This document shows, in pieces, positions 1 to 64,000 of a stretch of DNA of 64,000 bases. The DNA is taken from the NCBI GenBank assembly GCA_023144035.1, contig JAGLGM010000001.1, forward strand, positions 199,422 to 263,421, given 5' to 3'. Position numbers and translations under genes: made by a program. This DNA is from Candidatus Pacearchaeota archaeon. GTDB taxonomy: Archaea; Nanobdellota; Nanobdellia; Pacearchaeales; GW2011-AR1. The notes under the pieces were generated by a model. The model was not told where the DNA came from. It did no database searches and saw nothing but the letters and a program-made list of their open reading frames with translations. The stretch's first letter is position 1; the number at the start of each line of letters is the position of its first letter.

Positions 1-559
1 TATCAACAAGTCTATTATTGTCAAGAACAATACATGTATCTGTTACATCTCTAAGTTCTTGTAAACCAAATTCAGCTTTGTCAATTCTTGCTTTTTCTGA
101 TTCAAAAGGCATAGTTACTACTCCAATAACAACTGCTCCAGTTTCTTTAGCAAGTTGAGATATTACTGGCGCTGCACCTGTTCCTGTTCCACCGCCCATT
201 CCTGCGACTACAAAAACCATATCTGCTCCACCTACCATCTTCTTAATATCAACTATTGCTTCTTTTGCAGCTTCTCTCCCTTTTTGAGGAGCTCCACCAC
301 AACCTAATCCACGAGTCAATTCTTTACCAATCAAAACTTTTTCATCTGCTTTTGTAACACTTAAATGTAAAGCATCTGTATTTGCTGCGTAAATTGCTGC
401 TCCATTAATACCTTTATTAAAAAGCCATGTTATTGCATTACAACCCATACCCCCAACACCAATTACCTTAATATTTGCTTTTCCAGCTCTAAGTTCATCA
501 AAGTTAATACTATGAGAGTCTGTATTTGCTATTGCCTCTTTTGCAAAATCGAATACCAT
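1..559 (-). CDS. ftsZ: Cell division protein FtsZ (partial, C-terminus off the left edge)
   Basis: Manual reverse translation gives [66 protein letters not shown]; tubulin signature GGGTGTG. Confidence 0.95.
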
Positions 560-846
560 CTTTTTTTTAACCTCCTTTTCATTTTATTGTAACTTTTCTA
601 CGAAAAGCTTATATAGTTGTTATGTTTTCAACTATAGTTAAGAAAAAAAGGGAAATCACCTCTTCATACATTCATTAATTATCAAACCACGAATTTGAAT
701 AATTAATATACAAAAATATTAGTAAATAATTCTTTAAATAAATTTTGGTGATGAAAAACAACTAAGAAATTTGTTTACGTTAAAGTTTGGGGAGGCACGA
801 GCTGAAATTTAAAGGTTTCCTCTTGAGTTTAAATCTATCACAAGCT

Positions 847-912
847 GTTCTAAGCGAAGTTGATGAAAATTGTCTTTAAAATTGTCGTTGGGGGTGAAAA
901 GAGCGCGCTTTT
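847..912. repeat. Left arm of imperfect inverted repeat flanking the MFS gene
   Basis: Blocks tgtt..aagcgaagttgatgaaaa, aaattgtc and agcgcgctttt recur in inverse orientation at 2185-2246. Confidence 0.5.
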
Positions 913-979
913 TTGCCTTCTTTTTTTCTAAAAAAGAAAATTCCCATAATATTATAAAAGATTTTCAATTATTTGAATT

Positions 980-2149
980 ATGCAAGATAAATTAAAATCA
1001 AATATCTGGAAGTATTTTCTAATTATCTTAACTAATAGAAGAAATTATTTGCCTATCCTTGCAATTTACTTTTTGACACTTTCAAATACTACTGCTCAAC
1101 AAATTGGATTATATATTGGAATTGGGTGGATTGCAGGATTTCTTTTAGAAATCCCTTCAGGTTATATTTCTGATAAATGGGGACATAAAAAAACATTAAT
1201 TTTAGCTAAATTTTCTATGTTAATTTCAACTCTCTTTTTTATATTTGGAAATTCTCTTCCTTATTTCATTTTGGGATCGTCATTTATTGCTTTAGGCTTT
1301 GCTTTTACATCTGGAACAGGAGGAGCGTTTTTACATAATACTCTTGTCGGATTAAAAAGAGAAAAAGAATATGGAAATATTGGTGGAAAAATTAGAGCAA
1401 AAGCTTCATTGGTTTCAGCAGGAATGATTTTACTATTACCTTTATTGACAAAAATTTCATTTATTATGCCTATTAAAATATATTTAATCTTTGATATAGT
1501 TGGAATTTTAGTAGCATTTTCTCTATATTCTCCTAAAATAAAGTATGGCGCAAAAGACGAAGAAGGAGAAAAAATATGGTCACAATTAAAGAGATTTAAG
1601 GGAACGGGATTTTATACTACTTCTCTTTTTATTGGAATGCTTGGAGGTTTTATGATGGCACTTTCTCCGTTCAAGGAACCTTTTGTAGAATCCTTAGGGT
1701 TCCCCATTATATTTATAGGTTCAATAATGGCACTTTCTAGGGTGGTTTGGTTTATTGTTGGACATAATTTAAAATTCTTAAAAAAGATAAAGATTCAAAG
1801 GCTACTCTTTTATGAAATCTTTTTCTTTTCAGGATTGATTATATTAATCTCGCAATTAACAAATCCTTATTTAATTGGTGCAATGTTTGCAATACTAATA
1901 GGATATTGGCATGGACGAAGTTCATTGATTGGAGAATATTATTTGAATAATTTTTTGATAAATAAGAGATATAAGGCAACAATGCTTTCGATTAAACAAC
2001 AAATTGGAAAATTGTTTGAATCTGGTATTGCATTACTTATCGGATTCGTTATGGCTATTTCTTTTAGTTCTGGTTTTTTAATTTTGGGAATTTGTATGTT
2101 TCTTATTTTGTTGGCTATTTATCCATTTTTGAAAAAATGTGAAAAATAA
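980..2149 (+). CDS. MFS-family transporter
   Basis: 389 aa polytopic protein; MFS motif GYISDKWGHKKTL. Confidence 0.8.
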   Translation: MQDKLKSNIWKYFLIILTNRRNYLPILAIYFLTLSNTTAQQIGLYIGIGWIAGFLLEIPSGYISDKWGHKKTLILAKFSMLISTLFFIFGNSLPYFILGSSFIALGFAFTSGTGGAFLHNTLVGLKREKEYGNIGGKIRAKASLVSAGMILLLPLLTKISFIMPIKIYLIFDIVGILVAFSLYSPKIKYGAKDEEGEKIWSQLKRFKGTGFYTTSLFIGMLGGFMMALSPFKEPFVESLGFPIIFIGSIMALSRVVWFIVGHNLKFLKKIKIQRLLFYEIFFFSGLIILISQLTNPYLIGAMFAILIGYWHGRSSLIGEYYLNNFLINKRYKATMLSIKQQIGKLFESGIALLIGFVMAISFSSGFLILGICMFLILLAIYPFLKKCEK

Positions 2150-2184
2150 TTCGCAGCGAAGCTGATTATCTGTTTTTATCTTTG

Positions 2185-2246
2185 ATAAAACGCGCTCCCT
2201 GTCTTTTGTTTTGACAATTTTGTTTTCAGCAATTTCGTTTAACATC
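2185..2246. repeat. Right arm of imperfect inverted repeat flanking the MFS gene
   Basis: Reverse complement tgttaaacgaaattgctgaaaacaaaattgtc...gagcgcgtttt matches the left arm in three collinear blocks. Confidence 0.5.
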
Positions 2247-2304
2247 AGGTTTAAGGAGAGTTTCGACTAAAAGGTATAAATAAATTTTCATAGTTTAAAA
2301 TCAA

Positions 2305-2718
2305 TTAAATCAAAGGTAAAATAACTTGTATAGAGCCAATTCCACCTTGAATAACACTTACAACAACTCCCCGCAAAACAGCAAACAAGATTAAAGACAA
2401 TATAATTACAAATGCCAATTCTAATGCCCATATTCCAAGAGCTCTACCCCAACCTACCTTAAAAAAAGTCTTAATTAAAAATATATTAAATACAATTAAA
2501 GCTATACTTAAAACAATATTTAATGCCACAATAGAAATAAAACTTATGATTACACCTATAACTGCTGTTATTAAAACAACTTTAAATGCAGGAACAAAAA
2601 CCTTTCTCTGTTTAAGAATACTAGCTGAAAGCATTAAAAGAAGCGTCCCTATTATTAACAAAACTATTAAAGAAATTATAGTAGTTAAAATAACAAGTCC
2701 TATCGCCCCTAATACCAT
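2305..2718 (-). CDS. Small polytopic membrane protein, unknown function
   Basis: 137 aa, several hydrophobic segments. Confidence 0.65.
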   Translation of the reverse strand: MVLGAIGLVILTTIISLIVLLIIGTLLLMLSASILKQRKVFVPAFKVVLITAVIGVIISFISIVALNIVLSIALIVFNIFLIKTFFKVGWGRALGIWALELAFVIILSLILFAVLRGVVVSVIQGGIGSIQVILPLI

Positions 2719-2740
2719 AAATATATTAGGAAAAAGTTAT

Positions 2741-3313
2741 TTATAAATCTATATTCTTCTCCAAAGATTCTATCTTTTTCCAAGTATTTTTTAATTTCTC
2801 ATTTGCTCTTTTAACAAGTATCTTTAAGAAATCATCATCTACTAGAATCTTTCCATTATCAATTATTGGAAACTCTAATCTTTCTGTACTATTTAATTCA
2901 ACAATATATCTTTTATCTACTGCAATAATTCCTGACTTTTTCCAACCAGCTAATCTTGCTTTAGTACATAATTTATTAGCATCTTCAAGTGTTTTACAAG
3001 CAACATGAAGTGCACAAGGATCTAATTTAAATTTTATTGACTTTTTAGCTTTCTTAACATCTTCTAAATTTTTTTTTAATTGTTCAAAACTAATTAAATT
3101 ATGATATCTTTTAAGAAATAAATCCCTTGCTTTTTCATCTTGATCAGCAATTATAATTACTCGCCCAGAACAAGAAGAAGTTGTATAATAATTATCAGAC
3201 TTATTTATCTTCTCGCACAAACTAATAATTTTCTCATCCCACTTTCCAATATGGGATTTATCTTTTTTAGAAAGAATTTCTTTTTTCCGCTGTAAAAATA
3301 TGTCTTGAGGCAT
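2741..3313 (-). CDS. taw3: TYW3-family tRNA wybutosine-synthesis methyltransferase
   Basis: N-terminal WDEKI..LC..IN..DNYYTTSSCSGR motif typical of TYW3/Taw3. Confidence 0.85.
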   Translation of the reverse strand: MPQDIFLQRKKEILSKKDKSHIGKWDEKIISLCEKINKSDNYYTTSSCSGRVIIIADQDEKARDLFLKRYHNLISFEQLKKNLEDVKKAKKSIKFKLDPCALHVACKTLEDANKLCTKARLAGWKKSGIIAVDKRYIVELNSTERLEFPIIDNGKILVDDDFLKILVKRANEKLKNTWKKIESLEKNIDL

Positions 3314-3363
3314 AATAAATTCAATAAGAAAATCTTTATATATTTTAAGGAACTTTCTAAGCT

Positions 3364-3996
3364 ATGAAAAATCTAAGAATCTCAATAATTGGGCCAGGAA
3401 ATATTAAATATCATTATCAAGATCTTTTAAGAATAAAAGAAAAAACTCTAAAAAAACACATCAACAACCTTGGAAAAGTAATTGCAGAATCAAATAATTC
3501 TATTGCAATTGTACCTGATAAAGGAATTTGTTTAGAAATAGCAAAATCATATAAAAAACAAGGTGGAAAACAAGTTTTAGCAATAGTTCCTAAAGATGAT
3601 AAAAAATATGGAACAAAACATCTAAAACAATATATTTTTGAAAAAAACTTATTTGATAAAACAATTAATTCAAAAACATGGCAAGAACAATTATTTAATT
3701 TATGTTTATATGGAGATGTTTGTCTTTATTTAGGCTCAAGTATAGGTTCAAATGCAGAACTTTTAGCATCAGTATATAGATATAATAAACTAAACAAATT
3801 TAAGAAAAACAAAAAGAAATTTGATAAAGAAATTAAAGCAGGGTCTGAAATTCATCTAACTTTTATAATTTATACTCCTTTTTTAAAATCAAAGAGACTT
3901 CCTACAGAAACAGAAGCTTATTTTAAAAAATTTAAAATAAAATTAGAATATGTTAAATCTCCAAAACAATTGAAAGAAAAACTTCAAAAATTATGA
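3364..3996 (+). CDS. SLOG/LOG-like Rossmann-fold nucleotide-binding protein
   Basis: IIGPGN..., DKGICLEIAKSYKKQGGKQVLAIVP, YLGSSIGSNAELL glycine-rich pattern. Confidence 0.5.
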   Translation: MKNLRISIIGPGNIKYHYQDLLRIKEKTLKKHINNLGKVIAESNNSIAIVPDKGICLEIAKSYKKQGGKQVLAIVPKDDKKYGTKHLKQYIFEKNLFDKTINSKTWQEQLFNLCLYGDVCLYLGSSIGSNAELLASVYRYNKLNKFKKNKKKFDKEIKAGSEIHLTFIIYTPFLKSKRLPTETEAYFKKFKIKLEYVKSPKQLKEKLQKL

Positions 3997-4656
3997 TTTC
4001 TCAAGAATTTGAGCATTTATTCCTTCTTCTTTACAAAGTTCAACAAATTCCTTTGCATCTTCTTCACTCCCAATTATACTCGCATAATGCATTGGAATAA
4101 CTAAAGTAGGTTTTATTATTTTAGCTGCTTCAACAGCCTCCTCAGCACTCATTGTAAACCTACCTCCAATAGGAAGTAAAGCCACAAATTCCTTGTCTGA
4201 TTGATTATGGCCTGTTAATTTTTGCATCTCTGGTATAACATCTGTATCTCCTGCATGATAAATTATAACCCCATTCATTTTTATCAAATATCCTACCCAT
4301 CCTTCATCTTGAGGATGAAAATGTTTATCAACATTATAAGCAGGTAAAGTAGAAATTTTTATATTTCCAAATTCAACTTCTTGCCCTACTTCAACAACAT
4401 GAATTTCAATAGGTACATCGAATCTAGTAATCTTACTCTGACAATCTGCAGGAGCAATAATTTTTGTTCCTTCTTGAATAATCTTTTCAATATCTGCAAC
4501 ACTACAATGGTCATAATGACTATGAGTTAATAAGATAATATCTGCTTTTTCAGAATCTTCTTTAATATTATATGGATCTATGTAAATTGTTTTGCCATCC
4601 TTTATCAAAAATCCAGCATGTCCTAACCATTTAATATCTACATTTCCTATGTTCAT
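3991..4656 (-). CDS. Metal-dependent hydrolase, UPF0173-type metallo-beta-lactamase fold
   Basis: WLGHAGFLIKDGKTIYIDPY, LLTHSHYDHCS, IYHAGDTD, PMHYASI. Confidence 0.85.
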   Translation of the reverse strand: MNIGNVDIKWLGHAGFLIKDGKTIYIDPYNIKEDSEKADIILLTHSHYDHCSVADIEKIIQEGTKIIAPADCQSKITRFDVPIEIHVVEVGQEVEFGNIKISTLPAYNVDKHFHPQDEGWVGYLIKMNGVIIYHAGDTDVIPEMQKLTGHNQSDKEFVALLPIGGRFTMSAEEAVEAAKIIKPTLVIPMHYASIIGSEEDAKEFVELCKEEGINAQILEKS

Positions 4657-4686
4657 AAAAATTCAAAGAACTCTCGATTTTTAAAG

Positions 4687-5490
4687 TTAATCAATATCTA
4701 AAAGGATGTAATCTCCAGAATGACCTACATTATACACTTCTGTTTTTCCTATCTTCTTTTTCCCCTTTGCTTCATGAATGTGTCCACAAAAAACATATCT
4801 AGGTTGTTTCTTCTTTGTATACTCTAAAATAACTTTGCTTCCAGCATGTTTCCCTATCCATTTTTTAGGAGGATCATATTTATTACTTACTTTATCTAAA
4901 ATACCATATGGAGGTTGATGACAAACTAAAATATCAATTTTTTTAAATTTTTTCAAAACTTTTTTAGCTTTACTTGTTTCGTTCTTGGCTTTCTTCATCT
5001 CTTTTTTAAAATCTTTTGGTTTAAATTCATTAACCCAGCTAGTATCAACAAAATATTCTAAGAAACCAACACGCAAATTATTAATTTTCCTTAACCTATT
5101 TTTAACTAAAAAAATATTTTTCATGTTATTAATCATTCCAAGAGTATAATTAATTTTAATTCCATATTCTTTTTTATCTCTTCTAACTTGTTTTAAAGTA
5201 GTAATTCCAACATTTCCTTGAATAGTATAAACAGGAGCAAATTTCCTTAATTTATTTAAAATTTCAATTGTAGAATTATGAACTTCTGTATCAACTGTTT
5301 TGATATATTTAGCATCTTTTTCTAATTCTTCTAACCCTTTTGCTTTTCTCTTTAAATTATCAAAAAACCATTTTCTAGCTAAATCAACTTTTCCTAAATC
5401 TCCTGTAATTAAAATTACATCTGCTTGTTTTAAAATAGATTTTTTATACTTACTATACCCATGGGGATCCCCAATAACTAATATCTTCAT
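4687..5490 (-). CDS. Calcineurin-like metallophosphoesterase
   Basis: GDPHG, ITGDLG, GNVG, VCHQPPYG, FCGHIHEAKG motifs. Confidence 0.85.
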   Translation of the reverse strand: MKILVIGDPHGYSKYKKSILKQADVILITGDLGKVDLARKWFFDNLKRKAKGLEELEKDAKYIKTVDTEVHNSTIEILNKLRKFAPVYTIQGNVGITTLKQVRRDKKEYGIKINYTLGMINNMKNIFLVKNRLRKINNLRVGFLEYFVDTSWVNEFKPKDFKKEMKKAKNETSKAKKVLKKFKKIDILVCHQPPYGILDKVSNKYDPPKKWIGKHAGSKVILEYTKKKQPRYVFCGHIHEAKGKKKIGKTEVYNVGHSGDYILLDID

Positions 5491-5570
5491 AACATCTCAA
5501 ACAAAATCAAATTTAAAAACCTAACTAATAAAATAAAAAAAGAAAATAAAAAATAAAAATAAAAATAAAA

Positions 5571-5774
5571 TTATTCTTCGTCTGAATCTTCTTCATCTTC
5601 TGAAGCATCTTCATCACTATCTTCAGATTTTTCTTCTACATCATCGTCGTCTGAATCATCTTTAGCTTCTTCTTTGTCTTCGTTATCTTCTACTTTTTCT
5701 TCAACCTTTTCTTCTTCTGTAGAATCTTCCTCAACCTTTTCTTTGTGTTCTTCTTCCATTGTATTTCCCTCCAT
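5571..5774 (-). CDS. Highly acidic low-complexity small protein
   Basis: 67 aa dominated by E/D with K and S; ATG start. Confidence 0.5.
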   Translation of the reverse strand: MEGNTMEEEHKEKVEEDSTEEEKVEEKVEDNEDKEEAKDDSDDDDVEEKSEDSDEDASEDEEDSDEE

Positions 5775-5911
5775 TTTATATAAAATACCACTAATCTATT
5801 TTGCTTTTAAAGATGAATTTCTACTTAAGAATTAAGAAAAAACCTACAAAAGATTTATAAAAGAAATTCTAAGGATTAAATCTTATTTGTGTCTAAACTT
5901 AAACTTAAAAG

Positions 5912-6289
5912 CTACAACATAATAGAAGTTCCTAATCTAGACAAATGTGGGTCTCCTGTTAAAACCTTAGCATCATTTAAAATAGCAGTGTTCAAAATAA
6001 TCATATCTGCAAACCCCATACTCTTAATTTTCTTTTTAGTCTTATTATACAATTTTCCAAATTCCAAAACAAACTCTTCATTAATTCCGGCTATTTGAGA
6101 ATTATGTTTAATAAAATCTAAAAGCTCCTTGCAATTCCACCCTTCTTTATCTGCTTTATAGCTTAATTCTAAAAGAACTATCAAAGGAGTTAAAACTTCA
6201 TTATTTTCAAGATAATTCTTAACTTCAAGCCCCTTTTTACCTCCTTCAAAATACTCTATCCACGCAAAAGTATCAAAAATTATTTTCAT
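5912..6289 (-). CDS. PIN-domain ribonuclease toxin (VapC-like)
   Basis: MKIIFDTFAWIEYFEG, LIVLLELSYKA, FADMIILNTAILNDAKVLTGDPHL. Confidence 0.8.
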   Translation of the reverse strand: MKIIFDTFAWIEYFEGGKKGLEVKNYLENNEVLTPLIVLLELSYKADKEGWNCKELLDFIKHNSQIAGINEEFVLEFGKLYNKTKKKIKSMGFADMIILNTAILNDAKVLTGDPHLSRLGTSIML

Positions 6290-6501
6290 TTTAACCTATT
6301 AGAATCCTTCCACATTTCTTCCCGCTCTTTTCTTGTAAAAGATTTTGTTTTTCCTTTCAAAGCTCCAAACATAGAATCCTTAACCCCTTCTTTTTTCATA
6401 ACAAGCTCAATTATCAATTTATCAAATGAAGAAATTTTTTCTTTTTCTTTTAACTCTTTAATTAAATTAAATGTTTTTTCTTTCAAAGCAATAGTTTTCA
6501 T
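6286..6501 (-). CDS. VapB-type antitoxin
   Basis: 71 aa overlapping the PIN gene start by 4 nt; DUF217/VapB-like. Confidence 0.7.
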   Translation of the reverse strand: MKTIALKEKTFNLIKELKEKEKISSFDKLIIELVMKKEGVKDSMFGALKGKTKSFTRKEREEMWKDSNRLK

Positions 6502-6535
6502 ATTATAATATATAACTTATAACTTATAAATCTTT

Positions 6536-7822
6536 CTAAGGATTAAGCCTATTTGGAGTTCTTGGAAAAGCTATAGCATCTTTAACTGTATCAAATCCAC
6601 ATATCCAAGCAACAAATCTTTCAACACCTAAACCAAAACCAGAATGAGGGACACTTCCATATCTTCTAGAATCTAAATACCAATCAGAAGTTCCTAAATC
6701 TACTTTAGCTTTTTTTAATCTTTCTTTAATCTTCTCTAAACTTGGCTCTCTTTGTGAACCATCAACTAATTCCCCTATATTTGGAGCTAAAAGATTAAAA
6801 TTAGTTCCTGTTCCTGGTTTTTTTAAATCCTCTCCATGATAAAACTTCAAAAGTTTTAAAGGATAATTAGTAACAAAAACAAATTTATCTCCATAATATT
6901 TAGCTAAACCTCTTTCTTCATGAGCTCCAAAATCATCACCTTGTTTTATTTTGTGTCCTTTTTCTTTTAATTTTTTAATTGCTTCTTCATAAGTTATTCG
7001 TTTAAATGAAGCTTTAACTTGCTTAAGCATAGGAATATCTGCTCCTAAAATTTCAAGTTCTTTTTTATTTTCTTTTAAAACTTTATTAATAGCATAAACA
7101 ATACATTCTTCTGCCATATCCATATTACCTTTTAAATCCATCCAAGCACTTTCAAGTTCAAAATGCCAAAATTCTGTTACATGCCAAGGTGTTTTAGACC
7201 TCTCTGCTCTAAAACTTGGAGCAATTGTATATGCTTTTTCCACAGCACTAATAAAATTTTCAGCATAAAATTGCCAAGATTGAGTTAAGTATGCTTTTTT
7301 TCCAAAATATTTTAATTCAAATGTTTCAGAACCACCTTCACTAGTAGCCCCACTTAAAGAAGGAGCTTCTACTTCTGTAAATCCTTTTTTCCGCATAAGT
7401 TCATGAAAAGCAAAAAGAACTGTAGATCTAATTTTCAAACTAGAAATCATCTTCCTACTTCTCAACCACAAATGCCTTCTATCCCCTAACAAATCTTCAT
7501 TCAAATCTTTTTGAATTGGAAACTCATTTGACACCCCTATAATATTTAATTTATCAACAGATATTTCATAACCTGTTGGTGCACGTTTATCTGCTTTAAT
7601 TATTCCTTCAATCTCTACAGATGCTTCTACTTGTAATTTATCAATATCATTCCATTGTTTCATAAATTTCTTTCTATCTACAACACATTGAATAATGTTT
7701 GTAGAATCTCTTAAAACCAAAAATCTCAATTTATTCGAACCTCTTTCTCTATAAATCCAGCCCCTAACAGAAACCTTTCCTTTGCCTTTATTTATAGCCT
7801 CTTGGATTGATATGAATTTCAT
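6536..7822 (-). CDS. asnS: Asparaginyl-tRNA synthetase
   Basis: Class II core: VEAPSLSGATSEGGSETFELKYFGKKAYLTQSWQFYAE, FRAERS.TPWHVTEFWHFE, GFGLGVERFVAWICG. Confidence 0.9.
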   Translation of the reverse strand: MKFISIQEAINKGKGKVSVRGWIYRERGSNKLRFLVLRDSTNIIQCVVDRKKFMKQWNDIDKLQVEASVEIEGIIKADKRAPTGYEISVDKLNIIGVSNEFPIQKDLNEDLLGDRRHLWLRSRKMISSLKIRSTVLFAFHELMRKKGFTEVEAPSLSGATSEGGSETFELKYFGKKAYLTQSWQFYAENFISAVEKAYTIAPSFRAERSKTPWHVTEFWHFELESAWMDLKGNMDMAEECIVYAINKVLKENKKELEILGADIPMLKQVKASFKRITYEEAIKKLKEKGHKIKQGDDFGAHEERGLAKYYGDKFVFVTNYPLKLLKFYHGEDLKKPGTGTNFNLLAPNIGELVDGSQREPSLEKIKERLKKAKVDLGTSDWYLDSRRYGSVPHSGFGLGVERFVAWICGFDTVKDAIAFPRTPNRLNP

Positions 7823-9216
7823 TTCTTAACTTTCTTCCCTTTATTCTTAAACTCAAGCCCAACTTCATCAAGTTGTTCTTGATAAACATCAGAAGGAGAA
7901 TCCATCATAACATCTCTTGCTTCTTTATTTTTTGGAAAAGCAATTACTTCCCTTATATTATCTTCTCCAGCCATTAATTGAACAAGCCTATCCATTCCTA
8001 AAGCAATGCCTCCATGAGGCGGAGCCCCAAACTGAAGTGCATTAAGTAAAAACCCAAATTTCTTTTTTGCCTCTTCTTTAGAAATTTTTAAAATATCAAA
8101 TACTTTTGATTGAACTTCTGAATCATGAATTCTAATACTTCCTCCACCAATTTCAGAACCATTCAATACAACATCATAAGCTTTTGATTTTGACTTTTCA
8201 TTAAAATCTAATTTACCTTTTTTACCTGTAATTGGAGTTGTAAAAGGATGATGAACTGACTTATATCTTTTATCTTCTTTTGAATATTCAAAAGTTGGAA
8301 AATCAACAATCCAACAAAAAGCAAATTCATTTACATCATTTTTATTTTTTCTTAAATCAGGATTATCTCTCCCATATTTTTTCATTGATTCATCATAAGA
8401 AATCCTCTTAAAAGGTGTTTTAATTTCTTTATTTAAAACTTTTTTAAAAACATGTTTTAACATTCTTTCAAGTATATTAATAATATCATCTTCTTCTATA
8501 AAACTCATTTCAACATCTACTTGGGTAAATTCTGGTTGTCTATCTTTACGAGAATCTTCGTCTCTAAAACACCTTGGAATTTGTATATATTTATCAAAAC
8601 CAGCAACTTGGCTTAATTGTTTAAATATTTGAGGACTTTGAGGTAAAGCATAAACTTTTCCTTTTTCTTTTCTAGAAGGAACTAAAAAATCACGTGCACC
8701 TTCTGGTGTTGATTTTGCTAAAATAGGAGTTTCAATATTTACAAAACCTTCTTTTTCAAAAAACTCTAAAACAGCAGAAGTAATCTTTCCACGCAAAATA
8801 ATATTTTTTTGCATTTTCTCTGTTCTTAAATCTAAAAATCTATATTCAAGTCTAATTTCTTCTGAATTTTCTGCTTTTAAATCAAAAGGCATTTTAGGAC
8901 ATAGATTAAATATTTCTAATTCATCAACATTAATTTCGATTCCTCCTTGTTTACCCATATCTTTATTTTCTTGTCCTTTAGGTCTTGCCTTAACTTCTCC
9001 ATTAATTTTAATAGAAGATTCTAATGTAAGACTTTTAGCATTTTCAAATCCTTTAGAATCTTTTGGAATAATACATTGAACTTTCCCGTATCTATCTCTT
9101 AAAACAAGAAAAACCATTGATTTAAAATATCTAATAGAATCAATCCAACCACAAAGACTTACTTTACTTCCAGCAAGTTTTTCATCTACTTCTCCAAGAT
9201 TGTGTGTTCTTAACAT
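7819..9216 (-). CDS. aspS: Aspartyl-tRNA synthetase, bacterial-type core, apparently lacking the GAD insertion
   Basis: STPEGARDFLVPSR, YALPQSPQIFKQL, RCFRDEDSRKDRQPEFTQVDVEMSF, YGRDNPDLR followed after ~10 aa by FCWIVDFPTFEY. Confidence 0.92.
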   Translation of the reverse strand: MLRTHNLGEVDEKLAGSKVSLCGWIDSIRYFKSMVFLVLRDRYGKVQCIIPKDSKGFENAKSLTLESSIKINGEVKARPKGQENKDMGKQGGIEINVDELEIFNLCPKMPFDLKAENSEEIRLEYRFLDLRTEKMQKNIILRGKITSAVLEFFEKEGFVNIETPILAKSTPEGARDFLVPSRKEKGKVYALPQSPQIFKQLSQVAGFDKYIQIPRCFRDEDSRKDRQPEFTQVDVEMSFIEEDDIINILERMLKHVFKKVLNKEIKTPFKRISYDESMKKYGRDNPDLRKNKNDVNEFAFCWIVDFPTFEYSKEDKRYKSVHHPFTTPITGKKGKLDFNEKSKSKAYDVVLNGSEIGGGSIRIHDSEVQSKVFDILKISKEEAKKKFGFLLNALQFGAPPHGGIALGMDRLVQLMAGEDNIREVIAFPKNKEARDVMMDSPSDVYQEQLDEVGLEFKNKGKKVKK

Positions 9217-9250
9217 AGAATATGTAGAAAAAGAGAATTTATTAATCTTA

Positions 9251-10684
9251 TTATTTCAAATGTTTTTGAATTATTTCCATTGCTTCTCTTCCACCTATTT
9301 TTCCCTTGAATTCTTTCATAACTAATCCCATATAAGCTTTATCAGATAAACCAGGTTTATCCTTGATTATCTTTATAATTTTCTCTTCAGCTTTAGAAAA
9401 ATCTATATCAGGAATTTCAAACTTTTCTCCTTTTACAATATTTTCTAAAACAGATTTAATATGTCCTTCTGAAATCTTTCCTTTTTTAACATTTTGTAAA
9501 ACAGAATCAAAATGAGCATCTAAAATTTTTTCAACTTCTTCTAAATTTTTCTCACTTCTTGCTGCAATTTCCCGAGGATACATTAAGAGAATTTTTGCAA
9601 CTAAAACAGGTTTATTAATAATTTTTAAAAGAGATTTAAATTCCTCAAATTTATTTTGCTTAAATAATAATTTAATCATATCTTTATTTAATCCTAATTT
9701 ATCTAAATCTTTTTCAACATCTTTCTTTAACTTAGGAAGATCTTTTTTAGCTTCATTAATTAAATTTCTAGATATTTTCAATAAAGGTAAATCTGTTTCA
9801 GGATACATTCTTGCACTTCCTGGAAGAGGCCTCATAAATTTAGAGCTAGCATCAGGTAGAACATTCCTAACTTCCATCTCTGTTGGTTTTTTAGAATCAG
9901 ATAATTTCTTTTGTCTTTCAACTTCATTATTAATTGCCTTGATAAAAACATTCATATTTTGCATTCCTTTAATCTCAACTCTATTTTCTCCTTTAATAGA
10001 AATATTAACATCTTGTCTAATTGTTCCAATTCCTCTTTTAACTTTACAACTTCTTAAAATATTTCCAATTTGTAATGCAACTTCTTTTGCATGTTCAGCA
10101 TCTTTAATATCTGGAGCAGTTACAATTTCAACTAAAGGTATTCCTAACCTATCTAATCTGTAAATTTCTCTCTTTTCTTCTCTTTTAACAATTCTAGCAG
10201 AATCTTCTTCTAATAATAAAGATTCAATTCCAACTTTTCCTTTAGAAGTTTCAAGATATCCTTTCATAGCAATTAAAACAGTTCTTTGAAAACCAGAAGT
10301 ATTTGAACCATCAACAACTGTCTTTCTCATAATTTGAGTAAGAGGAACAATTTTCATGTTCATTAACAAACCAATTTGAATAGCTATCTTTAAAGCATCT
10401 TTATTAATTTCATGTGGAGGTTCTTCATCTAACTCAACTAAACAAGTATTTTCATTATATCCTTGATAAACAAATTCTTTATCTAATTTTGCTTGATGTT
10501 TTGCAGCAATATCAATTTCTCCACCTTCACCTGCAACAGCATGTAATTTTCTTTTAATTTCAAAATCAGGTTCGTCATTTCTTAAAACACTAATACAATT
10601 ACAAAACAATTTAGAACTATCTAATTGCTGATGAATTTCTAATCCAGATTTAAATTGCAATTTTTTATAATCAATTTCAGGCAT
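9251..10684 (-). CDS. gatE: Glutamyl-tRNA(Gln) amidotransferase subunit E, apparently lacking the GAD insertion
   Basis: SGLEIHQQLDSSKLFCNC, DGSNTSGFQRT, RLGIPLVEIVTAPD, PLPGSARMYPETDLP; start set at internal MPEIDYK. Confidence 0.88.
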   Translation of the reverse strand: MPEIDYKKLQFKSGLEIHQQLDSSKLFCNCISVLRNDEPDFEIKRKLHAVAGEGGEIDIAAKHQAKLDKEFVYQGYNENTCLVELDEEPPHEINKDALKIAIQIGLLMNMKIVPLTQIMRKTVVDGSNTSGFQRTVLIAMKGYLETSKGKVGIESLLLEEDSARIVKREEKREIYRLDRLGIPLVEIVTAPDIKDAEHAKEVALQIGNILRSCKVKRGIGTIRQDVNISIKGENRVEIKGMQNMNVFIKAINNEVERQKKLSDSKKPTEMEVRNVLPDASSKFMRPLPGSARMYPETDLPLLKISRNLINEAKKDLPKLKKDVEKDLDKLGLNKDMIKLLFKQNKFEEFKSLLKIINKPVLVAKILLMYPREIAARSEKNLEEVEKILDAHFDSVLQNVKKGKISEGHIKSVLENIVKGEKFEIPDIDFSKAEEKIIKIIKDKPGLSDKAYMGLVMKEFKGKIGGREAMEIIQKHLK

Positions 10685-10725
10685 AAATAAGAAAAACAAA
10701 TATAGTTTATTAAATTAATGAATAA

Positions 10726-11178
10726 TTATTTAATCAATTTGTTATTATATTTCTTTAAAAGATCAGGAAAATATTCTGTAAGATCAAATTTGGGCCTAGA
10801 AGGGTAAAAATCTTTACTACGAATAAAAACATCTACTGCCTCTCTTTTAGGACGGTCACAAAAAAGAACATATGATAAAGATAATTTGAGATTATTTGAA
10901 CTTGCCTCATCTAATTTTTGGGCAATTAATAAAAAATCTATATCAGAATCTTTCCTATTTTCTTTTGCCCCGCTTCCAACTAAGAAAACATTTTTTATTC
11001 TAAAATTCCGGGAATTATTGTCTGTAACTTTGGCTTGTTTTTTTGCTAAAGAAGAATATAAATATAAAGTATTTTCTAAAGCATTAGTTATTCTTTTTGA
11101 GGGATTTCCATCTATAAGAGGAGATAAATTCCATTCCTCTGAAGCATATTTCTTAGGCAATTCTGTATAAAATCTCAT
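10726..11178 (-). CDS. Nucleotidyltransferase-domain protein
   Basis: VFLVGSGAKENRKDSDIDFLLI (GSx10DxD); start set at MRFYTELP. Confidence 0.7.
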   Translation of the reverse strand: MRFYTELPKKYASEEWNLSPLIDGNPSKRITNALENTLYLYSSLAKKQAKVTDNNSRNFRIKNVFLVGSGAKENRKDSDIDFLLIAQKLDEASSNNLKLSLSYVLFCDRPKREAVDVFIRSKDFYPSRPKFDLTEYFPDLLKKYNNKLIK

Positions 11179-11293
11179 AAACAAATTAATGTAAAACAAT
11201 ATTTAAATCTTTCCATCTGTAACTCCTTAAGAGTTATAACCATTACATAATAAAATTAATAACATTTATAACATTTAATTTTCTGTTAAAGAT

Positions 11294-11689
11294 ATGAAAA
11301 AGAAAGGTGTGAAAAAAGAAATACATTTCCCTATAATTGGTTCTTCAAGAACTTTTGGACAAAGATCTTCTGATTGGACTTCAAAATGGATTGGGAGTTG
11401 GACATTTATAATATCTTTTTTAGTACTTTTAGGATTATGGATGTATGTAAATATTAATTTTCTTATTCAATATAAATTAGGAACTCCTTGGGACCCTTAC
11501 CCATTTATTCTTTTAAATTTAGTTTTATCATGTCTTGCAGCAATTCAAGCTCCAATTATTTTAATGAGTCAAAATAGGCAAACTCAAAGAGATAGAATTA
11601 AAGCAGAAAATGATTATAGAATAAATAAAAAAGCAGAAAAAGAAATTCAAGAAATAAAAAAATTGTTAATGAAAAGAAATAAAAAATGA
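11294..11689 (+). CDS. DUF1003-family membrane protein
   Basis: FGQRSSDWTSKWIGSWTFIISFL..DPYPFILLNLVLSCLAAIQAPIILMSQNRQ. Confidence 0.85.
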   Translation: MKKKGVKKEIHFPIIGSSRTFGQRSSDWTSKWIGSWTFIISFLVLLGLWMYVNINFLIQYKLGTPWDPYPFILLNLVLSCLAAIQAPIILMSQNRQTQRDRIKAENDYRINKKAEKEIQEIKKLLMKRNKK

Positions 11690-12441
11690 AAATAAAAATT
11701 AAACATTTAATTGTATTTGTTATATTTATTTCATTTTTAGCAGCTTATCTTTTTCCAGGAGTAGGAGATAATGAAACAATTCAAACATCTATAACTTTTC
11801 TTGGAATATTATTTGGTATTATTGTTGGTTTTTTTATAGCTGATTTATATGCAAGATTTCAAGGAATAAGATCAAATGCAGCAATTGATTCAAGTTGTTT
11901 ATCTACTTTTTATTTCATGGCAACCATCTTAGGACAAAAAAATAAAAAATGGTTAACAAATGTAGAAGAGAGCATTAACAAATATATTAAAAAATTTATG
12001 CCTTTACCTTGGGAAAAATATTCTGAAACAGAAAAAGAATTTTCTGTATTGGGAGATTCATTAAAAGAATTAAAATATACTACAGACAAGGAAAATGAAA
12101 CATATTCAAATATTTTGGCTGTTTATTCACAACATTCTGATGCAAGAGAAAAATTAGTTATGTATGGTAGAGATAAACTTTCTTGGGGAGAATGGTTAGT
12201 TACTTTATTTTTAGGACTACTATTATTGGGATCATTATTTTATGTTAAAGACACATCTTTTATTTCAACAATATTTACAGGAGCCCTTACTTCTGCAATA
12301 TTAATTTTGTTTATAATTATAAGAGACCTCAACAACCTAAACTTTGGAGAAAATGCAATTTCAATAGGCCCTTATGAAAGAGTCTTAGACGCAATAGGAA
12401 AACCAAGATATTTTAAAACTAAAAGAAGAAAATTTATTTAA
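11686..12441 (+). CDS. Membrane protein, unknown function
   Basis: 251 aa, two N-terminal and two more C-terminal TM segments, 4 nt overlap with the upstream DUF1003 gene. Confidence 0.65.
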   Translation: MKIKIKHLIVFVIFISFLAAYLFPGVGDNETIQTSITFLGILFGIIVGFFIADLYARFQGIRSNAAIDSSCLSTFYFMATILGQKNKKWLTNVEESINKYIKKFMPLPWEKYSETEKEFSVLGDSLKELKYTTDKENETYSNILAVYSQHSDAREKLVMYGRDKLSWGEWLVTLFLGLLLLGSLFYVKDTSFISTIFTGALTSAILILFIIIRDLNNLNFGENAISIGPYERVLDAIGKPRYFKTKRRKFI

Positions 12442-12486
12442 AATATTTTAGAAAGTTTTATAAATTAATTTGTCTTAAAAAAAAGA

Positions 12487-12705
12487 ATGATAAGAAAAAA
12501 TAATTCATCAAATATTTTACTTTTTTTGTTATTTTTAATAGTAGGTCTTTATTTTCTAAGCACTCCTTTTAAAATAATTCCTTCTTTAGGAATTAATGAT
12601 TGGATAATTTTCGCAGGAGGAGTTCTACTTATTATTGGAGGAATTAAATATTTACGTTTAAATCTTCATTCTTCCTACGGCCCTAATTATGGCTCTCATT
12701 ATTAA
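12487..12705 (+). CDS. Small two-TM membrane protein
   Basis: 72 aa; LLFLLFLIVGLYFLSTPF..DWIIFAGGVLLIIGGIKYLRL. Confidence 0.55.
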   Translation: MIRKNNSSNILLFLLFLIVGLYFLSTPFKIIPSLGINDWIIFAGGVLLIIGGIKYLRLNLHSSYGPNYGSHY

Positions 12706-13029
12706 TTATTCCTCCAACTTAGGAAATAAATAATCTCTTCCCATAATCCTATTAAAATAAAGTTTTAACCTATAAGGTGCCAAACTCATAATAACACATA
12801 CTAAAAAACCTAAAGGGTGTTTAAACAAACCATAAACATTAGCTTTAATTTCTCTCCATAAAACAACCTTAGATTTATCTTTCAAATGATATAATTCATG
12901 TTCTTTAACAAATTTTTTAACAATTTTAGGCAAATCTTTTCTAACATAAGCTGTGTTATTTTTTATATCTGAATATCCAAAAGCAGGATACAACTTCTTT
13001 TTAGAAACATATTTTACTTTTGATTTCAT
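12706..13029 (-). CDS. Putative HExxH zincin-like small protein
   Basis: VKEHELYHLKD motif with downstream WREIKANVYG; overlaps gatD by 4 nt. Confidence 0.5.
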   Translation of the reverse strand: MKSKVKYVSKKKLYPAFGYSDIKNNTAYVRKDLPKIVKKFVKEHELYHLKDKSKVVLWREIKANVYGLFKHPLGFLVCVIMSLAPYRLKLYFNRIMGRDYLFPKLEE

Positions 13030-14282
13030 TTTTCCAACCTATCATTAAATTCTCCAGAAAGATTTTCTAACATTTTTTCCTTAACATCCCAATCCTTATG
13101 CCCTAATACAAACCCCAATTTTACTAAAGCTGTTTCAGCTAACATGTCTTCTAAATAAATAATTCCTGCATCTAAAAGCTCCCTTCCAGTCGAATAAACT
13201 AAGGGGTCTAATCTTCCATATATTGCCTGAGCAACACCACAAACAATTAATCCTTTATCAATAACTTCTTTTAATTTTTTTGTCCAACTAACTGTTGCTT
13301 CTTTTGTTGAAACATGTCCTAATCCAATCATCTCAATTATAATTCCCTTATATTTTTTCTTAACATAATAATCTAAAATTTCAGGATCTTGACCAGGATA
13401 AAATTTTAGCAAAGCGACTTTATCTTCAAATTTTAAATCTATCTTTACTTTATTTTTATTTCTAACATTATAATCCGAGATTTTAGTAATTGTGTCTAAA
13501 GAAATCTTTGCAAATGGTTTTGAATTTACTACTTTAAATGCATCTCTTTTTGAAGTATGAAGCTTTCTTACTTTTGTTCCAGACATTGCATAACAAAAAT
13601 CATCATTTGTTGAAGCATGTCCTACAAGCATTACTTCTGCAATATCTGAAATAGCAGCTAAAGCAGCACATTGTAAATTTAAATTTGCATCTGATGAAGC
13701 TCTATCAATACTTCTCTGAGCATATGTTAAAACAACAGGTTTATTTAATTTACCTAGAAAAAATGAAAGTGCAGCAGAAGAATAGTGCAAACTATCTGTT
13801 CCATGGGTTATTATAACTCCTTTAATATTTTGATTATTCAAAAGTTTTTCGGCAACTTTTGCAATCTTTTTCCAATCTTTAGAATCCATATTTTCAGAAC
13901 CTTTCATAAAAGGAATTTCAATTTTCAAAACATTTACTTTTTTAAAAAGCTCGGGATAAATCTTAAACAAACTTTCAGGAGTATCTAACCATTTAACAGC
14001 TCCTGTTTTTACATCTAATTTAGAAGCTATTGTCCCTCCTGTAATAATCATTGCAATATTTGGTTTCTTACTATCTTTTTCAATTTTTATCTCTTCTATT
14101 TTTTCTTTTGCTTTTCTTAACACCTTAATATAAGAAACATCTTTTTTATTAAATCCAATATTATATCCTGAATCTAATTTCAATAACGCAACACCTTTTT
14201 CTGATTTAGGAACTTCTAAAAGAATTCCTTCATAAATTAATTTCATTAAATGTACTTCAACATAATCTCCTGCTTCTGCCAT
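13026..14282 (-). CDS. gatD: Glutamyl-tRNA(Gln) amidotransferase subunit D
   Basis: Asparaginase-like IITGGTIASKLD, ITHGTDSLHYSSAALSFF, TYAQRSIDRASSDA, GLGHVS; N-terminal GatD extension. Confidence 0.92.
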   Translation of the reverse strand: MAEAGDYVEVHLMKLIYEGILLEVPKSEKGVALLKLDSGYNIGFNKKDVSYIKVLRKAKEKIEEIKIEKDSKKPNIAMIITGGTIASKLDVKTGAVKWLDTPESLFKIYPELFKKVNVLKIEIPFMKGSENMDSKDWKKIAKVAEKLLNNQNIKGVIITHGTDSLHYSSAALSFFLGKLNKPVVLTYAQRSIDRASSDANLNLQCAALAAISDIAEVMLVGHASTNDDFCYAMSGTKVRKLHTSKRDAFKVVNSKPFAKISLDTITKISDYNVRNKNKVKIDLKFEDKVALLKFYPGQDPEILDYYVKKKYKGIIIEMIGLGHVSTKEATVSWTKKLKEVIDKGLIVCGVAQAIYGRLDPLVYSTGRELLDAGIIYLEDMLAETALVKLGFVLGHKDWDVKEKMLENLSGEFNDRLEK

Positions 14283-14322
14283 GATTTATACAAGAAATAC
14301 TAAATTAAAAAGATATTGGTCA

Positions 14323-14547
14323 CTAAAAATAAGGTTTTTCTTTTTTAAAATAATTTATTGGATTAAGAAAACTAATAATTTTATAAAATTTTATCTTTCT
14401 AAATAGTGTTTTTCTATCTTTTTCTACATCTGTCTTGGTCCTAATCTTTCTTTTCATCAAAGCTATAGAAGATTCATATATATCTGTATGAAACACTTCA
14501 CATTTATCTTCAACACTCATTAGAAAAGAAATGGGAAAATCATTCAT
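14323..14547 (-). CDS. Hypothetical protein
   Basis: 74 aa ORF with no opposing better ORF. Confidence 0.35.
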   Translation of the reverse strand: MNDFPISFLMSVEDKCEVFHTDIYESSIALMKRKIRTKTDVEKDRKTLFRKIKFYKIISFLNPINYFKKEKPYF

Positions 14548-14565
14548 ATAAATTTATATAAAAAA

Positions 14566-15693
14566 CTATCTCAAAACCAACCAAAGCTCTCTAACAACCC
14601 CTAAAACAAAAATTAGTATTAAAAACCCAATTACAAACCAATTAACAGGAATTGAATATTCAGGTTTTCTATTTCCTTTTTTCTTTGCTTTTTTAATCAT
14701 TAAAAGAATTAAAATAGCAGCCAACCCTCCTGAAACAACCCCTCCAATAGATAAAATATAGGTAAAAGAAAACTCAAAAAATCTAATAATTAAGAAAATT
14801 AAAATAGGTATTAAAGATGCAAGAAGCCAAGCTTTTCTTTTTTTAATTTTTTCATCAAACATAAAACTAGTTTCTAAAGCATTTCCTAAAGCAAGCCAAG
14901 AAGTAAACATTGCAAATATACCTAAAAATACAAAAACAGTTCCTAAAACTAAAGTAGCTATTTCAGGAGTTCCAGAACCCTTAAACCCTACAACAACTAA
15001 TGCAAACAAAATATAAAATATAGTGCAAACTAAAGTTCCAGTAAACAAAACTTTTTTCATTGATTTTTCTTTATTACCTAAGGCAATTTTAACCTCAGGA
15101 ATTGAATAAAAAGCTAAGAAAGCAAATAATATAACTCCAAAAGGAAGGAATATATTTCCAAGATTAAAATACATTAAATTAGCAACTTCTATTTTATTAA
15201 AAAACAATATAACTATTAAAAAAAGTAATCCTAATATAATTGAAACTCCTATTTTTTCATATCTTTTCAAAACTTTCATTTTTCCCCATAACAACCCAGA
15301 CATTCCTGCTCCAAATAAGATTCCAAAAAGAGTAGTATAACTTGAATCTCCAAAAATTAAAAAACTTATACTTTCTCCAATACCTAACATATATGCTACA
15401 ATTGCAGCATAAATACCAAAAACAAAAGCAAACTCCATAAATTTTTTTCCTTTTTCTCCAAGATATCTTTTAGCATAACCTACTAGTTGATGATTTCCTT
15501 TTGTTCTCAAAACAATCTCACCCATATACAAATTAACAAATAGTATGATTATCCCAATTAAAAGAATATATGCTAAAGCTACAAAAAAACCAGCTTGCGC
15601 TGCAACATAAGGAATACCTAAAACACCTGCACCAATACATGTTCCAATAAAAATAGATGTTGCTGACCAAAACTTCTTTTTCTCTTGTTTCAT
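14566..15693 (-). CDS. Aromatic/neutral amino acid permease (APC superfamily)
   Basis: KKFWSATSIFIGTCIGAGVLGIPYVAAQAGF; ~11 TM. Confidence 0.8.
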   Translation of the reverse strand: MKQEKKKFWSATSIFIGTCIGAGVLGIPYVAAQAGFFVALAYILLIGIIILFVNLYMGEIVLRTKGNHQLVGYAKRYLGEKGKKFMEFAFVFGIYAAIVAYMLGIGESISFLIFGDSSYTTLFGILFGAGMSGLLWGKMKVLKRYEKIGVSIILGLLFLIVILFFNKIEVANLMYFNLGNIFLPFGVILFAFLAFYSIPEVKIALGNKEKSMKKVLFTGTLVCTIFYILFALVVVGFKGSGTPEIATLVLGTVFVFLGIFAMFTSWLALGNALETSFMFDEKIKKRKAWLLASLIPILIFLIIRFFEFSFTYILSIGGVVSGGLAAILILLMIKKAKKKGNRKPEYSIPVNWFVIGFLILIFVLGVVRELWLVLR

Positions 15694-15711
15694 CTTTATC
15701 TCTTTTTTTTA

Positions 15712-15783
15712 TAGGCTCGGAGGGAATTGAACCCTCATTTTCCGGGCCGAAACCGGAGAGTCTATCCGTTAACTTACGAGCCT
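15712..15783 (-). tRNA. tRNA-Arg (anticodon TCG)
   Basis: Hand-folded: AGGCTCG/CGAGCCT acceptor, TCCGG-TTTCGGC-CCGGA anticodon arm, GAGGG-TTCAATT-CCCTC T-arm. Confidence 0.93.
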
Positions 15784-15884
15784 ACTTTAAAAATACAATG
15801 TAAAAAAGGTTTTTATATCTTAATATTTTATCTTCTACAAATTAAATAAGTTAATTTTAAATAGATATTTTTGTTTAAACTTTC

Positions 15885-17333
15885 ATGACTAAAAAATCAA
15901 AAGAAGGTTTAAGTGTAAAAAAAGAGGAAAATTTCAGTGAATGGTTTAGTCAAATCCTTGAAAAAGCAGAATTAATAGATCTTAGATTAAATATGAAAGG
16001 TTTTATGGTATTTAGACCATTAGCTGCAATGACAATTGAAAACATGTTTAAATTATTTGAAGAAGAGCTTCAAAAAAAATCACATAAACCAACACTTATG
16101 CCTTTAGTAATTCCTGAAGCAAATCTAAAACAAGAATCTTCACATGTTAAAGGATTTACTCCTGAAGTCTTTTGGTTAAAAGAAATAGGAAAAGAAAAAT
16201 TAGCATTAAGACCTACTAGTGAAACTTTGTACACTCCCATGTTTAAGTTATGGGTTAGGAGTTATAGAGATCTTCCATTAAAACTCTATCAAAGAGGTTC
16301 TGTATTTCGTTTAGATACCAAAGCTACAAGACCTTTAATTCGTACTAGAGAAATTATTTGGATAGAAGCTCACGATGCATTTGCAACAAAAGCTGAAGCT
16401 GAAGCACAAGTTCAAGAAGATATTAATACAACAGAAAAAATAATGCATCAAAAATTAGGAATTCCTTTTTTAGCTATAAAAAGACCACAATGGGACAAAT
16501 TTCCTGGAGCAGAATATACTGTAGGTTCAGATGTTTTTATGCCAGATGGAAAATTAATACAACAACCTTCTACACATTTAATGGGACAAAAATTCTCAAA
16601 AGCTTTTGAAGCAAAATTCAAAAATATAAAAGGAAAAGAAGAATATTTATGGACAACTGCTTATGGCCCTGCAATGTCAAGAATATTAGCTTCTATAATT
16701 TCAACACATGGAGATAATCAAGGATTAATTTTTCCTTTTTGTATAGCTCCAACTCAAACAATAATAATTCCTATTTATAATGCACAAAATAAAAATAAAA
16801 TAATTAAAGAATCAAATAAACTAAAGGAAGAATTAAACTCAATAGGAATAAGAACTGAAATAGACGCAAGTGAAAAAAGACCAGGAGAAAAATATCATTA
16901 TTGGGAATTAAGAGGAGTTCCATTTAGAATAGAAATAGGAGAAAAAGAACTTAAAACTAAAAAAGTAACTTTATCTACAAGAAATATTAAAGAAAAAGAA
17001 ACATTGTCAATTAAAAAGATTTCTAAATTAAAAGAATTAGGAATTAAATTTGATACACAATTAAAAGAAAAAGCAGAAAAATTTATGAAAGAAAGAGTTA
17101 TTAATTCTAAAACAAAAAAAGAAATGATAAATGTAATAAAAGATAAAAAAGTTGCAAGAGTAAATTTTTGTTCAACAGATAAACAAGGCGAAAAATGTGC
17201 AGAAATTATTGAAAAAGAAATTAATGCAGAAGTTAGAGGAACTTTAGCAAATAAAAAAGAAAAAGCAACTGGAAAATGCATTATCTGCGGAAAACCTGCA
17301 AAAGAAGTTGTATATGTTGGAAAGAGTTACTAA
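15885..17333 (+). CDS. proS: Prolyl-tRNA synthetase (archaeal type)
   Basis: NFSEWFSQILEKAELID, LRPTSETLYTPMFKLWVRSYRDLPLKLYQRGSVFR, C-terminal CIICGK. Confidence 0.93.
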   Translation: MTKKSKEGLSVKKEENFSEWFSQILEKAELIDLRLNMKGFMVFRPLAAMTIENMFKLFEEELQKKSHKPTLMPLVIPEANLKQESSHVKGFTPEVFWLKEIGKEKLALRPTSETLYTPMFKLWVRSYRDLPLKLYQRGSVFRLDTKATRPLIRTREIIWIEAHDAFATKAEAEAQVQEDINTTEKIMHQKLGIPFLAIKRPQWDKFPGAEYTVGSDVFMPDGKLIQQPSTHLMGQKFSKAFEAKFKNIKGKEEYLWTTAYGPAMSRILASIISTHGDNQGLIFPFCIAPTQTIIIPIYNAQNKNKIIKESNKLKEELNSIGIRTEIDASEKRPGEKYHYWELRGVPFRIEIGEKELKTKKVTLSTRNIKEKETLSIKKISKLKELGIKFDTQLKEKAEKFMKERVINSKTKKEMINVIKDKKVARVNFCSTDKQGEKCAEIIEKEINAEVRGTLANKKEKATGKCIICGKPAKEVVYVGKSY

Positions 17334-17392
17334 CTTAAATTACATATTACATAATATTCATTAATGAATTTATTCTATATTCTTTCATTATA

Positions 17393-17506
17393 TTATTCGC
17401 ATCCTATACAAGAGTTTAACTCGTCTTCTAGTCTCAATGTAACTTCTAGTAAAAAGCCCAACTCTTCTTCCACTATTCTTTGTTCCATGTTTTTTTTGGT
17501 TTTCAT
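17393..17506 (-). CDS. Candidate 37-aa small protein with C-terminal CxxC
   Basis: Manual translation MKTKKNMEQRIVEEELGFLLEVTLRLEDELNSCIGCE*; not in the ORF track. Confidence 0.3.
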   Translation of the reverse strand: MKTKKNMEQRIVEEELGFLLEVTLRLEDELNSCIGCE

Positions 17507-17541
17507 TTTATAAACTCAAAATTAAAACAGAAGATTCTTAG

Positions 17542-17618
17542 GCCTGAATTTTTATTAGAAGCGTGTCCAATTCAATTCAGGCGTAAGAAAGATCCCTGAA
17601 TTAAATTGAGATATCTTT
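17542..17618. other. Candidate structured intergenic RNA (two adjacent hairpins)
   Basis: gcctgaatt(17542-17550)/aattcaggc(17574-17582) perfect 9 bp; aaagat(17588-17593)/atcttt(17613-17618). Confidence 0.3.
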
Positions 17619-17712
17619 AATTAGAGTGTAAACTAAAAAATCCATGCACGAATTTCTTGTCCAACACCCTTGTCTCATATTATATTTAAGAAATAGTTAT
17701 TTTTATAGTTTT

Positions 17713-18756
17713 CTATAATACAACTTTCCTCAATTCCCTTTCAAACTTCCCAAGATCTTCTAATTTTATTTGAGCACCAACAGCATCTTCATGGCCCCCT
17801 CCAGTAGCACTCTCAAATTCTTCAATTATTTTTACAACTTTATTTTTAATTCCTTTTCCTCTAATAGAAAGACTAGCTCTTGCTTCTTTTTCTCTTACTA
17901 CAACAATTACTTTTTCAGGAAATAAATATTTTAATCTATTTGAAATTTCTGCACTCATACCTGTATCTCCACCATATTTAAAAAAAACAAGTTTATCTGA
18001 ATCTTTTATCCCTTCTTTTGCTTTTTCAATCAATCTTTTATATTTTTCATATAATTCATTAGATCTACTATGCATTGAATGTGTTTTTGTATTTTCTTCT
18101 AAAACATCATAAGGAGATTTAACTTTCATCAATAATTTTAACATATTAATTACATTTGTTGTTCTATCCATTAAAGCAAAACCAAACATAGTTGCAATCT
18201 CCCCTATCTTAGAATTATAAATTATTTCAAAAGCATCTTTAGAATCAATTGTCAAATCTGCAAATTTTTTTCTAAAATCAGAATAAAATTCTGGAACAAA
18301 ATAATCAGAAATACAACCTATAACACCTATCCACATATCTTCTTTTTTATTAGTTATTTGATAGCAAAGAGCTGTAACAGGCTCATCTGATTTCTTTTTA
18401 TTAAACCTTGGATTATAATAATTTACAAATTTAGGTATTTTTTTCTTATCAATTATGTGGTGGTCTATCCAAACTACAGGTAAATTAATTTTATGAATTT
18501 CATCAAAGAACTCTTTAGAAACTTCTGGTTGGTCTAAAATAAACAAATAATCTGGTTCTAATTCTCTAACTTTTCTAAAATAATCTTTTGATAACTCAGG
18601 AGCAGTTTTAATTGCAAATCCTTTTCCTCTTCCAATATACCTTTGCAATAAAAGAAAAGAACAAAGCCCATCATTATCATTATCAAAAAAGAAAAGAGGA
18701 TTTTGTGCCTTTTCCAAATGATCCTTAATTTCAATTACTTGTTTTTTAGTTAACAT
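17713..18756 (-). CDS. DHH/DHHA1-family phosphoesterase
   Basis: FFDNDNDGLCSFLLL, FILDQPE, VWIDHHI, C-terminal SATGGGHEDAVGAQI. Confidence 0.85.
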   Translation of the reverse strand: MLTKKQVIEIKDHLEKAQNPLFFFDNDNDGLCSFLLLQRYIGRGKGFAIKTAPELSKDYFRKVRELEPDYLFILDQPEVSKEFFDEIHKINLPVVWIDHHIIDKKKIPKFVNYYNPRFNKKKSDEPVTALCYQITNKKEDMWIGVIGCISDYFVPEFYSDFRKKFADLTIDSKDAFEIIYNSKIGEIATMFGFALMDRTTNVINMLKLLMKVKSPYDVLEENTKTHSMHSRSNELYEKYKRLIEKAKEGIKDSDKLVFFKYGGDTGMSAEISNRLKYLFPEKVIVVVREKEARASLSIRGKGIKNKVVKIIEEFESATGGGHEDAVGAQIKLEDLGKFERELRKVVL

Positions 18757-19851
18757 TTAAATTCTTTTTCCTACACTTATCCTTTCTCTTAAATTATAGA
18801 TTTCTTCCTTAAAAAATGTTACCAAACCTTCATTTTCTAAAACTTCAAAAAGCTCTTCATCACTTGCAACTAAAAGATTATCTAATTTCTTAAATTTATT
18901 TATTAAAGCAGTTGAATATCTTTCTAAGAAATTTATTTTGCTTAAAATTCTTGAACCTTTTGGAGAAATAGGTTTATCGTGAAGCTCTTCAAAAAGCATT
19001 CTAGAAATATTCATAGGTTCTAACAAGAAATCAAAATCCATCTTACTTAGTAATTTTGAAGCAAAAGAGTGATTAGCCCCAAAATAATCTTTCAAAATCA
19101 TTTTTTCTTCTTTATCTAAATTTTTTATAGATTCTTTTAATCCCATATTAATAACCATTCCTTCTTTTCCTAATTCAGCTAAATATTTTTTAATTATATT
19201 GGAAATCCTTTTTATTATTTCTAATCTTTGTAAAACAGCAGAAACATCATTAATAGTTACTAATCTTTTTAATTCTAATAAATTTAAATTATCTAATGAA
19301 TCATTAAAAATCTCTTTTTGTTTTTCTAAAGTTTGCAAAGTTTCTGTTGCCCTTCTAAGAATCTCAGAACTTGCAGCTAACTCATATGAAGTTTCTTTAT
19401 AATAAAGAGTCATTTTATTTCTTCTTTCAGAAATTGCAACAACAATTGTTTGTGCTTGTTTAGCAGTCCTTTCTGCAGCTTTATGTCTTGTCCCTGTTTC
19501 TTTTGTACTTATTTCTTGACTTGGAAAAAGAAGAGTATTAGCATAGAAAACTTTTTTTAAATCATTAGATAAAATAATTGCTCCATCCATCTTAGATAAT
19601 TCAACTAATTTTTGAGGACTAAATTTTACATTAATTCTAAATCCTTTTTCAATAATTTTTTCTATATCTCCGTTATCAATAACAATTAAAGCTCCCATTC
19701 TTGCCCTAAGTAAATCATTAAGAGCAGTTCTAATCGATGTTCCTGGTGCAAACATTTTAAGAACATCTACAAAATCTTTTTCTTTTTTAGCTTTAACCTT
19801 TTTTTGAGAAACTTTAACAATTTCTTCTTTTTTTACATTTTTTTCTTTCAT
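18757..19851 (-). CDS. disA: Diadenylate cyclase DisA (DAC domain + DisA linker + C-terminal HhH region)
   Basis: KMDGAIILSNDLKKVFYANTLLFPSQEISTKETGTRHKAAERTAKQAQTIVVAISERRNKMTLYY; C-terminal helical region; start set at MKEKNVKK. Confidence 0.9.
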   Translation of the reverse strand: MKEKNVKKEEIVKVSQKKVKAKKEKDFVDVLKMFAPGTSIRTALNDLLRARMGALIVIDNGDIEKIIEKGFRINVKFSPQKLVELSKMDGAIILSNDLKKVFYANTLLFPSQEISTKETGTRHKAAERTAKQAQTIVVAISERRNKMTLYYKETSYELAASSEILRRATETLQTLEKQKEIFNDSLDNLNLLELKRLVTINDVSAVLQRLEIIKRISNIIKKYLAELGKEGMVINMGLKESIKNLDKEEKMILKDYFGANHSFASKLLSKMDFDFLLEPMNISRMLFEELHDKPISPKGSRILSKINFLERYSTALINKFKKLDNLLVASDEELFEVLENEGLVTFFKEEIYNLRERISVGKRI

Positions 19852-19893
19852 TAAACAAAAGAAACTTCTCAAATATATAAATTTTTAGTAGAT

Positions 19894-20790
19894 TTATTTA
19901 ACAGAAGCATAAATTAAAGGTAATGCAATAGTTGCATCGCAAAAAACATCTACAAAATTTGCATTTCCTTTCATCTTTCCCCAAGAAATTCCTTCTCGTA
20001 AAGGAGCACCTGAACTTCCACCTGGTTCTATTCTATCTGTTGTTATTTGAATGCCATAATCCGAACCTTTTGAAAATTGCAAAGATTGTTGAATAAAATT
20101 TTTTGGTAACCCTCCTCCTACATAAATAACTCCTGCTTTCTTAGCTTTCCAAGAAAAATCTATAATATTATTCATATCTGCAAAAACATCAATATTTGTT
20201 TTTTCTTTTCCTTCTGCAATTCTTCCCCAAATCATGAGTCCTATTCCAGAATCTGCAATTCCAGGACAAAAAATAGGAAGCTTCTTTTCATAACATCTTT
20301 TTAAAATCCCGTCTCCAGGAGATAATTCTCCTATCTTCCATAAAAAATCCTTGATATTATTACATTTTCTTAATTCTTCATAATTTTCTTTAAAGAAATC
20401 TTCTAATTTTTCATAAACAGAATTTTTCATAAAAACATTATGAATCCTATCTATTCCTTCTTTGTTTAATTTCTCATCATCTTCAAATTCATTTCCCATA
20501 TAATGTTTTTCTCCTAAAGATTCAATTAAATCATGAGTAAGATTTGCCCCTGTTGTTACAAAAATATCTATATTTTCAAGCATATCAATTATAATTTGCT
20601 TCATTCCTGCAGGAACCATTGCACCTGCAACTCCTAAAAAAACTTTACATTCTTTATCTTCAAACATTTTCTTCATAATAGAACTTGCTTCAGAAATCTT
20701 TTTAGCTCCAAATCCTGCTTCACTCATTTCATTAACTAATGCTGAAATTTTCATGTCTTTTTCTATTTTAATATGCTTAATTTCTTCCAT
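19894..20790 (-). CDS. dys: Deoxyhypusine synthase
   Basis: GVAGAMVPAGMKQIIIDMLE, TTGANLTHDLIE, LREGISWGKMKGNA with the catalytic-Lys region. Confidence 0.9.
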   Translation of the reverse strand: MEEIKHIKIEKDMKISALVNEMSEAGFGAKKISEASSIMKKMFEDKECKVFLGVAGAMVPAGMKQIIIDMLENIDIFVTTGANLTHDLIESLGEKHYMGNEFEDDEKLNKEGIDRIHNVFMKNSVYEKLEDFFKENYEELRKCNNIKDFLWKIGELSPGDGILKRCYEKKLPIFCPGIADSGIGLMIWGRIAEGKEKTNIDVFADMNNIIDFSWKAKKAGVIYVGGGLPKNFIQQSLQFSKGSDYGIQITTDRIEPGGSSGAPLREGISWGKMKGNANFVDVFCDATIALPLIYASVK

Positions 20791-20822
20791 AATAATCTGT
20801 AAAAACTTAATTTTAAAAAGCT

Positions 20823-21188
20823 ATGTATTTAATTAAATTAATGGAATGGGGAAAATTAACAATAATAGATTTGCATAGTTGTAATAAAGAAAAAATAAGA
20901 AATAAGAAAGAAATAAGGAAATTTGTTTACAAACTATGTGACAATATAAATATGAAAAGATTTGGTCCAACAAGAATAAAAAGATTTGGAGAAGGGAAAT
21001 TAAAAGGATATTCTGCCATACAATTTCTTCAAACATCTTCTATAACAATTCATTTTGACGAAGAAAAAAACAGAGCTTTTATAGATATTTTTAGTTGTAA
21101 AAAATTTAATGATAAAAAAGCAGAAAAACTCTCAAAAGAATTCTTTAATGCAAAAAAATCAAAATCAAGAGTTTTATTTAGAAAATAA
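20823..21188 (+). CDS. Divergent S-adenosylmethionine decarboxylase (SpeD)-like protein
   Basis: WGKLTIIDLHSCN...QTSSITIHFDEEKNRAFIDIFSCKKF, resembling the ESHxSIH..A.iDvFTCG region. Confidence 0.65.
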   Translation: MYLIKLMEWGKLTIIDLHSCNKEKIRNKKEIRKFVYKLCDNINMKRFGPTRIKRFGEGKLKGYSAIQFLQTSSITIHFDEEKNRAFIDIFSCKKFNDKKAEKLSKEFFNAKKSKSRVLFRK

Positions 21189-21250
21189 AAACAACCTATA
21201 TCTTCAATAATCTAAATACTTTTAAATAAAAAACAACGTCTAAATATACA

Positions 21251-21436
21251 ATGAATAAATGGTTTGGACTTTTTGTGGGATTAATTTTAGTAATTATCAC
21301 AGTATATTTTGCTGGAATGAACACATGGGAACTTAGATATGCAGCAATAACTGTATTCAAAGGAATGTTAATATGGATTGTATTCTTCATAGGATTATTA
21401 TTAATAATCTTGGGAATAAGCGACTTAAAAGATTAA
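21251..21436 (+). CDS. Small two-TM membrane protein
   Basis: 61 aa, two hydrophobic segments. Confidence 0.45.
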   Translation: MNKWFGLFVGLILVIITVYFAGMNTWELRYAAITVFKGMLIWIVFFIGLLLIILGISDLKD

Positions 21437-21440
21437 TTTT

Positions 21441-22148
21441 TTAAGAAATAGCTATAAGTATTCCTTCTATAATTCCTGCAATAATTAAAAGAGGTATTAC
21501 AATAAATAAAAATACCTTAAATGAATTCCAAAAATTTGCAGAAAAAACATTATACTCTTGCCTCATTTTAACATTAAACTGTTTATTAAAATATAAAGTA
21601 ATTATTAAAGTGGGTAAATAAAATAATAAAAATAAAAAAGAAATTAATTTATTTCTACTCCAATAAAATCTAATTGGTTCTATAATTAACCAAAGTCCTA
21701 ATTTTAAACCAAGTCCTAATGAAATAAAGATAGCTGGCAATTCAAAAATTCCATGGGGTAAAAGCCTCCATAAACTCAAAACACCGTATTCTACTGTAGT
21801 TAATGAAGAAACAAACCCTAAAAGATACCCATTAGATATAAGTGCTAAAAAAGGAACTACTCCTAAACCAATTCCAAAAATCATTCCAAAAAAACTACTT
21901 TGAAGATTATTTAAAAAAATAAAACTTACAAGTTCAGTAGCAGACATTCCTTGTGTTTTTTCTAATATTTCTTGAATAAATTTAAAAATTTGATTTGAAA
22001 GAATCTCAGGAGGAGAAACAAAAAGAGCAAGAAAAAAGAAAGCAAAGAAAATCCCTATAGAAATATAAATAAAATTCTTAGATTCTTTAATATAATTCCA
22101 ACTTTGTTTATATTCTTTTTTTAAACTAAAACCTCTTTTTTTATTCAT
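21441..22148 (-). CDS. SpoIIM/DUF95-family membrane protein
   Basis: IFLNNLQSSFFGMIFGIGLGVVPFLALISNGYLLGFV...LLPHGIFELPAIFISLGLGLKLG. Confidence 0.8.
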   Translation of the reverse strand: MNKKRGFSLKKEYKQSWNYIKESKNFIYISIGIFFAFFFLALFVSPPEILSNQIFKFIQEILEKTQGMSATELVSFIFLNNLQSSFFGMIFGIGLGVVPFLALISNGYLLGFVSSLTTVEYGVLSLWRLLPHGIFELPAIFISLGLGLKLGLWLIIEPIRFYWSRNKLISFLFLLFYLPTLIITLYFNKQFNVKMRQEYNVFSANFWNSFKVFLFIVIPLLIIAGIIEGILIAIS

Positions 22149-22819
22149 TATGAAAAATGTTTTTGAATTGATCTAATTTTATTAGGATACTTTGTCCTTA
22201 AATATATTCCATAAGCCAACCCACAGAGCAACCCTCCAAGATGAGCAGTGTTTCCTATACCAATATTTGCTGTAGCAGAAATTATCCATAAAACTATTAA
22301 CAATCCTGGAGCAGCATATTTCATCTTTATAGGTATTGGAATAAACATAACATAAACAGGAAGATTTGGAGTAAGCAATACTAAAAGCCCTACTAACCCA
22401 AATAAAGCTCCTGAAGCACCCACAGCATACGCACTAAAATCAGTTGGAGAAATTAAAGATAGTAAAACAAAAGCTAATCCTGCAATTAATCCTGAAATTA
22501 AATAAAACAAAAGATATCTTTTTTGTCCTAGAACTTTTTCAACTAAAGACCCTATAAAAAATAAAGAAAGCATATTTACAAATAAATGAAAGATTCCTCC
22601 ATGCATAAACATACTTGTTAAAAATGTCCAAATATATTGTCCTGCAAAAATATTTGCAGGTTGTAGAGCAATAAAATCAATAGATAAAATTTCAGAAGAC
22701 ATTAATATTAAAAAAACAAAAAACAAAACAACATTTGTCAAAATAATAGTACTATTCACACTTAAATTTCCAAAAATCTTCTTTTTTTTCTGAATAGGTA
22801 TCCTATAAACTCTTACCAT
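22148..22819 (-). CDS. Rhomboid-family intramembrane serine protease
   Basis: FMHGGIFHLFVNMLSLFFIG, AVGASGALFGLVG, AHLGGLLCGLAYG. Confidence 0.9.
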   Translation of the reverse strand: MVRVYRIPIQKKKKIFGNLSVNSTIILTNVVLFFVFLILMSSEILSIDFIALQPANIFAGQYIWTFLTSMFMHGGIFHLFVNMLSLFFIGSLVEKVLGQKRYLLFYLISGLIAGLAFVLLSLISPTDFSAYAVGASGALFGLVGLLVLLTPNLPVYVMFIPIPIKMKYAAPGLLIVLWIISATANIGIGNTAHLGGLLCGLAYGIYLRTKYPNKIRSIQKHFS

Positions 22820-23671
22820 TTACCTTTTCTTTTTTGTCCTAGAACTTTTTGTTTTAGGATGCACCAAAGAGCGCACAAATTTAGTCTTTTTGCCCCTGAT
22901 TTTAGATTTTAGGGGTACACCTTTAGGTGCAACAAATTTCTTTTTCACAACTTTCTTCTTGACAACCTTTTTCTTAACTTTCTTTTTCACAGCTTTTTTC
23001 TTAACAACTTTCTTTTTAACAGATTTGTTCATTTCTTTTTCTAATTTCTTTTTTGCAGCTTTTCTCTTTGCTGAAGCAATTGCTTTTTTCTTTGCTTTCT
23101 CAAGAAGTTCAAGTTTTATTTCTTTTGCTCGTTGTTTATCAATTTTAACCTGTTCTTTATCAATTTCTTCTTGAATTAATTTTAATTTTTCTTCTAATTT
23201 CTCTACTTCTCTCTTAAATTCTTTTAATAACTTAGTATTATCTTTTAAACTATAAACATCTCCACATTCATTACAAGTAAATTCTTGTAATAGTGCATTT
23301 TCTGCATTAACTTCTATATTACATTGTTTACAAACATAAAATTCTTTAGTCTCCCTACTTTTTATTTGATTTTTTAATTGTTCAACTCTTTTATGAGTTA
23401 GATTTGATAAAAATTCTAAAGACTTCATAATTTCAATTTTCCAAAAATAAGTATACCATCCTTTTCTTTTATCTTTTTTTCTTATCGAAGAAATTAACCC
23501 ATGATCAGAAATTTTATATAAGATATTTCTAGTTTGATTGATTGTAATTCCTAATTTCTTTGCAATTATAAATTCATTTATATATTTCTTCCCATCTAAC
23601 ATATCAATTATGTCTTCTGCTTGCTTACCGACGACAATAGCTACTACTTCTTTAAGGAATGTTTTAAGCAT
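22820..23671 (-). CDS. tfe: Transcription factor E (TFIIE-alpha-like) with lysine-rich C-terminal tail
   Basis: N-terminal winged helix (NEFIIAKKLGITINQTRNILYKISDHGLISSIRKKDKRKGWYTYFW) and zinc ribbon CKQCN..CNECG; tail of (V/A)KKK repeats. Confidence 0.85.
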   Translation of the reverse strand: MLKTFLKEVVAIVVGKQAEDIIDMLDGKKYINEFIIAKKLGITINQTRNILYKISDHGLISSIRKKDKRKGWYTYFWKIEIMKSLEFLSNLTHKRVEQLKNQIKSRETKEFYVCKQCNIEVNAENALLQEFTCNECGDVYSLKDNTKLLKEFKREVEKLEEKLKLIQEEIDKEQVKIDKQRAKEIKLELLEKAKKKAIASAKRKAAKKKLEKEMNKSVKKKVVKKKAVKKKVKKKVVKKKVVKKKFVAPKGVPLKSKIRGKKTKFVRSLVHPKTKSSRTKKKR

Positions 23672-23807
23672 CTTTTTATTAAAAACAACTCACATAAATA
23701 CCTTTCGGTTTATTTTTAAAAAAGATAAAAGTTTTTAAACCTATATTGTATTTTATATATATTCAAATCTCTATATTAAAAAACATTAATAAAGAGTTCA
23801 ATACAAA

Positions 23808-24362
23808 ATGGGGTTGTTTAAAAAAGAAAAAAAAAGTGTGGAAAAAAAGGAAATTCCTCAATTACCTGAACTTCCTAAGCTTCCAGAATTAGCAAAAATA
23901 GAAGAAAAAGGACTTTATTCTCAATCAGTTAATCAATTACCAAAATTTCCAAATAATTCTTTTGGAGAGAAATTTTCTCAGAATACTATTAAAGAAGCTG
24001 TAGCTGGGGACAAAGAAGGTGAAGAGGATTTTGATGCAGATGATTTTGCAGATAACATGCAAATGATGCAAAAACCTCTAAAAAAACAATTTACTCAAAA
24101 AATTTCTCCTGGATTTCAAGAAGCATCAACAAAAACTAAAAAAGCAGAACCAGTTTTTATAAGATTAGATAAATTTGAAGAAAGTCTAAATTTATTTAAA
24201 AAAGCAAAAAAGCAAATATCAGAAATAGAAACTATGCTTAACAACATTAAAAAATTAAAAGAACAAGAAGAAAAAGAATTAGAATTTTGGGAAAAAGAAA
24301 TGCAATCAATAAAAACACAAATTGAAAAAGTTGATAAAGATATTTTTTCTAAGATAGAATGA
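23808..24362 (+). CDS. Coiled-coil protein with N-terminal P-L-P repeats, unknown function
   Basis: QLPELPKLPELAK...; C-terminal coiled coil. Confidence 0.6.
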   Translation: MGLFKKEKKSVEKKEIPQLPELPKLPELAKIEEKGLYSQSVNQLPKFPNNSFGEKFSQNTIKEAVAGDKEGEEDFDADDFADNMQMMQKPLKKQFTQKISPGFQEASTKTKKAEPVFIRLDKFEESLNLFKKAKKQISEIETMLNNIKKLKEQEEKELEFWEKEMQSIKTQIEKVDKDIFSKIE

Positions 24363-24718
24363 GTGAAATAATTCATGTAAAATTAGAATACAATGAAGCA
24401 CTTCAATCTAAAAAAGATATTTTGAGTTCTGAAATTGGATTATTAAAAGTGGCAAAAGCTATAAAAAAACATCAAATATTAAGATCAGATGAACTTAAAA
24501 TAAAATTAAGACTTCATAGAAAATTAAAAGAATTAAAAACAAATATAACAAAATTACAACAAGTTCTTCCTAAAGTAAAAATACCTGAAATACTTGAAGG
24601 AAAAAGAGAATCTCCTGAAGAGCAAATAATAAAACCAAAGATAGAAAAAAGAGCCCATGATAGTGGTTTAGAATCTCAATTAGCAGAAATCCAAGCAAGA
24701 CTAAAAGAACTTGGTTAA
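24359..24718 (+). CDS. Coiled-coil protein, unknown function
   Basis: 119 aa, 4 nt overlap with the preceding gene. Confidence 0.6.
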   Translation: MSEIIHVKLEYNEALQSKKDILSSEIGLLKVAKAIKKHQILRSDELKIKLRLHRKLKELKTNITKLQQVLPKVKIPEILEGKRESPEEQIIKPKIEKRAHDSGLESQLAEIQARLKELG

Positions 24719-24757
24719 TATCAAACAATTTTTAAAACTCTGTTTCTTAAAGAAAAT

Positions 24758-26446
24758 ATGACAACTAGAAAAGAATTAATAAAAAAATATTTAGAATTTT
24801 TTAAATCAAAAGACCATAAAGTTATTTCAAATGCTTCACTTATTCCTGAAAACGACCCTACTGTGTTATTTACAACAGCTGGAATGCACCCCTTAGTTCC
24901 ATATTTAATAGGTCAAAAACATCCGCAAGGTAAAAGATTAGTAAATGTTCAAAGATGTATAAGAACAGGAGACATAGAAGAAGTAGGAGACGAAACACAT
25001 CACACTTTCTTTGAGATGCTTGGTAACTGGAGCTTAGGTGATTATTGGAAAGAAGACTCAATTAAATATAGTTTTGATTTTTTGACAAAAAAATTAAAAA
25101 TTCCAAAAGAAAAAATAAATGTTACATGTTTTAAAGGAGAGAAAAATATATTGAAAGATAATGAATCTTCAAAAATTTGGAAAGATTTAGGAATTAATAA
25201 AATAAAATTTTTAGGAAAAAAAGATAATTGGTGGGGACCTGCAGGAACAACAGGACCTTGTGGCCCAGATACAGAAATTTTTGTGAATAATGTTGAAATT
25301 TGGAATAATGTTTTTATGGAATATAATAAAACATCTAAAGGTAAATTTGAACCTCTAAAACAAAAAAACGTAGACACAGGAATGGGTGTAGAAAGAACAG
25401 TAGCAGTTCTAAATGGTTATGAAGATAATTATCTAACAAATAGTTTTAAATTAATTATAAAAGAAATTGAAAAATTATCAAATAAAAATTATAAAGGTAA
25501 TGAAAGAGAAATGAGAATTATTGCAGATCATATTAAAGCTTCTGTATTTATAATTGCCGATGGAATTATTCCTGGAAATTCTGAGCAAAGCTATGTTTTA
25601 AGAAGATTAATTAGAAGAGCTGTTAGATATGGAAAAATTATTGGAATAAAAAATTTCACAACACAAATAGCAGAACCTGTTTTTAAAATATTTGATGATT
25701 ATCCAGAATTAAAAAAACATAAAAAAACTATTCTTAAAGAATTAAAAAAAGAAGAAGATAAATTTTTAGTGACTTTAGAAAAAGGTTTAAACAAATTTAA
25801 AAAATTCACTTCAAACAAAAAACAATTATCTGGTAAAGAAAGTTTTCTTTTATATCAAAGTTTTGGATTTCCTATTGAAATGATTGAAGAAGAATGTAAA
25901 AAACAAAAAATTAAATTTTCAGTAAATGATTTTGAAAAAGCAAATAAAGAACACCAAAAACTATCAAGAACTGCAACAGCTGGAAGATTTAAATCAGGTT
26001 TAGCAGACAATTCAGAATTAACTACTAAGTTACATACTGCTGCGCACCTTTTACTAGAAGGATTAAAACAAACTTTAGGAAAGAACATAACTCAAAAAGG
26101 TTCAAACATAAACGCAGAAAGATTAAGATTTGATTTTTCTTTTCCAAGAAAACTAGAAGAAAAAGAAGTAAAAAAAATAGAATATCTTGTAAATTCAGAA
26201 ATTAAAAAAGAACACAAAATTACAGTTCAAGAAATGTCTCCTCAAGAAGCTAAAAAAAGTGGAGCTGCAGGATCTTTTGATAAAAAATATGGGAACAAAG
26301 TTTCTGTTTACTCTATAGGTAATTTTTCAAAAGAAATTTGTGCAGGACCTCATGTAAAAAACACAAAAGAATTAGGAACTTTTAAAATAAAAAAACAAGA
26401 ATCAGTTGGAGCAGGAACCAGAAGAATAAAAGCAACACTAGAATAA
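24758..26446 (+). CDS. alaS: Alanyl-tRNA synthetase, short form (catalytic + editing domains, no C-Ala)
   Basis: VNVQRCIRTGDIEEVGDETHHTFFEMLGNWSLGDYW, NWWGPAGTTGPCGPDTEIF, LHTAAHLL, CAGPHVKNT; ends shortly after the editing domain. Confidence 0.93.
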   Translation: MTTRKELIKKYLEFFKSKDHKVISNASLIPENDPTVLFTTAGMHPLVPYLIGQKHPQGKRLVNVQRCIRTGDIEEVGDETHHTFFEMLGNWSLGDYWKEDSIKYSFDFLTKKLKIPKEKINVTCFKGEKNILKDNESSKIWKDLGINKIKFLGKKDNWWGPAGTTGPCGPDTEIFVNNVEIWNNVFMEYNKTSKGKFEPLKQKNVDTGMGVERTVAVLNGYEDNYLTNSFKLIIKEIEKLSNKNYKGNEREMRIIADHIKASVFIIADGIIPGNSEQSYVLRRLIRRAVRYGKIIGIKNFTTQIAEPVFKIFDDYPELKKHKKTILKELKKEEDKFLVTLEKGLNKFKKFTSNKKQLSGKESFLLYQSFGFPIEMIEEECKKQKIKFSVNDFEKANKEHQKLSRTATAGRFKSGLADNSELTTKLHTAAHLLLEGLKQTLGKNITQKGSNINAERLRFDFSFPRKLEEKEVKKIEYLVNSEIKKEHKITVQEMSPQEAKKSGAAGSFDKKYGNKVSVYSIGNFSKEICAGPHVKNTKELGTFKIKKQESVGAGTRRIKATLE

Positions 26447-26460
26447 ATTATTTTTAATAT

Positions 26461-27450
26461 TTATAACCCATATCTTTCAATAATTTTATTGAGTCTAGCA
26501 CGCCTAAATAAATTAGTTTTCCCTGTCTCTTCTATTCCTTTTCTTATTTTTTTAAATGCTCTTGCATCTCCATATTCATATAAATATCCAAAAGAATCTC
26601 CTTCAGAAGAATTTATAATTTCAGGATAAGATGTTAATTTAAGCCCTCCTAAATATGAATTTTCATTATCTGTAATAATTGAAGGACCTGTTGTTTCAAC
26701 AAAACAATAACTAGTGTCTAATAACCCGTATTTTTCTGGGCATTTTATCCCTACAGAATCATGGTTTTCTAATTTATGATAAAAAAATACTGTTTCATAA
26801 CCAATTTCTCTAAGAAGAAAAACAAGTAATTCTGATTTAGAAGCACAAACCCCTTCTTGTTCATATAAAACTTCATAAGGATATCTTGAATAATTAATAC
26901 TATTATTTCCAAGAAAAATTTGCTCATCTGAATTTCCAAAAGGAATGTTTTGAACTAAACTTATTGCTATTCTTGCTTGATCTGTTTTACTGCTTGCAAG
27001 ATTTTGTATTTGAATAACAAGAGGCATTAACAAAATCTTTTGATTTTCTTCATTAATTTTTATAAATTTAAAATCTTCTCTTAAAGGTTTTTCCCCATTT
27101 GAATAAGAAATAAAATCTGGAAGCTCAAAAAGATAATCTGTTAAATTACCATAAACAGTAAAAGAAATGTTTTTTTCTTTTCCATTTAAAAAATATGTGA
27201 AATTAACTTCTTTTGGATTAAATTGATAAAAAGATATGCAAGACTCATCTTCAATATTTGTAAGATTTACACATCCACAAAGAGATGCTTTCTCAACTAA
27301 AACTCCTTCAGAACAAAAATAAGGTTGATTAACAGAACAATCTCCTTCCAAAGTTCCATCTCCGCAATTATTATCTTTTTGAAATAAACCAGCACTTACA
27401 AAAGTCACAAGGAACAAAACCAAAATAAACATTAGTAAAACTTTTTTCAT
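26461..27450 (-). CDS. Secreted/membrane-anchored transglutaminase-like protein
   Basis: Signal peptide; YEQEGVCASKSELLVFLLREIGYETVFFYHKLENHDSVGIK (Cys...His pattern). Confidence 0.65.
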   Translation of the reverse strand: MKKVLLMFILVLFLVTFVSAGLFQKDNNCGDGTLEGDCSVNQPYFCSEGVLVEKASLCGCVNLTNIEDESCISFYQFNPKEVNFTYFLNGKEKNISFTVYGNLTDYLFELPDFISYSNGEKPLREDFKFIKINEENQKILLMPLVIQIQNLASSKTDQARIAISLVQNIPFGNSDEQIFLGNNSINYSRYPYEVLYEQEGVCASKSELLVFLLREIGYETVFFYHKLENHDSVGIKCPEKYGLLDTSYCFVETTGPSIITDNENSYLGGLKLTSYPEIINSSEGDSFGYLYEYGDARAFKKIRKGIEETGKTNLFRRARLNKIIERYGL

Positions 27451-28013
27451 TCTTTAAGTACCTCTTCTAATAATTCGGGGAATTCTTTTGTACCCATTCC
27501 TCTTTCTGTAAAATGTCCTTTATTCTTTAAAACAATTGGTTTAATATTTAACATTTCAGAATAAATTTTACAAGATTCTAAAATACTTTCACTATCATTA
27601 TCAGATTCTATAAGAATAATTTCTTTAACATTATTCTGTAAATTTTTATTTATTTCAAAATCATAAAATTTATCCAATTCCCAAACTTCTTTTTTTAAAT
27701 TAATAATCGCAGGAGCAACTAAAATTAACTTTTTAATTTTTTCATTAGTCTCTCCTAGCCACTTAGTTAAAAAAGCTCCTCCTGCACTGTGACCAATTAA
27801 AATAGTTTCTTCATCAATTGGGATTTTTTCAAATTCTTCTTTCCATTCTTGATAAGTTGGTTTCCAACAAATAGGCATTAAAGGTGTATAAGTTTTAATT
27901 CCTTGATTTTCTAATTTATTTTTAATCCAATATATCCAATGGGCTTTATTTTGAGGAGATTCTTTTGCCATTTCTTCACTTTTTGGAGAACCGTGAATAA
28001 TTACAACTTTCAT
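27447..28013 (-). CDS. RBBP9/YdeN-like alpha/beta hydrolase
   Basis: VIIHGSP, TILIGHSAGGAFLTKWL, GHFTERG. Confidence 0.8.
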   Translation of the reverse strand: MKVVIIHGSPKSEEMAKESPQNKAHWIYWIKNKLENQGIKTYTPLMPICWKPTYQEWKEEFEKIPIDEETILIGHSAGGAFLTKWLGETNEKIKKLILVAPAIINLKKEVWELDKFYDFEINKNLQNNVKEIILIESDNDSESILESCKIYSEMLNIKPIVLKNKGHFTERGMGTKEFPELLEEVLKE

Positions 28014-30481
28014 TCTAAATAAATCGCAGGCCTTCCTGGCTTTGTTTTTTTAGACATGTTTGAAGGATCATATTTAGTTTTATCATTAACAGCAAATATA
28101 CTAATTTTTCTTCCAGATATTTTATTAATTAACGCTTCATCATACAATTCTTTCTCATTTGGTAAAACATAAACATAAATTTTTTCTTTATTTTTAACTA
28201 ATTTAAAAATTTGATTTATATCAGATATTAATTTACTAATTGCTAAATCTTGTTTTTCAAAAAATTCATTAATTTTCTTTTTATTTGCTTTAGACCATTT
28301 TTCTAAACTTAAAAAATTCTTATTTCCTAATTTTTCCCAAAGTTCCTCAGTAATATGTGGACAAAAAGGATTTAATAATTTCAAAGAATTTTCTAAAACT
28401 TCTTTAGATGTTTTTTCAGGGAGAGATTCAAATAATTCTCTTAATTTAATCACAGCTAAATTATATTTAAAATTCTCTAAATATTCTGTAATTTCTAAAA
28501 TTGTTTTATTAATCTTACTTTCTATTCTTGCATCTGCTTTTTCAAATTGTACTTCCTCAAAATAATTTACAATCTTTTTAATAAATTTAAAACTTCCTTG
28601 AATTCCTTCTTCACTCCAATCAATATCTTTATCCGGTGATGAATTTGAAACTAAAAATAATCTTGCAGCATCAATACCATATTTTTTAGAAACTTCTTCT
28701 GGTAATACAACATTTCCTTTTGATTTAGACATTTTTTCCCCATCATGTCCTTTTAACATTCCTTGATTAAACAGTTTAGTAAAGGGTTCATCAAAATCTA
28801 AAAAACCTAAATCCCTAAGTACTTTTGTAAAGAACCTAGCATAAATTAAATGCATACAAGCATGTTCTGTTCCCCCAATATATTGATCAACAGGTAGCCA
28901 TTTTTGTACTAAAGTTTTATCAAATGGTTTTTTTGAGTTTTTATTATCAGGATATCTTAAAAAATACCAAGAGCTATCAAAAAAAGTATCCATTGTGTCT
29001 GGTTCCCTTGTTGCATCTCCTTTACATTTAGGACATTTAACATTTATCCATTTTTCATTTGTTTCTAAGGGGTTTCCTTTTCCAAATTTTACTTTTTCTG
29101 GTAATTTAACTGGGAGGTCTTTTTCTGGAACAGGAACCAACCCACAAGAACCGCAGTTTATTATTGGAATGGGTGTTCCCCAATATCTCTGTCTTGAAAA
29201 TCCCCAATCTCTTAATTTATATTGAATAACTTTTTTACCTAATTTTTTCTTTTTCAAAAACTCTGTTATTTTTTCTTTTGCTTTATCATTTTTAATGCCA
29301 TTAAATTCTTTAGAATTAACTAACACTCCCTCTTGAATATATGCTTTTTCTTTTACATTTCCTCCCTTAGTTTGGTTTTTAGACAAACTAGCTATGGGCT
29401 TTGCCTCTTGCTTAATAACTTCTTTTATATTAATTTTATATTTACTTGCAAAATCAAAATCTCTTTGATCATGTCCAGGAACAGCCATAACCATTCCACT
29501 ACCATAATCTGCAACTACAAAATTACCTGCCCAAATAGGTATTTCTTCTCCATTAATTGGGTTTCTTGCATAACTTCCTGTAAAAACCCCTTCTTTTTCT
29601 AATTCTTCAATATCTTTTTCGCTTGTTGATTTTAATTTTTTCAAAAACTTTTCAACTTCTTTTTTTTGTTTTTCTGTTACTAAACTCATTAATTCAGAAT
29701 GTTGTGCAGAAATAACCATAAAAGTAACTCCAAAAAGAGTATCAGGTCTTGTTGTAAAAATAGGCCATTTTTTCCCCTCAATTTCAAATAAAATTTCTGT
29801 CCCATGACTTTTTCCTATCCAATTTTTTTGCATTGATTTTATTTTTTGAGGCCATTCTAATCCATCCACTTTATCAAGAAGTTCATCTGCATATTTTGTT
29901 GTTTTAAGATACCATTGATCTAAATGTTTAATTTCTACTTCTGTATCTTCGTGTCTCCAACAAACCCCTTTTTGTACTTGTTCATTTGCTAATACTGTCT
30001 TACATTTTGGACACCAATTAACAGGTGCTTTTTTTCTGTAAACTAAATCTGCTTCTAAAAATTTTAAAAACCAAAATTGATTCCATTTATAATATTCTGG
30101 ATCCATAGTAGAAAGTGTTTTAGACCAATCATAACTTAATCCTATTAATTTCATTTGTTTAACATAATTTTTTATTGCTTTTTCAGTAAATGGTTTTGGA
30201 TGTTCTCCTGCTTTTATCGCTGCATTTTCAGCAGGCAATCCAAGAGCATCAAACCCCATTGGGTAAAGAACATTAAATCCTTGCATTCTCTTGAATCTTA
30301 CATAAATATCTCCAATTGTATAGTTTAAAGCATGCCCCATATGTAATCCAGAAGCAGAAGGATATGGAAACATCTCAAGAACATAAAACTTTTTTTTCTT
30401 ACTTTCTTTAACTTGAAAAATTTTTTTATTTTCCCATCTTTTTTGCCATTTCTGTTCTATTTTTTTAAAATCAAAATCCAT
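28010..30481 (-). CDS. leuS: Leucyl-tRNA synthetase, bacterial type
   Basis: MFPYPSASGLHMGHALNYTIGDIYVRFKRMQGFNVLYPMGFDALGLPAENAAI, TTRPDTLFGVTFM, KMSKSKGNVV; start set at MDFDFKK. Confidence 0.95.
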   Translation of the reverse strand: MDFDFKKIEQKWQKRWENKKIFQVKESKKKKFYVLEMFPYPSASGLHMGHALNYTIGDIYVRFKRMQGFNVLYPMGFDALGLPAENAAIKAGEHPKPFTEKAIKNYVKQMKLIGLSYDWSKTLSTMDPEYYKWNQFWFLKFLEADLVYRKKAPVNWCPKCKTVLANEQVQKGVCWRHEDTEVEIKHLDQWYLKTTKYADELLDKVDGLEWPQKIKSMQKNWIGKSHGTEILFEIEGKKWPIFTTRPDTLFGVTFMVISAQHSELMSLVTEKQKKEVEKFLKKLKSTSEKDIEELEKEGVFTGSYARNPINGEEIPIWAGNFVVADYGSGMVMAVPGHDQRDFDFASKYKINIKEVIKQEAKPIASLSKNQTKGGNVKEKAYIQEGVLVNSKEFNGIKNDKAKEKITEFLKKKKLGKKVIQYKLRDWGFSRQRYWGTPIPIINCGSCGLVPVPEKDLPVKLPEKVKFGKGNPLETNEKWINVKCPKCKGDATREPDTMDTFFDSSWYFLRYPDNKNSKKPFDKTLVQKWLPVDQYIGGTEHACMHLIYARFFTKVLRDLGFLDFDEPFTKLFNQGMLKGHDGEKMSKSKGNVVLPEEVSKKYGIDAARLFLVSNSSPDKDIDWSEEGIQGSFKFIKKIVNYFEEVQFEKADARIESKINKTILEITEYLENFKYNLAVIKLRELFESLPEKTSKEVLENSLKLLNPFCPHITEELWEKLGNKNFLSLEKWSKANKKKINEFFEKQDLAISKLISDINQIFKLVKNKEKIYVYVLPNEKELYDEALINKISGRKISIFAVNDKTKYDPSNMSKKTKPGRPAIYLE

Positions 30482-30533
30482 AAACAAATAACAACTTAGC
30501 AACTTTTAAATATTGTCTTCTATTAAGAAAGAT

Positions 30534-31052
30534 ATGAAAAAAATACAAGCATACTTAACAGGACAAATTATTTCTAGTAATACTTCTGAATCAAAATTTC
30601 TCTATAAAAAAAGTAATTTTGGCGAACTTGTAGGAGAAAAGATTCATTATTCTTTACCAGAAGCATTATTTTTATTTGAAAAAGCAAAAATAGAAATATA
30701 TATGGGTTCAAAAAAAATATCTTCTAGAGAATTATTATCTAAATTTAGAAGAATTGATAAAAGAATTCAAATCAAATACCCTGTTTTTAAAAATTTGAGA
30801 GAAAAAGGATATGTTGTAAAAACAGCATTAAAATTTGGTGCAGATTTTAGAGTCTATGAAAAAAATTCAAAACCAGGTAAAAAACATGCAAAATGGATTG
30901 TCTTTGCAGATCATGAATCTAATAGATTGACATGGCACGAATTTTCTGCAAAAAATAGAGTTGCACATTCTACAAAAAAGAATTTACTTCTAGCAATTGT
31001 AGACGAAGAAAACAGTATTACTTATTATGAAATTAGATGGTTAAAACCATAA
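30534..31052 (+). CDS. endA: tRNA-splicing endonuclease
   Basis: KTALKFGADFRVYEKN...KHAKWIVFADHE...AHSTKKNLLLAIV (Y/H/K triad). Confidence 0.85.
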   Translation: MKKIQAYLTGQIISSNTSESKFLYKKSNFGELVGEKIHYSLPEALFLFEKAKIEIYMGSKKISSRELLSKFRRIDKRIQIKYPVFKNLREKGYVVKTALKFGADFRVYEKNSKPGKKHAKWIVFADHESNRLTWHEFSAKNRVAHSTKKNLLLAIVDEENSITYYEIRWLKP

Positions 31053-31086
31053 TAATCTTTATAACCTAATCCTCCTTCTCTCAGTT

Positions 31087-32037
31087 ATGCCCACTCAAGA
31101 TACTTCAAAAATAAAAGAAAAGATTTTGTTTACTTTAAGAAGAAGAGGACCTTGCTTACCAGTGCATATTGCAAGTGAAATAGAAACAAGCATATTATTT
31201 GCTTCTGCTTTTCTTTCAGAGTTATTTTCTGAAAAAAAGATAAAAATGAGTAATATGAAAATTGGAAGTTCATCCTTATATTTTATTCCAGGACAAGAAT
31301 ATCTTTTAGAAAAGTTTTCACATCATCTTAAAAGTAAAGAAAAAGATGCTTTTGAATTATTAGTAAATCACAAATTTTTAGAAGATTATAAACAAGATCC
31401 AGCAATTAGAGTTGCATTAAGATCAATTAAAGATTTTGCAATTCCATTTAAAGAAGGAGAAAAAATAATTTGGAGATATTACACAGAAAAAGAACCTGTA
31501 CCTCAATTACCCAAAACCATTCTTCAAAAAACAGAACCAATTATACAAAAATCAAAATATGAAAATAAAGAATTTATTAATGAAAAAGATAAAGAAATAA
31601 AATCTCTTAATAAACAAGAAGATAATCAAAAGGAATTAGACATTTTTGGAGAACAAAAAAAAGAACCTATTAAAAAACCAATAAAGAAAATTCTTGTGAA
31701 AAGAACATCTAAAAAAACTTCTGCTTCTGAGAAAAAAAATGAAAGATTTTTTAATAAAGTAAAAGAATTTCTAATTGAAAAATCAATAAGCATCTCAGGT
31801 ATTGAAGGATTTAGCAAAACTGATTTAATATTAAAAATTATTGATGGAGGAGTTGAAAAAGTTTTAATTGCATATAATAAAAAAAGGCTATTAGAAGCAG
31901 ATTTATTAAAAGCACACAAAAAAGCGTTAGAATATAATCTACCCTATATTATCTTAAGTTTAGGTGATCTTCCAAAAAAATTAGAAAATATTATAGAAGC
32001 TGTAAGAAATTTGTCAGGAATAGACAAATTAAGCTAA
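31087..32037 (+). CDS. Putative winged-helix protein with basic linker, unknown function
   Basis: N-terminal HTH-like SKIKEKILFTLRRRGPCLPVHIASEIETS. Confidence 0.5.
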   Translation: MPTQDTSKIKEKILFTLRRRGPCLPVHIASEIETSILFASAFLSELFSEKKIKMSNMKIGSSSLYFIPGQEYLLEKFSHHLKSKEKDAFELLVNHKFLEDYKQDPAIRVALRSIKDFAIPFKEGEKIIWRYYTEKEPVPQLPKTILQKTEPIIQKSKYENKEFINEKDKEIKSLNKQEDNQKELDIFGEQKKEPIKKPIKKILVKRTSKKTSASEKKNERFFNKVKEFLIEKSISISGIEGFSKTDLILKIIDGGVEKVLIAYNKKRLLEADLLKAHKKALEYNLPYIILSLGDLPKKLENIIEAVRNLSGIDKLS

Positions 32038-32074
32038 TAAAAACCTTTAAAAAACAAATTTAGTTCTTCATATA

Positions 32075-32260
32075 ATGGGTAAAATAAAATCAAAATTAGT
32101 AAGAAGGTCTTCAAAGACATTTATTGAAAAAGGAATTGAATTTAATGAAAACTTTGAACATAATAAAAAAATACTTGGAAGTACAATGCCAAGTAAAAAA
32201 TTAAGAAATCAAATAGCTGGATTCTTAGCAAGAGAAAGAAAACAGAAGAAAAAAGAATAA
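32075..32260 (+). CDS. rps17e: Ribosomal protein eS17
   Basis: MGKIKSKLVRRSSKTFIEK...NFEHNKKILGSTMPSKKLRNQIAGFLAR. Confidence 0.85.
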   Translation: MGKIKSKLVRRSSKTFIEKGIEFNENFEHNKKILGSTMPSKKLRNQIAGFLARERKQKKKE

Positions 32261-32297
32261 CCTCAAAACTTTTAAATTAACTAATTCTAGTAATTTT

Positions 32298-32390
32298 GGC
32301 GTTGTAGCTTAGTGTCTTAAAGCGCGGCTCTCATGAAATCTTTAGATTTGAGAAAGGCCGAGATCGGGAGTTAAAATCTCCCCAACGTCA
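32298..32390 (+). tRNA. tRNA-Met (anticodon CAT) with ~19-nt intron after position 37
   Basis: GGCGTTG/CAACGTC acceptor; GCTT/AAGC D-stem; CGGCT/GGCCG anticodon stem; intron ~32336-32354; T-loop TTAAAAT. Confidence 0.85.
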
Positions 32391-33156
32391 CTTTATTTAA
32401 AAATTTAAAATTAATTTTATTTCTAATAAATTGCATCCTCTTAGAAGTAAATTTTTTTAGTGCATGATTATACTCTTGATCATATTGTAAAAATTTTGAA
32501 AACCGATTACTTTGCTTTGGATTGACAAAACCTACATAATCATTAAAAAGAATTAAATTCTCCTTACCATTAAATTGGAACCTACATTGTTCTTGCGCAT
32601 TCCACTTAGAATCTAATCTTGCTTCACATAAATAATAAGCTCCATTTAAACCTAAAGAAATTAAATAATCATAAATTTGTTTTAAAAAATTTTTATGTAT
32701 AACTCTTGCTTCTACCCTTGGATAAAATTTATTTGGGTTTTTGGTTAGAACTAAAGAGCCATCTGTAGCAAAAAAGCCTTGTACAATATATTTTATAAGT
32801 CCTTTATCATAAAAGGTTTGGGAAATAATAAGTTGCTGTCCTTTTTTTCCCACTGGAAATCCATGGTCTTTTAGTTTATTGAAGAGAATTTTATCTGTAA
32901 AAGCTATTTCTATTGCATTACAATCTAATCTTTTCTTAATTTTAACACTTTTTCTATTCCCTTCTCTTAAAGAATTAATAAGGGGAATCACGACCTGTTC
33001 ATAAAAAGGTTTATCATCTAAAGAATTCCCAGTAATCACAATTGCATAATAATCTTTCTTACAAGAAGTATAAGCAGACAAACATCCATCTCCAGATAAT
33101 ATTCCAAATAACAATGCAAATCTTTTATCCTGATTTAAAGAATTCATATTAAACAT
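32371..33156 (-). CDS. LAGLIDADG homing endonuclease-like protein
   Basis: FALLFGILSGDGCLS and KYIVQGFFATDGSLVLTKNPNKFYPRVEARVIHKNFLKQIYDYLISLGL; ATG at 33156 preferred over TTG at 33174. Confidence 0.85.
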   Translation of the reverse strand: MFNMNSLNQDKRFALLFGILSGDGCLSAYTSCKKDYYAIVITGNSLDDKPFYEQVVIPLINSLREGNRKSVKIKKRLDCNAIEIAFTDKILFNKLKDHGFPVGKKGQQLIISQTFYDKGLIKYIVQGFFATDGSLVLTKNPNKFYPRVEARVIHKNFLKQIYDYLISLGLNGAYYLCEARLDSKWNAQEQCRFQFNGKENLILFNDYVGFVNPKQSNRFSKFLQYDQEYNHALKKFTSKRMQFIRNKINFKFLNKVTLGRF

Positions 33157-33207
33157 TATATTAATTAGCGTCAACGATTTATAATATTTAGTAACTTCTT
33201 CATAGTT

Positions 33208-33242
33208 AGGCCAAGGTCGGGAGTTAAAATCTCCTCAGAGAC
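33208..33242 (+). pseudogene. Second copy of a tRNA 3' half (aggccaaggtcgggagttaaaatctcctcagagac)
   Basis: Near-identical to tRNA-Met 3' half aggccgagatcgggagttaaaatctcccca; no matching 5' half nearby. Confidence 0.6.
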
Positions 33243-33254
33243 ATAATTTTAATT

Positions 33255-33656
33255 TCAATCCAGAAACTTTTTAATCTTATCTGAAATTTCTTTCATTTCT
33301 TCTTCAGAAGGTTTTACTTCAAGAGGTTTTAAATTAAATCCAGATTTACCATCTAAAGGAAATAATTTGACATGTACATGGTCAACCTCTAATCCTTCAA
33401 CAACCATTCCTGTCTTAATTGGTTTTAAAGAATTGTCCATAGCTTTTGCTACTTTCTTTGCTACCAAAAGTAATTCAGAATAATTTTTATCATCCATTTC
33501 AAATAAATAAGAACTAATATGTTCCTTGGGAATAATTAAAACTTGTCCCTTCATAACTGGAAATGCATCTAAAAAAGCTAAATATTTTTCATCTTCATAA
33601 ATTTTTTCAACAGAAATTTCTCCTTTCACTATCTTACAAAATACACAATCATCCAT
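33255..33656 (-). CDS. HIT-family protein
   Basis: CVFCKIVKGEISVEKIYEDEKYLAFLDAFPVMKGQVLIIPKEH, DHVHVKLFP. Confidence 0.88.
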   Translation of the reverse strand: MDDCVFCKIVKGEISVEKIYEDEKYLAFLDAFPVMKGQVLIIPKEHISSYLFEMDDKNYSELLLVAKKVAKAMDNSLKPIKTGMVVEGLEVDHVHVKLFPLDGKSGFNLKPLEVKPSEEEMKEISDKIKKFLD

Positions 33657-33743
33657 GAGAAAAATAAACAGAAACAGTTTAAAGATTTTTCTAAATTCTC
33701 TCAAACATATTTACAACTAACAAATAAAAATAAAAATTATTAT

Positions 33744-33974
33744 TTACCTTCTCTTTTTTTTCTTTACAGGTTTCTTTTTCACAGGTTTTTTCTTAACTAC
33801 TTTCTTTTTCACAACTTTTTTCTTCACCGGTGCTTTTTTCTTAACAACCTTTTTCTTAACAGGCTTCTTTTTAACTACTTTCTTTTTCACAACCTTCTTC
33901 TTAACAACTTTTTTCTTAACAGCCTTCTTTTTTACAGGTTTTTTCTTCACAACTTTTTTCTTTTTAACTGGCAT
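33744..33974 (-). CDS. Lysine-rich (V/P/A)KKK-repeat basic protein, histone H1-tail-like
   Basis: MPVKKKKVVKKKPVKKKAVKKKVVKKK...; own promoter-like upstream region. Confidence 0.6.
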   Translation of the reverse strand: MPVKKKKVVKKKPVKKKAVKKKVVKKKVVKKKVVKKKPVKKKVVKKKAPVKKKVVKKKVVKKKPVKKKPVKKKKRR

Positions 33975-34079
33975 GTATATTCACCTCGCTTTTAATTAGT
34001 AATATTAAGAATATATTCTTTAAAAAACTTTCTTTAAAAAAATTAAGGGAAAATTTATTTCTCGACGATAAAAACAAAA

Positions 34080-35738
34080 TTATTTAATCAACTTTCCTGC
34101 ATCTTCAAATTTTAATTTTTTATTTATTAATTTTCTCAAAACTTCTTTAAGTTCAAAAATTTTAACCCTAATTTGTTTAGTAGTATCTCTATCTCTAATT
34201 GTCACATCTTTCTTTTTCAAACTTTGTTCATCAATAGTTATACAAAAAGGAGTTCCTATCTCATCATTTCTTGCATACCTTCTCCCAATACTTCCTGACT
34301 TATCATAAACAACATTCCATTCTTCTCCAAGATCTTTTAAAATTTCTTCAGCTATACTTTCAAATTCAGGTCTTTTAACAATTGGAAAAATAGCTGCTTT
34401 TATTGGTGAAAGTTTTGGTGAAAGTTTTAAAACAACATTTCCTTTTTCAGAATCAGAATAATAAGAATCCAACATAAAAGCAAGATATGCTCTTCCAACA
34501 CCAAAAGAAGCTTCAATAACTCTTGGCAAAATTCTATTTTTGCTCTCTTCATCATAAACTTTTAAATCTTTTTTAGAAAATTTTTCATGTTCTCCAAGAT
34601 CAAATTGTCCTCTATCATGACTTCCAAAAAGTTCTCTCCATTCTAAATTAAATTTATATTCAATATCTACAGCAGCTTTAGCATAATGAGCAAGTTCATC
34701 TTTCCTGTGTTCTCTCAACCTTAAATTATCTACATTTAATCCCAACTCTAAAAACCATTGATAAGAATTGTAAAGCCAATAAGCATGCCATTTATTTCTA
34801 AAAATACCTTTATTTAACATTTCATCAAGAGTTAATATTTTTTCTTTATTATCTTCTGTTTGAGCTTTAGAAGTTAATATTTTTATTTTTTTATTTTTTA
34901 TTTTATTATAATAAGGACAATCATCAACTTTATCTGGATCAATAAAATATTGTAACTCCATTTGTTCAAATTCTCTTCCCCTAAATAGAAAATCTCTTGG
35001 TGCAATCTCATTTCTAAAAGCTTTACCAATTTGTGCAATTCCAAAAGGAAGTTTCATTCTTGCATTTTCTTGAACAAATTTAAAATTAGTAAAAATCAAC
35101 TGAGCAGTTTCAGGTCTTAAATAACCATGGCCATCTAAACCCACTTCTGTCTTAAACATTAATTTAAATTCTTTTGCAGTAGTTTCATCGAAATCCCCTC
35201 CACAAGCAGGACATTTAACTTTTCCTAATTCATCTTTATCAACTTTTCCAGGTTTTTTACATTTTTTACAAACAACAAAAACATCACTAAAACTATCTAC
35301 ATGTCCAGAAGCTTTCCAAACTTTTGGATTTGTTATAATGCTCCCATCAATACCTACAACATCTTCTCTTTGCCTAACATGAAAACTCCACCAAGATTGT
35401 TTTAAATTATTGTTTAACTCAACACCTAAATGCCCAAAATCCCAAAAACCAGCAGCACCTCCATAAATTTCTGCACTAGGATAAACAAATCCTTTTCTTT
35501 TACAAAATTTGGCAAGCTCTTCAATATTAATTCTTGTTAATTCCAAAATTGATTTTTTCATATTTATTTCTTGAGCAACTTCTTTTTTTAATCTTTCTTT
35601 TAATTTCTTTTCTGCTTCTTCTCTTGTTTTTCCAAGATATCCTAAATCAATAGATTTCACTTTTACACCAACTCGTTTAGATTCTCTAAGATAAAAATAA
35701 TCATTTCCATGAATTTTTTTCTTCACAATAAATACCAT
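34080..35738 (-). CDS. glyS: Glycyl-tRNA synthetase with ~60-aa extra N-terminal module
   Basis: KRKGFVYPSAEIYGGAAGFWDFGHLGVELNNNLKQSWW, FRNEIAPRDFLFRGREFEQMELQYF, PRVIEASFGVGRAYLAF; N-term VKKKIHGNDYFYLRESKRVGVKVKSIDLGYLGK. Confidence 0.93.
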   Translation of the reverse strand: MVFIVKKKIHGNDYFYLRESKRVGVKVKSIDLGYLGKTREEAEKKLKERLKKEVAQEINMKKSILELTRINIEELAKFCKRKGFVYPSAEIYGGAAGFWDFGHLGVELNNNLKQSWWSFHVRQREDVVGIDGSIITNPKVWKASGHVDSFSDVFVVCKKCKKPGKVDKDELGKVKCPACGGDFDETTAKEFKLMFKTEVGLDGHGYLRPETAQLIFTNFKFVQENARMKLPFGIAQIGKAFRNEIAPRDFLFRGREFEQMELQYFIDPDKVDDCPYYNKIKNKKIKILTSKAQTEDNKEKILTLDEMLNKGIFRNKWHAYWLYNSYQWFLELGLNVDNLRLREHRKDELAHYAKAAVDIEYKFNLEWRELFGSHDRGQFDLGEHEKFSKKDLKVYDEESKNRILPRVIEASFGVGRAYLAFMLDSYYSDSEKGNVVLKLSPKLSPIKAAIFPIVKRPEFESIAEEILKDLGEEWNVVYDKSGSIGRRYARNDEIGTPFCITIDEQSLKKKDVTIRDRDTTKQIRVKIFELKEVLRKLINKKLKFEDAGKLIK

Positions 35739-35823
35739 GAATTAGGTACTACAATATCTTATTTAAATGTTTTGTAGCCCCTACTTTATATTCACCTTCC
35801 AATATATTTTTTTGTATAGGTTT

Positions 35824-36399
35824 TCATTTTAAAAATTCCAAAATCTCAGGAATTTTTTGAGTTTCATTAAAATGTTCTTCGTTATTTTTGATAACAGATT
35901 TAGCTCCAAGTTTTTCTTCGAAAAATTCTTTATTAAATAAAGGAACATAAGGATCATTATCTGATAAAATACATAAAAAGTTTTTTGTATGTTTTTTTAT
36001 TTTTTCAAAATTAATTGGTGTTTCCATCCAAGGTCTTGCAATCTCAATAACTTCTTCTCCTTCTTCTTCAATTGTATTTTTATCTAATTTCATCCAAGGT
36101 GCAACAAATATGCTTCCTTTAATTTTAATATTTAAATCTAAAGTTTCTAAATATCTTAAAATAGCTTGACAACCAATACTATGTCCAATAAAATAAGTTT
36201 CTTCATTTAATTCTTTAATATTTTCTTTTAAAAAATTAATCCATTCTTCAATAACTGGTTCATCTGTATTAGGCATATTAAATGAAATTACTTCAAAACC
36301 TTTTTCTTTTGCTTTTTTCTTTAACCATCCAAACCAGCCTTCACTAGAATCAGTTCCTCCCCATCCATGTATTAAATATATTTTTTTTGTTATTTTCAT
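35824..36399 (-). CDS. RBBP9/YdeN-like alpha/beta hydrolase
   Basis: IYLIHGWGG, TYFIGHSIGCQAILRYLE; longer ORF start rejected because it runs into tRNA-Cys. Confidence 0.8.
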   Translation of the reverse strand: MKITKKIYLIHGWGGTDSSEGWFGWLKKKAKEKGFEVISFNMPNTDEPVIEEWINFLKENIKELNEETYFIGHSIGCQAILRYLETLDLNIKIKGSIFVAPWMKLDKNTIEEEGEEVIEIARPWMETPINFEKIKKHTKNFLCILSDNDPYVPLFNKEFFEEKLGAKSVIKNNEEHFNETQKIPEILEFLK

Positions 36400-36413
36400 T
36401 TTAAAATTGTGAA

Positions 36414-36486
36414 AGCGGAGGGTGGGAGTCGAACCCACGAAAAGTCGGGCTGCAACCGACTGCAGTAACCACTGTGCCACCTCCGC
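36414..36486 (-). tRNA. tRNA-Cys (anticodon GCA)
   Basis: GTCGG-TTGCAGC-CCGAC anticodon arm; TTCGACT T-loop; discriminator T. Confidence 0.93.
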
Positions 36487-36551
36487 GCATATCAGCCCTG
36501 AGCCAAACTCAAGGGAAGGTTATGCTAAGGAAACCATAGGTGTCCTAGCAA

Positions 36552-36666
36552 TGCCCCTGACAGGATTCGAACCTGCGACCTACTGCTCTCTTCCTTTTCC
36601 GCATCTCGCGAAGCTTATGCATAATGGCTAGAAGGCAGTCGCTCTATCCAGCTGAGCTACAAGGGC
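36552..36666 (-). tRNA. tRNA-Arg (anticodon TCT) with ~41-nt intron
   Basis: ACTGC-CTTCTA/intron/A-GCAGT; GCAGG-TTCGAAT-CCTGT T-arm; GCCCTTG/CAGGGGC acceptor. Confidence 0.9.
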
Positions 36667-36705
36667 CCTATAATAATTTAAGAGAGAATTGTATTTAAAA
36701 GCTTT

Positions 36706-37611
36706 CTATTTTATTTCTACAACATCAAAATCTTTAGCCATTGAAACATGCTTAAAAGATTTCTTAGCTTCTTTTAATAAATCCTCTAAATTCCTTTCAT
36801 ATCTTTGACTAATATGAGTTAAAACAAGTTCTCCAACTTTTGCTTTTTTTGCAATATTTCCTGCTTGTTCAGAAGTAAGATGTAAATGTTCCTTTGCTTC
36901 TTTAAAATTTTTAGAACTAAAACTAGATTCACAAACAAATAAATCAGCATCTTTAACAAATTTAGGAATTTTGAGATTCATCAAAGTATCTAAAACAATT
37001 GAAACTTTTTTTCCTTTTTCAGTATAAGTTAAACTTTTTGAAGTATATTTTTTTCCATTATAATTTATATTTTTTCCTTGTTTTATTTTAGATAATAAAG
37101 GCCCTGAAGGAATTTTTGATTTAGCTAATTTCTTTTTATTAATTCTTAATTTATCTTTTATAACAAAATTATATGCATTTATAGGAATCCCATGAATCAT
37201 TTTTTCTGCTTCTAAATAAAAATTATCTGTCTCAAAAAATTTCCCAGAAACTTCACTAACAATTATTTTAAATTTTCTTTTAACATTTTCAAAATCTAAA
37301 AAGTCTTTAAGAAATTTTTTCATTCCTTTTGGACCATAAATAGATAATGTTTTATTATAACCACTAAAATCTAAAGTACTTAATAATCCAGGTAATCCAA
37401 AAGTGTGATCTCCATGTTTATGAGTTAATAAAATTCTTGTAATTTTTCCAGGATTTATTTTTGCTTTTCTAAATTGTCTTTGAGTTCCTTCTCCACAATC
37501 TACAAGAAGATTCTCTTTTCCATAGGTGATAAGGATTGCAGTATGATTTCTCTTCATAGTAGGTATTTGTGCTGCAGTTCCTAAAAATGTTACTTTAATT
37601 TTATTTGACAT
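36706..37611 (-). CDS. rnz: Ribonuclease Z
   Basis: VTFLGTAAQIPTMKRNHTAILI, DCGEGTQRQF, LLTHKHGDHTFGLPGLLST. Confidence 0.92.
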   Translation of the reverse strand: MSNKIKVTFLGTAAQIPTMKRNHTAILITYGKENLLVDCGEGTQRQFRKAKINPGKITRILLTHKHGDHTFGLPGLLSTLDFSGYNKTLSIYGPKGMKKFLKDFLDFENVKRKFKIIVSEVSGKFFETDNFYLEAEKMIHGIPINAYNFVIKDKLRINKKKLAKSKIPSGPLLSKIKQGKNINYNGKKYTSKSLTYTEKGKKVSIVLDTLMNLKIPKFVKDADLFVCESSFSSKNFKEAKEHLHLTSEQAGNIAKKAKVGELVLTHISQRYERNLEDLLKEAKKSFKHVSMAKDFDVVEIK

Positions 37612-37752
37612 AATTAAAAATAGAAAAACTAATTTATATAACTTACCAAAGTATGCACTAACTCTAAGCTACTAAGAATTCTACCTAGCGAAAACTAAAA
37701 GGCACAACGCTTAATTTCTTCCAGACTTCTATTGAAGTCTGCGGAACGAAGT

Positions 37753-38007
37753 TTATTCGTTCTTTTTTAATGCAGTCGAAGCAGGAGAGATAAAAATAAT
37801 TGTATCTCCTCGTAAAAAGGTTAATCCAAGATTCCGTTTAACTTCATTGTTTTGCATTTCTTTGATGTTATCCAATACCAAATTTATATGGATATCAAAG
37901 GCTAATAATGTTCCAACAAATTGTTTGTCTCCTTTCAAATGCACTAAAACTTCTTTACCTTTTGAATTATTTAACAAATCCAAAGGTCTTTCAATTCCAT
38001 TAACCAT
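37753..38007 (-). CDS. Sm-like archaeal RNA-binding protein (Lsm)
   Basis: ERPLDLLNNSKGKEVLVHLKGDKQFVGTLLAFDIHINLVLDN...FLRGDTIIFISP. Confidence 0.9.
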   Translation of the reverse strand: MVNGIERPLDLLNNSKGKEVLVHLKGDKQFVGTLLAFDIHINLVLDNIKEMQNNEVKRNLGLTFLRGDTIIFISPASTALKKNE

Positions 38008-38094
38008 AAGTTGATGATTGCAAATTTGTTTTTAAAGTTTTCTGTACAATTAAATAACCGAAGAGTTTTTAAAGAAAAAACAGAATTAAATATA

Positions 38095-38460
38095 ATGGTA
38101 ACTAAGAAAGGAAGAAAAATTTCAGGTGGAAAATACATTAAACGTAGAAAGAAAAAATCATCTGAAAGAATAGGTCAAGAAAAGATTGTTAAATTAGGAG
38201 AAGAAAAAAGAAAATCAAAAAGAGTTAGAGGTGGAAACAAAAAAAACTTTATGCTTAAAGGAAAATTTGTAAACATAAAAACAAAAGATAAAATACAAAA
38301 AATTGAAATAAAGAACGTTATTGAAACCCCTTCAAATAGATTCTTAGCTAGACAAAATATATTAACAAAAGGAACAATTCTTGAAACAGAACTTGGAAAA
38401 GTAAAGATAACAAATAGACCTTCTCAAGAAAGTATGATTAATGGTATTTTAATTGAATAA
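38095..38460 (+). CDS. rps8e: Ribosomal protein eS8
   Basis: KKGRKISGGKYIKRRKKKSSERIG...VRGGNKK...ETPSNRFLARQNILTKGTILETELGKVKITNRPSQ; start set at 38095. Confidence 0.93.
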   Translation: MVTKKGRKISGGKYIKRRKKKSSERIGQEKIVKLGEEKRKSKRVRGGNKKNFMLKGKFVNIKTKDKIQKIEIKNVIETPSNRFLARQNILTKGTILETELGKVKITNRPSQESMINGILIE

Positions 38461-38606
38461 AGTAAACTATAAGAGATTAATAAAATATTTAACCTAAATT
38501 TTCAAATAACTTTTACCACTTTTATTGACTACAAAAAACAAAAGCTTTTTAAAGCCAAAAGCTTTTTAAACCTTTGTATTAAACTTTATAATAACAAAAA
38601 TCTAAC

Positions 38607-39533
38607 ATGGCTTTTATAAAAAAATGTCCTGAATGTGACAGCATTAACCTTACTTATGATTCTCATCTAGGTGAAGTAATTTGTAATGATTGCGGATTAG
38701 TAATTGAAGAAAAAATGGTTGACACTGGAATCGATTTACAAGGAAAATTTGATAAAGGTGAAAAAAAAGGAAGAGGCGGAGCACCAATAAGTATGCAAAA
38801 ATTTGATAAAGGTTTAACCACAAATGTTGGTGAAATTTCCGATATCTATAAATTAGATCCAAAACAAACAAGAAAATTTTTAAGATTAAAAAAATGGCAA
38901 GAAAGAGTCTCAACTTCTATTGAAAGAAATTTAAGACTTGCTATGGCAGAACTAAGAGTTATTGCTTCATATCTTAATCTTCCAAATGTTGTAAGAGATG
39001 AAGCTTCAAGAATTTATAATTATGTTTTACAAAGAGGTTTAGTAAGAGGAAGAAGTATGGAATCTGTAATTGCTGCTTGTTTATATGCTGCTTGTAGATC
39101 ATATAATATTCCAAGAACTTTAGATGAAATGGCAACTGCTTCAGATGTTGAAAGAAAAGAAATAGGAAGAACCTATAGATTTATTATAAGAAAATTAGGA
39201 ATTAAAGTTAAACAAAGCTCTCCTAAAGATTATATTTCAAGATTTTCTTCTGTATTAAAATTATCACCTAGAACACAAAATGATGCATTAAAAGTATTAC
39301 AACAAGCAGAAAATGTTGAATTAACCTCTGGAAGAGGTCCTGCAGGTATTGCAGCTGCTGCATTATATGTTGCTGCTTTAATGAATGATGAAAAAAAGAC
39401 TCAAAGAGAAGTTGCAGATATTGCAGGAATAACAGAAGTAACAATTAGAAATAGATATAAAGAATTAATAGACAAACTTAATCTAGAAGAAAAAATTAAG
39501 CAAAAAGAAAAAGAATTTAGTAAGAAAAAATAA
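38607..39533 (+). CDS. tfb: Transcription initiation factor B (TFB)
   Basis: Zn ribbon CPECDS..CNDCGLV; GRSMESVIAACLYAACR; SGRGPAGIAAAALYVAA. Confidence 0.95.
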   Translation: MAFIKKCPECDSINLTYDSHLGEVICNDCGLVIEEKMVDTGIDLQGKFDKGEKKGRGGAPISMQKFDKGLTTNVGEISDIYKLDPKQTRKFLRLKKWQERVSTSIERNLRLAMAELRVIASYLNLPNVVRDEASRIYNYVLQRGLVRGRSMESVIAACLYAACRSYNIPRTLDEMATASDVERKEIGRTYRFIIRKLGIKVKQSSPKDYISRFSSVLKLSPRTQNDALKVLQQAENVELTSGRGPAGIAAAALYVAALMNDEKKTQREVADIAGITEVTIRNRYKELIDKLNLEEKIKQKEKEFSKKK

Positions 39534-39564
39534 TTTTATTCTAAACAAATTTATAAATATAAAA

Positions 39565-39648
39565 TGCGGAGTAAAGGATTCGAACCTTTGTAGGCACTAA
39601 GCCAATAGGTCCTAAACCTACCCCGTTTGACCACTCCGGCAACTCCGC
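39565..39648 (-). tRNA. tRNA-Leu (anticodon TAG)
   Basis: GTAGG-TTTAGGA-CCTAT anticodon arm, long variable arm, GCGGAG acceptor, TTCGAAT T-loop. Confidence 0.92.
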
Positions 39649-39688
39649 CTAAAATTATCACAAATTTATAATATAAAAAGCTTTAGAA

Positions 39689-42600
39689 TTAAACAATATA
39701 AGGTTTCCAATACATATAAACAGGATGTTGATCGTCTGTAATATATTCACGATAATATCTAAAGGTATCTCCATCTCCATTCCAATCAAATAATTCAGCA
39801 TATCCTAAATCTCTATCTAGCCATTTAATGAAAATAGCATTATGTGGGTTTTTATTAGCACCATAAATATATGAAATTACATATCCTTTATCAAGCCCAC
39901 TTAATTTAGTAGATTCTACAAAATTTTCTTTTCCATTATTAAAATCGCAATTTTCAGGATAATTGGGTACTTGAAAAATACTGCCATCTATTGTTTTTCC
40001 TATTTCAGGATAATCTCTTCCTAAAGTATCAGAATAAACACAAGAACTTAATCCAACTCCAGCTTTTGCATAAACAAATGACGCTGCTTTAAAGCAATCA
40101 GCATATTCACTAGATGATGCTCCTTCCAAATCTATTGCTGCTTGTAAAACTTTTAATTGAGGATTTGTTAAAGTTTTAACACTTTCTAATACTTCTACAG
40201 GCTCACATATTTCTTCTTGTTCTTCATTTTCTAAATTCCCTATCTCTGCAAGATTAGGATTGTCAAGAAGTATCTCTATAATTCTATTATAATTAAAAAG
40301 AATTGCAGATCCTAATTTTTTACTTTTTCCATCTAATAAATTTATCAAAAGAATATATTCTTGAGGAATTTCATCTACAGAAGAAACCTTTGTTGCAGAC
40401 CCATAAGCATCGCCTCTATAAGAAGTTCTTGATTTATCAAATATATCAGTTACTTCATTCCAATTTCTTTTATCATATCCCCAAACCCATCTAGAATCAT
40501 ATTTAAAGTAAATTCTTTTAACTTCTTCTACATTAGAAAGCTTAAAAATTTCTTCAGTAAACTCCAATGGAAAGTTGAAAAATTTAATTATTGGTTCGCT
40601 AAAGGTGATAGTTTCATCATCAAACAATAATGAAACATCCACAAGAGTTTCAATTCCAGAAAAATAATTTTCAGATTTTAATTTATTAACTAAAATAGAA
40701 TCATATTTTCCAAATTCTAAATCTTTTAAATCATCTGAATTAACTGAAATCCACCCTTCACCAGATTTAGGAGTTGACTTATCATATGAAACATACCATT
40801 GATTATTTCTGAATTGCAAATATAAATTTTCATCTTCAGGAACCATGCTCAACGCACGCCAATCTTTAAACTCTAAAATAGAACTCTCAAAACTATTAGA
40901 GGTGAAAAAAGCCCCAATTTCATTCAAGCTTATTGGTTCTTGAATAATAGTTTCATCTTTCTCCTTTAATTTAGATGAGTCTGTCATCCAATCTTCAAGA
41001 TCCAATTCTCCCTCTTCTTGACTTAATTTATATTGATCATATAATGCAATAGCAATTTCAGCATATGCATCTCCTCTAAGAAATAATAAAGATGCTTTTT
41101 CATTATTAAAGAAAACTTGATCTATAAGTTCATTAATTAAATTTATTTTTTCTATATTTGAATTTGCATTTCCTATTTTTTCTATTTCACTATCAAAAGC
41201 AGCGCCTGTTTTATATCCTCCTTCACTTGCTAAAATCTCTTGATAATTTTGAGTAGTCACATCTAAAACTTCTTCTTCAAGATTTTCAAAATCAATTGCC
41301 TTTTCTACACTTTGAGTATCAAGCCAACATTTTAAATTATTATCTCCACAATATCCTACTTCAACCCAACGAGAACCCTCTAATCCAGCATAATTATCTG
41401 TTCCTTCTCCAGGATTTCTTGTTGCACAAATTCTTATTACACCTTCATTATATATAGAAGGATTCAATAAATCTTCTGCTCCTGCTTGAATATTTGGATT
41501 TAATAAACTATACAAACTCGAAGTTCCTGAAATACAACTTGATTCTGTTTTAATATCTGTTTGACTTGCTTGCTGTGTTAAATAACTATCTCCAATATAA
41601 TTAACTGCAAAATTAGTTGTAACTTCTTTAAATCCACATTCTTCTTGCCCATTGACCATTATACATAATTCTCTATAACCAGAAGGAGCTGTAAAATCCT
41701 TTGTCTCTGAAGCATATTCTCCTTTAGGAATATATCCTGTAGCAACATCTATTTGAAACATTGTATCTTGATAATAAGAACTTCCTATATCTCCTTTAAA
41801 GTAAACCCTATAATAAGTGCCCCTATCTTTTCCAGCATAAATATGATAAGATACTTTGTATTGAGATTGAGGAGGATTTGTCACAGTTGTAAAAGGTATT
41901 TCATTAAATCTTCCATAAAATTGAACAGGTGAATCAGGAGTTGTTATAGCATCTAATAAACCACTTCCATCAGGATATTTAAGTGAAATAAAATTATCAC
42001 AAGCAATTTCTTGTCCTGCTTCTTCTACAGAACGTGCTTTAAATGCTTGATATGAGTTTTGTGCATAATATTGTGCAAAATAGTTTACAGAACTTTCTGC
42101 TCTTTGCCATGCATCTGCAACACCTAAATATTCTCCCCCTCCACGACTCCCTCCTTTTCCTCCACTTATAATTATTTCAGTAAGTTTAGGTATTCCGAAT
42201 TTTGCAATTGGTAATGCTTGTCTATAAAAATATTCACAAAGATAAACACTTTGAATCTCATCGCAAACTCCAACTGTTTGACCTGTCTCTAAACTTGTTT
42301 GTAAACAATCTTGATATGAACTAAAAATAGACAATAAACCATCTAATCCTGCTTGCACACCAGTTAAACAAACAGGAACATATATTCCTTCTTGAGCATT
42401 AGGAAGACACAATGCAATACTTCCAATTATTCCAGATTGGACAACATCTTTAACAGGATAATTTCCTCCAAAATCACATCTACTTGAAGGGCAAATAACA
42501 GGATCACATACATTAAATAAAGTATTACAATCTTTTGGAGACATAAAATCTTGACATTTTATTCCAGGAACATCTACAGCAGGATTTCCAACTTTGATTC

Positions 42601-45600
42601 TTTTTCTATTTATAGTAACAAATCTTGCCCCTGCCTTGTATGCATTTTGAGCTTCCATAACTGCATCACTTGCTGCCCTCATTAAAGAGCTTACTTTTCC
42701 TTTATCGGAAATTCCTGGGAATTGATTTGAAACATCACCTTGAAGAGAAATTACAGACCTACAAATATCATCTCCCCTACGATTTTCTTCCCTTCCATTT
42801 CTTCCAACATTACATAAATAATAACTTTCAACTCTCCCAGATTTACTATATGTTGCTATTCCACCAAATACAGGTAAATCTTGACTAACAGAAACATACC
42901 ACCCTTCATCTATATCAAATGGAACAATCGCAGGATATCCCTTATATGGTTCTGTTTCATAATAACTTACTTCTGCATTTTTGTAAGTATTTGCATATGT
43001 TGAATCATCATATTTTTGAAATCCACTAATTCTCTTTGTGATTTTTTCAATTGTATCTTCATCTGTAATTAAATTCCCATTTGTATTATATAAATTTTTA
43101 ACAATATAATCAGTAGAACTAACTGCCTCTAATTCAGCTAAATAACCTATATTACTAAAAATTACTAACTCTACAGGAACATTTGCTCCAATATTTCCAT
43201 GCCCTTTTGTACCTGTTATTCCACCACTATAAACCCCTGTAACAGATTCAGATTCACCATAAATCCCTCCTCCTACATTTAATAAAACATTATTTTTATT
43301 TAACTCATTTAATATTGAGAATTTTTTAACCTCATCTTGAGAATTAATTTGAACATCTAAAAAAGTAGAATATAAATTCTCTTTAGCTAATTTCTTAATA
43401 TCACTTGAAACAGTATCACTTGATAACACCTTTGTATAAAGATCAATATCTCTTAATTGTTCAACACTATATTTATTTTCTTCAAATCCTTGTGTTGAAA
43501 GAACCTCTTTCATATTTACGAGATTTATTGTCTCACTATTTCCTTTTGGGTCCACAAAAGTATTTCCTAAACTATCTAAATTTGTTCTAACTTTTTTAGA
43601 ATATTCTTCAACAAATTTTGTTGTGTCTATAACATTAGTAGAAAAAAGAGTTTCAGAAGTTCCATATTTATCTTGTATTGTTTTTATTTCTGTATTTTGA
43701 GTATCCATAAATGAATAAAGAGTATCAACATCTCTATCAATATTCTCTGATTCTTTAATCAAACATTGTTCTTGTGTAGAATATGTTCCTACAGAAACTA
43801 AATTATCACACTGTTCATACCACCCTCCATCTCCATTCATTATCTCTCCTCTCGCAATTCCTTTTCCACCTGTATTATCTAAATAATTTTTAACAGTTAA
43901 ATAAGCACTTGTTCCAATACAAGCTCCTTTCATAGTTTTCACAAACTTTTCAAGACCTACTGAAATAGAAGACCATTTTTTAATTTCCTCATCTAAATTA
44001 TCTATTTTTTCTTGTGTTTTTTCAGGAGATAATTGAATATTTCTTTTGTCAATATTTACTCTAAAATTAAAACTAGCATTTGTTTGAGCATAATCAATAT
44101 TTGGAATTAATGAAACTTTAGCAACTTTTTTTAATTTAACTTCTAATAAAGTTAAAGTATATCCAGAATTAAAAGTCTCAGGTGCATTTAATGAAATCCA
44201 TTCTGATTTATCTTCTATAAGATTTCCTAAAGTAGTACTTTTTCTAATATTTAATTTAAGTTTTGCAGAATCTTCTTCTAAATCTTCTAACATAAAATAT
44301 TCATCTTCAGAAGCATCTAAATAAATAACATCATTTTTTGTTAAAGTATAAGTAGAAACATCTCCTGTAGGATAATTAACTCTAATTCTAGCACTATATT
44401 CATATTCAGTAGGTTCATAAACTCCTTCAAAAGAAATTTGAGAAATATGATTATCAATTAAAACATTTGTAATTGAAGTTGTTGAGCTAGACATTTTCAT
44501 AGCATTTTTACAAGCTTCTAAAGATTTTTTAGAATCAGGATATTTTTGTTTAAATTCATCACACAACTCTGCCATTGTTTGTTTTTGATTTAATTCATTT
44601 GCTAAATTTATTAAATTAAATAATGCGCTTTCTCCAAGAGTTTCATCTCTATCTTCATTTTTTTCATCTGGATAACTATTTATAAGAGTTCTATAATCAT
44701 CTACTGCTAAATTAAATTCATTTTCAATTTCTTCTGGAAGTTTAGTATTATATGTCTCTGAAAAACCAATAAGTTCTACATTTGTTCCAAATTTATCATC
44801 CTCTTCTTTAAAATCAACACGTCTAAAACCATTATTCTCTAATGCCCATTGTAAAAGCCTATTTTGTAGATTTAAATAAGAACCTGATACTGCAGATATT
44901 TGTTGGAAAATATTTGGATCCTCAAATCCTTTATTAAAATCAGACCTTTTAGCAATTGCTGTAACAGATTTAATTTCTTCTAAAGTAAGTTTAGGGTTAA
45001 TTCCCTTTTTTTCTTCAGAACGAACAGCCATTAAATAAACATATAAATTATTTTCTTCACCTGTATTTCCTGTTGTTCCTGCATAACCAAGAAAAACTTT
45101 TCTATCTTCATCTTCATATAAAAAGTCTCCAACTGTAACATTTCTCTCAACATCATTAATCTTTAACAAAATATTAGGAGTTATTCTAAGACTAAATGCT
45201 CCGGTGTGAAATCCTTCTCTATCTTCTCCACAACTTAATCTAACTTCTGAATTAATTCCACTTTTTTCTAAAGAAATTACTTTACAATTATTTTCTAAAA
45301 ACCTCTCTCCTTGTTTAACTTCAACAGGATTTCCATTTATATTAAATCTTGCTCTTGTATCTGGATTTTCAAGATCATCTAATCTTAATCTCATTGTTGC
45401 TAAACAAAAATCAAAACCAGGAATATAAAGTTCATTTGAGGTCTCTCCTTTTTGCAATGTAACTGTTGAATAAATCATTTTATTATCTCCTTGACCTAAA
45501 ATTCCTCCTCTAGACTTATCAGAATAAATAGAAATTGTTGCTTCATTGTCATAAACTCCTTCTGCTCTCAAATATCCTCTTCCATCCCAAAAACTATATT

Positions 45601-46216
45601 GTTTATATTTTTCTCCCCAATCATTTTCATCTAAAACAGGAAGATAAAAACTAGATTGTCCAACCCCGAAAGCATTTTGAATATCATATCTAATTCTTGC
45701 TGTTAAATTTCCTTCAACATATTCTGGCATTGCAGATTCATTTTCTTGTTTTCTTAATACAATTACTGCATACCCAATATTATCTAAAATAACTGGTTGA
45801 GATAATTCATTTTGATAAGGATTTAAAGCACCTTCTACAGGATGAAAACCAACAGTTGCAACTTCTTGAGGATATTTTCCAGTAATTGTCATTGTTTTTA
45901 TTGCTTGAACATCTATCAAAGGATTCATTTGTGTTGCAGAAATTGGACAAAATACTGGAACATTTTGTTCTTCTAAAAGATCACTCCTAACCATTGCTGG
46001 TTCACAACCTAAAGGACTTATTTGAAGAATAAAATCTTGTCCTGCTTGACACATTTTATCATCATACATTCCAGTTCCAAGAAAATTATTTCTATCATAA
46101 GGTCCATATTGAACATAATTTGTTTGAGAACGATAATAAGCCATAGCAAATGATGTAAGCAAAAGAATTCCTATTAAAAAGAAGATTCCTAGTTTTATTG
46201 ATTTATTTATTTTCAT
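39689..46216 (-). CDS. Giant secreted protein (2175 aa) with C-terminal Cys/His hydrolase-like domain
   Basis: N-terminal signal peptide/TM; many Cys; C-terminal EYADCFKAASFVYAKAGVG...GYVISYIYGANKNPHNAIFIKWLDRDLGYAELFDWNG. Confidence 0.75.
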   Translation of the reverse strand: MKINKSIKLGIFFLIGILLLTSFAMAYYRSQTNYVQYGPYDRNNFLGTGMYDDKMCQAGQDFILQISPLGCEPAMVRSDLLEEQNVPVFCPISATQMNPLIDVQAIKTMTITGKYPQEVATVGFHPVEGALNPYQNELSQPVILDNIGYAVIVLRKQENESAMPEYVEGNLTARIRYDIQNAFGVGQSSFYLPVLDENDWGEKYKQYSFWDGRGYLRAEGVYDNEATISIYSDKSRGGILGQGDNKMIYSTVTLQKGETSNELYIPGFDFCLATMRLRLDDLENPDTRARFNINGNPVEVKQGERFLENNCKVISLEKSGINSEVRLSCGEDREGFHTGAFSLRITPNILLKINDVERNVTVGDFLYEDEDRKVFLGYAGTTGNTGEENNLYVYLMAVRSEEKKGINPKLTLEEIKSVTAIAKRSDFNKGFEDPNIFQQISAVSGSYLNLQNRLLQWALENNGFRRVDFKEEDDKFGTNVELIGFSETYNTKLPEEIENEFNLAVDDYRTLINSYPDEKNEDRDETLGESALFNLINLANELNQKQTMAELCDEFKQKYPDSKKSLEACKNAMKMSSSTTSITNVLIDNHISQISFEGVYEPTEYEYSARIRVNYPTGDVSTYTLTKNDVIYLDASEDEYFMLEDLEEDSAKLKLNIRKSTTLGNLIEDKSEWISLNAPETFNSGYTLTLLEVKLKKVAKVSLIPNIDYAQTNASFNFRVNIDKRNIQLSPEKTQEKIDNLDEEIKKWSSISVGLEKFVKTMKGACIGTSAYLTVKNYLDNTGGKGIARGEIMNGDGGWYEQCDNLVSVGTYSTQEQCLIKESENIDRDVDTLYSFMDTQNTEIKTIQDKYGTSETLFSTNVIDTTKFVEEYSKKVRTNLDSLGNTFVDPKGNSETINLVNMKEVLSTQGFEENKYSVEQLRDIDLYTKVLSSDTVSSDIKKLAKENLYSTFLDVQINSQDEVKKFSILNELNKNNVLLNVGGGIYGESESVTGVYSGGITGTKGHGNIGANVPVELVIFSNIGYLAELEAVSSTDYIVKNLYNTNGNLITDEDTIEKITKRISGFQKYDDSTYANTYKNAEVSYYETEPYKGYPAIVPFDIDEGWYVSVSQDLPVFGGIATYSKSGRVESYYLCNVGRNGREENRRGDDICRSVISLQGDVSNQFPGISDKGKVSSLMRAASDAVMEAQNAYKAGARFVTINRKRIKVGNPAVDVPGIKCQDFMSPKDCNTLFNVCDPVICPSSRCDFGGNYPVKDVVQSGIIGSIALCLPNAQEGIYVPVCLTGVQAGLDGLLSIFSSYQDCLQTSLETGQTVGVCDEIQSVYLCEYFYRQALPIAKFGIPKLTEIIISGGKGGSRGGGEYLGVADAWQRAESSVNYFAQYYAQNSYQAFKARSVEEAGQEIACDNFISLKYPDGSGLLDAITTPDSPVQFYGRFNEIPFTTVTNPPQSQYKVSYHIYAGKDRGTYYRVYFKGDIGSSYYQDTMFQIDVATGYIPKGEYASETKDFTAPSGYRELCIMVNGQEECGFKEVTTNFAVNYIGDSYLTQQASQTDIKTESSCISGTSSLYSLLNPNIQAGAEDLLNPSIYNEGVIRICATRNPGEGTDNYAGLEGSRWVEVGYCGDNNLKCWLDTQSVEKAIDFENLEEEVLDVTTQNYQEILASEGGYKTGAAFDSEIEKIGNANSNIEKINLINELIDQVFFNNEKASLLFLRGDAYAEIAIALYDQYKLSQEEGELDLEDWMTDSSKLKEKDETIIQEPISLNEIGAFFTSNSFESSILEFKDWRALSMVPEDENLYLQFRNNQWYVSYDKSTPKSGEGWISVNSDDLKDLEFGKYDSILVNKLKSENYFSGIETLVDVSLLFDDETITFSEPIIKFFNFPLEFTEEIFKLSNVEEVKRIYFKYDSRWVWGYDKRNWNEVTDIFDKSRTSYRGDAYGSATKVSSVDEIPQEYILLINLLDGKSKKLGSAILFNYNRIIEILLDNPNLAEIGNLENEEQEEICEPVEVLESVKTLTNPQLKVLQAAIDLEGASSSEYADCFKAASFVYAKAGVGLSSCVYSDTLGRDYPEIGKTIDGSIFQVPNYPENCDFNNGKENFVESTKLSGLDKGYVISYIYGANKNPHNAIFIKWLDRDLGYAELFDWNGDGDTFRYYREYITDDQHPVYMYWKPYIV

Positions 46217-48039
46217 GTGAAAAAGATATCTAACCCTTTAGTTTCAAATAACATATAATTTTCTTGTAATTGGTCTAAAGAAGTTGGTTCTAGTAAACTT
46301 TCTGCATTTATTTCAATTGTATTAGAATTTTGTAATTGATAATCTGTAATATAATAAACTTCTTTTCCTCCTCCTGCCAAAGCACTTGAAACAATTTGAG
46401 AAGGAAGAGTTATTTCAAAACATTTTTCTTGTGTTAATCCTACAATTCCTCCAATTCCAGATTTTGGCATTTCTATACATTCTTCATAAGTTGATTCTTC
46501 TAACTCTAAAGAAGAGTCTTGATAAATATAAACATTAATATCATAATCTCCTTCACTTAATTCAACTGTTTTAGTGTCTGGATAAACAATTGTTTTTGTT
46601 AAATCCTCTGAAACAAAACTAATTATTGCTTCACCATTATAAGAATTCCAGTCTAATTTTAAATCAACATTTCGCTCATAAATTCTATCCATTTCAATAT
46701 AAACACCTTCAGATTCAATTACAGAATAAAGATATTTTGTTTCTTCAAATCCGTCTGCTTTAGCAACAATATATCCATTTATACATTGTGGAAATTCTGA
46801 TTCTAAAACTCCGTTTGAAGAAGTTTCTCCAATTAAACAAGTATTTCCAAAACACTCATAAGAAATTTCTGCTTGAACAGGAATTAAATTAGAATCATAC
46901 ATATTAACTTCAACTAAAGTATTTTTATAGTTACAAAATTCAGTATCTGTATAATCCACAGCCTCTCCTTCCAAAGATTCTCGAGGATTATTTCCTTTAA
47001 TAATTACAGCCATTGGAAATTGAAAAATTTCTTCACCATCATAAACTTGAACTAATACAGGATATTTTATATCATATACATAATGATATGAAACATAACA
47101 AAATCCTAAAACACCTAAACCTGCTTGATTTCCAACAGGATTTGCAATCATTAATGCTCCTTCAGAAGGATTTACTTCAAAATTATGAGGCCAATTTTGA
47201 GAAGTTAAAAATCTTACATCTTCATTTACAGGTAAATCAACTACAAAATAATCTTTAGCTTCTCCTTTTGATTTTAGAGCCATAGTATTTATTTCAATTG
47301 CTTCATATAAATCATCAAAAACTTCTTCAGCATTCCAAACTTTTGGCGAACAACTTAATTCAACCCCATCAACAGGAGCATAAAGTCTCAAAGTATCAAT
47401 AGAATATTCTTCTAAAAACAATTGACTTTGCTCTTCATCATAAACTTTTATAGCAGAATCATAAAGTTTTCCTAACTTAGAATTAACTACCACATCATGA
47501 TTATTAACTAAAGCAATTTCATCGCCTTTTTCAATTGTTAAATCCATTTTTAAATTAATCTCAATTTCACTATTTTGTATTTCAATACTTGCTTTTGGAT
47601 CTTCAGAATAAATTACATATCCTGAATCATAATAAGCATCAAAAGAACATTCAGATATTCTTTGTTCTATAAATCCCTCTAATTCCTCTTCCATATTTTT
47701 TTTAGAAGGAATTTGTTCTTTCTCTATATTATTTCCAGAAACATAATACCAATAAGGAATTGGATTTCCTAAAAAATTAAGTTGAGATGAAAAAGGCATA
47801 TAAGCAGAACCAGGTTCAAATTCAGGCATTTCAATATATCCTCCTTGACTCATTAAAATATTTGCTCCAACTAAAGTATCTTCTTCTAAACAAGATAAAA
47901 AAGAATTATAAATAGGTTGCATAGAAACTGGAATATTTGAAACTGAAATTTTATCTCTAAATATAAAAAAACCTGCAACTGCTGCAACAATTATTATTGC
48001 AAGAATTATAAAAATAGTTACTTGTGCTTTTTTATTCAT
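46213..48039 (-). CDS. Pilin-like N-terminally anchored surface protein (608 aa)
   Basis: MNKKAQVTIFIILAIIIVAAVAGFFIF class III signal/anchor-like N-terminus; 4 nt overlap with the downstream giant gene. Confidence 0.7.
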   Translation of the reverse strand: MNKKAQVTIFIILAIIIVAAVAGFFIFRDKISVSNIPVSMQPIYNSFLSCLEEDTLVGANILMSQGGYIEMPEFEPGSAYMPFSSQLNFLGNPIPYWYYVSGNNIEKEQIPSKKNMEEELEGFIEQRISECSFDAYYDSGYVIYSEDPKASIEIQNSEIEINLKMDLTIEKGDEIALVNNHDVVVNSKLGKLYDSAIKVYDEEQSQLFLEEYSIDTLRLYAPVDGVELSCSPKVWNAEEVFDDLYEAIEINTMALKSKGEAKDYFVVDLPVNEDVRFLTSQNWPHNFEVNPSEGALMIANPVGNQAGLGVLGFCYVSYHYVYDIKYPVLVQVYDGEEIFQFPMAVIIKGNNPRESLEGEAVDYTDTEFCNYKNTLVEVNMYDSNLIPVQAEISYECFGNTCLIGETSSNGVLESEFPQCINGYIVAKADGFEETKYLYSVIESEGVYIEMDRIYERNVDLKLDWNSYNGEAIISFVSEDLTKTIVYPDTKTVELSEGDYDINVYIYQDSSLELEESTYEECIEMPKSGIGGIVGLTQEKCFEITLPSQIVSSALAGGGKEVYYITDYQLQNSNTIEINAESLLEPTSLDQLQENYMLFETKGLDIFFT

Positions 48040-48166
48040 TTTCTACCTCCAAACCAAGTTTTTTCTTGATTAAATCAATAATTTCTGTATTAATATCTTT
48101 TTTAATAGATTCTTTAAATTTTTTCCAAAGTTTCTCATCCTCTATAAGAAGTAAATATTTTTTCAT
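48032..48166 (-). CDS. Candidate 44-aa small protein
   Basis: Manual translation MKKYLLLIEDEKLWKKFKESIKKDINTEIIDLIKKKLGLEVENE*; overlaps the start of the pilin-like gene by 8 nt. Confidence 0.45.
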   Translation of the reverse strand: MKKYLLLIEDEKLWKKFKESIKKDINTEIIDLIKKKLGLEVENE

Positions 48167-48299
48167 ATATGTTATCCTCTCTCTTTTAAGAAAATTTTAA
48201 TATATAAATGTTTCTTAATAATTTATTTAGTTACTAAGTAAGTTAGTAAGTATTAGTCCTTTTATGTTATAAATAGTTAAAATAATAATTTATAAAAAA

Positions 48300-48506
48300 T
48301 TAATAATGAAAATTCATTTTTCGAACCTTACTTACTCTAAAATAATTAATTGCTCCAAGAATTATTAAGATAGCTCCAACTAAAATAATCCATTTATCTA
48401 ATTGAGTTATAAACTCTGGAAAAATTATAAATCCTAAAGATAAATTAAGAAAATATAATCCAAATACAAGATATACTAAAAACCCTATAAAAGCCCCTTT
48501 TTTCAT
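48300..48506 (-). CDS. Small two-TM membrane protein
   Basis: 68 aa; DKWIILVGAILIILGAINYFRVSK resembles the 12487-12705 product. Confidence 0.5.
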   Translation of the reverse strand: MKKGAFIGFLVYLVFGLYFLNLSLGFIIFPEFITQLDKWIILVGAILIILGAINYFRVSKVRKMNFHY

Positions 48507-48564
48507 AATTATAATTATAAATCAACATATTTAAATATTTCTGGAAATAAAAAGAAATAAGGTT

Positions 48565-48808
48565 TATCAGACATAACCTTATTAAAGAAAAATTTGATAA
48601 AATGGTTGTCTATCAGGCATGACCTTATCTTAAAGGAAAGTTTGGTAAGAATGGTTGTCTATCAGACATAACCTTATTAAAGAAAAATTTGGTAAGAATG
48701 GTTGTCTATCAGACATAACCTTATTAAAGAAAAATTTGGTAAGAATGGTTGTCTATCAGGCATGACCTTATCTTAAAGGAAAGTTTGGTAAAGAAAACCT
48801 TGGTTGTC
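48565..48808 (+). repeat. Tandem array of five promoter-like 46-55 bp repeats upstream of tRNA-Val
   Basis: Units 48565-48610, 48611-48659, 48660-48706, 48707-48753, 48754-48808; each begins tatcag[a/g]cat[a/g]acctta and ends ggttgtc. Confidence 0.95.
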
Positions 48809-48813
48809 TTTAC

Positions 48814-48885
48814 GGTCCTGTAGTCCAATGGCTAAGACATATCCTTGACTTGGATAAAACCCAAGTTCGATTCTTGGCAGGACCA
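48814..48885 (+). tRNA. tRNA-Val (anticodon GAC)
   Basis: GGTCCTG/CAGGACC acceptor; TATCC-TTGACTT-GGATA; T-loop TTCGATT. Confidence 0.93.
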
Positions 48886-48959
48886 TTTCAACTTCCTTAT
48901 TAAGGACAAGGCGAAGTTGGGAACCTTTTTAAACCCGATTTCTCTTTTCAATTTATAAA

Positions 48960-49277
48960 ATGAAACTCCCAAAGACAACAAATAGATTTTGTCCTTATTG
49001 TAAGAAAAAAACAGAGCAAAAAATTAAAGTAGTTTCAACCGGAGGTAAAAGAGGAACTTTAACAAGAGGTTCATTATCAAGAGCTAAAAAAAGAGGACTT
49101 AATAGAGGAATAGGTAATAAAGGAAAATGGGGTTCAAAACCAGCTGTTTCAAAATTCAAAAGAAAAGCAAAAACAACTAAAAAGACAAATATAATGTATA
49201 CTTGTAAAGAATGTGAAAAATCTAAGTATCGTGCTTCAAAAAGAAATAAAAGGACAAGTAAAGTAGTTCAAGAATGA
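48960..49277 (+). CDS. rpl44e: Ribosomal protein eL42 (L44e)
   Basis: MKLPKTTNRFCPYCKKKTEQK...KRGLNRGIGNKGKWGSKPA...CKECEKS. Confidence 0.92.
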   Translation: MKLPKTTNRFCPYCKKKTEQKIKVVSTGGKRGTLTRGSLSRAKKRGLNRGIGNKGKWGSKPAVSKFKRKAKTTKKTNIMYTCKECEKSKYRASKRNKRTSKVVQE

Positions 49278-49295
49278 TTATCAACCATGAGTACA

Positions 49296-49341
49296 AATTA
49301 AGGGGAAAGTTTAATAAAGAAAACCGGAGGTTGTCTTTATA
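49296..49341 (+). promoter_or_regulatory. Promoter/leader of rps3ae related to the tRNA-Val repeats
   Basis: ggggaaagtttaataaagaaaaccggaggttgtctttat vs repeat 5 aggaaagtttggtaaagaaaaccttggttgtctttac; TATA-like tttaataaa. Confidence 0.6.
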
Positions 49342-49905
49342 ATGGCAAAAGCAAAAAGAAAAAAAAGGTTTTTTGATGTTGATATACCTATTATTAGGAA
49401 AGAAACTCAATTACAAGGATATGAAATTAAAGATCTAGATGGAAGATTAATCAAATATGATTTAACAAGAACTTTAAAAGGAAAAAGTTTACTCCTTCAA
49501 TTAAAAGTAAAAGTTGAAGGTGATAAAGCAACTTCTGTTCCTAGAGAATTAAAATTACTCCCGTATTACTTAAGAAGGATGATGAGGAAAGGAACAAATT
49601 ATGTAGAAGATTCTTTTTCTACAGATTGTGAAAACGCTCAAATAAGAATAAAACCCTTTCTTATAACTAGAAGAAAAGTATCAAGAGCTGTTAGAAAAGC
49701 TCTAAGAGAAAAAGCAAAAGAAGAATTAATAAAATACGCTAAAACAAAGGATTCTTCAACACTCTTTGAAGAAATTCTAAAAAATCAACTTCAAAAAGAA
49801 TTAAGTTTAAAGTTAAAGAAAATATATCCTTTATCTCTTTGTGAAATTAGGATTTTAAAGGTAGAAAAAGAATTTGAGCAAAAAAAAGAAGTTAAGCAAG
49901 AATAA
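49342..49905 (+). CDS. rps3ae: Ribosomal protein eS1 (S3Ae)
   Basis: KKRFFDVDIPII, GRLIKYDLTRTLKGKS, RRMMRKGTNYVEDSF. Confidence 0.9.
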   Translation: MAKAKRKKRFFDVDIPIIRKETQLQGYEIKDLDGRLIKYDLTRTLKGKSLLLQLKVKVEGDKATSVPRELKLLPYYLRRMMRKGTNYVEDSFSTDCENAQIRIKPFLITRRKVSRAVRKALREKAKEELIKYAKTKDSSTLFEEILKNQLQKELSLKLKKIYPLSLCEIRILKVEKEFEQKKEVKQE

Positions 49906-49916
49906 CTATCTAATTT

Positions 49917-50273
49917 TTATCTAATAGAATTAATTAAATCTGTTTCAGAGCTTTGATTATTATAATCTTTATATAAATGAAACCCTTGTTTAAACTTACT
50001 CAAAGATTTTGAAAGATATCTCTCTCCTATAATTAACAATTTTTCTGGTTCAGTTATTTTATTGCTACCTCGAACATATGTCCCATGAATTGTAAAATAA
50101 GGATTTCCCACTCCATCAATTTTTATTCCAATTGAACATTTTTCTTGAACATGGCGAGAATCTGCATCAAAAATTTCTGCACCTTTCTCTGGAATAAATT
50201 TAAAATTTTCTTTGGCAATATCCAATACTTCTTCAAGAAAATTTATTTTCTCTTTCCTATCTATTATTTCCAT
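49917..50273 (-). CDS. Hypothetical protein
   Basis: 118 aa ORF. Confidence 0.5.
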   Translation of the reverse strand: MEIIDRKEKINFLEEVLDIAKENFKFIPEKGAEIFDADSRHVQEKCSIGIKIDGVGNPYFTIHGTYVRGSNKITEPEKLLIIGERYLSKSLSKFKQGFHLYKDYNNQSSETDLINSIR

Positions 50274-50368
50274 ATTTTTGTGTCCCCTCTATTATATTTA
50301 AATAAGATGGTTCTTTAAAATATATTTAACAACAAATCTTTTAAACTAAATAATTCTCATAATCTTAT

Positions 50369-50465
50369 GCCTGTGTAGCTCAGTGGTAGAGCAATTGCCT
50401 TGTATTTTGATAATAAAATTTAACAAGAGAGCAATAGGTCGGGAGTTCAAATCTCTCCGCAGGCT
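50369..50465 (+). tRNA. tRNA-Thr (anticodon TGT) with ~25-nt intron
   Basis: GCCTGTG/CGCAGGC; GCTC/GAGC; ATTGC-CTTGTA/intron 50405-50429/A-GCAAT; T-loop TTCAAAT. Confidence 0.92.
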
Positions 50466-50507
50466 TTACACCTTTTCCTCTACTTTTGGGGGCTTTTTTT
50501 ATTTTAG

Positions 50508-50594
50508 GCGTTGTCCGGAGTTTAAAAATTCTCAAGGTAAATTATAAAAATTTTCAAAGTTTTTACGTGTAAGAAAATCCATTCCGGACAACAC
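50508..50594. mobile_element. Candidate 87-bp MITE-like element
   Basis: 12-bp TIRs (gcgttgtccgga / tccggacaacac, 11/12) flanked by perfect 10-bp direct repeats tttattttag at 50498-50507 and 50595-50604. Confidence 0.65.
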
Positions 50595-50638
50595 TTTATT
50601 TTAGATAACTTTTTAAAAGATTAAATCTAGTTTAAGGT

Positions 50639-51031
50639 ATGTATAAGAAATTGTCAAAAAAATATAAATCTATTTTTTGGTTGATAAATATATTTTTGTT
50701 AGTATTATTGATTTATTCTATAACTCTCATCCCTTCTGCAAATATATATGAGTTAATTATTGCTGGATTGGGCTGGGTTTATATTTTTGGAACAATTATT
50801 GCTTGGTTTAATATGATGCCAGATTTTTTTATTATGAAGAAGAAATTGTGGATAAAAACATTTTCGATTATTGCTATAATTGGAATAGTTGCCGCAATAA
50901 TTTTAAATATAGTTTTTAATGTTACTAGATTATCTCAGGCGATTCCAATTACTATAATTCCAGCTGTGATTGTAATTGCTTATTTTATTATTGTTTTAAT
51001 AAGGGTAAGTAAGAATAAAATAATTTTATAG
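50639..51031 (+). CDS. Polytopic membrane protein, unknown function
   Basis: 130 aa, ~4 TM. Confidence 0.6.
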   Translation: MYKKLSKKYKSIFWLINIFLLVLLIYSITLIPSANIYELIIAGLGWVYIFGTIIAWFNMMPDFFIMKKKLWIKTFSIIAIIGIVAAIILNIVFNVTRLSQAIPITIIPAVIVIAYFIIVLIRVSKNKIIL

Positions 51032-51122
51032 GTTTTGTTCCACTTCAAATGAAGGAACAAAAACTGAGACAAAAATTTTTAATTTTCAGTTCAGGCTTTT
51101 TAAATTAAAAGAGGTAATAAAT

Positions 51123-51275
51123 ATGACTAAATGGTCTTCAAACCAAATTCAAGGAATTTTATTGTTAATAGCTGCTGTTCTTTTATTTGTAAGCATACCT
51201 TTTATAGATGGAAGAACAATTGGAGCAATTATAATAATAGCTATTGCTATCTATAACTTATTTAGAAAAAAATAA
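51123..51275 (+). CDS. Small hydrophobic protein (50 aa)
   Basis: Manual translation MTKWSSNQIQGILLLIAAVLLFVSIPFIDGRTIGAIIIIAIAIYNLFRKK*; below the ORF-track cutoff. Confidence 0.5.
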   Translation: MTKWSSNQIQGILLLIAAVLLFVSIPFIDGRTIGAIIIIAIAIYNLFRKK

Positions 51276-51278
51276 AAT

Positions 51279-51344
51279 TTATCTTGGTGCTCTTAACTTT
51301 ACAGCAGTTCCATTATGCGAAGCGACTGTGTCTGCGAGAATCTG
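51279..51344 (-). pseudogene. C-terminal remnant of a YbjQ-like gene
   Basis: Encodes ...NGTAVKLRAPR* next to intact YbjQ ending YGTAVKLR*; shared DNA acagcagttccat. Confidence 0.55.
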
Positions 51345-51362
51345 AACTTGTTCAGTGGAACA

Positions 51363-51686
51363 TTACCTAAGTTTAACAGCAGTTCCATAAGCTAACATTT
51401 CAGAAGCACCTTGCATTATCATAGAAGTCATAAATCTCATCCCAATAATTGCATCTGCACCTAAATCAATTGCTTCATTAACCATTCTATTAAAGGCTTC
51501 ATCTCTTGCATTAGTTGTCATATCAGTGTATGTTTTAATTTCTCCACCAATCATATTCTTAAATCCTGCACCAATATCTCTTCCAATATTTCTAGCACGT
51601 ACAGTATTTCCTTTAACAACTCCTAAAACTTGAACAACCTGTGCTCCAGAAATTTCATTACCTGTTGTTACAATAACTTCACTCAT
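51363..51686 (-). CDS. YbjQ/DUF74 family protein
   Basis: EVIVTTGNEISGAQVVQVLGVVKGNTVRARNIGRDIGAGFKNMIGGEIKTYT...DLGADAIIGMRF. Confidence 0.92.
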   Translation of the reverse strand: MSEVIVTTGNEISGAQVVQVLGVVKGNTVRARNIGRDIGAGFKNMIGGEIKTYTDMTTNARDEAFNRMVNEAIDLGADAIIGMRFMTSMIMQGASEMLAYGTAVKLR

Positions 51687-51880
51687 TTTGATTTTTTACC
51701 TCCTCGCTTTTTAATTGGCTCAACTACATCTTCCCTCTTATTTAAAAGTATAACAATTCCAATAACTAAAAGAGGCAATCCATAAATTAAAATAAAAAGT
51801 TCTACAAAAAAAGAAATAACTGTTAAAACTAATCCTACAATTATAAAAATTATTCCCATGATTAATTGACTTAAATGCAT
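51683..51880 (-). CDS. Small membrane protein
   Basis: 65 aa, two TM, 4 nt overlap with ybjQ-like gene. Confidence 0.55.
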   Translation of the reverse strand: MHLSQLIMGIIFIIVGLVLTVISFFVELFILIYGLPLLVIGIVILLNKREDVVEPIKKRGGKKSK

Positions 51881-51914
51881 AAAAAAAATAGATAAAATTC
51901 CTTAATAAAAGTAT

Positions 51915-52469
51915 CTATTTCTCAACAATTTCTGCCTTATTATCACTAATTAATATTTTTGATATTTCTTTTGGAATATTTGCTACTTGACCTTTTTCAA
52001 AAGGACCCATTTTCCCACCTTCTAAATCCATAAACTCTTCAACATTATCTATAAAAACAACTAATTCATTTTTTGTAACTTCTTGCTTACCTCCACTCAA
52101 AATTTCTCCAACTCTTTTATCAGAAAAATCAATACATTTCATTAATTCCTCAAATAAATCTTTTTCAAAATTAAACATATTCTCAAAATCTTGTTTTGAA
52201 ATACCTGTTTCAGCTGCAATTAACACTAAATCTAAAATTTTCTTTCTTCTTCTTAACATCAACTCTTTAAATAAAGTTCTAGCATTTTCCAATTGCTTTT
52301 TAGTCTTCATAATCACATCTGAAAAATCATCATCTTGTTTTGCAGCAATCTCTCTCTTCTCCCTTAAATAATTGGCAACTTCTTCTACAAAATTTTTTGA
52401 AATTGGTTGCAATTGAGTAGAATACCTTTCTTTTCTTGCTGCTTCATAAATATCATTATAAGTTATCAT
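51915..52469 (-). CDS. GINS complex subunit (Gins51/15-like)
   Basis: MITYNDIYEAARKERYSTQLQPISKNFVEEVANYLREKRE...; C-terminal B-domain-like FIDNVEEFMDLEGGKMGPFEKGQVANIPKEISKILI. Confidence 0.8.
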   Translation of the reverse strand: MITYNDIYEAARKERYSTQLQPISKNFVEEVANYLREKREIAAKQDDDFSDVIMKTKKQLENARTLFKELMLRRRKKILDLVLIAAETGISKQDFENMFNFEKDLFEELMKCIDFSDKRVGEILSGGKQEVTKNELVVFIDNVEEFMDLEGGKMGPFEKGQVANIPKEISKILISDNKAEIVEK

Positions 52470-53071
52470 TTTAAATATTCTGGAATAGGAAATTTATTAT
52501 ATTCAGAAAATAAATTCTTTTTATATACTAAACGAGAAAAACACTCGGCAGTTAATTTACAATCTTCTAAGGCATTATGTGCTCCTCTATTATCTTGCAT
52601 ACCACAAAACTCTAAAATATTTTTCAAGTCCATATCACTATGGTCTTTATCTATTAAAAACTCCTTATTTAACTGGAAATATTTCAAAGAAGCAATACTA
52701 TGCAAATCATATGCTCTTTTATGCAAAGGAATTTCTAACCCATATTTTCTCGCTTTAACCCAAATAAAACCTAAATCAAATTGAGGATGTTGACAAATAC
52801 AATTTTTTAATTTTTTATCTTTACACCAATTAAAAAAATTAATTATCAATTGTTTTTGAGATTGTTTTGAATTATCTCTTAAATTTTCTTCTTTTTTTCC
52901 AATAACTTCTAAAACAGGCTTAGATACTCTAGAATCTAAAATTTGATCTTCATTATCTATTCTACCTTCTTCTAAAAACTCTTCACCAGTATCTAAATCA
53001 ATTGCTCCAATTTGCCAAATACCACATTTTACAAAATCTAGCCCACTTGTTTCAATGTCTAAAACTATCAT
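52466..53071 (-). CDS. DnaQ-like 3'-5' exonuclease
   Basis: MIVLDIETSGLDF, CQHPQFDLGFI, RGAHNALEDCKLTAECF. Confidence 0.85.
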   Translation of the reverse strand: MIVLDIETSGLDFVKCGIWQIGAIDLDTGEEFLEEGRIDNEDQILDSRVSKPVLEVIGKKEENLRDNSKQSQKQLIINFFNWCKDKKLKNCICQHPQFDLGFIWVKARKYGLEIPLHKRAYDLHSIASLKYFQLNKEFLIDKDHSDMDLKNILEFCGMQDNRGAHNALEDCKLTAECFSRLVYKKNLFSEYNKFPIPEYLK

Positions 53072-53121
53072 AAAATTCAAAACAAAGAGTAGCTTTTAAT
53101 AATTGCTATAATAGAAAGATA

Positions 53122-53520
53122 TTATCTACCTTGCCAAAGAATAGATGCTGAAAGAGAAACTTTAAAATCAAGTTTAGACATCTTAGAATTAAGAAATTTT
53201 GCTGTTTTCTTATTAATAAATTTTTCTTTATGTAATCTTTGAATAATCCATTTTAAGAAAGAAAGAAAATCATTAGTAAAAAAAGTTGCTTTTTCTTTCT
53301 TAGCTACTTCTCTAAAAAATTTTTCAAGAACTTTCAAATCATTATCAAATAAAACAGGGTATTGAGGCAACTTCTTCAATATCATCTCATCTAAAACTTT
53401 AACTTTTTCTTTATATTTAAGAGATTTTTTATCTTTCTCGAGAAACATTTCTAATTCAGATCTTTTAAAATATAATTTCACAAAAGATTTCATAAAATTT
53501 TTATCTTTTTGGTTTACCAT
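53122..53520 (-). CDS. Hypothetical protein
   Basis: 132 aa ORF adjacent to apgM. Confidence 0.45.
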   Translation of the reverse strand: MVNQKDKNFMKSFVKLYFKRSELEMFLEKDKKSLKYKEKVKVLDEMILKKLPQYPVLFDNDLKVLEKFFREVAKKEKATFFTNDFLSFLKWIIQRLHKEKFINKKTAKFLNSKMSKLDFKVSLSASILWQGR

Positions 53521-53522
53521 TA

Positions 53523-54764
53523 TTACTTAACAAATCCAACTTTTTTGAGTAATTCAGAACCATTCATTCTTCCTAATGTTCCTAATCTAGCTTCTTTTTC
53601 ACTAAATTTCTTTTCTCTTAAATTAGAATTATTATAAAACAAAACAGGAACAGGATCTGCAGAATGGTTTTTAAGTTTACAAGGAGTCGCATGATCTGCA
53701 GTTACAACAACTTTTATATTATTTGGAGGTGCAAATTTCCTTACAAATTTAAAAAAAGTCTTATCAATATATTCTAACATCATTTTTTTCTCTAATGGTT
53801 TATTATCATGCCCTGGTAAATCTGTTTCTTTAAGATGAATATATGCATAATCAAATTTTTTATATATTTTTTTCAAAATTTTAATATTAAATTTAACAGC
53901 TTTTTTCAAACCATCATATAAATTATCATAAGCATCTAAACTTTTTAATTTTGGATATTCAAAAGCAAAAACACTCATTCCACTAACTTGTGAAAAACCC
54001 ATTTCTAAAGGCATGTAACTTGGTGAAGCCCATTTTTTATATTGTTTTAATTTAGGAGGTTCTATTCCAGGTCCCCTAATTAAAAGATAATTTGCAGGTA
54101 ATAAGCCTCTTTTTTTTCTAATTTTATTAACTGGATGGTCTTTTAAAACTTCATACACTTTTTCAAGAAATTCATTTATAATATTTGCAGTATATTGTGA
54201 ATTTTCATCATCATCAGTTGGTTTACAAGCCCTAATTTTATGCACTCCTTGAGATTTTCCTTGAGTATATGTTGCATCATTTCCAAGAATATTATCTGAA
54301 AAACCTCCTTTAAACACTAAAACAGCCCTATGTTGAATAGTTGGTTCAAATATAAATTTACATGGCAATTTTATTTTATTTAAGGATTTTGCAATAACTT
54401 CTGCTTCTTCTGTTGTTAATGTTCTACCTGCTCTTCTATCATCAATATTTCCTGATTTAAGATTATCAATTGTTGCAAAATTAACTCTTAAAGCTAAATC
54501 TCCCCTAGTTAATTTAATACCTGTTCCTCTTGTTTCTAATTGCCCTCTTGTACTTGCAATTAAATCATTTCCAAAAATAGACACTATTGCTTCATCTGAC
54601 TCAGGAATAAAACCAGGTTTAACAGGATACATATAACCTAGCTCTCCTCTAGTTGCTAAAAAATCTAAATTAGGTGTATTTGCAGCTTCTAAAGGTGTTT
54701 TTCCATCAAGTTGCTTATTAGGCAAATCTCCCATTCCATCAATAATTACTAACATTCCTTTCAT
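53523..54764 (-). CDS. apgM: Archaeal 2,3-bisphosphoglycerate-independent phosphoglycerate mutase
   Basis: MLVIIDGMGDLPNKQLDGKTPLEAANTPNLD, VVTADHATPCKLKNHSADPVPVL. Confidence 0.93.
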   Translation of the reverse strand: MKGMLVIIDGMGDLPNKQLDGKTPLEAANTPNLDFLATRGELGYMYPVKPGFIPESDEAIVSIFGNDLIASTRGQLETRGTGIKLTRGDLALRVNFATIDNLKSGNIDDRRAGRTLTTEEAEVIAKSLNKIKLPCKFIFEPTIQHRAVLVFKGGFSDNILGNDATYTQGKSQGVHKIRACKPTDDDENSQYTANIINEFLEKVYEVLKDHPVNKIRKKRGLLPANYLLIRGPGIEPPKLKQYKKWASPSYMPLEMGFSQVSGMSVFAFEYPKLKSLDAYDNLYDGLKKAVKFNIKILKKIYKKFDYAYIHLKETDLPGHDNKPLEKKMMLEYIDKTFFKFVRKFAPPNNIKVVVTADHATPCKLKNHSADPVPVLFYNNSNLREKKFSEKEARLGTLGRMNGSELLKKVGFVK

Positions 54765-54930
54765 TTGAATTTCCTTTTCAATTTAATTGGAAAGACAAAT
54801 GAATACAAAATCTTGAAAAGATGTTTTGCTTTCATTAAAAAACAAACCTCTGTTTCTTTATAAAAATTTAGATAATTTGAAAAGTAATAACAAAAGTTAA
54901 TATTATAAACACTTCTTAATTTAAAATAAT

Positions 54931-55965
54931 ATGTTCAAAAAACTAAGAAATAAGCTAAAAAACTGGACAAAAAAGGTAGCAGAAAAGCCATCAGTTGAAA
55001 CTAAAGAAGTCAAGCCACCTATGAAATTTGATGTTGGCAAACAAAAATATGAACCAGATGTAGAAAAAATAAAAAAAAGTAGTTTTATTAAAAAAGTTAC
55101 TTCAAAAATCTCAAAAATTAAAATATCTGAAAAAGAATTTGAAGTTTATTCTGAAGAATTAGAAATGTTGCTTTTAGAAAATAATGTTGCATTAGAAGTT
55201 GCAGAAAAAATAATTCAAGAACTTAAACAAAAAATTGTTGGTAAAGAACTTTTAAAAAAAGAAGTTGAAGGTGAAATTACAGATTGTTTTAAAGAAATTA
55301 TTGAAGAAATTTTAGTCGACCCTTTTGATGTTATTGAAAAAGTTAAAGAAAAAACTTCAGACCAATCAAAAGAACCTTATGTTATTTTATTTTGTGGAAT
55401 AAATGGAACAGGTAAAACAACTACAATTGCAAAAATTGCTAGTTTTCTTAAAAAGAAAAAAATATCTTGTGTTTTTGCAGCTGCAGATACTTTTCGAGCA
55501 GCTTCAATAGAACAAATAAAAAAACATGGAGAAAAATTAGATATTAAAGTTATTTCTCAAGAATATGGAACAGATCCAGCAGCAGTTGGTTTTGATGCTA
55601 TAAAATATGCAAAAAAGAATTTTATTGATTGTGTTTTAATTGATACTGCAGGAAGGATGCATACTTCAAAAAATCTCCTCCACGAAATTGAAAAAATTTC
55701 AAAAGTTTGTAAACCTGATTTAAAAATATTTGTTGGAGAATCTATAACAGGAAATGATATAATAGAACAAGTAAAAAGTTTTGATTGGGCAATTGGAATT
55801 GATGGAATAGTTTTAACAAAAGCAGATATTGATGAAAAAGGCGGAACTGCACTTAGTGTAGGTTATGTTACAAAAAAACCAATTCTTTATCTTGGAACAG
55901 GACAAGAATATAACAAGATAATTGTATTTAATAAAAAGAAATTTATTGAAGATTTAGGACTTTAA
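54931..55965 (+). CDS. ftsY: Signal recognition particle receptor FtsY
   Basis: GINGTGKTTTIAKIA, AADTFRAASIEQ, DTAGRMHTSKNL, LTKADIDEKGGTALS. Confidence 0.95.
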   Translation: MFKKLRNKLKNWTKKVAEKPSVETKEVKPPMKFDVGKQKYEPDVEKIKKSSFIKKVTSKISKIKISEKEFEVYSEELEMLLLENNVALEVAEKIIQELKQKIVGKELLKKEVEGEITDCFKEIIEEILVDPFDVIEKVKEKTSDQSKEPYVILFCGINGTGKTTTIAKIASFLKKKKISCVFAAADTFRAASIEQIKKHGEKLDIKVISQEYGTDPAAVGFDAIKYAKKNFIDCVLIDTAGRMHTSKNLLHEIEKISKVCKPDLKIFVGESITGNDIIEQVKSFDWAIGIDGIVLTKADIDEKGGTALSVGYVTKKPILYLGTGQEYNKIIVFNKKKFIEDLGL

Positions 55966-57110
55966 GAACCATCCTTAATTAAATTCAATAAAAATATTGC
56001 TAAAATTGCAACTCCTGATAAATATACAAACATTGTAGTATAACTTATTTCCCACAAATAACCTGCAATTAAACCTCCGATTACACTTACTAAACCAATT
56101 GAAACATAATATAATCCATGTGCTGTTCCTTTTAATTCTCCAGATAAATCAGAAACATATGCTCTTTGATTAGTATCTGTAATAGCATAAACTACCCCAT
56201 AAATTAAAAATAATACAGCCAATAGCCAAACATTCTCGGAAAAAACAAAACCTAATGTTACAAGTAAAAATAAAACATAACCCATTAACAAAACCTTTTT
56301 TCTTCCTATTTTATCAGATAGTTTCCCAAAAGGTATTGCAAAGAAAGCATAAGTAAGTGTAAACAAAGCATAAAAAATCATAGGGATAATAATACTTCCT
56401 GTAATTTCTTGAGCTCTTAACAACATAAACATATACAATCCAAAATTAGCTAATGTGAAAATAGAAACTACAAAAATAAAATATTTTAACCTTCTATCTA
56501 ATTTTTTCAAGCCTTTAACTAATCCCTCTTTTACAGGTTTTGTTTTTTTCTCAGATACAAAAAATAAAGGAATTAAAGAAAATGCAGATATTCCAGCTGC
56601 AATAAAGATAATTATTTTAAATCCTAATTCAAATTTCCAAAATAAAAATACAACTAATAAAATCCCAATAATTCCTCCTATGCTTTCAATTAATCTATGT
56701 AATCCAAAATCTCTTCCATGTTTTTTTGAAGCTACACTAATCATTGCATCTCTAGGTGCATCTCTTAATTTCCCAAATCTTTCAAAAGAAATAAAACCAA
56801 CTAATAATTGCCAAGAACCTGCAATTCCCATTAAAAATTTAAAAATTACAGAGAAAAAATATCCAAACAAAACTATTGGATTTCTTTTACCTAATTTATC
56901 TGAAAACCACCCTCCAAAAAATTTAAACAAACTTGAAAATCCTTCTCTTAAACCACTTAATAAACCTATAGCTACACCTCCTCCTCCAAGTGCTGTAATA
57001 TAAAAAGGAAGAATAGGTGAAACCATTTCACTTCCAATTTCATTAAATAAACTAGCCCCTCCAAGAAGTTTAATATTTCTCAAACTACCATTCCTCTTTT
57101 TTCTAGCCAT
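55962..57110 (-). CDS. MFS-family transporter
   Basis: GGWFSDKLGKRNPIVLFGY and GKLSDKIGRKKVLLMGY MFS motifs. Confidence 0.88.
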   Translation of the reverse strand: MARKKRNGSLRNIKLLGGASLFNEIGSEMVSPILPFYITALGGGGVAIGLLSGLREGFSSLFKFFGGWFSDKLGKRNPIVLFGYFFSVIFKFLMGIAGSWQLLVGFISFERFGKLRDAPRDAMISVASKKHGRDFGLHRLIESIGGIIGILLVVFLFWKFELGFKIIIFIAAGISAFSLIPLFFVSEKKTKPVKEGLVKGLKKLDRRLKYFIFVVSIFTLANFGLYMFMLLRAQEITGSIIIPMIFYALFTLTYAFFAIPFGKLSDKIGRKKVLLMGYVLFLLVTLGFVFSENVWLLAVLFLIYGVVYAITDTNQRAYVSDLSGELKGTAHGLYYVSIGLVSVIGGLIAGYLWEISYTTMFVYLSGVAILAIFLLNLIKDGS

Positions 57111-57157
57111 GTTTTTCTAAAGAAATTCTATTTTATAATTCTTACTAAACTTAAAAT

Positions 57158-57574
57158 TCAAATCTTCTTTAATTTTTCAGCAACATCCTTAACTTCTTCT
57201 ATTTTTTCTGCTGTTAGCATATTTTCTTCAGCATACTTTTTTATAAGGTTAAATGACTTCAGCTTTTTTCCAAATTTATCCATCCAAGAATAACGAGGAA
57301 ACAAAAGATAATGAAACCCTGTATCTGAATCTTCGCTTTGAAAAAAGTAAACTTTTTCTATTTTTAATTTATCTTTTAACACTTTTCTCCATTTAAGAAT
57401 CAAATTACAAAATTCAGAATATTCTTGTTCTGAAAAATCCAAAATAGAATCAACATCTTTCTTTGAGCCAATAACTAAAAAACCAGGAATTGGAACTTCC
57501 CAATCTTGAAAAACTTTAAAATTTTCAGTTTCTTCAATAAGACAATCTCTAAAAGGACATTCATTTTTTGCCAT
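57158..57574 (-). CDS. Divergent HIT-like/GalT-like fold protein
   Basis: ENFKVFQDWEVPIPGFLVIGSKKDV..FSEQEYSEFCNLI..VYFFQSEDSDTGFHYLLFPRY; start set at MAKNECPF. Confidence 0.5.
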   Translation of the reverse strand: MAKNECPFRDCLIEETENFKVFQDWEVPIPGFLVIGSKKDVDSILDFSEQEYSEFCNLILKWRKVLKDKLKIEKVYFFQSEDSDTGFHYLLFPRYSWMDKFGKKLKSFNLIKKYAEENMLTAEKIEEVKDVAEKLKKI

Positions 57575-57625
57575 AAAAACAACAAAAAACAAAACTTTAA
57601 TAATGTATCTCCCACTCATTAAAAT

Positions 57626-58993
57626 ATGTTAGAAAGGTTAGGAGAAGTTATTAAAAAAGCAACAAATCGTATAGCTAATGCTATATTTCTTGATAAAAAT
57701 CTTATGGATTCTATTGTAAGAGATTTACAAAGAGCTTTAATTGAAGCAGATGTAAATATTCTTTTAATTAAGAAAATAAGTGATAAGATAAAAAAAGAAG
57801 CTCTAGATGAAAGAATAAAAGGAGTTGAGAAAAAAGAACATGTTATCAAACTATTACATGATGAACTAACAAATATTTTAGGAGAACATATTCAATTAAA
57901 ACTTAAAAAAACACAAAATAAAATAATTCTCTTAGGATTATATGGAGCAGGTAAAACAACTACAATTGCTAAATTAGGAAATTATTTTGCAAAACGAGGA
58001 AGTAAAGTTGCTTTAGTTGGATTAGATGTTCATAGACCTGCTGCAAAAGAACAATTAAGACAATTAGCAGAAAAAAACAAATTAAATTGTTTTATTGATG
58101 AAAAAGAAAACAATGCAATAAAAACTTGGAAAAAATTTGAAAAAGATTTAAAAAAATATGATTTAATTTTAATTGATACTGCAGGAAGACATAGTTTAGA
58201 TAAAGAATTAATCAAAGAAATAACAGCCTTAAATAAAGAAATAAAACCTACAGAGTCAATTTTAGTTATGCCTGCAGATATTGGACAAGCTGCAAAAAAA
58301 CAAGCTCAAGAATTTAAAGATGCTGTAAAAATTTCAGGTGTAATTATTACTCGTATGGATTCTACTGCAAAAGGAGGAGGAGCCTTAACAGCATGTGGAG
58401 AAACAAAAGCCCCTGTTTATTTTATAGCAACAGGTGAAAAAATAAATGATCTTGAAGAATTTAATCCTGAATCATTTTTATCTAGACTTTTAGGAATGGG
58501 TGATTTACAAACTTTAATTGAAAAAGTAAAATCTGTTACAAACGAAGGTAAGCAAGAAGAAATGCAAAAAAGATTAGAAGAAGGAAAACTAACTTTAGAT
58601 GATGTTATTGAACAAGTTAAATCGATGGGTGATATGGGGGGATTTGATAAAATAAAATCAATGATTCCTGGATTAGGAAATGCAAAAATTCCAGAAGGAA
58701 TGTTAGGAACTCAAGAAGAAAAAATAAAGAAATGGGAGCACATTATAAAATCAATGACTTCTGAAGAAAAAAACAACCCTGAAATATTAAAAAAACAAAC
58801 TTCAAGAATAGCAAGGATTGCTAAAGGTTCTGGTGTAAATAATAGTGATGTTCGTTCACTCCTCAAACAATATGATATGTTAAGTGAAATGATAAAGGGC
58901 GGATCAGATATAGATATGTCACAAGGTTTTTCACAAAAACAAATGCAAAAGTTAATGAAGAAGTTTGGTAAAAAGAAAATGCGGAGGATGTGA
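57626..58993 (+). CDS. srp54: Signal recognition particle protein SRP54
   Basis: GLYGAGKTTTIAKLG, GLDVHRPAAKEQL, DTAGRHSLDKEL, TRMDSTAKGGGALT; Met-rich M domain. Confidence 0.95.
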   Translation: MLERLGEVIKKATNRIANAIFLDKNLMDSIVRDLQRALIEADVNILLIKKISDKIKKEALDERIKGVEKKEHVIKLLHDELTNILGEHIQLKLKKTQNKIILLGLYGAGKTTTIAKLGNYFAKRGSKVALVGLDVHRPAAKEQLRQLAEKNKLNCFIDEKENNAIKTWKKFEKDLKKYDLILIDTAGRHSLDKELIKEITALNKEIKPTESILVMPADIGQAAKKQAQEFKDAVKISGVIITRMDSTAKGGGALTACGETKAPVYFIATGEKINDLEEFNPESFLSRLLGMGDLQTLIEKVKSVTNEGKQEEMQKRLEEGKLTLDDVIEQVKSMGDMGGFDKIKSMIPGLGNAKIPEGMLGTQEEKIKKWEHIIKSMTSEEKNNPEILKKQTSRIARIAKGSGVNNSDVRSLLKQYDMLSEMIKGGSDIDMSQGFSQKQMQKLMKKFGKKKMRRM

Positions 58994-59426
58994 GATAAAA
59001 AAAGAAGAAGAAAGTTTTTTTGATCAAATTACAGAATTTTTAGAATATTTAGGAAAAACAGGCCATAATGAAAAAGCTAGAACAAAAACAAATTTAATTA
59101 AAAAGTTTAGTAAAGAAAAATTTGAAAATGTTTTTGATTTCTGTTTCAATAATCGCTTTGTTGAATATGATTTACCAACAAAAGATAACATAATTCGCAT
59201 CGCCATAAAAGGAATTAGATTTTTAGAAGACCATAATCAAAAAAAGGTTCTTAGTGAACATAATAAAACAACTCTTTATCTTACAACAATTTTAGTCTTA
59301 ACAACAATTTTAGCAACATTTATAGGGATAAGATTAACTAGTCCAATTTTATTAATAATTATCTATGGAATTATTGTTTTAGGCGTAACAAGAATCTTTA
59401 AAAAAAACAAGATTATAAAAGTATAA
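58965..59426 (+). CDS. Hypothetical protein with two C-terminal TM segments (start uncertain)
   Basis: 153 aa ORF with only a TTG start inside srp54. Confidence 0.5.
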   Translation: MVKRKCGGCEIKKEEESFFDQITEFLEYLGKTGHNEKARTKTNLIKKFSKEKFENVFDFCFNNRFVEYDLPTKDNIIRIAIKGIRFLEDHNQKKVLSEHNKTTLYLTTILVLTTILATFIGIRLTSPILLIIIYGIIVLGVTRIFKKNKIIKV

Positions 59427-59466
59427 AATAAAACCAACAACTTCAATTTCAAAACCTCAAAACTAA

Positions 59467-60147
59467 TCACTCCTCCCTTAGATTTCCTTCGAGACCTCTA
59501 ATCTTCCCATTCTGAACTAATTTAAATCTTGTAAAAAATTTATAAGGTTTAATTTTTTTACCATCCTTTGTTGCAGAAGCTGTAACAGGAAAAGAAAAAA
59601 CAAAAATATCTCCTGGCTCTTCCTCAACAACTTCTCCAGGATTACAAAAATATCTTACATTATTTCCTTTTTCCATTCTTTCTAATTTAACTGAATAAGG
59701 AACTCCTAAAATAACAAGATGGATACTATCTTTCAAAAGATTATTTTCAAAGTCATCAAATGCTTCAGGTAAAAGTTTATATTTCTTGTCAAATATCTTT
59801 CCTTCTAAAGAAGCTCTTTCTACCCTTGGTTTACATCTAATTGAAGAGTAATTATCTAAAACATAACAAGAATCTTTAAATGAATAATCAAATATTTCTT
59901 TTCTTGAATTCCAAATTCCACGATTAAAAATTTCCTGATAAGTTGAATCATTTATTTTATTAAAATTCATTTCATAAACTTTCATAATGGAAAAGCTCAT
60001 CTCATTAGAATCCTTTTCAAAATAGCCTAATTTAGGATTAAAACGCCCCTCTCCTTTCATACGAAAATCAAAATGAACCTTCTCCTGAGAAAAAGCCATA
60101 CTTGATAAAAAAATTAAACTACTTAGAAGAATCTTCTTAAGTTTCAT
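59467..60147 (-). CDS. Secreted hypothetical protein
   Basis: Signal peptide MKLKKILLSSLIFLSSMAFS. Confidence 0.55.
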   Translation of the reverse strand: MKLKKILLSSLIFLSSMAFSQEKVHFDFRMKGEGRFNPKLGYFEKDSNEMSFSIMKVYEMNFNKINDSTYQEIFNRGIWNSRKEIFDYSFKDSCYVLDNYSSIRCKPRVERASLEGKIFDKKYKLLPEAFDDFENNLLKDSIHLVILGVPYSVKLERMEKGNNVRYFCNPGEVVEEEPGDIFVFSFPVTASATKDGKKIKPYKFFTRFKLVQNGKIRGLEGNLREE

Positions 60148-60236
60148 AAAAACAAACAAAAAAACTTAATATAAAAAGATTTAGTAACAAAAATTCACAG
60201 GACAAAACTTAAAACTATTTCTTTCCTCATTTATCT

Positions 60237-60899
60237 ATGGTCTCTAAATTAATAGCTCAAGGTGCAGGAAAATCAAAGATTTGCGCACCCAGCAAATCAA
60301 AACTTATCGCGCAGGGGGCGGAAGCAAAAATACTTCTTTCAGATAAAACAATCACAAAAGATAGAATTGTAAAATCATATAGAATTCCTAAACTTGATAA
60401 TAAAATTAGAAAGTCTAGAACAAAAGCAGAAACAAAGCTTCTAAACAAAGCTTCTAAAATAATTAATATTCCAACGCCAATTATTGAAGACAAAGATAAA
60501 TTTCAAATAAAAATGCCTTTTATCGACGGAAAAAAACTTTCAGACAACTTAAACAAATTCCCTCTTTTAAAACAAAAACAAATTTGTAAACAAATTGGAC
60601 AAGATGTTGCAAAAATTCATGATGAAAATATTATTCATGGAGACCTCACAACTTCAAATATGATCTTAAAAGACAATTTAATTTTCTTCATAGATTTTGG
60701 ATTAGGATATATAAGTCATAAATTTGAAGACAAAGCAGTTGATATTCATTTATTTAAACAAGCACTTGAAGCAAAACATTTTCAAAATTGGGAAATTCTT
60801 TTCAAGGAATTTGAAAAATCATACAGTAAATCAAAAGACGCCAAAATAATATTTGAAAGATTAAAAGCAGTAGAAAAACGTGGAAGATATAAACATTAA
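60237..60899 (+). CDS. bud32: Kae1-associated kinase Bud32 (stand-alone)
   Basis: IAQGAEAKILL, KSYRIPKLDNKIRKSRTKAETKLL, IHGDLTTSNMIL, FIDFGLGYIS, RGRYK C-terminus. Confidence 0.93.
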   Translation: MVSKLIAQGAGKSKICAPSKSKLIAQGAEAKILLSDKTITKDRIVKSYRIPKLDNKIRKSRTKAETKLLNKASKIINIPTPIIEDKDKFQIKMPFIDGKKLSDNLNKFPLLKQKQICKQIGQDVAKIHDENIIHGDLTTSNMILKDNLIFFIDFGLGYISHKFEDKAVDIHLFKQALEAKHFQNWEILFKEFEKSYSKSKDAKIIFERLKAVEKRGRYKH

Positions 60900-60904
60900 A
60901 TTAT

Positions 60905-61753
60905 TTAAATTTCAAAAAAAGTAGAAACTAAATCATTTAATTCATTTGTATCATCATAAATTCCTTTAAAGGAATTAGAATTGTCAAAACCACATGTAAC
61001 TTTATAAGTTCCGGGAGGAAGACTTTCTTGAAAATTCCCTGAATCTATAGAGAATTTAATTCTTTCTCCTTTAGAAAAAACATCTACTCCATTAAACCAT
61101 TTAGCCAAGAAAAAATCTTTTCCAAAAAACTTTGCAAATCCATAATCTCCTTTACCAAAACAACGATAATTACCAGTTCCTTTTCTTGGAGACTCTCTAT
61201 CAAAACCAAATTGAAGACATCCCTCTACAATATCATTTGGTCCATTATTTTTCAAAACAACAGAATATTTATTCTTACCTAAATTACATTTAATTGCCTC
61301 AATATCTATATTCAAGTCATCTTTTTCTGTAATAAAGAAATCAAAAGATAATTCTTCCTCTTCTAATGAATTAAGATCTTTTACAACCAATGTAAAAACA
61401 TTTTTCCCTTCATTAAAAAAAGAAGGTTGAGCAAACCCATATTCTACACTCTCACCTAAATCTAAAAAACCCTTTCCCTCATTAATCCCTTCAAAACAAT
61501 CAGTTGAACAAGTTCCAACATTACCATTAACATATTCTTTTATTTCTAAATTTCCTGTTTTAGAATTATCTTCATTTAAAATGCTAAATTTAAAATAAGA
61601 AAAGGTATCAAAAAATAAATTATCTTTATCTGTAAGAATTTTCTCTTTAAATTCTGAGTCATATTGATAAGCTCCCTCATAATTAATTGTAATTGAACTT
61701 ACAAAATTAAGTAAAAGAATAAGAAAAACCAAAGTAAAAATTAATCTCTTCAT
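60905..61753 (-). CDS. Secreted hypothetical protein
   Basis: Signal peptide MKRLIFTLVFLILLLNFVSS; Ig-like beta-rich composition. Confidence 0.5.
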   Translation of the reverse strand: MKRLIFTLVFLILLLNFVSSITINYEGAYQYDSEFKEKILTDKDNLFFDTFSYFKFSILNEDNSKTGNLEIKEYVNGNVGTCSTDCFEGINEGKGFLDLGESVEYGFAQPSFFNEGKNVFTLVVKDLNSLEEEELSFDFFITEKDDLNIDIEAIKCNLGKNKYSVVLKNNGPNDIVEGCLQFGFDRESPRKGTGNYRCFGKGDYGFAKFFGKDFFLAKWFNGVDVFSKGERIKFSIDSGNFQESLPPGTYKVTCGFDNSNSFKGIYDDTNELNDLVSTFFEI

Positions 61754-61897
61754 AATTTAAAAAAACTATTATCCTTTAAAAATATTTCTAATTTTATTTA
61801 TCTAAATATTCTGTAGACCAAAGTAAAAATTCTTTGTTCCCCATCAATATACAAACCAAAATTCTTTTTTAACAATTTATCTTTTAGAAAATATATA

Positions 61898-61912
61898 TAG
61901 CCCCACCAGGAT
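61898..61912 (-). repeat. Partial duplicate of the tRNA-Gln 3' end
   Basis: tagccccaccaggat identical to 61961-61975. Confidence 0.7.
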
Positions 61913-61960
61913 CCTCGTTAGAGGTTCTTGTGCCATTTGGTATCGAACCTTGGTTCGAAA

Positions 61961-62033
61961 TAGCCCCACCAGGATTCGAACCTGGGTCCCAGCCTTCAAA
62001 GGGCTGTATACTTGACCACTATACTATGGGGCT
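61961..62033 (-). tRNA. tRNA-Gln (anticodon TTG)
   Basis: AGCCCCA/TGGGGCT; CAGCC-CTTTGAA-GGCTG; T-loop TTCGAAT. Confidence 0.92.
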
Positions 62034-62079
62034 ATAGAAAAAATATCCAATCTAGATTTATAAGGGTTTTGTTATATTT

Positions 62080-62874
62080 TTATTCAAACAAACTTTCATA
62101 AAAGATAGTTCGATTAATATCTTGCCTTTTTGGTTTAATCCACCTAAACATTCTCTTCATTTTTATTGGTTTATGTTTTTTACCTAATAAAGAAGCTGCA
62201 AGTCTGTTAATTTCATCAGTAACTTCTGATTTTGGATTATGTTGGGCATGTGTTTTAAACTTAGATTGAGCTTTAGGTACATTAATATCATGTGGTAAAA
62301 CAGCCATTACAGGAATTTCTGTTGTCTTTTCAATATCATTTGCAGATAATTCAAAATTCTTTTTATACACTTTATTAATAATTAAACCTGTTAATGGAGC
62401 CCCTCTTTGTTTAATCATCTTAGCAGTCTTTAAAGTAGTACTCATTGTTGGATAATCAGGTGTTGTAACAATAAATATATTATCAGCTGCATTCATAACA
62501 CCTCTTGATTCTTCATTTAAAGAAGGAGGAGAGTCAATAATAATTAAATCATACTTTCTCTTTAAACCTTTTAATTTATCTTTTAATTTTAAAGGGTTTA
62601 CTTGAGATTTATTATGCAATGAAGAAGGAATTATATCAAAATTTTCCAATTTATGAACAGCATCTTTTGGATTTATTTCTCCTCTTAAAACATGATGAAG
62701 TGTTTTCTCAGGGTCAATAACATTTAAATGAAGCCCTAAATTCGGAGCAGATAAATTTCCATCAACTAATAAAACCTTTTTTCCAAACTTAGAAAGAGCA
62801 TCTCCTAATGCTGTTACAGTAGAAGTTTTACCCACACCACCTTTTAAGCTAAGAATACTTATTATCTTACCCAT
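62080..62874 (-). CDS. MinD/ParA-family ATPase
   Basis: SLKGGVGKTSTVTALGDALSKFGKKVLLVDGNLSAPNLGLHL; DLIIIDSPPSL. Confidence 0.9.
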   Translation of the reverse strand: MGKIISILSLKGGVGKTSTVTALGDALSKFGKKVLLVDGNLSAPNLGLHLNVIDPEKTLHHVLRGEINPKDAVHKLENFDIIPSSLHNKSQVNPLKLKDKLKGLKRKYDLIIIDSPPSLNEESRGVMNAADNIFIVTTPDYPTMSTTLKTAKMIKQRGAPLTGLIINKVYKKNFELSANDIEKTTEIPVMAVLPHDINVPKAQSKFKTHAQHNPKSEVTDEINRLAASLLGKKHKPIKMKRMFRWIKPKRQDINRTIFYESLFE

Positions 62875-62944
62875 ACTTTATCTAATTTTTTATTATTTAA
62901 AAATCCTACCAAAGCTTTAAAAAACATAATCACGAACTAATAAA

Positions 62945-63283
62945 ATGCCAAAAGCAAAAGAAGTTAAAAAACCAGAAAAAGCAAAAAAACTCTCTCAAAA
63001 AGATTATGAAAAAAAAGTCTTAGAGTTAGCAAAAAAAGGAATTACTAGTGAAAAAATAGGAGAATCATTAAAAAGAGAAGGAATTCATTCAAAAGAATAT
63101 TCCAAAAAAATTTCTAAAATACTTGGAGACAAATATATTAATCCAGATTTAAAAAATGTGGAAGTTAAGTTAGAAAGAATAAAAAAACATTATACTGAAA
63201 ATAAGCAAGATAAGAGATCTATGAGAGAAAAAGATAGGGTTTTTGCACAGTTAAGAAAGTTGAAGAAGTATTTCAAAGTGTAA
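62945..63283 (+). CDS. rps15: Ribosomal protein uS15
   Basis: ELAKKGITSEKIGESLKREGIHS...LKNVEVKLERIKKHYTENKQDKRSMREKDRVFAQLRKLKKYFK. Confidence 0.88.
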   Translation: MPKAKEVKKPEKAKKLSQKDYEKKVLELAKKGITSEKIGESLKREGIHSKEYSKKISKILGDKYINPDLKNVEVKLERIKKHYTENKQDKRSMREKDRVFAQLRKLKKYFKV

Positions 63284-63303
63284 TAATTAAATTAATTTTT
63301 AAG

Positions 63304-64000
63304 ATGGAAAAAGAGGAAATTTCTTTAGAAGAAAAAATAAAATATGTCGTTAAGAAATTCTTAGATAAATCAAAAGATAAAGAAATTCAAATTATAAGTC
63401 ATTTTGACACAGACGGCATTACTTCTGCTGCAATAATGGTTCAAGCTCTAAAAAAGTTAGATAAAAAATTTTCTTTAAAAATTGTGAAAAGTTTAGAGGA
63501 ACAATTTATTCATGATCTTCCTAAAGAAAAATTAACCTTGTTTTTAGATTTAGCATCTGGAAGTTTAAAACATATAGAAGAATCAAAATTAGAAGATGTG
63601 TTTATAATAGATCACCATGAAGTAGTTCATAAAATTCCAAAAAAAGTTACAATAATAAATTCTGAATTACATAATAATCAAAAAATGAGTGGATCTTGTT
63701 TAACTTATTTATTTTGTAAGGAAATAGATGAAAAAAACAAGGAATTTGCTAAATTAGGTATATTAGGTATGATTGGAGATATGCTTGAAAAAGAAATTGA
63801 TAAATTAAATAATGGTATTTTAGATGATGGAGAAATTAAAAGAAAAAGAGGGTTAGTTATTTATCCTTCAACAAGACCTTTAAATAGAACTTTAGAATTT
63901 TCCTCAAATCCTTATATCCCAAAAGTAACAGGAGATATAAAAGGAGTTTTAGAATTATTAAGAGAAGTTGAATTAGGTCCTGTGAACGGAAAATACAAAA
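63304..64000 (+). CDS. DHH-family RecJ-like single-strand exonuclease/GAN-like (partial)
   Basis: Manual translation MEKEEISLEEKIKYVVKKF...IQIISHFDTDGITSAAIMVQAL...FLDLASGS...VFIIDHHEVVH; runs off the right edge. Confidence 0.85.
   Translation, partial: MEKEEISLEEKIKYVVKKFLDKSKDKEIQIISHFDTDGITSAAIMVQALKKLDKKFSLKIVKSLEEQFIHDLPKEKLTLFLDLASGSLKHIEESKLEDVFIIDHHEVVHKIPKKVTIINSELHNNQKMSGSCLTYLFCKEIDEKNKEFAKLGILGMIGDMLEKEIDKLNNGILDDGEIKRKRGLVIYPSTRPLNRTLEFSSNPYIPKVTGDIKGVLELLREVELGPVNGKYK

What the first reader, a model, noticed from the sequence alone, without database searches (positions are those of the whole stretch)
32298..33242. LAGLIDADG endonuclease gene bracketed by an intron-containing tRNA-Met and a duplicated tRNA 3' half
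Seen: + strand tRNA-Met with a ~19-nt intron, then an antisense LAGLIDADG ORF, then a second copy (27 of 31 nt by eye) of the tRNA 3' half (aggccaaggtcgggagttaaaatctcc). The two tRNA-like direct repeats are ~850 bp apart and bracket the endonuclease. This resembles insertion into a tRNA gene with regeneration of its 3' end, but with a LAGLIDADG gene and no integrase visible. Alternative: the second half is the 3' part of a split (trans-spliced) tRNA; its acceptor cagagac would need gtctctg elsewhere.
Basis: partly seen in the sequence, partly recalled or inferred. Interest (0 to 1): 0.7.

Follow-up and report, generated by a model that had tools for sequence, protein, structure and literature searches.

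The report
Cutting gene carrying its own replacement tRNA
In tiny archaea, a selfish DNA-cutting gene appears to invade an essential tRNA gene and to bring along a complete substitute tRNA, so that the invaded cell survives; this looks like a natural version of the engineered 'home-and-rescue' gene drive.

Summary
A tRNA-Met(CAU) with a canonical 19-nt intron (32298-32390) is followed by an antisense LAGLIDADG endonuclease (32371-33174, stop codon inside the tRNA) and a second, orphan tRNA 3' half (33208-33243). The orphan is not a split tRNA: no matching 5' half exists in the 91%-complete genome. It is what remains of the native tRNA-Met. A same-genus relative without the endonuclease has the intact native gene (GTCTCTG...CAGAGAC) after the same S17e gene. 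In a third relative both native halves survive and enclose a complete, different tRNA-Met plus the endonuclease, and that inner tRNA is the only elongator tRNA-Met found. The same nesting occurs with tRNA-Thr (empty site found) and tRNA-Arg. About 50 of 59 related LAGLIDADG genes in Pacearchaeota/Woesearchaeota/Aenigmatarchaeota have their 3' end on a complete tRNA of one of about 12 isoacceptor types. Best reading: a homing cassette (endonuclease plus full-length replacement tRNA) that destroys a tRNA gene and supplies a substitute. The anatomy is shown. Cleavage, resistance of the inner tRNA and ongoing mobility are inferred. The nearest precedent is fungal mitochondrial mobile ORFs carrying a replacement gene 3' end. 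New variant of a known kind.

The parts
32075..32260 (+). Ribosomal protein S17e gene; syntenic anchor 5' of tRNA-Met across the family
   Evidence: NCBIfam S17e E=6e-14; S17e next to tRNA-Met in most of the about 90 fetched loci
32298..32390 (+). Complete tRNA-Met(CAU), interpreted as the cassette's replacement tRNA (type C, acceptor GGCGTTG/CAACGTC)
   Evidence: Rfam 50.8 bits, aragorn Met-CAU, all four helices pair; 0.89 identical to a tRNA of another genus (G026) but 0.74 and 0.61 to its genus mates
32336..32354 (+). 19-nt BHB intron of the tRNA (position 37/38)
   Evidence: 3-4-3 bulge-helix-bulge in the predicted pre-tRNA fold
32371..33174 (-). Double-motif LAGLIDADG homing endonuclease, 267 aa; its stop codon lies inside the tRNA gene
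   Evidence: ORF; AF2 pLDDT 89; Foldseek 2dch I-Tsp061I E=4e-10; catalytic Asp D29 in 11/12 and D138 in 12/12 close homologues
33208..33243 (+). Remnant 3' half of the displaced native tRNA-Met (acceptor CAGAGAC, discriminator A)
   Evidence: Repeat; same acceptor as intact native tRNA of G001 and as remnants in G002 and G152
33195..33207 (+). Possible decayed anticodon-loop/intron end of the native tRNA (cttcttcatagtt)
   Evidence: By-eye similarity to GCTCTCATGAG of the G152 remnant; weak
33255..33704 (-). HIT-family protein gene, right-hand flank of the site
   Evidence: NCBIfam HinT-type E=8e-16; a HIT-like ORF is also present on this side in G002 (by eye)

Best explanation
The region is a homing cassette of two parts, a LAGLIDADG endonuclease and, fused to its 3' end, a complete tRNA-Met. 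The endonuclease of such a cassette is proposed to cut the native tRNA-Met gene in the D-arm/anticodon-arm stretch. Repair from the cassette-bearing copy, using the S17e side and the native 3' half as homology arms, inserts the cassette. The native tRNA is thereby destroyed and its 3' half, sometimes also its 5' half, stays as a scar. The cassette's own tRNA, whose anticodon arm differs from the target, takes over decoding and is not cut. The same design exists for other tRNAs (Phe, Ile, Thr, Arg, Gln, Ala and more). Shown: anatomy, empty sites, nesting, sole-copy status. Inferred: cleavage specificity, resistance, homing by recombination, present-day activity.
For: Empty site: G001, same genus, no endonuclease, intact GTCTCTG...CAGAGAC tRNA-Met after S17e. 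Occupied sites with a different inner tRNA and a CAGAGAC remnant: G000, G002, G152. Nested outer halves with 7/7 pairing acceptors around inner tRNA + endonuclease: Met L044, Arg L050, Thr L057; 0 such cases in 300 shuffles of all 45 loci. Thr empty site: intact tRNA-Thr with the same acceptor after the same upstream gene in G098, G136, G177. Sole copies: the inner tRNA is the only elongator Met in G152, only Thr(GGT) in G172, only Arg(CCT) found in G176. All 13 close family homologues abut tRNA-Met at the S17e site. 45/59 loci have a called tRNA within 150 nt of the endonuclease 3' end, about 5 more were missed by the caller, and 28 have the stop codon inside the tRNA. Protein is a LAGLIDADG endonuclease by fold.
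Against: In the window itself only the native 3' half remains, so here the 5' half could in principle be native and altered. The window tRNA's anticodon arm (GGCTCTCATGA) is close to the native one, so its resistance to cutting is the least certain of the cases. No cleavage data. A test that the inner tRNA co-travels with the endonuclease was only suggestive (partial Mantel r=0.27, p=0.08, n=12). Most type II loci and several Met loci have no detectable outer halves. A looser version of the nested-half scan gives about one hit per shuffled data set. Genomes are 84-92% complete bins, so sole-copy status is not absolute.
Confidence: 0.75

Rival explanations
1. Insertion at the tRNA with regeneration of only the 3' end (integrase-type logic): resident 5' half plus element-borne 3' half, the native 3' half displaced; later mutations re-matched the acceptor stem.
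For: In the window only a 3' half is displaced, and it begins exactly at exon 2; three 5'-acceptor changes would suffice to re-match the stem.
Against: In L044, L050 and L057 the native 5' half is also displaced and a complete tRNA lies inside; no integrase ORF; the window tRNA resembles another genus' type along its whole length.
Confidence: 0.13
2. The second half is the 3' part of a split, trans-spliced tRNA.
For: Split tRNAs exist in some archaea (PMC10714607); the T-arm and acceptor strand are intact in the window.
Against: No 5' half with a pairing acceptor in the genome; the homologous half is decayed in G002 and lacks D-stem sequence in G152; not a stable fold alone (z -0.2).
Confidence: 0.02
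3. Ordinary tandem tRNA duplication and decay at a recombination-prone locus, with an endonuclease that merely settled beside a tRNA.
For: Partial tRNA copies without an endonuclease and with the same acceptor as the intact tRNA occur at this locus in several relatives (L097, L133, L113, L135).
Against: In the nested cases the inner and outer acceptors differ and the endonuclease lies between the outer halves; tRNA adjacency holds for about 50 of 59 homologues and about 12 isoacceptors.
Confidence: 0.1

Closest known systems
Fungal mitochondrial mobile ORFs (mORFs), e.g. Allomyces atp6 and Glomus atp6/atp9/cox2/nad3 hybrids (PMC3630166)
   Same: An endonuclease element invades an essential gene and brings a foreign replacement of the gene part it displaces; the native end remains as a remnant
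   Different: There only a C-terminal coding part is replaced, in mitochondria; here a whole tRNA gene is replaced, in archaeal chromosomes, for many isoacceptors
Archaeal intron-encoded LAGLIDADG endonucleases (I-DmoI, I-Tsp061I)
   Same: Same fold and double LAGLIDADG motif, also in RNA genes
   Different: Those sit in introns that are spliced out; here the gene is outside any intron, antisense, and the host gene is replaced, not spliced
Integrative elements that use tRNA genes as attachment sites
   Same: A tRNA 3' half is displaced to the far end
   Different: No integrase; 0.85 kb; a full tRNA is carried
Engineered home-and-rescue / cleave-and-rescue gene drives (own knowledge)
   Same: Nuclease plus recoded, cut-resistant copy of the essential target
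   Different: Natural; here the rescue is a tRNA, and resistance is not yet tested

Membership tests
LAGLIDADG homing endonuclease | Two LAGLIDADG helices with catalytic acidic residues | tested here: met
   D138 in 12/12 and D29 in 11/12 close homologues; fold match to I-Tsp061I/I-DmoI; Pfam hit just below cutoff
LAGLIDADG homing endonuclease | Empty and occupied sites in related genomes | tested here: met
   G001 empty; G000, G002, G152 occupied; Thr site in G177 vs G172
LAGLIDADG homing endonuclease | Site-specific cleavage of the empty site | not testable with these tools
   Needs purified protein
Intron-encoded endonuclease | ORF lies within a spliced intron | tested here: not met
   The tRNA intron is 19 nt; the ORF lies outside it and overlaps exon 2 in antisense
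Integrase-type tRNA-site element | Integrase gene in the element | tested here: not met
   Only one ORF between the two tRNA copies
Split (trans-spliced) tRNA | A complementary 5' half elsewhere in the genome | tested here: not met
   0 matches to GTCTCTGTNG and GTYTYTGTRGNNNAG; assembly 91% complete
Mobile ORF with replacement gene part (mORF-like) | Displaced native part more like relatives than the inserted part | tested here: met
   Remnant acceptor CAGAGAC equals G001's native; inserted tRNA is nearer to other genera

The most novel reading that the evidence does not exclude
A widespread class of natural home-and-rescue elements in DPANN archaea: each lineage of LAGLIDADG endonuclease targets one tRNA isoacceptor gene, destroys it, and replaces it with a linked, cut-resistant copy, so that essential tRNA genes are repeatedly swapped between genera.
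Probability: 0.6. Interest if true: 0.9.

Novelty: new variant of a known kind. Interest (0 to 1): 0.8.

Why it matters
It would be a natural counterpart of the engineered home-and-rescue drive, solving the problem that homing into an essential gene kills the host by carrying the whole gene rather than an intron. It would also explain why tRNA-Met, and probably other tRNAs, differ so strongly between close relatives in these archaea, and why orphan tRNA halves litter their genomes. The prediction (native tRNA cut, inner tRNA spared) is directly testable with one purified protein and two short DNA targets.

Tried and rejected
Split tRNA: no 5' partner. Permuted tRNA: no 5' half downstream of 33243. 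Viral origin: no relative in IMG/VR with one scan. Sequence search of the PDB found nothing useful, whereas the fold search did. Partial Mantel test of tRNA-endonuclease co-inheritance: suggestive only. A loose scan for nested halves is not significant by itself; the strict scan is. Taking every partial tRNA copy at the S17e locus as a cassette scar was rejected: many share the acceptor of the intact tRNA and look like local duplications. Literature searches on endonucleases with disrupted or replaced tRNA genes in these archaea found no such report.

Full report
OBSERVATION. The window lies in a 0.78-Mb, 91%-complete draft archaeal genome; close endonuclease relatives carry the names Candidatus Pacearchaeota, Nanoarchaeota and Woesearchaeota. 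A tRNA at 32298-32390 scores 50.8 bits, has anticodon CAU and a 19-nt intron, and folds with a perfect 3-4-3 bulge-helix-bulge. A 267-codon ORF lies antisense at 32371-33174, its stop codon inside the last 20 nt of the tRNA. A second copy of exon 2 lies at 33208-33243, 27/30 identical over the first 30 nt, 853 bp away, with zero expected by chance. Its acceptor strand is CAGAGAC, that of the complete tRNA CAACGTC.

THE PROTEIN. Pfam gives only a marginal LAGLIDADG_3 match. An AlphaFold2 model from 12 homologues has pLDDT 89 and pTM 0.88; its best PDB matches include archaeal intron endonuclease I-Tsp061I and I-DmoI. Both catalytic aspartates are conserved, in 11 and 12 of 12 close homologues. 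It is a double-motif LAGLIDADG homing endonuclease.

THE EMPTY SITE. Two same-genus genomes are held. G001 has no endonuclease, and next to the same S17e gene it carries an intact, intron-bearing tRNA-Met with acceptor GTCTCTG/CAGAGAC. G002 has, after S17e, a different, intron-less tRNA-Met (GGCTACA), a degraded antisense endonuclease with an in-frame stop, and a remnant ending CAGAGACA. The window has a third tRNA-Met type (GGCGTTG), an intact endonuclease and a remnant ending CAGAGACA. So the orphan half is the native tRNA's 3' half. The resident tRNA-Met is 0.89 identical to that of another genus (G026) but 0.74 and 0.61 to its genus mates; G002's is 0.89 to G152 (another genus) but 0.69 to G001.

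THE NESTED STATE. In G152 (L044) the order is S17e, GTCTCTGTAGCTCAGAGTTA (native 5' part), complete tRNA-Met GGCTGCA, antisense endonuclease, GCTCTCATGAGGCAGAGGTCGGGAGTTAAAATCTCCCCAGAGACA (native 3' part). The two native parts pair 7/7 at the acceptor but lack about 7 nt of the D-stem/anticodon-stem junction, so they cannot make a tRNA. The complete tRNA inside is the only elongator tRNA-Met found; the other CAU tRNA has initiator features. Two further nested cases involve other tRNAs: L057, tRNA-Thr(GGT), outer GCCTCTA/TAGAGGC, inner GCCTGAA; and L050, tRNA-Arg(CCT), outer GCTTCCG/CGGGAGC, inner GCCCGAG. A strict scan finds exactly these three in 45 loci and none in 300 shuffles; a looser scan is not discriminating. 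For Thr the empty site exists: G098, G136 and G177 carry an intact tRNA-Thr with the outer acceptor after what looks like the same upstream gene, and the inner tRNA is the only Thr(GGT) in G172. For Arg, relatives' GCTCCCG genes are Arg(TCT), so the outer tRNA's anticodon is uncertain; G176 keeps an intact Arg(TCT) and has one Arg(CCT), the inner one.

GENERALITY. All 13 close homologues in the family (41-55% identical) lie at tRNA-Met at the S17e site, with their 3' end on or near the tRNA. One has the opposite tRNA orientation (L038). Among 59 LAGLIDADG loci surveyed, 45 have a called tRNA within 150 nt of the endonuclease 3' end and about five more have one that the caller missed (L249, L251, L266, L267, L268). 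In 28 the stop codon lies inside the tRNA. Two designs exist: tRNA convergent with the endonuclease (mainly Met, Phe), and tRNA downstream on the same strand (Ile, Ala, Gln, Glu, Thr, Val, Arg, Ser, Lys, Asn). Isoacceptor names of intron-bearing tRNAs are as called by aragorn and some may be wrong. Two of the Met loci have decayed endonucleases (L045, L046), as expected of a homing cycle.

MECHANISM. Shown: insertion into the native tRNA; replacement by a complete tRNA of the same amino acid; loss of the native gene; physical overlap of endonuclease and tRNA. Inferred: the endonuclease cuts between the D-arm and anticodon loop, where 5' remnants end (nt 15-24) and 3' remnants begin (L044, L050, L057; also GCTCTCAT in L040-L042); the inner tRNA escapes because its anticodon arm differs (clear in G002 and G152, less so in the window); repair uses the flanks. 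A test of co-inheritance of inner tRNA and endonuclease was only suggestive.

RIVALS. Integrase-like 3'-end regeneration fits the window alone but not the nested loci. A split tRNA lacks a 5' partner. Simple duplication explains some endonuclease-free partial copies but not nesting with different acceptors.

COMPARISON. The closest precedent is fungal mitochondrial mORFs, where an endonuclease carries a foreign C-terminal replacement of the gene it invades (PMC3630166). Archaeal LAGLIDADG genes are otherwise known in introns (PMC6125680). No report of tRNA-carrying homing cassettes was found in the held library. Hence a new variant of a known kind, with an unusually testable prediction.

Noticed in passing
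G000 contigs C14:26156-27759 and C11:60359-60970 (L152, L153, L163): Dense tandem tRNA arrays (about 20 and 8 genes) reaching contig ends; C14 also carries ORFs that look by eye like RtcB ligase, peptidyl-tRNA hydrolase 2 and a tRNA nucleotidyltransferase. Possibly one viral or plasmid tRNA island, or a mis-binned large virus.
   Followed up: partly
window 32298-32390; L033, L072, L075 and others: Native-type tRNA-Met at this locus has T-loop TTAAAAT (A at position 56) and a D-loop without the usual GG, so the near-universal G19-C56 tertiary pair seems lost; in the window U19-A56 may compensate.
   Followed up: no
L088, L097, L098, L113, L115, L132, L133, L135, L139, L151: Partial tRNA-Met copies (5' or 3' halves) next to the intact gene without an endonuclease, separated by 20-120 bp; L088 is nested with different acceptors like a cassette scar, the others share the acceptor and may be another small insertion or duplication process.
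   Followed up: partly
L244, L249, L251, L268: Woesearchaeal tRNA-Met genes beside the endonuclease carry long, unusual intervening sequences with recurring motifs (GCTCATA..GTTGAGCGATGA, TAACTGGGTTAC); possibly multiple introns or an embedded C/D-like RNA.
   Followed up: no
G000:C8:33102-33894 (L011): A second LAGLIDADG ORF in the same genome runs into a tRNA-Leu(AAG) on the same strand (the second cassette design).
   Followed up: partly
window 33744-33974 (-): Short, extremely lysine-rich ORF (MPVKKKKVVKKKPVKKK...), with a similar stretch at the same place in G002 (L032).
   Followed up: no
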